In this document: piece after piece, positions 1 through 28,638 of the stretch
Layout of the letters: each line of letters opens with the position of its first letter
Position numbering within the stretch: position 1 is the stretch's first letter
Virus record (IMG/VR): IMGVR_UViG_3300006079_000007
Coordinates: 1 to 28,638 of that record
Length of the DNA: 28,638 bases
Reading direction: 5' to 3' (one strand)
Source: a virus
Notes under the pieces: model-generated
Told to the model about the DNA's origin: nothing
Seen by the model: only the letters and a program-made list of their open reading frames with translations
Database searches by the model: none
Position numbers and translations under genes: made by a program

Positions 1-423
1 TTGGTGGTCACTGGATAGACCTCTAATTGTTCTCATTAATAATAAAAACAATTGATGATAATCGTCTTCGTCAACTCTACCACCTGCCATATCCCTTAAA
101 ATACGTCTAATACGTAACTCAGGAATAGTAATATCATAACGTGTTATCAACTTATCTGAATATTTTTCTTGGTTTAATAGCAATACAATAGCGTTGTACA
201 TATCTGGTTGTGTAGTCCTAAACCCTTTAAATGTAGGCTGACTCATAATATCACGTGCGTATTTAATTGCAGTTGCTCTATCTTCGTACCATATAAAGTT
301 AAGAGCAAAAAACATGTTTAACAATAATATTGCTAAGTCATCTGCTTTCGTGCCATCAACAAGATTTAGATTTTTGAAAATCCTTGCTTCTTTTAATTCA
401 CCAAAAAATTCAAAATTACTCAT
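1..423 (-). CDS. Conserved phage protein of unknown function, C-terminus cut by the window edge
   Basis: An open frame runs from ATG at 423 to the left edge without a stop, giving 141 codons of a longer protein that starts MSNFEFFGELKEARIF. The ATG overlaps the stop of the upstream gene in ATGAGTAA, an 8-base overlap typical of phage operons. The visible part is rich in Leu, Ile and Arg and looks alpha-helical. It has no transmembrane segment, signal peptide or motif that I recognise. It is the last of three small genes behind the primase-helicase pair. I cannot assign a function. It could be a structural or assembly protein, because a late-promoter-like element lies upstream of this three-gene group. 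Confidence 0.7.
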   Translation of the reverse strand, partial: MSNFEFFGELKEARIFKNLNLVDGTKADDLAILLLNMFFALNFIWYEDRATAIKYARDIMSQPTFKGFRTTQPDMYNAIVLLLNQEKYSDKLITRYDITIPELRIRRILRDMAGGRVDEDDYHQLFLLLMRTIRGLSSDHQ

Positions 424-1102
424 ACTCGTCAAACCATTCTTGTGTTTCGCTATTATGTAGGAACTCCAAAGTTCCTGTTCCTTGTTGTCCAACACGCATG
501 GGAACATCTCTTCCTCTCATAGATTCTAACTTTCCTGTATTTTCAACAGGTGTATCATGTAAGCGAACTTGTAATTCAGAATCATCAGTGTCTCTGTACC
601 AGTATCCGTTAAACTTAACCCAAACTGTTCCATCATTCGCTATTATGTACTTCACAGGAACAATCTTTCCTGGTTGTAACATCTCATTAGGCAAATAATC
701 ACCGTAATCTATTATTTGTTTTTCTTGTGCAGGTTTTATTAAACTCAGAGTCATTAACTTTGACATATACTTTAATGCAATCCCAGAAGTTGAATTTTCA
801 TCAGACGATAAATCAACTAATTGTTGTATTGCTTTGTCTGATTCTTGGTTAGGAGATACATGCATATCAGAGTAAACTAATTCTTGCAACAACGACGTTA
901 GTATTGATTGAGTGGGTGTTTGTTTTAAATGTGATAATTTATTATTCCACTTATCAAGCCATTCCTTTGCTTTATCTCGCAATCTAGAATCTTGTGTGCC
1001 ACGCGCAATAGCATCGTGTATAGTCATAGAACTAAGTCTATTACTTAACGTATTAAAATAAGTATCTGCAATCGCGTCGATTACAACTTCATTTACTTTC
1101 AT
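416..1102 (-). CDS. Uncharacterised phage protein, 228 aa
   Basis: The protein starts MKVNEVVIDAIADTYF. The first half is predicted helical. The second half, from about residue 140, is beta-rich with aromatic residues (DGTVWVKFNGYWYRD, 'V-W-V-K-F-N-G-Y-W-Y') and could be a small beta-barrel. The ATG at 1102 overlaps the end of the upstream 82-aa gene by 14 bases and follows a purine-rich GAAGAAG, a usable ribosome site. No catalytic motif, membrane segment or signal peptide is visible. The neighbours suggest co-translation with the two flanking small genes. The MKVNE start resembles many small proteins of marine T4-like phages, but that does not give a function. Confidence 0.75.
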   Translation of the reverse strand: MKVNEVVIDAIADTYFNTLSNRLSSMTIHDAIARGTQDSRLRDKAKEWLDKWNNKLSHLKQTPTQSILTSLLQELVYSDMHVSPNQESDKAIQQLVDLSSDENSTSGIALKYMSKLMTLSLIKPAQEKQIIDYGDYLPNEMLQPGKIVPVKYIIANDGTVWVKFNGYWYRDTDDSELQVRLHDTPVENTGKLESMRGRDVPMRVGQQGTGTLEFLHNSETQEWFDEYE

Positions 1103-1337
1103 TAATCTTCTTCAAACTACGTTGGAATTTACGACCGTCTCTAGTTCTAATAGAATTAAGAAATTTACGAGTTAGGTTATCTGCTTCTTCTGTGTTATAT
1201 GATTCGACAACTAAATCTAAAAGTCTACCAGCACTTTCAATTAAGTTATCAGCACGACTTCTAATAATATGCTTTTTGTCTCTATCTATATGCAAATTTT
1301 CAAGTTCTTCTAGAATACTTCTCGTTCGTTTTTGCAT
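1089..1337 (-). CDS. Small basic helical protein, 82 aa, unknown function
   Basis: This short protein is rich in Lys and Arg (MQKRTRSILEELENLHIDRD, ending in KKINESK) and is predicted to be all helix, possibly a coiled coil. It starts at ATG 1337, 27 bases after the helicase stop, with a weak AGG upstream. It overlaps the following 228-aa gene by 14 bases. A GATAAATA element, one base off the T4 late-promoter consensus, lies over the helicase stop codon at 1362..1369. This gene may therefore open a late transcription unit. Nucleic-acid binding or a scaffold role would fit the charge, but neither is shown. Confidence 0.65.
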   Translation of the reverse strand: MQKRTRSILEELENLHIDRDKKHIIRSRADNLIESAGRLLDLVVESYNTEEADNLTRKFLNSIRTRDGRKFQRSLKKINESK

Positions 1338-1361
1338 AATGCAACCTATTAGTGTTTAGTA

Positions 1362-1369
1362 TATTTATC
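1362..1369 (-). promoter_or_regulatory. Possible T4-type late promoter (GATAAATA)
   Basis: On the minus strand GATAAATA matches 7 of 8 bases of the T4 late consensus TATAAATA. It lies 25 bases before the ATG of the 82-aa gene. In AT-rich DNA such near matches are common by chance, so position is the main support. Confidence 0.3.
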
Positions 1370-2747
1370 TGGTATTTAGGATTTCTGTTAATCTTTTCAT
1401 CTTAGCAGTCATAGTAGCATCTGCCTTAGGAACTACCTTATCTACTTCAACTGTAATAGGTTTACCAGATTTTATATTGTCCATTATTGCACTTGATGTT
1501 TGTTGTATTGAATCACTTGGCTCTATACCAGTATCGATTATTCGTAACGTGTTTGCATCAAATAATAAATCAATTTTTTGTCCAACTCCAGCACTAGACC
1601 GTGTTTTCATCAATTGTAATTGATACTTACCTTGTTCTCTCATCGCGCTATTGGTGAATATTCCAAATACATTATCAGCAGTGTTGATTTTGGAAATACC
1701 ACCGGAAATATGACTATGGTCGAATATCGTTTCCTCAACTGCTCCTCTATTTAACTGTGATGCAGTCACCATGATAATATCCAATTCCTTTGCTAAATTG
1801 CGAATCTCCTCGGATACATACTTGTCCTTGATGAACAAATCACTCGGACTCACTTTGGTTGAAACTGGCATTAACAAATCTAAATAATCAATACACATGC
1901 ACTCAATCTTCATGCATTGTTGTACTTCCAACTCTTTAATATACGCACGTATGTCATTAATAGTACTTTGCGCTGGTAAATATTTAATACGTAATTTTCC
2001 AGAATTCTTTGCAATCATTTTGACTTTCAAATCAACGTCGTCAATATCTTTGAAAATTCTACTAGATGCAGTATCAGTTATCATTGAGTCCATACGCATA
2101 CTAGTTAAATCTTCACTTAACTCGAGTGTTATGAATACACAATTCTTACCAGACTGAACCCAATTAATTATTAAGTTTTGCATGAACAATGATTTACCAG
2201 AACCAGAACCACCTGCAAATATCTGCAATTCACCTTTGTTGAAGCCACCATATAATTTCTTATCTAACGTTTGCCATCCTGTACTTGTTTGTCCATTTTT
2301 ATTTTTAATAGCAAGTAGTCTTGACTTCGGGTCTGCAAAATAATCAGTACCCATATCCTTTGTTAAACTAATCTGAACAGCATCCTTGATTAGTTTTTCA
2401 ACAGGGTCATAATCACCTTTCTCTAATAAATCAGCACTACCCAAAATAGCACGTTCTAATTCTTGTCTTCTAGTAAACCCTTCGAACTCACTAAAGAACC
2501 AATCGTAATGACCGTCATCCAAATCTGTTGGTGGGGTTAACTTAGAGTTAGTTACAGCGTTTATTTGGTCAAAAGATGGTAGCACTCCGTGTTCATTTGA
2601 GTGGTCGCTAATCATATTAGCGACATCATGTAACGATTCATCGAAATTATCTACATTATAAATATTCTGTACGCGGACGAAACTCTGTGGGTCATTTAAC
2701 ATCATCTCCAAAAAGAACTTCTGTACTTCTCTGCTATACTCTTTCAA
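1365..2747 (-). CDS. 41: Replicative DNA helicase, T4 gp41 / DnaB family
   Basis: This is the hexameric 5'-3' helicase that unwinds the replication fork and works with primase gp61. An N-terminal helical domain (about residues 1-130) precedes a RecA-fold ATPase. Walker A is GGSGSGKS at 179-186, Walker B with the hydrophobic strand is CMCIDYLDLL around 283-292, and the DnaB motif-3 segment IIMVTASQLNR is at 324-334. The length of 460 aa fits T4 gp41 (475 aa). The start is TTG at 2747, overlapping the primase stop by 14 bases and preceded by GAG-rich sequence. The next in-frame Met is residue 15 and would cut into the conserved FFLEMML helix. Overlap with primase implies coupled translation of the primosome pair. 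Confidence 0.96.
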   Translation of the reverse strand: MKEYSREVQKFFLEMMLNDPQSFVRVQNIYNVDNFDESLHDVANMISDHSNEHGVLPSFDQINAVTNSKLTPPTDLDDGHYDWFFSEFEGFTRRQELERAILGSADLLEKGDYDPVEKLIKDAVQISLTKDMGTDYFADPKSRLLAIKNKNGQTSTGWQTLDKKLYGGFNKGELQIFAGGSGSGKSLFMQNLIINWVQSGKNCVFITLELSEDLTSMRMDSMITDTASSRIFKDIDDVDLKVKMIAKNSGKLRIKYLPAQSTINDIRAYIKELEVQQCMKIECMCIDYLDLLMPVSTKVSPSDLFIKDKYVSEEIRNLAKELDIIMVTASQLNRGAVEETIFDHSHISGGISKINTADNVFGIFTNSAMREQGKYQLQLMKTRSSAGVGQKIDLLFDANTLRIIDTGIEPSDSIQQTSSAIMDNIKSGKPITVEVDKVVPKADATMTAKMKRLTEILNTR

Positions 2748-3717
2748 TTTTTTTCTCTAATTTTATTTTTGTCAATACTTTAACCTTTGCACCACGATTG
2801 GCGTTCTTTATTATTTCCAATAAAGTTTTAATCTTACCATTCCTTACTATTGCATCATTTACATCTTTGATATCATCGTCCCATTCGGGAATACTAACAC
2901 TAAACCCATGTTTAATAGCATCATCAATCAACTTCAACCCTGCCTTATCCTGGTCAGGTACCACAATAATATCACGGTACAGCCGTTTCAATTGATATGC
3001 TTGTTCCTCACTTATTTTATTATGCAGTACTGCCAATCCATCTATACTTATAGCATCCAATATACCTTCTACTACTATTGCATATTTCCATTTATCATCC
3101 TGTAAATCCAACCCAAAAATATATCCAGGTTGCTGTTCATTTATATACTTTGGTGTATTATTATCCAAGAACCTAGATGTGTATCCGACTATTTTCCCCT
3201 CGTTGGTATAAGGTATTATAATTCTATTCTTGTTTCGTATTCCATCACTAGGTGTTATCATAAACGCATATTGATTGTAGTCTAATCCTCTACCCTTCAA
3301 ATAATCAACAAATTTACTATCACTGTACGTGATAAGCCTAGCGTTTTTGGGTAACAATATTTCATTGAATGATATATTAAAACCACGTGAATTAATTTGT
3401 TCAGAAATTACATCATTTATACTTTTATGTCTAAGGCTATCTAAATTAAACCAGTCAATCTCAGTTTTACTTACACCTAACCATCCTAATAACTCTCTTG
3501 CCTTGATACCGACTGGTTTCCCCAGCGTGAACCCTGTTTTGAAATTGCAATTGAAACAGTGATATGACCAATCATGTTCGTTACTTAATAAGATACCACC
3601 GCGACCGCGTTTATCTGATGTCTCGTCATTGTGAATGCAACAAACAGCATTGAACGATATCCACCCACTAGGTGATTGTTTTCTTTTTTGAGGAAGAAAG
3701 GATAGTATATCTAACAT
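2734..3717 (-). CDS. 61: DNA primase, T4 gp61 / DnaG family
   Basis: This protein makes the RNA primers for lagging-strand synthesis in the gp41-gp61 primosome. An N-terminal zinc ribbon is visible: Cys26/Cys27 and His29, then CFNC at 54-57. The catalytic TOPRIM domain shows VVEGILDA (Glu217-Gly218) and the acidic VVPDQDKAG (Asp256, Asp258) that binds Mg2+. The length of 327 aa is close to T4 gp61 (342 aa). It starts at ATG 3717, at the edge of a 375-bp non-coding stretch. Tandem TATAAT-like sequence lies only 8-18 bases upstream and there is no clear Shine-Dalgarno, so how it is expressed is unclear. The C-terminus is Lys-rich, and the helicase gene overlaps its end. Confidence 0.95.
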   Translation of the reverse strand: MLDILSFLPQKRKQSPSGWISFNAVCCIHNDETSDKRGRGGILLSNEHDWSYHCFNCNFKTGFTLGKPVGIKARELLGWLGVSKTEIDWFNLDSLRHKSINDVISEQINSRGFNISFNEILLPKNARLITYSDSKFVDYLKGRGLDYNQYAFMITPSDGIRNKNRIIIPYTNEGKIVGYTSRFLDNNTPKYINEQQPGYIFGLDLQDDKWKYAIVVEGILDAISIDGLAVLHNKISEEQAYQLKRLYRDIIVVPDQDKAGLKLIDDAIKHGFSVSIPEWDDDIKDVNDAIVRNGKIKTLLEIIKNANRGAKVKVLTKIKLEKKIERV

Positions 3718-3790
3718 TTTACATATTATATTATACTGTTATATGTTAAGTTATATAATTTTACTGAATAGCATAAAATGGTTATGTTAT

Positions 3791-3824
3791 AATAAAAAGA
3801 CTCTTAGGCGTACACACGAGAGTC
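3791..3824 (-). terminator. Rho-independent terminator after the SGNH hydrolase gene
   Basis: Read on the minus strand, GACTCT pairs with AGAGTC (3819..3824 with 3799..3804). An inner CGT-GTGT-ACG hairpin lies inside, and TTTTTATT follows at once. The position, about 270 bases past the SGNH stop and before the primase start, would separate these two transcription units. Confidence 0.65.
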
Positions 3825-3849
3825 GGACATGGTGAAAAGGAACAAATAC

Positions 3850-3866
3850 AATGACAAAGTGTCATT
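3850..3866. repeat. Perfect inverted repeat, 7-bp stem
   Basis: AATGACA and TGTCATT flank a 3-base centre (AAG). The near-palindrome could be a short RNA hairpin or a protein-binding site. No T run follows on either strand, so a terminator is unlikely. Confidence 0.5.
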
Positions 3867-3902
3867 CAAAAAACCTTTAGTACTAACACAATATATTTGC
3901 AC

Positions 3903-3938
3903 TTAGCGTTGTGCTACAGCAGTGCTTCGCTAATTTTT
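3903..3938 (+). terminator. Terminator-like hairpin pointing along the plus strand
   Basis: TTAGCG (3903..3908) pairs with CGCTAA (3928..3933) and is followed directly by TTTTT (3934..3938) on the plus strand. No plus-strand gene lies upstream, so it may end an antisense or small RNA that starts in this intergenic stretch. Confidence 0.4.
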
Positions 3939-4092
3939 AACAATCAGTAGTAAAGAGTATCGAGGAAGATGTTTTTTACAATAATTGTTGTGCTACTCTA
4001 TTTCTAGGAACGTTGAGTAAAACGCAGTTCTGTGTACAAAATGACAATGAACATCACAACTAGAAGCACACAAAGTTGTTACAAAGTATACT

Positions 4093-4794
4093 TCATTGCG
4101 ATTGGTTGTCAATGGTTTTTATCAATGATTTTGCAATTATTTCATGACCATCTTCATTTGGATGACCACCCCGTTTATAATTGTTATCTAGAATACTTCT
4201 AGTATTAATATCATATACGCTTGGGATTCCATCTATTCTAGTTTTTGATAATAAATTAAACTGAAATACAGGAATTTTATACCGTGAAGATACACCATCA
4301 AACAACCTCACTGTTGTTTCATAATTTAATCTATACAACTCATCGGATGCAGTCATATTTAAGTAGTGTTTATGTAAATCAAACCAACCCCTATCAACAT
4401 TTGGACCTGCACTATCCAACCATTGTGCATGTAAATAATTATTCCATGGTGGGTCATCACGACCTCTTTTATGATTCGGATTGTACCAACTAACTCTACT
4501 TTCTTCAGTTAATCCCACAACTATCAATGAATTGTTAATATATTCATTCGTGTGGTTATTAAGCCACCATATTAAGTTCCATTGCATTGACTGTAAACTT
4601 GAGCCAGGGAATGATAGATTTTCTTGCCGTAGGTTGTAATGTTTTGCGAGAACTCCAGTATAACAGTGCTCTAATCGATATTTGTCATTCTGTGTATAGT
4701 GACTGGATATCCCCTGTTTTTTCAATTCTGGGTCTAGTAACTCATCACCGAATGCCCAACTGCATCCAAACGATACAATGTGTTGTGTACTAAT
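4093..4794 (-). CDS. SGNH/GDSL-type hydrolase-like protein, probable AUU start
   Basis: Esterase-type fold of the family common in marine phages. Block I is FGCSWAFGDEL, with Ser12 as the likely nucleophile, and block V is GGHPNEDGHE near the C-terminus. The block I residues lie upstream of the first standard start, TTG at 4725. In that frame a TAG stop comes immediately before ATT at 4794, and there is no ATG, GTG or TTG between. A GGAG at 4802..4805 sits 7 bases before this ATT, an ideal ribosome site. I therefore start the gene at AUU (233 aa). Without this extension the nucleophile is lost. A substitution of ATG to ATT, by mutation or assembly error, is the main alternative. The substrate is unknown; a surface glycan ester is a guess. 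A second family member lies at 22590..23336. Confidence 0.75.
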   Translation of the reverse strand: MSTQHIVSFGCSWAFGDELLDPELKKQGISSHYTQNDKYRLEHCYTGVLAKHYNLRQENLSFPGSSLQSMQWNLIWWLNNHTNEYINNSLIVVGLTEESRVSWYNPNHKRGRDDPPWNNYLHAQWLDSAGPNVDRGWFDLHKHYLNMTASDELYRLNYETTVRLFDGVSSRYKIPVFQFNLLSKTRIDGIPSVYDINTRSILDNNYKRGGHPNEDGHEIIAKSLIKTIDNQSQ

Positions 4795-4832
4795 CTATTT
4801 ACTCCAATATTATATTCATCTTTGGATATTCT

Positions 4833-5381
4833 TCAGTAATTTTTTGGATTAATTTTAAATACTTCACCACTAACTTGTAATGTATCTGGTAAATTATCCT
4901 TATCCATATTATCTGCACCATCAAGATACAGTTTTCCCTTTACAGTTAGGTTACTGGGTAAATCCACCATAGGTGAATTATGCAAACCCAAATCACCATT
5001 GATTGTTAGATTATCGGGCAATTTAACAATTAAAGAATTACCAATATATAAACTACCACCCAATATAGATAACACATCATCGGGGATAGACGTTACCTCA
5101 GTGTTCTCAACCCACAAATCACCATCAACAACCAATGTATTTGGTATATCTCTTAATGGTACATCACATATATAAAGGTTGCCATTGACTGTTAAGTTTT
5201 CAGGTAATGAAGTGATATTTGTAGAATTAATTAATAAATTACCATTGACTGTTAAGTTTTCAGGTAATGACATTAATGTAGTATTCCAAAAATTCAAATC
5301 CCCATTAACAGGAGATTCAACAGAGAAACCACCCAAAATTAGTTCATTCGCTTTCTTAACATCCATTATCTTAATACCCAT
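4833..5381 (-). CDS. Leucine-rich-repeat solenoid protein, 182 aa
   Basis: About seven tandem repeats of roughly 20 residues fill residues 20-170, each with the pattern LPxNLTVNGNLxLxxTxIxx. They form a short leucine-rich or beta-solenoid scaffold for protein binding. There is no signal peptide, membrane segment or catalytic domain. Two adjacent repeats share 29 identical bases (5182..5210 and 5242..5270), a sign of recent tandem duplication. The start at ATG 5381 overlaps the phoH stop by 11 bases. An alternative is the ATG at codon 6, just after that stop. A longer relative lies on the other side of phoH. The function is unknown; a role in binding host proteins is inference. Confidence 0.8.
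   Translation of the reverse strand: MGIKIMDVKKANELILGGFSVESPVNGDLNFWNTTLMSLPENLTVNGNLLINSTNITSLPENLTVNGNLYICDVPLRDIPNTLVVDGDLWVENTEVTSIPDDVLSILGGSLYIGNSLIVKLPDNLTINGDLGLHNSPMVDLPSNLTVKGKLYLDGADNMDKDNLPDTLQVSGEVFKINPKNY
5182..5270 (-). repeat. Tandem 60-bp LRR-coding repeat
   Basis: The 29-base segment 5182..5210 recurs exactly at 5242..5270, a 60-bp period equal to one 20-residue LRR unit. Exact DNA identity, beyond what the protein needs, points to recent duplication or gene conversion. Confidence 0.85.
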
Positions 5382-6084
5382 CTTTGTGTATCATGTATTT
5401 GGCTTTAATGTAGGCTTTAACTATCCCAGAACGAACAATGTCCTCTACGCCAAATTCATTCATAGAAAACCAATTGGGCATTGATTCGAGCACATTAACA
5501 AACTTGCGTACATCCTTATCCTTGTCTTTAGAGAAGTCTGTTTGCATGAAATCTCCACAAAATAATGCTTTGGAATTTCTCCCAAGTCTAGTTAAAACAG
5601 AATCTGATTCATGTGATGTGCAATTTTGGAATTCATCTAATATAACAATACAGTTATCTAATGTAATGCCACGCACATAGGACGTAATCATAAAACGTAC
5701 TATACCGTGTTTAACGAGAATTTCATATGCGTCATCACGACCAAACAACTCTGAACATACCTTTCTGTATGGTAATTCGTATACTTGTGATTTTTCGTTT
5801 AAATCCCCTGGTAGAAACCCAATATCTCTAGTAGGTACAGCACTACGTACTATGACAATCTGACTTAAATCTGTTCCGCCATTTATTAATTCATCAAATG
5901 CTTTAAATAGACTTAAGAATGTTTTACCTGTTCCTGGGTATCCCATTAATATTTGGGATTTTCCTCCATCATAATTATCAAAGAACATTCTTTGTGCATC
6001 TGTTATTGGGCTAATATCTGCTAACTTTAAATGCAATTTCGAAACAATACTTGCTCCTGCATTTTGCTTCTTTTTCTTTGCCAT
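5371..6084 (-). CDS. phoH: PhoH-like P-loop ATPase
   Basis: The central ATPase domain shows Walker A GYPGTGKT at 48-55, the family signature RSAVPTRDIGFLPGD around 80-94, Walker B IVILDEFQN at 146-154, and the GDxxQ-type motif FCGDFMQTD at 176-184. The length of 237 aa matches the PhoH-like proteins widespread in marine phages. In bacteria PhoH belongs to the phosphate-starvation regulon and relates to RNA helicase or nuclease modules. The phage role is not settled, and no Pho box is evident here. The start at ATG 6084 has a good AAGGA eight bases upstream. It sits between two LRR genes and overlaps the start of the downstream one, so the three are probably cotranscribed. Confidence 0.93.
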   Translation of the reverse strand: MAKKKKQNAGASIVSKLHLKLADISPITDAQRMFFDNYDGGKSQILMGYPGTGKTFLSLFKAFDELINGGTDLSQIVIVRSAVPTRDIGFLPGDLNEKSQVYELPYRKVCSELFGRDDAYEILVKHGIVRFMITSYVRGITLDNCIVILDEFQNCTSHESDSVLTRLGRNSKALFCGDFMQTDFSKDKDKDVRKFVNVLESMPNWFSMNEFGVEDIVRSGIVKAYIKAKYMIHKDGY

Positions 6085-6098
6085 TTATTATTTCCTTG

Positions 6099-7010
6099 TT
6101 AAAATTTAGAATTCTTTATAAAATCTTTAAACTTGTCAGTTGATAATGAATTTAAATAATCTTCTACATCTTCCCTTTCTAATTCAGAATCACTATGAAT
6201 AGTATATAGTCCTGGATTTGATTGCATTCTTGCTCTCATGCGCATCCCGCCAATATTATGATGTAATTCTCCAGTAGTTGATGTTAATGAACCTACTATC
6301 TCTTCAGCACCAAACTCATAAAATGTATCTATTGATATTCTATTATCTGCATCAAAGTCATTCATCTCGTACGTAAATACTATATGGTAGTCATACTTAA
6401 ATAAATTGTTAGAAGATGAATTACCCAATAACTCATCAATGAGTAATTTTCCATTAATAGATGTGTTATTAAAAATGTTGGTTAATTCGCTTCTTTTATC
6501 TTCCACTGACTCGTCGTTTTTTAATATATTTAGAATATTATCAGATAGCGGTGTATTATTGATGATTAAGTTCTTAACTGTTAAGTTATCTGGTAATGTT
6601 TCAATGGGTGTACCACTGAGGACTAAATTCCCACCAACAGTTAAGTTATTACCAAGTGATTGGATTTGTGTATTTCTGAGGTCTAAATGCCCACCAACAG
6701 TTAAGTTATCTGGTAATGTTTCAAACGAGGTATTACTAATATCAAGAGTCTGTTTAACTGTTAAGTTATACGGTAACTCTATTATTGGCGTTCCGCGTAA
6801 ATTCAAATTTAATACTGTTAAGTTAGGCGAATCTATTCTCGATATATTAGTCTTGGAAAGGTCTAATGACAAATTACCAGTTTTACCTATTACTACCTTA
6901 CCATTCAATGAATCACCATTAAGAAGCCTCTTTACTGCATCTTCCTGAAATATTACTTTATCGAATCCAATTAATTCATCTGGATTTCTGTGGAGTTTAT
7001 ATAAATTCAT
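6099..7010 (-). CDS. Leucine-rich-repeat protein with C-terminal domain, 303 aa
   Basis: Residues 35-165 hold about six 20-residue repeats of the form LPDNLTVGGNLxLxxTxIxx, like those of the 182-aa protein beyond phoH. A separate non-repeat domain follows (about 165-303), with segments such as KYDYHIVFTYEMNDFDADNR and an acidic helical end. No known domain is recognised in that half. There is no signal peptide or membrane helix. The first residues (MNLYKLHRNPDELIGF) are specific to this copy. The ATG at 7010 lies right after the stop of the virion-protein gene with no clear ribosome site, so translation may be coupled. A bipartite binding-plus-effector design is possible but not shown. Confidence 0.8.
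   Translation of the reverse strand: MNLYKLHRNPDELIGFDKVIFQEDAVKRLLNGDSLNGKVVIGKTGNLSLDLSKTNISRIDSPNLTVLNLNLRGTPIIELPYNLTVKQTLDISNTSFETLPDNLTVGGHLDLRNTQIQSLGNNLTVGGNLVLSGTPIETLPDNLTVKNLIINNTPLSDNILNILKNDESVEDKRSELTNIFNNTSINGKLLIDELLGNSSSNNLFKYDYHIVFTYEMNDFDADNRISIDTFYEFGAEEIVGSLTSTTGELHHNIGGMRMRARMQSNPGLYTIHSDSELEREDVEDYLNSLSTDKFKDFIKNSKF
6616..6708 (-). repeat. Tandem 60-bp LRR-coding repeat
   Basis: Positions 6616..6648 and 6676..6708 are identical at 31 of 33 bases, with a 60-bp period equal to one LRR unit. Further related copies flank them, including a shared 'gttaagttatctggtaatg' near 6582 and 6702. Confidence 0.8.
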
Positions 7011-7013
7011 TAT

Positions 7014-7451
7014 TTAAGATACTATAGGTAGTATATCAATTACTCCCTGTGTTCCTGCATCATCATCAACAAATGCCAATTCAGTCAATGAATTAAATAC
7101 ACGTTCAATACTATAGTTTGCACGTTGTGTCTCAATTGAAGATAAGTCGGAACTAGTTAGAGTTACCTTTGCTTTTCCGTTTGATGGTATTACTATAGTC
7201 AGTGCTTTGCTCATTAGCAAAGAATTTTCACTAATCAGTTTAAAAGTAAGTGTGGTATTTTCCAGATTAATAGGTTTTTGGTCTTGGTTAAGGAATTGAA
7301 ACTCTAGTACAGTGTCCACTCCCTTAACTGCTTTTAGTATTTTTGAGTACACGTAATTAGTCCTCGGTAAATTAACGCCATAAGTAACATTATGTTCAAA
7401 TAATGTTACTACATGGCTTTGATTGAATAAATAAATTTTAGTTGAATACAT
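7014..7451 (-). CDS. Probable virion structural protein, BppU-like N-domain
   Basis: 145 aa from ATG 7451. The sequence is beta-rich and has the pattern VKGVDTVLEFQFLNQDQKPI followed by a TLTFKLIS strand and VTLTSSDL. It resembles the Ig-like N-terminal domain of baseplate upper proteins and similar tail-associated proteins of T4-like marine phages. Ending in GVIDILPIVS, it appears to be the domain alone. A longer reading from 7541 would run through the opposite-strand gene and adds a Cys-rich segment unlike the rest, so I reject it. A CATAAATA element lies 5 bases before this ATG, which would give a leaderless late transcript. The family call is from pattern memory and moderate. Confidence 0.6.
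   Translation of the reverse strand: MYSTKIYLFNQSHVVTLFEHNVTYGVNLPRTNYVYSKILKAVKGVDTVLEFQFLNQDQKPINLENTTLTFKLISENSLLMSKALTIVIPSNGKAKVTLTSSDLSSIETQRANYSIERVFNSLTELAFVDDDAGTQGVIDILPIVS
7426..7433 (+). promoter_or_regulatory. Possible late promoter for the plus-strand gene (AATAAATA)
   Basis: AATAAATA matches 7 of 8 bases of the T4 late consensus and ends 28 bases before the ATG at 7462. It is the only candidate promoter element seen for the lone plus-strand gene. Chance matches are frequent in such AT-rich DNA. Confidence 0.25.
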
Positions 7452-7456
7452 CCAAA

Positions 7457-7464
7457 TATTTATG
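7457..7464 (-). promoter_or_regulatory. Possible late promoter for the virion protein (CATAAATA)
   Basis: On the minus strand CATAAATA ends 5 bases before ATG 7451. With T4-like spacing, transcription would begin at or next to the AUG. It overlaps the start codon of the divergent plus-strand gene. Confidence 0.35.
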
Positions 7465-7839
7465 GAAAATGAGTTATTTCTCAAAATAACAGAAAAATAT
7501 CCCTTCTTATCAATCGTGCAATACGCAAACGTAGAGCACATTGGTATTATTATGAATCAGGATAAAATTCTTACCACTATGTACAACTTTGGCAACATAG
7601 AGAGCGCAGAACTAAAAAAACTATTTTTGGAATTAGGTGAAACGTGGTGGTGGGAATCTAACAGGAGCATACCAATTAACTTATTCTTAAGGGATGAATG
7701 GGTTGTGTTTAAAGGTTATAAAACTATTTTTAATAATAAAAACCTTATTATTCTAAGTGGTCCTTGTACCAGTCTAAGTAATATTTCACAAAAACGTTCC
7801 AAAAGAAAATCAATTACATTAATTCGTGATGTTGATTGA
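7462..7839 (+). CDS. Uncharacterised protein, 125 aa, the only plus-strand gene
   Basis: MENELFLKITEKYPFLSIVQ starts a compact protein with a hydrophobic core and the distinctive segment LGETWWWESNRSIPINLFL (about 57-75), which I believe recurs in marine T4-like phages. The last 20 residues are basic (QKRSKRKS). There is no signal peptide, membrane segment or catalytic motif. It diverges from the virion protein, with 10 bases between the two start codons. Its 3' end overlaps the end of the DnaE-like gene by 26 bases in antisense. No Shine-Dalgarno is seen. Its orientation suggests separate regulation or recent insertion. The protein-like composition and the specific WWWESNR motif support a real gene. 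Confidence 0.65.
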   Translation: MENELFLKITEKYPFLSIVQYANVEHIGIIMNQDKILTTMYNFGNIESAELKKLFLELGETWWWESNRSIPINLFLRDEWVVFKGYKTIFNNKNLIILSGPCTSLSNISQKRSKRKSITLIRDVD

Positions 7840-8404
7840 TAATTATATTCATATGCAGTGCAACCAATACAGCATAACTCAATGAATGTGATTTTTTGAA
7901 GTAATACTCATCACCAGATGGTTTAATCCATATCTCCTTGGATACTTCTTCCCAACTTCTTCCAATCAAGTACCGTTTTCCAGGTCTTATTAGTGCTAAA
8001 AACATTGCCATTTTAGGAATATTATCTGGTTTCATTTGTAATAACGTAGAATGATGATTTCCAATATGGATAATTTTATTACTGTATTCTTCATCCAATA
8101 ATAATTCCCATGGAGGTTCTTGGGATAATAAACTATTATAGTGTTCCACATCTCTTATGTTTTGGTATAAGTTTACATTCAAAAAGTCTATTTTAAAATA
8201 TCCACGTTGTTCTGCTTCTTTATAATCTATACCAGAACATTCATGAACAGGGTCTCTTGGTATATCAGTGACATAAACACCACTATTGTGATGTTTGGTT
8301 CCATTATTGGATTCCTGCCTAGCAGGTGTGTGTTTAATTATTTTAAGTATTTGATTTCTATCAGGAAAGTCGATATCTACATCTGCGTCCATTTTCATAC
8401 CCAT
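7814..8404 (-). CDS. Miniature DnaE-like protein (Pol III alpha motifs)
   Basis: 196 aa whose motifs follow in order those of the bacterial Pol III alpha polymerase core. DADVDIDFPDRNQI at 6-19 matches the PDFDVDF motif bearing the first two catalytic Asp (here Asp10 and Asp12). HHNSGVYVTDIP at 38-49 matches HAGGVVIAP. GYFKIDFLNV at 68-77 matches the strand with the third Asp (here Asp73). MAMFLALIRPG at 132-142 matches IALVALFRPG. YYFKKSHSLSYAVL at 167-180 matches YGFNKSHSAAYAL. No PHP domain, beta-binding region or OB domain is present, and the spacing between motifs is much shorter. It follows the amidinotransferase with a 10-base overlap. Starting at ATG 8398 instead would give a standard 4-base ATGA overlap. 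Whether it polymerises DNA is unknown. Confidence 0.75.
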   Translation of the reverse strand: MGMKMDADVDIDFPDRNQILKIIKHTPARQESNNGTKHHNSGVYVTDIPRDPVHECSGIDYKEAEQRGYFKIDFLNVNLYQNIRDVEHYNSLLSQEPPWELLLDEEYSNKIIHIGNHHSTLLQMKPDNIPKMAMFLALIRPGKRYLIGRSWEEVSKEIWIKPSGDEYYFKKSHSLSYAVLVALHMNIIINQHHELM

Positions 8405-9552
8405 TTTCCAATCACTCCATCACGATTTAAGTCATTAGTTGCACAATGAATCCCACAATCCCAAAAATACTTATGTCTAAATGGGCTAACATGAACTTCT
8501 ACACCATATCTAGAACATGCTTCCTCTACGTGGTCGTTATGAGAACTCACTATAATATTTTTCTTATCTACAACTAATATATTAACATTGAATACAGTTT
8601 CTGAAACATTACCAACCCATTCATCAAAATAATAATCAACCGTTTTTACTAAATTTTCATCTTCATCAAACCCTGGTAGAAACCACCTTCCCTTATTGAG
8701 TCGCATACTAGTTTCAAACTTACGCATATGTGCATAATTGCTATCAGGTAAATACACTACTTCCCAATCTGGAAATGTATCTTTGTATGTAGGTATATCA
8801 TTTAAACTAATGATTAGCCCAGGAGTAACAGGACAGTATACAGCATCACCATGACCACCAGCATCAACAATATGATTAGTGGTATTCGGAAATAACTCAT
8901 TAACCTGTTGTAATATTCTATGCTGATTATCATGGTATGTTTGAGTTGCAAAATATAAATCCTCTCCTATTCTACTAACAAAGCACCCATTTATAAAATC
9001 CAAAGATGTATAAACAATTTCATTTCCTTGAGATTCAATATGGTTAAAAATATTCGTATAAAAGTTCATTTTATGGTCGAATATTTTATTATCCTGTAAC
9101 CTAAATCTTCCATACTCATTAAAAAATCCAGCATGGTACTTATTTTCGATAGTCTCTAAGAATATTTCTTCTGTTGGGCACTCACCCCATTCTGGTAATT
9201 TGGAATTTCTGTAGAAGGTATGCCAAGCATGGCTAACGTTTGGTATATTTGGAATATAAAATTTATCACCTATCATTAAAAAGTAATCGCGCGGTGCAGT
9301 TGGTGGTGGTGTCCATTTTCCATCTACGAACAACTCATTGAAATCACTTGGGAACTCTGGTCTAAATATTTCCACACCAAACTTTCTTAATAACATGATT
9401 AGTGATTGATAATCTTCTTCTGTTTCTTCCGCCAACTTTTCAAAATTGATTCTAGTCTTAGTATTGGTAATAAATGAGAAAAACTCTGGTGGGTATGCCT
9501 TGCCAACTATACATGTTTTGAGAGTATCCCAATGTTGGTTCACCGAATACAT
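8395..9552 (-). CDS. Glycine amidinotransferase-like enzyme
   Basis: 385 aa of the amidinotransferase / arginine-deiminase superfamily (alpha/beta propeller), the usual length for this enzyme. Visible marks are the N-terminal WDTLKTCIVGKA, the conserved PRD at 87-89, NGCFVSRIGEDLYFAT around 188-203, HGDAVYCPVTPGL with His234 and Asp236, and the terminal DCGIHCATNDL with Cys370 as likely catalytic thiol. Relatives move the amidino group of arginine to an amine such as glycine through a covalent Cys intermediate. The actual acceptor here is unknown. The start at ATG 9552 has GAGGA upstream. The gene is coupled to the downstream DnaE-like gene. As a metabolic gene it may alter host arginine or guanidino metabolism, or make a guanidino compound for the phage. 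Confidence 0.85.
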   Translation of the reverse strand: MYSVNQHWDTLKTCIVGKAYPPEFFSFITNTKTRINFEKLAEETEEDYQSLIMLLRKFGVEIFRPEFPSDFNELFVDGKWTPPPTAPRDYFLMIGDKFYIPNIPNVSHAWHTFYRNSKLPEWGECPTEEIFLETIENKYHAGFFNEYGRFRLQDNKIFDHKMNFYTNIFNHIESQGNEIVYTSLDFINGCFVSRIGEDLYFATQTYHDNQHRILQQVNELFPNTTNHIVDAGGHGDAVYCPVTPGLIISLNDIPTYKDTFPDWEVVYLPDSNYAHMRKFETSMRLNKGRWFLPGFDEDENLVKTVDYYFDEWVGNVSETVFNVNILVVDKKNIIVSSHNDHVEEACSRYGVEVHVSPFRHKYFWDCGIHCATNDLNRDGVIGKWV

Positions 9553-9583
9553 TATATTGTCCTCGTATTATAACTTACCATAT

Positions 9584-10306
9584 TTACCAACCCAACTCCG
9601 TTAATGTTTTCATTATATATTTAACTTGAGATTTAGACTTATCCATCTTTATTTCCCATAAGGTAGGATTAACAAACGACCATATGATTTCCATGTGGTT
9701 TTTATCTAGTTCATCTAAAAACAATATACCACTTTTGCAATTAAACAGTACCCAAGGACTAATATACCCATTTATTATAAAATAACAAACTGTAGTGGTT
9801 TTATTACACCGAATAATATCATTACTGTCTATGTTATTCTCGTTAGACCATTCTATACTATACTCAATCGCTCGTTCCAATGCATCACCGGGTACCTCAG
9901 TCATTACTAAGTCATACATATACTCAGTGTAGATATTTGGATTGACCCAATCTTTCAGTTTTAAATACGACTTTTTAATTATATAGTTTACAAACTTCTC
10001 AAGATGAATCGTATTCATTGTTAAACAATATCTACCAAATCTTATAAAACCACTATATTCTCTAGAATTTAAGAATTGTGCTAATGTTTTTTTAGTACGG
10101 AACCCATTTTCATAAAACGATAAGTAGGAATAAAATCCTATTCTAAAATAAACACTATTGGATTCCTCCAATCGTTCAAGGTATCTTGGAGTTTCATATT
10201 TACTTTTGCATTTAGGTAAATGTGTCGTTAATGATTGTTCTCTTTTGTATTCTTTATTACAATATTTACAAATATATGCATCACTTGTTTCCACATTCTT
10301 TATCAT
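9584..10306 (-). CDS. Zinc-finger protein, 240 aa, unknown function
   Basis: An N-terminal finger CKYCNKEYKREQSLTTHLPKC (Cys13, Cys16, His29, Cys33) is of the C2HC/C2H2 class. About 200 residues of aromatic-rich, helical sequence with no known domain follow. The finger suggests nucleic-acid or protein contact. The start at ATG 10306 lies inside the end of the gp62-like gene (26-base overlap) with AAGGA about ten bases upstream. A GTG at codon 5 is an alternative. It sits with replication genes and may act in replication or transcription control. I do not recognise a named T4 counterpart. Confidence 0.7.
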   Translation of the reverse strand: MIKNVETSDAYICKYCNKEYKREQSLTTHLPKCKSKYETPRYLERLEESNSVYFRIGFYSYLSFYENGFRTKKTLAQFLNSREYSGFIRFGRYCLTMNTIHLEKFVNYIIKKSYLKLKDWVNPNIYTEYMYDLVMTEVPGDALERAIEYSIEWSNENNIDSNDIIRCNKTTTVCYFIINGYISPWVLFNCKSGILFLDELDKNHMEIIWSFVNPTLWEIKMDKSKSQVKYIMKTLTELGW

Positions 10307-10733
10307 ATTGTCTTAAATCCTTTTTACTAACCATCGTACTCAATATCTCAATATCATCCTCTTTATAGTTTGGATAAATTGACATTAAACGTCTTTTAAT
10401 ATCATCCTTTGGCTTATTGGATACTTTCTTTTTCGTACCTAACCATTCATGTCGTTTTATGCCATTGTTTGGACTAGCACTTGCAAGAGATAACCATTGA
10501 AGTTTGGGATGTTTATTTATATCGAATAAATGTATATTAGCATAATGATTCATACTGACAAGATAATAATGTTGTAGAATATTACCACCATTAACACTGG
10601 AACCCCATTTTAATCCAAGAAATGCACTAAATCCTTTTTTCTCATCATCCGATAAGTTATCGTAGAAGTTATAATCTTTATTATCAAGTGCATTAAGCAT
10701 CTTGAAAATATCCAATTTCGGTTTCTGTGCCAT
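10281..10733 (-). CDS. 62: Probable clamp-loader small subunit, gp62-like
   Basis: The start at ATG 10733 gives 150 aa, beginning MAQKPKLDIFKMLNALDNKD. It lies 7 bases after the upstream stop and behind an AAAAAGAA stretch. A longer reading from 10853 would overlap the upstream gene by over 100 bases and is rejected. The N-terminal pattern of a helix with LDIFKxL, then SLSDDEKK-like residues and a conserved Trp-rich middle, matches gp62 proteins I recall from marine T4-like phages. With gp44 it would load sliding clamp gp45 at primer ends. No ATPase motif is present, as expected for gp62. No gp44 is visible in this window. T4 gp62 is somewhat longer (187 aa). This is a pattern-based call, moderate in certainty. 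Confidence 0.6.
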   Translation of the reverse strand: MAQKPKLDIFKMLNALDNKDYNFYDNLSDDEKKGFSAFLGLKWGSSVNGGNILQHYYLVSMNHYANIHLFDINKHPKLQWLSLASASPNNGIKRHEWLGTKKKVSNKPKDDIKRRLMSIYPNYKEDDIEILSTMVSKKDLRQYDKECGNK

Positions 10734-10740
10734 TTTCTTT

Positions 10741-11241
10741 TTACCAAGCCTGTGTGTAATCAACAACTTGGCAATTTCTGGATACATCTTTGATAAAGTA
10801 CACCACTCTAGGATTATCACCACTTTCAATTGGAATTGCCAAGTACTGACCATTCTTTAGTTTTGGATTGTACCATTGGACTTCGTTGTATACATCAATG
10901 ACATCAACGGGTAGGAAATTAGCCATATAACTACCCAAGCAGTTGAACTCAAATGCCTTAAAGTTTCTATCGTTAATGCTAGTTAATGCTATTGCCTCTA
11001 AATCACCAGTATCTTCCTCACCAATTAGTAAATTCCAATCCATTGGCATCTTAACTACTTTATCGCCAATTTGTAAAACGAGAGCAGGTGATGTAAAACT
11101 TTCCAAGAATATCAAAGGAATGAAAAAATGGTCGGCATCCTTTGGGTTACTATTATCAAATATAGCAAACTGCAAATCATTTACTTTCTCTGGTAACTCA
11201 TTTAACTCATATGCTGTGTTGTCTAATGTATGTATTTTCAT
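10741..11241 (-). CDS. Conserved phage protein, 166 aa, unknown function
   Basis: It starts MKIHTLDNTAYELNELPEKV and runs into the beta-rich core FFIPLIFLESFTSPALVLQIGDKV and MPMDWNLLIGEEDTGDLEAI. The body reads as alternating beta strands without membrane segments or catalytic residues that I can name. Proteins with this core recur next to replication genes in marine T4-like phages as far as I recall, always unnamed. It is 7 bases upstream of the gp62-like gene, so the two are likely translated together and may share a job at the replisome. A 78-base gap separates it from UvsW. The ATG has no clear Shine-Dalgarno. Confidence 0.75.
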   Translation of the reverse strand: MKIHTLDNTAYELNELPEKVNDLQFAIFDNSNPKDADHFFIPLIFLESFTSPALVLQIGDKVVKMPMDWNLLIGEEDTGDLEAIALTSINDRNFKAFEFNCLGSYMANFLPVDVIDVYNEVQWYNPKLKNGQYLAIPIESGDNPRVVYFIKDVSRNCQVVDYTQAW

Positions 11242-11319
11242 AATAGTATTTTAACTTAAAAATAATACTTATCGATATACATACAACCATTACCTATACT
11301 TTGGCTAAATTAACATATG

Positions 11320-12795
11320 TTATTTCCATTCCATCTTTTCCAATGCGTATGGATATTGTGCTTCTCGGTAAAACTTCTTGCGTTTAGTTAAATGCCGTTT
11401 AGCAAATCTACATGTACTCGTAATATCCCATATTTGAACTTCTTCTTTATCTTCTGCTTTACGAATACCACGTCCTATCGATTGTATTACTCGCACAAAG
11501 GACTTGCCGGGTTCAATAAGTATTAAGTTAAAGATTCTAGGAATATTAATACCTACAGACGCAACACCGTACGTTGCAACAATAATCTTATTATTTGCAT
11601 CTGCTACCTCATCGTAATGTTCTTTTCTAATACTATTCTTTGTAGCACCACTAACGAATACTGCATCATCTCCCAAGCGTAACGATAACTCCTTTCCAGA
11701 CTCAACACGGTCAACAAGAACTAACGTATTTCCCGTCTTACTAGCATTTGTTATAATATCCCCCAATGCATCCAAACGGTCTGGATTAGTCAACAAATAT
11801 TTCAACTCACTCTGGTAATTAGCATGCTCGGCATGGTCAATCAGTTGTACAATCTTTACGTTACATTTTGCTAGTATCCCTTTATCCTGCAATTCCTTTG
11901 CGGATACACAGTTAATGACATCACCCAATCCCACATGCATTGATTTAAACGCATAATCTTCCTTCGGTACAGTTCCAGTCAAACCCCACCGAAATGGTAT
12001 TTTTGACATTGGTCCAGTAAGTAAATTCTTAAGTGCATCTGCCTTTGCGCTATGTGCCTCATCAACCATAACACATACGACATCTTTCAAAAATTCATTA
12101 ATTGAAATTTGTGCTTTACCACTTTTGGTATCCTTCATCAAAGTGTTAAGACTCTGCCACGTACAAATAGTATGTGTCTTGTCTGTGTCTTTTCTATCTC
12201 CATAATAAACACCGACATCTAAACCCATATTGACGTAGTCTTCTTCTGTTTGTATAACAAGAGTCTTGTTCGGAACAATGATAATACTTCTTCCGTAATT
12301 TTGCACACGCTCACTTAATGATGCAGTTATTAGTGTTTTTCCTGCACCAGTTGCCACTTCCTGTAAACACTGTGGATTTTCTAAAAAGTTATTAACAATT
12401 TCAATTTGATAATCACGTAATACAATCGGTTCCCCTGCAATAGTATGTTTCTCTGGCCACGTAACATGACTATACGTATCAGCATCTACTGTATCCAATT
12501 TGAATTCTTTTTTATAATCTCTGTCATCTTGTACAACAATATCCCATCCATCAGTAAGCATCAATGGTAATATTTCTGGCAATAGATTTATATATGTACT
12601 TCCGCCCAAGTTGAAAAATGATACCTTTCCATTCCATCTTCCCAATCTGTATGCTGGCATATACTTTGCACCAGGAATTTCATACTCAAAATTATGTACG
12701 AGTTTTTTTCTCATTTCAAGGTCAAGGTTCTTGATAGAACAGTTGACTTCATCTTTTATTATAATGGTTGCTTTTTTTTCTGTTTCGTATTTCAT
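11320..12795 (-). CDS. uvsW: UvsW-type DNA/RNA helicase
   Basis: A superfamily-2 helicase that in T4 unwinds R-loops at early origins, branch-migrates recombination intermediates and restarts forks. The length of 491 aa fits T4 UvsW (503 aa). An N-terminal UvsW-specific domain (about 1-115) precedes the helicase core: Q-region LRDYQ at 126-130, Walker A VATGAGKT at 147-154, DEAH at 245-248, GLTGT at 271-275, and motif VI VIQSIGRGIRKA near residue 450. The start at ATG 12795 lacks a clear Shine-Dalgarno. The 165-base leader before it can fold into three strong hairpins, which may control expression. Confidence 0.95.
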   Translation of the reverse strand: MKYETEKKATIIIKDEVNCSIKNLDLEMRKKLVHNFEYEIPGAKYMPAYRLGRWNGKVSFFNLGGSTYINLLPEILPLMLTDGWDIVVQDDRDYKKEFKLDTVDADTYSHVTWPEKHTIAGEPIVLRDYQIEIVNNFLENPQCLQEVATGAGKTLITASLSERVQNYGRSIIIVPNKTLVIQTEEDYVNMGLDVGVYYGDRKDTDKTHTICTWQSLNTLMKDTKSGKAQISINEFLKDVVCVMVDEAHSAKADALKNLLTGPMSKIPFRWGLTGTVPKEDYAFKSMHVGLGDVINCVSAKELQDKGILAKCNVKIVQLIDHAEHANYQSELKYLLTNPDRLDALGDIITNASKTGNTLVLVDRVESGKELSLRLGDDAVFVSGATKNSIRKEHYDEVADANNKIIVATYGVASVGINIPRIFNLILIEPGKSFVRVIQSIGRGIRKAEDKEEVQIWDITSTCRFAKRHLTKRKKFYREAQYPYALEKMEWK

Positions 12796-12823
12796 ATTTC
12801 ATACTTTTTTCAATAAATAAGGT

Positions 12824-12865
12824 GGATACGGAATTAGCAAAGGACTGTAAGATAATTCCATATCC
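12824..12865 (-). ncRNA. Leader hairpin 1 before uvsW (13-bp stem)
   Basis: On the minus strand GGATATGGAATTA pairs with TAATTCCGTATCC over 13 pairs, one of them G-U. On the plus strand the same pair would be a C-A mismatch, which suggests that the minus-strand RNA is the functional form. The loop is 16 nt. No U tract follows, so it is not a standard terminator. Confidence 0.6.
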
Positions 12866-12871
12866 GGTTTT

Positions 12872-12893
12872 GATGTAAGGTTTCCCTTACATC
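12872..12893 (-). ncRNA. Leader hairpin 2 before uvsW (9-bp stem, GAAA loop)
   Basis: GATGTAAGG and CCTTACATC form a perfect 9-bp stem. On the minus strand the loop is GAAA, a GNRA tetraloop known to stabilise RNA hairpins. No U tract follows. Confidence 0.65.
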
Positions 12894-12901
12894 TGTTTAG
12901 T

Positions 12902-12949
12902 AGTGTTTATCGGGGTTTACTTATAGGGAGTAATTACACAATAAACACT
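12902..12949 (-). ncRNA. Leader hairpin 3 before uvsW (9-bp outer stem)
   Basis: AGTGTTTAT (12902..12910) and ATAAACACT (12941..12949) form a perfect 9-bp stem. Inside it, on the minus strand, TTACT and AGTAA form a second 5-bp stem with a 7-nt loop. It follows the AAA+ ATPase stop by 11 bases. Confidence 0.55.
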
Positions 12950-12960
12950 TACTTAACCTC

Positions 12961-14040
12961 TTAAAAACTACTCTTCATGCATGTATTCTTAGCGAGTAAC
13001 TTCCATCGCTTTTCACTAATTATTCTAAGGTCTGCAATCTTTAATGCCATACGGAGACTCATTTCTCGCAAATTATTTTTATGCTCTTCCATAAAATCAA
13101 TTATCTCCATTTCCTGTTTTCCATCAAGATTATAATCTACAAATAACTCACCTGTATCTGCAATATGTTTAACACGTAATAACTTATCTCGCATTGTATC
13201 CATTGTTAAATCTAAATAATGACATCTACTTTGTAATGCTTCTAGGTGGTCTTGTAACTTCTTACTACGTACATGGTTGAACTTTATGTTAGTAATGAAT
13301 ATCACTGACCCTTCGAAATCAAATGAGTTAGGGATACCTTCACGCTTTAATAGATAACTATCTGAATTCCAATACACACGACGTTTTTTACTACTATCAA
13401 GTGCGGCTTTTAATAAGTTAAGACTCAAATCGTCTTGAAGTACCATATCACAGTCATCGAATACGACAACGTTACCGTCGGCTGAATGCTTGTACAGGGT
13501 AGCGAATAACCCCAGTGGTGTCATTGCACCCTTGATTACTTCGTACTTAGGTGTAACCCTAGCGATAACATCAAACATAGATGCTTTTTCAAGTTGTTTT
13601 TCAACACCATATGACTTACCGACACCAGGTGGTCCAGACACAATCATTGCTTTAATATCCGTGGCAATAGTTGCCTTTGTCATTTCTTCCAGAATTTCGA
13701 AACGTTCAGAAATACGTTCCATTACTTGCTTATCTGTTTCCTTGATTTTAACTTTAGTCTCGGATTTAGATACTGATTTAGTCTTAGATTTAGATACTGA
13801 TTTAGTCTTAGATTTAGATACTGATTTTTTAGGCTTTGGTTTACCTATATAATGAAGATTACTTTTCAATACATTAACACGTATTGTTTTTTGTCCATCA
13901 CCGATTGATTTAGTTGGTTTTACTAAAATAAAGGAACCATTTATATTTACGTCCTTGGCAATTCCTCTAACCAAATCAAATTTTTTATTTTTTATTCCTT
14001 TATCGCGATACGTACCTTCCCGCACTATTACTCTTTTCAT
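12961..14040 (-). CDS. AAA+ ATPase with repeat linker
   Basis: 359 aa. An N-terminal small beta domain (1-65) is followed by a Lys/Ser-rich linker with three copies of SKSKTKSV-like units (73-95), then a AAA+ core. Walker A is GPPGVGKS at 136-143, Walker B VVVFDDCD at 191-198, sensor-1 strand IFITN at 247-251, and a likely Arg finger in QSRC (Arg272). It is not the clamp-loader gp44 by its N-terminus, and I do not know its partner. It could remodel protein complexes or act in replication. ATG 14040 has a strong AGGGAG, and a TATAAT lies at 14070..14075 behind a terminator. It thus appears to have its own promoter. Confidence 0.85.
   Translation of the reverse strand: MKRVIVREGTYRDKGIKNKKFDLVRGIAKDVNINGSFILVKPTKSIGDGQKTIRVNVLKSNLHYIGKPKPKKSVSKSKTKSVSKSKTKSVSKSETKVKIKETDKQVMERISERFEILEEMTKATIATDIKAMIVSGPPGVGKSYGVEKQLEKASMFDVIARVTPKYEVIKGAMTPLGLFATLYKHSADGNVVVFDDCDMVLQDDLSLNLLKAALDSSKKRRVYWNSDSYLLKREGIPNSFDFEGSVIFITNIKFNHVRSKKLQDHLEALQSRCHYLDLTMDTMRDKLLRVKHIADTGELFVDYNLDGKQEMEIIDFMEEHKNNLREMSLRMALKIADLRIISEKRWKLLAKNTCMKSSF
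13763..13827 (-). repeat. 24-bp tandem repeat in the ATPase linker
   Basis: A 24-base unit (13763..13786) repeats exactly at 13787..13810 and partly at 13811..13827, encoding SKSKTKSV units. Such slippage-prone tracts vary in copy number between strains. Confidence 0.85.
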
Positions 14041-14069
14041 ATTACTCCCTACAAGTGTTATTAATTTAC

Positions 14070-14075
14070 ATTATA
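14070..14075 (-). promoter_or_regulatory. Possible -10 box for the AAA+ ATPase gene
   Basis: TATAAT on the minus strand, 29 bases before ATG 14040 and downstream of the terminator at 14115..14140. No good -35 hexamer is seen at 17 bases. The AGGGAG ribosome site lies between it and the ATG. Confidence 0.4.
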
Positions 14076-14114
14076 CACTAAGTAAAAAGTTTTTATGTTA
14101 TATCTCTGAAAGTA

Positions 14115-14140
14115 AAAAATGCTACCGAAGTAGCATTTTT
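14115..14140 (-). terminator. Strong terminator with UUCG loop
   Basis: AAAAATGCTAC and GTAGCATTTTT form a perfect 11-bp stem. On the minus strand the loop is C-UUCG-G, the stable tetraloop typical of T4-like terminators, and the stem ends in a T run. It lies just after the stop of the 167-aa virion-like gene and isolates it from the ATPase gene. Confidence 0.9.
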
Positions 14141-14162
14141 ATAATCTAACTAAGATTTTAAC

Positions 14163-14666
14163 CTAGGTAGTAGCATCGCCATCACCAACAGGAATAGGTG
14201 TCGCTTCGACTGTATAATCACATTCCATAGAATTTCCATCCGAAAGTTCAATATGCCATGAACCAGTATCCGAAGAATCGATATCTCCCTTATCATATGC
14301 TACACCATCAATGCTAATATTACTCTTTGATGTGTTTGCACCAGCATCAAACATTTCATAAATGTTAACTACATCATCTGAGGTGACTGCAGGGTATGTT
14401 TTACCTTCATCATCAGTGCTTGCATCAACTGGATGCATTGAATAATTAGCACTCAATCCAACTACTGTAAGGTCGCCACCAGTAACCGAAACAGTACCAG
14501 AAACAGCACCAGATAGTGTCTGGTCGACTTCAAAAGTAAATAATGAATCTAACTCACCATTACTAGACACATCACCGTTAAATACTTCAGCACCATTGAA
14601 GGTGAAACTAACACCTACGGATGGTGTACTAGAATACCCCATAAATTTAACCGTTCTATTTGCCAT
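14163..14666 (-). CDS. Probable virion or decoration protein, 167 aa
   Basis: It starts MANRTVKFMGYSSTPSVGVS and is rich in Ser, Thr, Val, Gly and Asp with almost no Lys. It reads as short beta strands (VSFTFNGAEVF, GAVSGTVSVTGG), the profile of Ig-like capsid or tail decoration proteins. No signal peptide or catalytic motif is present. It has a clear ribosome site (ACGGAG, 8 bases before the ATG), an AATAAATA late-type element 28 bases before the ATG, and a strong terminator just past its stop. It is therefore a self-contained unit, suited to high late expression. The structural role is inferred from composition and context. Confidence 0.6.
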   Translation of the reverse strand: MANRTVKFMGYSSTPSVGVSFTFNGAEVFNGDVSSNGELDSLFTFEVDQTLSGAVSGTVSVTGGDLTVVGLSANYSMHPVDASTDDEGKTYPAVTSDDVVNIYEMFDAGANTSKSNISIDGVAYDKGDIDSSDTGSWHIELSDGNSMECDYTVEATPIPVGDGDATT

Positions 14667-14694
14667 TATTTTCTCCGTTATTATTTAATATTAC

Positions 14695-14702
14695 TATTTA
14701 TT
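14695..14702 (-). promoter_or_regulatory. Possible late promoter (AATAAATA)
   Basis: One base off the T4 late consensus, 28 bases before ATG 14666, leaving room for a leader with the ACGGAG ribosome site. The single-gene unit with a terminator supports it. Confidence 0.4.
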
Positions 14703-14715
14703 AAAAAATCAAAAT

Positions 14716-15381
14716 TTAATTGAATACCTCATTGTAATATCTAACCCACTCATCAGCATAATCAACGTCGGTGTAATCTTCAAAATACGGACCACCTAAT
14801 GTGTAATGTATAAGTTTAGGTAAACTATTTGTTGATATTTCTTCACCTACCAAAAAATTCCATTCGTTTGGTAAACTTCCTATTTCATTATCATTATTTA
14901 ACCATTTAAACTGGTGTAAAAACATGCCTGATTCATTTCTTACGACTTCTGGTGTTAACTTCTTACACTTTGTATTATTAAATAACATAACACTAGACCA
15001 ATTCTTTTTTTCGTACTTCGATTGTCTTTGGTTTAGAAACTTATGTTCTGTACTTGGTTCATAATTATGTTTGACACACATTACAGAATACCTATCGTCA
15101 CGTAGATTCCATAATTCTGTAATATCAGCAGTAACTAACATATCGCAGTCCATGAATATCGACCAACCTTTATAATCACTAAGGTAAGGTGTAAGAAACC
15201 TAGTCATTGAAAATTCAGTTGATTCGTAACCTTGTTTTGGTTTATCGTACAAATGTTTAATGTGATTTCTAGCAATTGGCGTAAATGATACTGGGCTTGT
15301 ACTATGCTTTAAAATACTATATGCAAGGACATGCCATGCAACTGATTCGTTTGAATCATATCCGATAAAAACTTTAATCAT
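14716..15381 (-). CDS. Glycosyltransferase, GT-A fold with DxD motif
   Basis: 221 aa. It opens with MIKVFIGYDSNESVAWHVLA, continues with SMTRFLTPYL at 58-67, and has the metal/nucleotide-sugar site FMDCDMLV (DCD at 78-80). This is the layout of GT8-like retaining transferases. The conserved His in LIHYTLGGPYF near the C-terminus also fits that family. No membrane anchor is seen. The ATG shares one base with the stop of the upstream nucleotidyltransferase-cupin gene (TAATG), so the two are translationally coupled. It is the last gene of the sugar operon and probably uses the nucleotide sugar made upstream. The acceptor is unknown. Confidence 0.8.
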   Translation of the reverse strand: MIKVFIGYDSNESVAWHVLAYSILKHSTSPVSFTPIARNHIKHLYDKPKQGYESTEFSMTRFLTPYLSDYKGWSIFMDCDMLVTADITELWNLRDDRYSVMCVKHNYEPSTEHKFLNQRQSKYEKKNWSSVMLFNNTKCKKLTPEVVRNESGMFLHQFKWLNNDNEIGSLPNEWNFLVGEEISTNSLPKLIHYTLGGPYFEDYTDVDYADEWVRYYNEVFN

Positions 15382-16145
15382 TATCTACGTTCTATATCTT
15401 CCTCAATACACTGGTCGCCGTACTGTATTTCAATAATTCTAGCAGGTTTATCTGTTTCGTTACTTAACCTGTGCCACCCACCAACAGGAATAACCAACTG
15501 TTCGTACAATCTATAATCACGTTTCGATAATATACGAGAATCACTTCCTTCTTCTACTGTTGCAACACCTTCTGAAACAAACCAGAATTCGCTTCTATGT
15601 TGGTGTTTTTGTAAACTTAGACTCTTTCCGGGGTCAACTGTTAGTTCTTTAACCTTATGTGTGCCAGTTTCATGAATTACACGGTAATAGCCCCAAACAC
15701 GCTCTGTTTTGGGTGATTTCCACTCTTGTAATATCCAAGATGATGAATTCTTTTTATTTTCTCCGCCAACACCAAAATGATATTGAACATCTGTCCAACT
15801 ATTAACGGATGAGCAACTCATTTCCGGAATATTCTCTTCTGTCCTGTCGCCACCGTTAATAAAATGTATAGTTGCATCATAATACATACGTGCTGTCATT
15901 GCAATTGCATCACAAGCAGTATCGTCACTATCGTCGAATACTATTACATCACTTACCCCTTGGATACTACGCAATATTTCAACACGTTCTGACAAAGGCA
16001 TGAACGAACGACCCTTCTTACGTGCTAACCATTCATCGCTGTTAACACCAACTACGAGTCTGCCGATTTTATGTGCTTCTTTAAAATAAGCAAGATGACC
16101 ACTGTGAATTGGGTCGAATCCGCCGGTTACTAATGCTACATCCAT
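15381..16145 (-). CDS. Sugar nucleotidyltransferase fused to PMI-type cupin
   Basis: 254 aa in two parts. Residues 1-110 are a cytidylyl/adenylyltransferase of the RfaE/TagD type: GGFDPIHSGH at 8-17 carries the nucleotide-binding HxGH, KKGRSFMPLSER at 43-54 follows, and NGGDR is at 97-101. Residues 140-254 resemble the cupin of type II phosphomannose isomerases: ERVWGYYRVI at 148-157, PGKSLSLQKHQHRSEFW at 172-188 with His181, His183 and Glu187 as metal ligands, His225, and the terminal IEIQYGDQ. One protein may thus isomerise or bind a sugar phosphate and activate it. The substrate is not evident. It lies between the methyltransferase and the GT gene, with 3- and 1-base junctions. Confidence 0.85.
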   Translation of the reverse strand: MDVALVTGGFDPIHSGHLAYFKEAHKIGRLVVGVNSDEWLARKKGRSFMPLSERVEILRSIQGVSDVIVFDDSDDTACDAIAMTARMYYDATIHFINGGDRTEENIPEMSCSSVNSWTDVQYHFGVGGENKKNSSSWILQEWKSPKTERVWGYYRVIHETGTHKVKELTVDPGKSLSLQKHQHRSEFWFVSEGVATVEEGSDSRILSKRDYRLYEQLVIPVGGWHRLSNETDKPARIIEIQYGDQCIEEDIERR

Positions 16146-16148
16146 ATA

Positions 16149-16892
16149 TTATTGTCCGTACCAAATATTGCTATAATCTAACCACGGAAGAACTAAATCT
16201 TCACGTTTCATATAACCATATTTATTAATACTTTCAACTCCGGATGTTGGAATTAACCCAGTATCTGCTAAATCGTACCATGTAGTGGTTTTTGGATTCA
16301 TAGGCTCTATGTCACTTTTATATACAATCAACTTAATCCATTTATCATTAACATTATGTTGAAAAAATCCTGAATTACAGTCAAATCCATTTACGCTTAA
16401 CATATGAATTAGTCCATCTAATGTATAATTGAAATAATGAAAATTAGGTTGAGAAAACATCAAATGGTTATATTCTAAGTTGGTTGTACATGGTACTATT
16501 ATTGCTAACATTCCATTATCATTAAGCATGAAGTACCAATTTCTCAATGTCTTCATTGGATTTAATGCATACTGAAAACTATCATGTGACCAAAGAATAT
16601 CAAACTTTTCATCTATTTCTATTTCAAAATCGTATTTCTTATATGAAATATTTTCATGTTTCATAAGAATTGAATCATGCATATCCATACCAACACAATT
16701 GATATTCAACGGTATGATAACATCATCATCATTAACTTCCCGAGTCGCCCACCATTCCAAATCAAATGCTTCCCTTCCACAACCCATATCACAGACACTA
16801 TCAATACTCTCCATAAAATCTGAGTGTGAGTAAAATAACTCTAGTGTTTCTAAACTGTGCTGATGACTTACTTTTTCTGAACTAAAACTCAT
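16149..16892 (-). CDS. SAM-dependent methyltransferase
   Basis: 247 aa, class I Rossmann fold. Motif I is VCDMGCG at 33-39, a second-strand acid is in CVGMD (66-70), and a motif-IV-like FDILWSHDSFQYALNP lies around 98-113. The pattern WSHDSFQY...P with a following MLNDNGMLAIIVP is that of small-molecule or sugar methyltransferases rather than DNA methylases, since no DPPY or PC motif is seen. ATG 16892 overlaps the upstream stop in ATGA, the classic 4-base coupling. Placed in the sugar operon, it probably methylates a sugar or glycan. The target is an inference. Confidence 0.8.
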   Translation of the reverse strand: MSFSSEKVSHQHSLETLELFYSHSDFMESIDSVCDMGCGREAFDLEWWATREVNDDDVIIPLNINCVGMDMHDSILMKHENISYKKYDFEIEIDEKFDILWSHDSFQYALNPMKTLRNWYFMLNDNGMLAIIVPCTTNLEYNHLMFSQPNFHYFNYTLDGLIHMLSVNGFDCNSGFFQHNVNDKWIKLIVYKSDIEPMNPKTTTWYDLADTGLIPTSGVESINKYGYMKREDLVLPWLDYSNIWYGQ

Positions 16893-17923
16893 TTAATTAA
16901 TTCTAAAATATGGTTATGTTTATCTAACGCATGTGTTGATTCCAATCGTATCAACAGTTTCATATTATTACTTATACGTTCCCATAACTTATGTCTTAAA
17001 TCATTAAGTTCTTGTACTGTATTCTGTGCGCAGAACTTATCCAACACATCAACAACTATGTTCATGCGTGTATTATCATCATCAATTAAATCATATGAAT
17101 GGTCAATAACGTCATCAAATACATCAAATCCCAAATTTCTAACTGTTTGTACTGTGCCTGGTACTGCAAACCATATAGGTAATTGTCTGTATCCAAATAC
17201 CTTAAATGTTTTTTCCGTTAAGAATATTTCTCTCCAACTATCGTCATCAGTCTGTGAACTTGTTTCAGCAACAACATTAATAAAACATCGAAAAAAATCA
17301 ATGTTAGTATGATGGTGCTGTTCATCATCAGAATCAATCGTTCCATCTACTAGAATCGGTAATGTGTGTGGATTAAATGCTTCTTTTAAGTTACTAAATT
17401 CACTCAATCGTGTATTTGAATGACTGGCACAACTAATAATATATTGTTGTTTATTGAACGTATCAAGTAACTTCTTGGTAAACTTTACTCTACCAAGTGA
17501 TACTCTACGTGTTAACGATATGAAATGTTTATTAATATCAATAGTTTTCCAATTGATATCTAATGAATTTATATGACTTACGAAACGGCAATGAGCAACC
17601 ATATGTTCTGGGAAACATTTGTATTTGTAATTTGTATTCTTGGTTGTATGTATATTAAATAAGACTCGTATTTCCAACTTTGGAAAGTGTTCCTCAATAC
17701 CGACAAGCATCATGTCAATATCCAATATCCCTACACCTTCATTGGTGCAATCAAAGATGCACAAATCAGAGATACTAATATTTTCGTCTTTTAGTTGTTG
17801 AGTGAATAGTTTAGAAAAATTACCTTTGCGTATTACACCAAAATCATTATCCCAAACATTGTAAATCAGAGTTTCATTTCCTAATTTTCCTATAAACCTA
17901 AACTTAGGTCGTTTAATCGACAT
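16889..17923 (-). CDS. Glycosyltransferase-like protein A (TEK motif)
   Basis: 344 aa. The C-terminal third contains VVAETSSQ, then FLTEKTFKVFGYRQLPIWFA (TEK at 236-238) and NLGFDVFDDVIDHSYD. This resembles the nucleotide-binding half of GT10-type or related GT-B transferases, where Glu-x-Lys contacts the donor. The N-terminal half is divergent. Two further proteins in this window (20476..21432 and 26271..27398) share this C-terminal pattern. The ATG directly follows the stop of the UvsY-like gene, and the gene leads the sugar operon. No membrane segment is present. The transferase activity is inferred from pattern only. Confidence 0.65.
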   Translation of the reverse strand: MSIKRPKFRFIGKLGNETLIYNVWDNDFGVIRKGNFSKLFTQQLKDENISISDLCIFDCTNEGVGILDIDMMLVGIEEHFPKLEIRVLFNIHTTKNTNYKYKCFPEHMVAHCRFVSHINSLDINWKTIDINKHFISLTRRVSLGRVKFTKKLLDTFNKQQYIISCASHSNTRLSEFSNLKEAFNPHTLPILVDGTIDSDDEQHHHTNIDFFRCFINVVAETSSQTDDDSWREIFLTEKTFKVFGYRQLPIWFAVPGTVQTVRNLGFDVFDDVIDHSYDLIDDDNTRMNIVVDVLDKFCAQNTVQELNDLRHKLWERISNNMKLLIRLESTHALDKHNHILELIK

Positions 17924-18376
17924 CTAAATTACAATATCCTCCATTCCCGATGTTCTCAACTTAACAATATGTCCCAATTGCCATTGTTTAGTATCCAATC
18001 CTTTCATGATACCGAGCCAACGATTTCTAAGCAATGCAACTTCGTTAATCAATAACTCAAAATCAACGACCTCATCTTCACCATCTGCGTACTTCTCTGC
18101 ATCACGACTACTCAACGCTCTTGCGTATGTTTCTAAATATTTTTTGAAATATTTACGTCTAGTTCTACGTAACTCAATGTTAAGGAAATTGAGTACCGCT
18201 TCTATTTCCTGTAATTGATAGAATCGTTGTTCTGTTACACCAGGCAATTCTTTGATATTGGTTTCAATATGACCATGAACCGATACTTCCTTTTTTGCAC
18301 TCTCTAACTCATCATTGTAGTATTCAATAAATGGTGGAATGTTTTTTAAATTTTGTGTTATTTTTGAATACCACAT
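17924..18376 (-). CDS. Possible recombination mediator, UvsY-like
   Basis: 150 aa, helical and charged, with conserved-looking blocks: LPGVTEQRFYQLQEIEAVLN, IELRRTRRKYFKKYLETYAR, ALSSRDAEKYADGEDEVVD, and the C-terminal KQWQLGHIVKLRTSGMEDI. Proteins with these blocks sit behind uvsX in marine T4-like phages as I recall. The position suggests the UvsY role, loading UvsX onto gp32-coated single-stranded DNA, but the sequence does not clearly match T4 UvsY. It has no catalytic motif. The start at ATG 18376 is 6 bases after the upstream stop. It could equally be another recombination accessory protein. Confidence 0.6.
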   Translation of the reverse strand: MWYSKITQNLKNIPPFIEYYNDELESAKKEVSVHGHIETNIKELPGVTEQRFYQLQEIEAVLNFLNIELRRTRRKYFKKYLETYARALSSRDAEKYADGEDEVVDFELLINEVALLRNRWLGIMKGLDTKQWQLGHIVKLRTSGMEDIVI

Positions 18377-18382
18377 TGAAGT

Positions 18383-18622
18383 TTAATATTCCCCATCCTC
18401 ATTGAAGAATCCAAATTCATCATCATCATCGACATCATCGACATCTACACCATAATCAATCAATGCTTTTTTAATATCGGTGTTTTTAGTTGCATCTGCA
18501 ATCTTTTCGGCATCTACACCATTTTCAATTAATATAGTCACAAAATCATCGGCTGCTTCCTTTACATCTACTATATGTTCTTGTAAAGTTTCCCATATTT
18601 CTAAATGTATTTCAAGATTCAC
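18383..18622 (-). CDS. Small acidic protein after UvsX, 79 aa
   Basis: GTG start at 18622, overlapping the uvsX end by 11 bases, with AAGGA eight bases upstream. The first 45 residues are helical (NLEIHLEIWETLQEHIVDV). The tail is strongly acidic (GVDVDDVDDDDEFGFFNEDG), like the C-termini of single-strand binding proteins that recruit partners, or like DNA-mimic proteins. No known domain is seen. The tight coupling between uvsX and the UvsY-like gene suggests a role in recombination, for example modulating UvsX filament assembly. That is inference. Confidence 0.75.
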   Translation of the reverse strand: MNLEIHLEIWETLQEHIVDVKEAADDFVTILIENGVDAEKIADATKNTDIKKALIDYGVDVDDVDDDDEFGFFNEDGEY

Positions 18623-19721
18623 TTTCTAATTCCTTTGATAAGTCGATATCAACTTCTATTACTTCACTTTCGAAGTCGTCATCTATGTCAAAATCATCTG
18701 TACTCATATCATTCATTAAAGTATCCAATGCGCCATCTGTATTCTTTTCCCACGCCTTACGGAACATAAGAATTTCTTCGCCTTCTTCTTTTCCTTTAGG
18801 AAGATACTTCAACCGATTTCCTTGTTTAGTAAGTAGTCCTTGCTTTTCTGCTAAGTCAACTAACCCGCTGTATGGATTCATTCCAGTTTCGTACGGAATC
18901 TTAACTTGCACTGCTTCGAATGGTTTTGCATAACGTGTTTTCATAACTTTACATGCGGCTCTAATACCTTTAACATCTGTTACTTTATTGCCATCTGCAT
19001 CTTCTTTGAGTTTAAGTTTACGCATAGCAACTACAATAGACGAAGCATAAATGAAACCTTGTCCACCACTAATCTTATCATCTGGGTCAAACATGTCCTG
19101 TGATGCATAAGTGTGGTTAGTAGCAATAATACCTACGTTATATGCACCAATCATATTAACTGTATTTCGTACTAGAGATGTTAATGCCTTTGGCTTACGA
19201 CCTAAGTCACCCTTCATATCACCTGCTTCAAATTGTTTAACATCAGTTGGTGTTAATAACATACCAAGTGAATCAATAACAAATATTACTTTAGGACGTT
19301 CTTCCGCATCCATTGCTTTGTAATCAATCATAAACGTACTAATTGTTTTAGCAACATCATCAATCATACACATGCTAAGTTTTAATAATTTACTTGGGTC
19401 TGTATCAACACCTAGTGCTTGTAGCCATGCTTCGTCTAATGCATTTTCTGAATCAATTAATACAACAAAAATACCTTGTTCTTGTGCATTTTTAACCAAA
19501 TTACCTGATGCAAAATATGATTTACCCGCTCCTGATTCGCCTGCAAAAACCGTCACTTTACCTAACGGAATACCTTTATTAAAGTCACCTGATACTAGAT
19601 AATTTAATGCATAGTTTCCCGTAGATATCCAATCCGTTGGGTCATGAAATCCTACTGACAATCCATCGATTGATTTAGTTATACTTTTTCTAAATTTACT
19701 TACGTCAAATGGTCTTCCCAT
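18612..19721 (-). CDS. uvsX: RecA-like recombinase UvsX
   Basis: This protein forms filaments on single-stranded DNA and catalyses homologous pairing and strand exchange for recombination-dependent replication. 369 aa (T4: 391). Walker A is GESGAGKS at 61-68, the catalytic Glu is in DSENALD (Glu92), Walker B VIFVIDSLGM is at 145-154, and the L1/L2 region includes GDLGRKPKAL, TNHTYAS and KISGGQGFIYASS. The C-terminus is very acidic (from about 335), as in RecA and UvsX, where it tempers DNA binding. The start at ATG 19721 has a strong AAAGGAG. It leads a coupled group with the acidic 79-aa protein and the UvsY-like gene. Confidence 0.96.
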   Translation of the reverse strand: MGRPFDVSKFRKSITKSIDGLSVGFHDPTDWISTGNYALNYLVSGDFNKGIPLGKVTVFAGESGAGKSYFASGNLVKNAQEQGIFVVLIDSENALDEAWLQALGVDTDPSKLLKLSMCMIDDVAKTISTFMIDYKAMDAEERPKVIFVIDSLGMLLTPTDVKQFEAGDMKGDLGRKPKALTSLVRNTVNMIGAYNVGIIATNHTYASQDMFDPDDKISGGQGFIYASSIVVAMRKLKLKEDADGNKVTDVKGIRAACKVMKTRYAKPFEAVQVKIPYETGMNPYSGLVDLAEKQGLLTKQGNRLKYLPKGKEEGEEILMFRKAWEKNTDGALDTLMNDMSTDDFDIDDDFESEVIEVDIDLSKELESES

Positions 19722-19733
19722 TATTTTTCTCCT

Positions 19734-20486
19734 TTACTTGTGTAATTCTATATATCTATCGTAGTACTCACCAACTAATTTAATATCAAAATCATCGAAT
19801 TTTATTTTACTATATAAATGTTCTATGTTATTTAAAAATTTATCCCTTATGAATATACATGAATCAATATCAAATGATATATCGGATACAGCAGGATAAA
19901 ACTCACAAACCTCATTTATTATATTATCAGTATACGTGTTTTTAATTTTTTTAATATTATACCCATGTGATTCAAACTCCGACCATGTAGGCCAAGAATC
20001 ACCACGTAATATGTTATATTTTGCAATAGTTTCATTTGCGTTGTCAATTAATCGAGTTCCTTTTTTGCTATAAGAAATTGTTTGAAAATCGGTGTAGTTA
20101 ACTAACGATATTACCGTTGCCTTCCCACATACCATTAGTATATTTTCAACGCCATGTAATGAATGTGCAGTAATGGTGAACTTTGAATCGCTATTAAATA
20201 AATCATGAATTATATCAATATTGGTATCATTTTCAGAAAATTGATTATGTTGTATTAGTTCTCCAAATTCAAAATGCGTGACCCATTTATGCATGTCCTT
20301 CTTTTCTGGTAAAGTAGACAACACCATATCCAACCTGTAATCATAATCTTCTGGATTTTTCAGTAAAACCCCTATTGATTTTTTATCAGAAATCATACAA
20401 TGCTTACTTAACCCCATGCAATTCCCTATAAATTTCCCACCAGCATACGCAGGAAAATGAAGGATAATACAATTGTCAATTTTCAT
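19734..20486 (-). CDS. Possible sulfotransferase-like protein, 250 aa
   Basis: The N-terminus CIILHFPAYAGGKFIGNCMG is a beta strand, a glycine loop and a helix, like the phosphate-binding loop of PAPS-dependent sulfotransferases and of related marine-phage proteins. The middle holds ILMVCGKATVISLVNYTDF, a second alpha/beta unit, and the end, FDDFDIKLVGEYYDRYIELH, is a helical tail seen in such proteins. The length is right, but the second PAPS motif is not clear. The ATG overlaps the end of GT-like B by 11 bases, so the two are coupled and may act on the same glycan. The call is weak and a different P-loop enzyme is possible. Confidence 0.5.
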   Translation of the reverse strand: MKIDNCIILHFPAYAGGKFIGNCMGLSKHCMISDKKSIGVLLKNPEDYDYRLDMVLSTLPEKKDMHKWVTHFEFGELIQHNQFSENDTNIDIIHDLFNSDSKFTITAHSLHGVENILMVCGKATVISLVNYTDFQTISYSKKGTRLIDNANETIAKYNILRGDSWPTWSEFESHGYNIKKIKNTYTDNIINEVCEFYPAVSDISFDIDSCIFIRDKFLNNIEHLYSKIKFDDFDIKLVGEYYDRYIELHK

Positions 20487-21432
20487 ACTCTTTTAATTTT
20501 TTCAAATAATCTTTACTAAAGTAATGGTCATAATTGTATTCTATGGTATCTTGTTCCATTAAATACAAATCATTCCAATCATCAACCGATAACATAGAGA
20601 ACTTAGCAACCATTTCCATTAACCTAACTAATCTCTCGACTGGATTTTCAATATCATCAAATGAATAATCAAATATGTTATTAAACTTTTTAAATCCATA
20701 ATATTCCTCGAGATGGTTATGCCACTTTGGTTGTGCGTTTGCTACAAATAAACCACGAGTAACCACACTATATAAAAACTTTTCAGTTACAAATGGATAA
20801 TAACTAGTAGACATTGTTTCACTTACTATATGAATAAAACTTTCTGTTAGTTTATATTCTAAGTTATATATATTATTCGAATGGTCATATTGTACATGCC
20901 CAAATGAATATAATGCATTTAAAAATTTATCGCTATTTACGAAGAATTTTCTATATAAACGTATTTCTGTTTTTGATAATCCAAAATTTAAAAAATGACC
21001 ATCAATATGCTCTTTTGAATAACTGAAATTCTTACTAGAATATACAGGATTGAATAACCCAAAACGTTCCATAATAGAAGTCAGTAATTGCCTACCAACA
21101 TGAGTGGAACCATTGAAACTACATACCAGATTCTTAAAATTTATTTCTGGATGTAGATTGTAATCATGGAGGTGTTCGAGGTCATTATATTTTGGTAATA
21201 AATTAAATCGAATATCTAAACTACTGTATTTTTCACGTATAGTGTCAGAAAATACATAATCAGAAAATACAATATTATCAAATTTTATAGATTCTAAATA
21301 CCCAAGAACGTCATTGGAATAATCATCATAAAACCCACCTAAGTGGTCTATTAATAGTAATTCTCCATTATGTATACGAGAATCTAACTCACCACGAACT
21401 AAATTCCCGTATTCATTTGGAAAAATTTCCAC
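20476..21432 (-). CDS. Glycosyltransferase-like protein B (TEK motif)
   Basis: 318 aa from GTG 21432. The C-terminal part reads IHIVSETMSTSYYPFVTEKFLY (split here: SETMSTS, then FVTEK with TEK at 216-218), followed by RGLFVANAQPKWH and FDYSFDDIENPVERL. The order matches proteins A and C of this window and suggests the donor-binding half of a glycosyltransferase. The N-terminal half is Asp- and Tyr-rich and diverged. The GTG is 8 bases after the gp32 stop. No in-frame ATG lies near, and the ATG 17 bases further on is in another frame. The gene is coupled to the possible sulfotransferase. Activity is inferred only. Confidence 0.6.
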   Translation of the reverse strand: MEIFPNEYGNLVRGELDSRIHNGELLLIDHLGGFYDDYSNDVLGYLESIKFDNIVFSDYVFSDTIREKYSSLDIRFNLLPKYNDLEHLHDYNLHPEINFKNLVCSFNGSTHVGRQLLTSIMERFGLFNPVYSSKNFSYSKEHIDGHFLNFGLSKTEIRLYRKFFVNSDKFLNALYSFGHVQYDHSNNIYNLEYKLTESFIHIVSETMSTSYYPFVTEKFLYSVVTRGLFVANAQPKWHNHLEEYYGFKKFNNIFDYSFDDIENPVERLVRLMEMVAKFSMLSVDDWNDLYLMEQDTIEYNYDHYFSKDYLKKLKEYEN

Positions 21433-21440
21433 CTAAAGTA

Positions 21441-22409
21441 TTAAGCCTTTTGTCTCGCTCTGATTTGTGCAAGAATGTCAGCAGCCTTATCACTAGTTGA
21501 TGTTACTGATGTATCTACATTAACGTCAGTTGATGTATTTGATGTTTCAAAAGGTGTATCACCTACATTGGATACATCTGCTACCGGAGTAACTTCAGCA
21601 ACCGATGCTGTAATAGGTTTATCAACACCCCATGGGCGGTAATAATTACCCCATTTCTCGGTATCATATTGCTGTCCATCAACACTTGCTTCAAACATTT
21701 CATGAATTATTTTTAAAGCGGTTGCATCTGGTTTTGGCGGTAAGAACGAATTCAAATCGTTTAATCCAAATGTGTCAATTGCCTTTAGTTCTTCTTCAGT
21801 CAAACCTGTTTCTTTTCTTGACCATGTACTCGTCCCATAATCAGCATATTGACCTTTTTGAGTCTTAGCAATACGAAAATCCAAACCACTATTATAATCA
21901 GTTGGTAATTCTTCCATTTCTACGTCCATAAGACTTGCTTTGATAATGTTGAATATAGATGGACTAATCATAAACTTACGAATTGGATTCTCCGGTTTAT
22001 TTTCTTCATTCATTGGGTCTTGATGCACAAAGCCTTGGAATACATACGAACGTTTCTTCCAATACTTTCTACCCATATCTTCCAATGCTTTGTCTTTAAA
22101 CCATGGTCGCACTTCTGCTAAGATTGGGCATGGTTCACTCGTTCCGTACATTTCCATACATGGAACCTGTACCAATACATCTTTTGAATCACCACCTTTA
22201 ATACCTGGGAATGGTAATTTAATCATAGCACGTTCAACCCAAAAGAATGTATTATCTGTATTTCCGTCTGGTAAAAAGCGTAATACTGCTGATGCACCTT
22301 CGTCAATATTCCAATGAGCGTATGTTAGCCCACCGTTATCTTGAGTGAAGTTGCTTGATGTTTTCTTGTCTAGTGCCGCTAAACGGGCACGGATGTCTGC
22401 TAAAGCCAT
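21441..22409 (-). CDS. 32: Single-stranded DNA-binding protein gp32
   Basis: This protein coats single-stranded DNA during replication, recombination and repair, and interacts with UvsX, UvsY and gp41. 322 aa (T4: 301). The N-terminus ADIRARLAALDKK is a basic helix for cooperative binding. The OB-fold core runs from about 28 to 250 (YAHWNIDEGASAVLRFLPDG, KRSYVFQGFV, NPIRKFMISP). In the zinc region only Cys84 and Cys94 are seen, at the T4 Cys77-Cys87 spacing, and the other ligands are missing. A Thr/Ser/Val-rich linker precedes a terminal helix ADILAQIRARQ that resembles the N-terminus. ATG 22409 has AGGAG eight bases upstream. The leader before it is structured, as in T4, where gp32 represses its own translation. 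Confidence 0.93.
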   Translation of the reverse strand: MALADIRARLAALDKKTSSNFTQDNGGLTYAHWNIDEGASAVLRFLPDGNTDNTFFWVERAMIKLPFPGIKGGDSKDVLVQVPCMEMYGTSEPCPILAEVRPWFKDKALEDMGRKYWKKRSYVFQGFVHQDPMNEENKPENPIRKFMISPSIFNIIKASLMDVEMEELPTDYNSGLDFRIAKTQKGQYADYGTSTWSRKETGLTEEELKAIDTFGLNDLNSFLPPKPDATALKIIHEMFEASVDGQQYDTEKWGNYYRPWGVDKPITASVAEVTPVADVSNVGDTPFETSNTSTDVNVDTSVTSTSDKAADILAQIRARQKA

Positions 22410-22451
22410 TTCTTTTTCTCCTATATAATAACCTTTTCATTTAACCTAAAT

Positions 22452-22474
22452 CTAATATCCTTCTCGAATATTAG
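22452..22474 (-). ncRNA. gp32 leader hairpin B (7-bp stem)
   Basis: CTAATAT and ATATTAG pair with a 9-nt loop, about 30 bases upstream of the gp32 ribosome site. The first four bases, CUAA on the minus-strand RNA, can alternatively pair with the loop of hairpin A to make a pseudoknot. Confidence 0.5.
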
Positions 22475-22478
22475 AATA

Positions 22479-22497
22479 CGCTTATCTAACATAAGCG
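22479..22497 (-). ncRNA. gp32 leader hairpin A (7-bp stem)
   Basis: CGCTTAT and ATAAGCG pair perfectly around a 5-nt loop, GUUAG on the minus-strand RNA. It lies just after a CATAAATA element, so it would form the 5' end of a gp32 transcript made from there. Confidence 0.6.
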
Positions 22498-22500
22498 GTT

Positions 22501-22508
22501 TATTTATG
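22501..22508 (-). promoter_or_regulatory. Possible late-type promoter of gp32 (CATAAATA)
   Basis: One base off the T4 late consensus, directly upstream of the two leader hairpins. Transcription from it would place hairpin A at the 5' end of the RNA. Confidence 0.35.
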
Positions 22509-22589
22509 ATTTTTTGTACTTTCGTATTTTTAAATCAGTCGTTATTATATACACGTATTATTAATAAAGATTTCACATATTACCGAAAA

Positions 22590-23336
22590 TTACGTTTTGG
22601 TAAATTTATTTAATAATGGGAGTATTTTTTTATCAACATATAGGCTGTGCGCTTCTGTCTTTGGGTGATGTGCATCGAAGAATTCAGACCCCACCCGTTT
22701 AGCGAATTGAATAAAGCCATCATCCATAGAATCATCAACGAACTTGTCCAAATCTATTTGTGATAAAAATGATGAGTTGAATATATCATTGGGCGTATCG
22801 ATATGATATTGTGTCAATTTCATCAATGGATAAGAACTACACATAATATACTCTATACCATGCATTGCCAAAAATGATTGAACCATGACAATAGTCTTCC
22901 ACGCATTATTTACATGGGACTCTTGTGAATAAAAATACTTATAATATATGTGCTTAACACCTCTTGGGACAGCACCACTTAAATGATATCCAACATTATC
23001 ACTGTATACTCCATTCAAGTCACAAAATTTAGGAGTTTTACCGTCCAACCAACTTGTATATTTTAATTCTTTTTGCAAATGTGGCGTTTCATTATTAACC
23101 CATAGGTCAAATCTATCACATGATGGCCACATGATGACACACAGTGAATCTTTTAAGTTATCTATGTTTTTGACAAGTATATCTGAAATAAATGCATACC
23201 CAGCGCCACGTTCTGCATAATTAACCAATTCAGCATCAATCCGTTCTGATAATATATCAGCCCACACATCTTGGTAATTATCCTTCGATAAACTACACCC
23301 AAATGTGACTATTTTTTCGTATTTATATTCCATCAT
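22590..23336 (-). CDS. SGNH/GDSL-type hydrolase-like protein, 248 aa
   Basis: Block I is KIVTFGCSLSKDN (Ser16 the likely nucleophile), GAGYAF around 45-50 fits block II, and the C-terminal FFDAHHPKTEAHSLYV carries the Asp-His pair of block V. This resembles the hydrolase at 4093..4794, though the two share little beyond the motifs. Substrates of such phage enzymes are mostly unknown; acyl groups on surface polysaccharide are a common suggestion. Two ATGs stand in tandem at the start, without a Shine-Dalgarno. The start region forms an 8-bp inverted repeat (CATCATAA and TTATGATG) that would hide both start codons. Confidence 0.7.
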   Translation of the reverse strand: MMEYKYEKIVTFGCSLSKDNYQDVWADILSERIDAELVNYAERGAGYAFISDILVKNIDNLKDSLCVIMWPSCDRFDLWVNNETPHLQKELKYTSWLDGKTPKFCDLNGVYSDNVGYHLSGAVPRGVKHIYYKYFYSQESHVNNAWKTIVMVQSFLAMHGIEYIMCSSYPLMKLTQYHIDTPNDIFNSSFLSQIDLDKFVDDSMDDGFIQFAKRVGSEFFDAHHPKTEAHSLYVDKKILPLLNKFTKT

Positions 23337-23349
23337 AATAGTTATGATG
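23331..23349 (-). repeat. Inverted repeat covering the start codons of the SGNH gene
   Basis: CATCATAA and TTATGATG flank a 3-base centre. On the minus-strand RNA the second arm holds both candidate AUGs, so folding could limit initiation. The tight 3-nt loop makes it modest in stability. Confidence 0.45.
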
Positions 23350-23391
23350 TTAAGATTTGCACATTGATAAAATAATGCGTAAGTATGATTG

Positions 23392-24648
23392 TTAAATTAA
23401 ATCATCCAATCCGTTATCTTTCATCCAAGTATGTATTACATCTCTGGAATCCGCTTCTGGATTTTTATCCGCCAATATGCCTAATTCATCGAATAAAGCA
23501 TCATCACCAATAACATCGTAAAGAACTTCAGTGGCGTTTGTTGCATCAACACCAACTGGTAACTCTTGGCTCAGTATTTCTTTAAGTTTTTCTTTTTCCT
23601 CTAATGTGTCTGGAATCGTCATCGTTCCTTCTGTTATACCTTGTACCCAATTCTCAAACATCATTAATTCTTTCATAATTTTACTTTCTACAGTTACTGA
23701 TTTAGATGTGTCTGCTTGTTGTGTGCGATATTCAGATATTAAATCTGCAAGTACAGGTAATACGTTATTAACTCTATCATCTGAACAACCTTCTGGGATT
23801 AGAAGACCTCGAACTTTATCAACTATCCTTTCATCTTCACTAATAGTGGTTGGTGACCATGATTCTTTATATTTCCCATATCCACGAACACCACTCATAA
23901 GTTTTATGTTCTTTTTGAGTTTTTTGTTATGCTTCTTGCAAGTTTCAACTATGATAGTTATACCGTCACTCTCGTTGAGTGATTTGACACGAAGAAAACT
24001 ACCAATCACATTAATATTATTGACTGTTTCTGAAATGTGTAAACCAAACGCATCATATGGGGTATTACCCTCTGATACATGCCTTGCCATTGCTCTAGCA
24101 CCAGCAATACTTTTAAATGGTAACTTAAAACGTTCTCCATCACTGTTTTCAACAAAAATCGATTTGATATTACGGAAACGTTGGCTACCCTCACCAATTC
24201 TCTTATCATGTCTTACGATTAAACGTGTTTTATTTTTTTGTGGGTTATAACTAGACTTACTGGTTCCATTCCAGCCTTCGTATAATCCTTCTTTAATAGC
24301 AGATAACCCTTGCATTGTGTGTTTTAACTTATTGATGTTTTTAAGTGAAAAAATTAACATATTTCGTTTAGCAAACATACGTAATTGGTATAACAAGTCA
24401 TACCATGTATTCTTGGCATCACGCTCTAGTCCACGACCGATATTATCACCAAAGAAGATTTCAAAATTCTTCTCATTACCTAACAAAATAACAACAGTCC
24501 CGTAATTGATTTTATTACTAATAAAATCAAAACTAAAAATGTCTGCCTCTGTGATATCTGTAACTGACTTGCCTGTTGAATCAAGTGTTTTCATATTAAA
24601 ATCTTTACTCAACAGTAAATCAAATAATCTTTGTTGTATGCTATCCAT
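23392..24648 (-). CDS. Conserved phage protein upstream of SGNH, 418 aa
   Basis: The protein starts MDSIQQRLFDLLLSKDFNMK. A central segment (about 163-200: SIFVENSDGERFKLPFKSI, then AGARAMARHVSEGNTPYDAF) is one I recall as recurrent in T4-like marine phages in an otherwise unnamed protein close to packaging and head genes. The C-terminal half is helical and acidic, ending in DVIHTWMKDNGLDDLI. There is no enzyme motif, membrane segment or signal peptide. It lies 31 bases after the terminase gene with its own AATAAATA late-type element 24 bases before the ATG. A structural or assembly role is the best guess. Confidence 0.75.
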   Translation of the reverse strand: MDSIQQRLFDLLLSKDFNMKTLDSTGKSVTDITEADIFSFDFISNKINYGTVVILLGNEKNFEIFFGDNIGRGLERDAKNTWYDLLYQLRMFAKRNMLIFSLKNINKLKHTMQGLSAIKEGLYEGWNGTSKSSYNPQKNKTRLIVRHDKRIGEGSQRFRNIKSIFVENSDGERFKLPFKSIAGARAMARHVSEGNTPYDAFGLHISETVNNINVIGSFLRVKSLNESDGITIIVETCKKHNKKLKKNIKLMSGVRGYGKYKESWSPTTISEDERIVDKVRGLLIPEGCSDDRVNNVLPVLADLISEYRTQQADTSKSVTVESKIMKELMMFENWVQGITEGTMTIPDTLEEKEKLKEILSQELPVGVDATNATEVLYDVIGDDALFDELGILADKNPEADSRDVIHTWMKDNGLDDLI

Positions 24649-24672
24649 AGTAGTATATTATGATGTTTTATG

Positions 24673-24680
24673 TATTTATT
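24673..24680 (-). promoter_or_regulatory. Possible late promoter (AATAAATA)
   Basis: One base off the T4 late consensus, 24 bases before ATG 24648, between the terminase stop region and the 418-aa gene. Confidence 0.3.
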
Positions 24681-26248
24681 TAAAAAAGTATAAATGGCAT
24701 AGGTTCTATCACTGAATCATTGTAATCTTTTATTTGATTACTTAACTCTGGATGATAGTTCTGTAATGTTTGTAGCATCCTGATAATCAGAATTGTACTC
24801 ATTACTAAGTCATCTGTACTACCTTGCTTTGCTGCATAACTTGTGCCATGTGCTACGAAAGTTTTAAGTTCTGATACTAAAGGTTGACTATGTATAGTTA
24901 ATTTACCTGTTTCAATTAACGTTTTCATCTTAGCACAAGCAGTTAATTTGCTTTTATGTGTAGTTGTAAACCCTTTTCTAAAGCGTCTGCTTTGTCCTGC
25001 TTTCTTTGATTCGCTTAACATCATTCCTGGAAACTGTTCTTCTCCAAATTCCGCTAGACTTATCAATGCGGCTTCGCCCAATGTATTATTTTCTAACGTG
25101 TAATAAATGCTTTGTGGGTCATCTATTTCCTCATTGATGTAATTAATAATCTTATGCATTATTCTTATTTGTTCAGGAATAGTAGACTTATTGTGTCTCC
25201 ACTCTGCTACTTGTGTAATAGAACCTGCTTCGAATACTTGAATAGCAGCAGGGTCTCCACCCGTTCCCAGACTAGGGTCTAATGCAATACAATACATCTT
25301 TCCAGGTTCTGGTTTCTTGTACCAACGCACCTGTCCATGCTTGAACAATGGTTCTGTTCCCTCTAAGTCAAATAATTTAGTTGCATTAATTAAAGTCTCA
25401 TCATTAATAATAAACTCACATAGGTGCTCACGTCTAAATCTTTCATCTCCTATACGCCCACGTTCTTCATCTGCCCATTTTTCATCACGTTCAGGATGGG
25501 ATTTCCATATTGACTTAAATGCCTTAAATCCATTGACTCCTAATTCAGTTTCATTACCGTACTCATCCTCAGTCTTATTAGCACCTTTCCAAATCAAAGC
25601 AAATTGGTCTTCATCACTGTTTGGTGTACTGGTAATGATTGCTTGACCACCCGTACTTAATGTAGGTGATATTGATGTCCAAAACTCAGTTGCAATAGTA
25701 GGTCTTACGTACGCAAACTCATCTACATATAATAACGAAATAGATAAACCACGTCCAGTTGTTTCAGTAGTTGTTTGTGAAATAATTCTACTACCATTAT
25801 CAAATTCGATAGAGCCTTTATTATAACTTGTCACACCTGCTCGTACATGGTCTGGACAACTTTCATATGCATAACGAATGCGTTGCATAATTTCTTGAGC
25901 ACCGTCGTATTTGTGTGCTGCAACAAGTATAGTACTGTCAGGAATAAACATTGCGTACCATAGTAAGTACCCAGCCGCTGTTGTCGTTTTTCCTGTTTGT
26001 CGAGATAGCATATTAATACTGAATCGATTTTCATGGTAAACTTCAATTAGATGCCTTTGGAAGGGATATGCTTGATATTGTATTCTTCCTTTAACTGGAT
26101 GTTGTATCCAAAAGAAATTATCCATAAAGTAGTAAGCACCCTTTTTACGGTCAGCAGTTTTTGCAAACTCTTTAAGTTGTTCTTCTGTGAAGGGAGTTTT
26201 AACGTGCGGTTTCTTAACTAACGCACTATCATCTGCTTGGTATGCCAT
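24680..26248 (-). CDS. 17: Terminase large subunit gp17
   Basis: The packaging motor ATPase and headful nuclease at the portal. 522 aa; T4 gp17 is longer (610). ATPase domain: Walker A SRQTGKTT at 82-89, Walker B SLLYVDEFAYV at 171-181, and the coupling motif TSTPN at 206-210. RNase H-like nuclease domain: ALDPSLGTGGDPA with Asp324, LENNTLGEA with Glu386, and GSTDDLVMS with Asp479/Asp480. All catalytic acids are present. ATG 26248 has no Shine-Dalgarno, and an exact TATAAATA lies 5 bases upstream. This implies a late transcript with almost no leader. No small terminase gene is recognised nearby. Confidence 0.96.
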   Translation of the reverse strand: MAYQADDSALVKKPHVKTPFTEEQLKEFAKTADRKKGAYYFMDNFFWIQHPVKGRIQYQAYPFQRHLIEVYHENRFSINMLSRQTGKTTTAAGYLLWYAMFIPDSTILVAAHKYDGAQEIMQRIRYAYESCPDHVRAGVTSYNKGSIEFDNGSRIISQTTTETTGRGLSISLLYVDEFAYVRPTIATEFWTSISPTLSTGGQAIITSTPNSDEDQFALIWKGANKTEDEYGNETELGVNGFKAFKSIWKSHPERDEKWADEERGRIGDERFRREHLCEFIINDETLINATKLFDLEGTEPLFKHGQVRWYKKPEPGKMYCIALDPSLGTGGDPAAIQVFEAGSITQVAEWRHNKSTIPEQIRIMHKIINYINEEIDDPQSIYYTLENNTLGEAALISLAEFGEEQFPGMMLSESKKAGQSRRFRKGFTTTHKSKLTACAKMKTLIETGKLTIHSQPLVSELKTFVAHGTSYAAKQGSTDDLVMSTILIIRMLQTLQNYHPELSNQIKDYNDSVIEPMPFILF

Positions 26249-26253
26249 TGATA

Positions 26254-26261
26254 TATTTATA
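26254..26261 (-). promoter_or_regulatory. T4-type late promoter of gp17 (exact TATAAATA)
   Basis: Exact match to the T4 late consensus on the minus strand, ending 5 bases before the terminase ATG. At the T4 spacing the RNA would start at or next to the AUG. Roughly ten exact matches are expected by chance in DNA of this composition, so position is the key support. Confidence 0.5.
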
Positions 26262-26270
26262 CAACAATCA

Positions 26271-27398
26271 TTATTGTTTTTGAATAATAATGTCTATTGC
26301 ATCAGACAACTGAGTTACAATTTTATGATTGTTGTAAAATGATTGATAATTGTCATTCAGAATAGATTTTGCGTCACTTGTTTCGAAAATTGATTGATGG
26401 TCAACCAAGTATTGTATAGATTTCATTTGCGTTTCGAATCTATGAGCATGGTCATCTATATGGTCAAACTCAATACCAAATGGAGTAAGTTCAAGAATAC
26501 TACGTATACCATAATCTCTCATGATAGAATAACTTTCAGACCCACTAAACATCACCCAATGTGTCTTTGATGCGACACATTTCCATACCTTTTCAGTAGG
26601 AAATACATGATGATTCACAAAACATGCTTCAGGGAATACAATACATTGTGCATCACTATACATAGGCAATGCATGATATCCCAACCTAACACCACCAGTG
26701 GGTAAATGCTCTAACCCAAGTGTAATATGTTCATAAAATTCGTTATTTGGTGTAATAGTTTCACATACCCCATATGTTTTATTACACATATCAATAAATG
26801 GTGAATCATATTTAGTCCCACCTATTATATGTTTTGTTCCTGCTATCTCCGATGACTTCTGATGTATCTTTATCCCCTGTGGTAAATTGTCTATTATGTA
26901 CTTTCTCCAACTTCTCAATGCACCACCGATAAACACAATACCATGCTTATCACCTGAAATATTAATTGAGTATCTAGTAAAACACATTGGGTCAGTATAC
27001 AATTGGATACAATCAATCCAATCAGCCGGGTAAGTGATTATCTTAGATGAATTATCGTACTCTTTACTAACAAACCCCCCAACTAAGAAATAAACATGGT
27101 CGTATTCAGTGATATACCGGTATATCAACTCATCATGAACCTGTACGTGGTCTACGTTATTATCAATGATAACAACATCATATGAATTAATGTGTTCCTT
27201 TGTTATGTGCTTAATTGCACTAAATCCCACATGAAGTATAGATACACCATCATTAGTTAATACGGTTCCATCATTAAAACTAATATTAAACTTTGGTTTG
27301 TTTGGGGACTCACGGTATTGATGTGTTGCATAGAAGTATTTCCAAATATTAGTTGCAATAATATTCGGTGATTCTAAATTATAAACATTGATATTCAT
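26271..27398 (-). CDS. Glycosyltransferase-like protein C (TEK motif)
   Basis: 375 aa. It begins MNINVYNLESPNIIATNIWK, which recalls the family opening of GT-B enzymes. A nucleotide-sugar region follows in HGIVFIGGALRSWRKYIIDN (about 152-171). The C-terminal block is VFPTEKVWKCVASKTHWVMF (TEK at 268-270) with SESYSIMRDYGI and DHIDDHAHRF after it. The same order of motifs occurs in proteins A and B of this window. There is no membrane segment. It stands alone between the terminase and the acidic 27518 gene rather than in the sugar operon. Its donor and acceptor are unknown. Confidence 0.65.
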   Translation of the reverse strand: MNINVYNLESPNIIATNIWKYFYATHQYRESPNKPKFNISFNDGTVLTNDGVSILHVGFSAIKHITKEHINSYDVVIIDNNVDHVQVHDELIYRYITEYDHVYFLVGGFVSKEYDNSSKIITYPADWIDCIQLYTDPMCFTRYSINISGDKHGIVFIGGALRSWRKYIIDNLPQGIKIHQKSSEIAGTKHIIGGTKYDSPFIDMCNKTYGVCETITPNNEFYEHITLGLEHLPTGGVRLGYHALPMYSDAQCIVFPEACFVNHHVFPTEKVWKCVASKTHWVMFSGSESYSIMRDYGIRSILELTPFGIEFDHIDDHAHRFETQMKSIQYLVDHQSIFETSDAKSILNDNYQSFYNNHKIVTQLSDAIDIIIQKQ

Positions 27399-27436
27399 AT
27401 CACGTATTTAAGTAAACTGATATGATAACCACACTT

Positions 27437-27466
27437 TTTAAACAACCGTAGCGGTGGTTGTTTAAA
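27437..27466 (-). ncRNA. Intergenic hairpin with perfect 11-bp stem
   Basis: TTTAAACAACC and GGTTGTTTAAA pair perfectly around an 8-nt loop. It is the third of three hairpins in the 119 bases between the acidic gene and GT-like C. No U tract follows on the minus strand, so a plain terminator is unlikely. Confidence 0.65.
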
Positions 27467-27480
27467 GGCAGTAAGCGCCT
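27466..27480 (-). ncRNA. Intergenic hairpin, 4-bp stem
   Basis: AGGC and GCCT pair around a 7-nt loop, directly abutting the 11-bp hairpin. It is weak on its own but stacks between two stronger stems. Confidence 0.35.
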
Positions 27481-27485
27481 GTAAC

Positions 27486-27505
27486 TACTACGGTCCTATG
27501 TAGTA
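27486..27505 (-). ncRNA. Intergenic hairpin, 6-bp stem
   Basis: TACTAC and GTAGTA pair around an 8-nt loop, 12 bases past the stop of the acidic gene. A further GTAGT just upstream on the minus strand offers an alternative partner for ACTAC. Confidence 0.45.
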
Positions 27506-27517
27506 ATACTTTAAAAA

Positions 27518-28576
27518 CTACTTTTTTACACTCTCAGACATTTCTTTATCTAATGCATCATCTTTAGGTGCTTTAGGCTTGTCTAATTCCTTGCTAAACT
27601 CTTTTGGACTGTAGCCTTTGTCTTTTTTTCTTCTGTTTCTGTCGTCTGGACATTTGCTACCTTCACAAGAACCGTCTGGGAATTCCATTCTAAGACCTTC
27701 TTCAACATCGTCTTCGACTAAGCCTTCTTCGACTGCTTCGTCTGCCAAGACACCTGCTAGTTCAGTGTCAAACGGTAATTCCATTGGCAATGCCATTTCT
27801 TCTGGAGCATCAATTGTTTTTCCAATCTTAACAGACCATTTACCGACGTTTTCAATTTCCCAATCGCCTTCGTCACTATCTTCAGGAGCAGTAACTTTAA
27901 ACTCATCGTACTCTTTGAGGAAACGTGCAGTTAATTCTTCTTCTGACTCTCTAACAGCCATTGGATTATCACCTGGATATTCTTTTCTGTACTGTTTCTT
28001 TCTGCGATTTAAACCACCACTGATTTTATTAACAAGTACATCTGTATCTGCGTACTTTTCATCAGGTGCGTTTGCTAACTCTGCATCTTCTTCAATAAAT
28101 CCCATTGCATCTAATACTTCTTGATATAACTTATCACGTGCTTCGTCATTTGGTTCAAATGTTTTAACAACTCTAAATATTTCATCTTGTGTAGGAGTAT
28201 CATAAGATGCTAAGTGTTTAACAATTTCGTGTACAAGACTTGAATCGGTGCTTTCCTCAACTGTTTTATCTTCCATTGGAATAACTTCTACATTTATGTT
28301 ATCCATTGTTCCTATCATATCGCGCATTGAATCAATATCGTCTACATCACCACAGCCACATCCTTCATCTTCCGATGGAATTTCATCTACTGATACTGGT
28401 ACTTCTGCTTGTCCACCAATACCTGCCATTTTAAGCATGTTCATTAGTTCCATTGCATCAGCGCCTTGTGCTGTTACTGTTATTGAATCCTCGATGTTTT
28501 CATCGTTAGTAGAGGTAGTATTAACTGTAATGCCTTCCTCCAGTTGTTCTTTTAATTTGTTTTCTAAATCAGACAT
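27518..28576 (-). CDS. Acidic phage protein with CGCG motif, 352 aa
   Basis: I place the start at ATG 28576 (MSDLENKLKEQLEEG) because GAGGA stands eight bases before it. An ATG 21 bases upstream (28597) overlaps a stop as TAATG but lacks a ribosome site. The protein is very acidic. It has ITVTAQGADAMELMNMLKMA early on, a cysteine cluster DEGCGCGDVDD, a helical middle, and a Lys-rich end (DRNRRKKDKGYSPKEF). The 'ITVTAxGADAMELMxxL' block recurs, as I recall, in unnamed marine T4-like proteins. A virion or prohead role is possible. A strip of hairpins follows its stop. Confidence 0.7.
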   Translation of the reverse strand: MSDLENKLKEQLEEGITVNTTSTNDENIEDSITVTAQGADAMELMNMLKMAGIGGQAEVPVSVDEIPSEDEGCGCGDVDDIDSMRDMIGTMDNINVEVIPMEDKTVEESTDSSLVHEIVKHLASYDTPTQDEIFRVVKTFEPNDEARDKLYQEVLDAMGFIEEDAELANAPDEKYADTDVLVNKISGGLNRRKKQYRKEYPGDNPMAVRESEEELTARFLKEYDEFKVTAPEDSDEGDWEIENVGKWSVKIGKTIDAPEEMALPMELPFDTELAGVLADEAVEEGLVEDDVEEGLRMEFPDGSCEGSKCPDDRNRRKKDKGYSPKEFSKELDKPKAPKDDALDKEMSESVKK

Positions 28577-28596
28577 TTTTCTATCCTCGTTGTGCA

Positions 28597-28638
28597 TTAA
28601 TCTATCTTGTTGTATTTTTTGTTGTATTCTTGCAGAAA
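28597..28638 (-). CDS. Possible 3' end of an upstream gene, cut by the window edge
   Basis: A frame open at the right edge ends in TAA (28597..28599) after FLQEYNKKYNKID. The TAATG overlap with the next ATG is a common operon junction. Only 13 residues are visible, and a second frame through here is also open and in frame with the acidic gene. This is therefore a weak call. Confidence 0.25.
   Translation of the reverse strand, partial: FLQEYNKKYNKID

Follow-up and report, generated by a model that had tools for sequence, protein, structure and literature searches.

Comparative evidence for a conserved AUU/AUC start codon in an SGNH-like hydrolase gene of T4-like aquatic phages

A gene for an SGNH/GDSL-like hydrolase in the phage sequence analyzed here (IMG/VR record IMGVR_UViG_3300006079_000007, positions 1 to 28,638; we refer to this whole stretch of 28,638 nt as the window) very probably starts with AUU in place of AUG, and its nearest relatives appear to use AUU or AUC at the same site. 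Judging from the comparison of sequences, this putative start is both conserved and specific to the hydrolase gene among the phage ORFs compared. Diverged relatives keep the exact codon, which argues for a real, conserved weak start. We consider it likely that the explanation holds as a whole, i.e., that a conserved AUU/AUC start keeps the hydrolase at a low level and sensitive to IF3.

The gene comprises 233 codons plus TGA on the minus strand, with ATT as its first codon, and its stop-free translation (ISTQHIVSFGCSWAFGDELL...) has 233 aa (Table 1). The minus strand reads ATG AAT ATA ATA TTG GAG TAA A TAG ATT AGT ACA across the start region and continues with CAA CAC ATT GTA TCG TTT GGA TGC AGT TGG. 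The first in-frame ATG, GTG or TTG is the TTG at 4725 (codon 24), which would give an ORF of 210 aa and lies 12 codons past the nucleophile Ser12, the FGCSW block being codons 9-13. An earlier note on this DNA, made from the sequence alone, had pointed out that a TAG directly precedes the ATT (4794-4792), that no ATG, GTG or TTG stands ahead of the catalytic block in this frame, and that 7 nt separate a GGAG (4805-4802) from the ATT; all of this can be read from the sequence. The extent that it gave to the gene, 4093-4805, does contain the hydrolase gene, but the start codon is at 4794, and the bases up to 4805 take in the Shine-Dalgarno sequence. The short ATG frame that it described upstream does end in TAA, but begins at 4819 and not at about 4816; this six-codon frame is probably a chance occurrence. 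Frameshifting offers no rescue, as the note had argued for a +1 shift: from the short frame, a shift of +1 or of -1 meets the TAG at 4797-4795. This TAG thus excludes an upstream start in, or a frameshift into, the hydrolase frame.

Table 1. Features of the hydrolase gene and its surroundings in the window
Feature	Position	Strand	Basis
SGNH/GDSL-like hydrolase CDS, putative ATT start	4093..4794	-	Open frame, purifying selection, predicted fold
Putative AUU start codon	4792..4794	-	ATT/ATC in nearest relatives; ATG/GTG at the same position in the wider family
In-frame TAG adjoining the start codon	4795..4797	-	Counterpart TAA ATC in L007, L008, L011
Shine-Dalgarno GGAG, 7 nt before AUU	4802..4805	-	Duplex energy -5.9 kcal/mol
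Six-codon ATG frame ending in TAA (4801-4799), overlapping the Shine-Dalgarno	4799..4819	-	Sequence
FGCSW nucleophile block (Ser12)	4756..4770	-	Invariant in 24/24 aligned homologs
His211 of the HPNExGH block (catalytic His)	4162..4164	-	Invariant in the alignment
First standard start, TTG (residue 24), rejected as true start	4723..4725	-	ORF list, alignment, model
Repeat protein (SLPENLTVNGNL-type repeats) between phoH and hydrolase	4833..5381	-	Absent there in L016, L022, L032, L034
PhoH-like ATPase	5371..6084	-	phrog_170 E=1.4e-68; directly precedes the hydrolase in several AUU/AUC relatives

Relatives of the gene were collected from IMG/VR by a translated search (ten loci), a second scan with an alignment (52 loci) and a third with a broader alignment, which gave 52 distinct ORFs with the FGCSW block (L198 among these may be a paralog). 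Contigs from two other samples (L002 and L003) show 0 mismatches to the window over 702 nt plus 100 nt upstream. L004 and L006 (both 70% identity), L007/L008 (69%) and L011 (64%) carry an ATT or ATC at this site, 5-6 nt downstream of GGAG. No ATG, GTG or TTG occurs from FGCSW up to the first stop in the window or in these five loci, nor, in L016, L022, L032 and L034, between the upstream stop and FGCSW; apart from that of the window, seven diverged lineages (59-70% protein identity) among these loci lack a standard start. The ATT/ATC is immediately preceded by a stop in four of the sequences (window, L007, L008 and L011), which excludes an earlier in-frame start there. In all 10 distinct start-less sequences, which represent at least eight lineages, ATT or ATC stands exactly eight codons before FGCSW; given the frequency of these triplets in the window (0.058), eight such occurrences by chance would have a probability of ~1e-10. 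The AUU start proposed in the earlier note is borne out by this comparison: the identical contigs and the diverged relatives that lack a standard start carry ATT or ATC at this site, never ATG, and no homolog begins at TTG 4725.

Across the 52 distinct ORFs of the family, position -8 is ATG in 24, GTG in three and ATT/ATC in 10, and the N-terminal register M-x-I-K-x-x-V-S/A-FGCSW is largely kept; ATT/ATC thus occupies the ordinary start position of the family. The remaining ORFs start at -7 (eight), at -9 or -10 (five) or further up (two). When AUU/AUC use is mapped on the protein tree, two to three changes are counted, and since outgroups use ATG, AUU/AUC is most simply regarded as derived. 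At L009/L010 and L027-L029, the only standard start (an ATG at -16 or a GTG at -13) lies inside the 3' end of the upstream gene; these starts are in different registers, the true start is uncertain, and it could also be non-canonical. L039 (same contig as L197; 1810-2530) is a close relative of the L004 gene with an ATG 11 codons before FGCSW, and its frame breaks downstream, through either an assembly indel or decay of the gene.

We observed different rates of nonsynonymous and synonymous change along the N-terminal codons of nine AUU/AUC genes. Codon 1 has pN 0 and pS 0.75, whereas pN/pS is 0.65 for codons 2-5 and 0.12 for codons 6-23. A fixed first codon, drifting codons 2-5 and a constrained core is the pattern expected of a start codon, and the protein stretch upstream of the first standard start (codons 6-23) is under purifying selection. 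Synonymous sites are near saturation among these genes. ATA was not seen at codon 1, which is not significant, as the internal Ile codon 6 is also ATT or ATC only. Because G is found at just 15% of fourfold sites, the lack of reversion to ATG is suggestive and is no proof against AUG.

The predicted structure is consistent with a protein that begins at the ATT. In the AlphaFold model (pLDDT 90.3), an alpha/beta fold, strand 1 is formed by residues 5-9 and is followed by Ser12, so that a start at AUU would yield a complete fold. In structure it comes closest to GDSL/SGNH esterases, CE2 carbohydrate esterases and TesA, with E values as low as 3e-5 and TM-scores that mostly fall in the range 0.35-0.5. 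Among 24 aligned homologs, Ser12, Gly64 (block II) and His211 (block V) are invariant; Thr96 is invariant where the block III Asn (GxN) is expected (an assignment made by eye), and no acid is conserved at position 208, three residues before the His, where the catalytic Asp of DxxH would lie. The earlier note had named the product an SGNH hydrolase, and the predicted fold agrees with that; as the block III Asn and the DxxH Asp are not conserved, we call it SGNH-like. It thus shares with GDSL/SGNH esterases (TesA, EstA, CE2) the predicted fold, the block I Ser and the His of the HPNxxGH block, and differs from them in these two residues and in falling below Pfam detection: the window protein has no match to PF13472 or PF00657, and some relatives match weakly (best E 0.0016). 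No homolog was found in annotated phage genomes at E 1e-5 (one weak partial match has E 0.6), nor in GTDB genomes. Going by the predicted fold, one guess is that the hydrolase may deacylate a surface glycan or lipid.

The unusual start seems peculiar to this gene. In an all-against-all comparison of stop-to-stop ORFs from 28 contigs or contig pieces (463 testable ORFs), only the hydrolase family, represented on 14 contigs, shows conserved coding sequence (23-73 codons) ahead of its first standard start. The other strong flags that we inspected trace to upstream genes whose 3' ends overlap, to hairpins of intrinsic terminators and to frame breaks in single contigs; one flagged ORF among the 463, G016 (L073), is only partly explained. 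The starts of the 30 other genes of the window are ATG in 28, GTG in one and TTG in one. We therefore rejected phage-wide non-AUG initiation, both because 28/30 window genes begin with ATG and because the inspected flags are ordinary. Among these flags, a conserved intrinsic terminator (AAACCCAAGTTTTTTAACTTGGGTTTTTT type), found at 7550-7620 of L007 and on the contigs of L010, L016 and L027, reads as a conserved peptide, GFFYDLN, and so mimics an unstarted ORF. Frame breaks confined to single contigs affect a DnaB-like helicase (L006, 7104-8436) and a nucleotidyltransferase (L075, 365-1115), and the L073/L074 contig has a frame break in a gene where 79 codons run without a start (minus strand, roughly 3521-4100 counted from the contig end).

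The carriers of the AUU/AUC hydrolase are a group of T4-like aquatic phages. The window phage encodes replication proteins of the T4 type (DnaB-like helicase, primase, UvsX, UvsY, single-strand binding protein, polymerase and TerL), and its TerL and UvsX are nearest to those of large myoviruses such as PA5oct and Atu_ph07 (52-68% identity). The surroundings of the hydrolase gene vary: the phoH stop lies exactly 1 nt before the ATT/ATC in L016, L022, L032 and L034 and 63 nt from the hydrolase start in L011, and in the window, L004, L006, L007 and L008 phoH and the hydrolase gene are separated by another gene. In every AUU/AUC phage PhoH ends in HKDG[FY], an ending that leaves no room for the overlapping ATG used by those sisters whose PhoH ends in HD[DG]GY. 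In the window, two SLPENLTVNGNL-type repeat proteins (4833-5381 and 6099-7010) flank phoH, and L004 has a protein of similar make-up between its phoH and hydrolase genes. A sigma-70-like promoter, TTGACA-16-TATACT (11/12; 4085-4112, minus strand), overlaps the 3' end of the hydrolase gene and precedes a 375-nt gap, after which comes the primase gene. This gap (3718-4092), where no gene was called, contains an inverted repeat, TTAGCG...CGCTAA (at about 3933-3903), and TATAATATAAT, which is just ahead of the primase ATG and seems conserved among relatives.

Ribosome binding differs along the same lines. Pairing with the anti-Shine-Dalgarno sequence reaches -5.9 to -8.4 kcal/mol in the window, L004, L006, L007, L008 and L011, with a median of -2.15 kcal/mol for 30 genes of the window; the four loci adjacent to phoH pair weakly (-3.6 to -4.2 kcal/mol) and have a stop-N-start junction in place of a strong Shine-Dalgarno. 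Two routes fit these data, namely de novo initiation with a strong Shine-Dalgarno and termination-reinitiation after phoH. We found no Rfam match in the window that would point to structured RNA at the start (fold z-score 0), and no tRNA, hence no phage tRNA with an altered anticodon, in the window or the ten loci, all of which are fragments.

Most other readings of the locus conflict with these observations. TTG 4725 is the sole standard start near the 5' end, and the gene might therefore encode a shorter protein from that codon or be a pseudogene. We rejected this start because strand 1 and the nucleophile would be lost; moreover, the constrained codons 6-23 lie upstream of it, the nucleophile is invariant in 24 homologs, and in L007, L016 and L032 the next standard start is found only 66-73 codons in, all of which makes a short or decayed form highly improbable. 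We give as little credence to programmed frameshifting, readthrough or bypassing from the upstream gene. Such a route might be suggested by the four relatives in which the gene begins 1 nt after phoH, but the stop adjoining ATT/ATC in the window, L007, L008 and L011 ends any shift into the frame upstream of it, and upstream genes vary among lineages. Reassignment of TAG was also considered and rejected, since TAA TAT TGG AGT AAA precedes the TAG and no standard start would be gained. Initiation at the second Ile codon is very improbable: codon 6 is ATT or ATC in 10/10 sequences, but in the window its distance to the Shine-Dalgarno is 22 nt, codon 1 of the frame is where the wider family begins, and a start at codon 6 would cut the modeled strand 1. 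Finally, every sequence used comes from a metagenome assembly, but the ATT/ATC is shared by three identical assemblies and by seven further diverged lineages, and the chance that this codon results from faulty sequencing or assembly is negligible.

If AUU/AUC is the start codon, as we believe, the ordinary fMet initiator tRNA would pair imperfectly at the third base of AUU (AUC in some relatives), which would replace the AUG/GUG of the family at the same position. IF3 rejects near-cognate codons. Going by other systems, in which such starts give about a tenth of the AUG level, the weak start may keep hydrolase synthesis low and may make it sensitive to host IF3. A well-placed Shine-Dalgarno would compensate in the window, L004, L006, L007, L008 and L011, and in L016, L022, L032 and L034, with the start 1 nt past the phoH stop, ribosomes that end phoH probably reinitiate at the AUU/AUC. 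Excess IF3 in E. coli lowers both non-canonical initiation and Shine-Dalgarno-less reinitiation, and impairs M13 (PMC2268962). On the strength of these analogies, functional attenuation of the hydrolase by the weak start seems to us somewhat favored. Some sister lineages use ATG or GTG elsewhere, and the weak start is thus not indispensable in the family. A further reading, in which the near-cognate start serves as a timer or dose control that reads the stringency of host initiation (IF3 activity, or reinitiation after phoH), is distinctly doubtful; if true, production of the hydrolase would be confined to times of lowered IF3 discrimination or to late infection.

The start may instead be tolerated and not selected, the ancestral AUG having been lost, e.g., when the phoH C terminus changed, and the weak codon kept by drift while coupling or a strong Shine-Dalgarno kept translation sufficient. 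This fits the two to three changes on the tree, the PhoH ending that bars the overlapping ATG in all AUU/AUC phages and the different start positions of six sisters. However, AUG is normally under strong purifying selection, with a change to AUU at 1/61,358 ancestral AUG starts in prokaryotes (PMC5622118), and here the weak codon has outlasted 30-40% protein divergence and the insertion of different upstream genes. We regard mere tolerance as unlikely, if still a serious candidate.

Conserved near-cognate starts are known in bacteria for infC, pcnB, cvfC1, ccpN and sigR (PMC13009471, PMC5472188), and a switch from AUG to AUU is very rare in evolution (PMC5622118). The earlier note had compared the hydrolase with infC, whose start codon is AUU in E. 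coli, AUC in Streptomyces (PMC5472188) and AUA in S. aureus (PMC13009471). The likeness is right in kind, as infC too has a conserved near-cognate start with AUU and AUC in different lineages, but autoregulation is unsupported: IF3 regulates its own gene, whereas the product here is a hydrolase, and no IF3 gene (PF00707) is present in 21 records of the window phage and its relatives, all of which are fragments. Simple attenuation, probably sensitive to the IF3 of the host, would be the better analogy, with pcnB, cvfC1 and sigR as the models. In E. coli pcnB, AUU limits translation of an enzyme gene (Binns and Masters 2002, as cited in PMC13009471), but that gene is cellular, whereas AUU and AUC alternate among relatives of the phage gene. 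S. aureus cvfC1 (AUU) and ccpN (AUA) likewise combine a conserved non-canonical start with a strong Shine-Dalgarno (PMC13009471); they are bacterial, with experimentally mapped starts and an extended Shine-Dalgarno, whereas the phage gene is known from comparison only. Reporters for such conserved AUU/AUA starts in S. aureus reach, in poor medium, ~10% of the expression seen with AUG (PMC13009471). Streptomyces sigR, which is repressed by IF3, resembles the hydrolase in having a rare start codon that sets a low protein dose (PMC5472188), but its codon is GUC, it encodes a stress-response regulator, and its IF3 dependence has been shown, whereas we infer it for the hydrolase. The apparent stop-N-AUU/AUC junction in some relatives is additional to these known cases. 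In the open-access literature that we searched, with subscription papers outside its scope, we found no AUU/AUC start in a phage, and we claim no priority.

Because gene finders as a rule accept just ATG, GTG and TTG, the hydrolase would be trimmed past its nucleophile or missed, and the same may happen to other genes. As a conserved phage gene with AUU or AUC at its putative start, the hydrolase offers a natural test of the reasons for keeping a weak start, the ATG-using sisters being built-in controls, and it may show that the dose of a phage gene can depend on the IF3 of the host.
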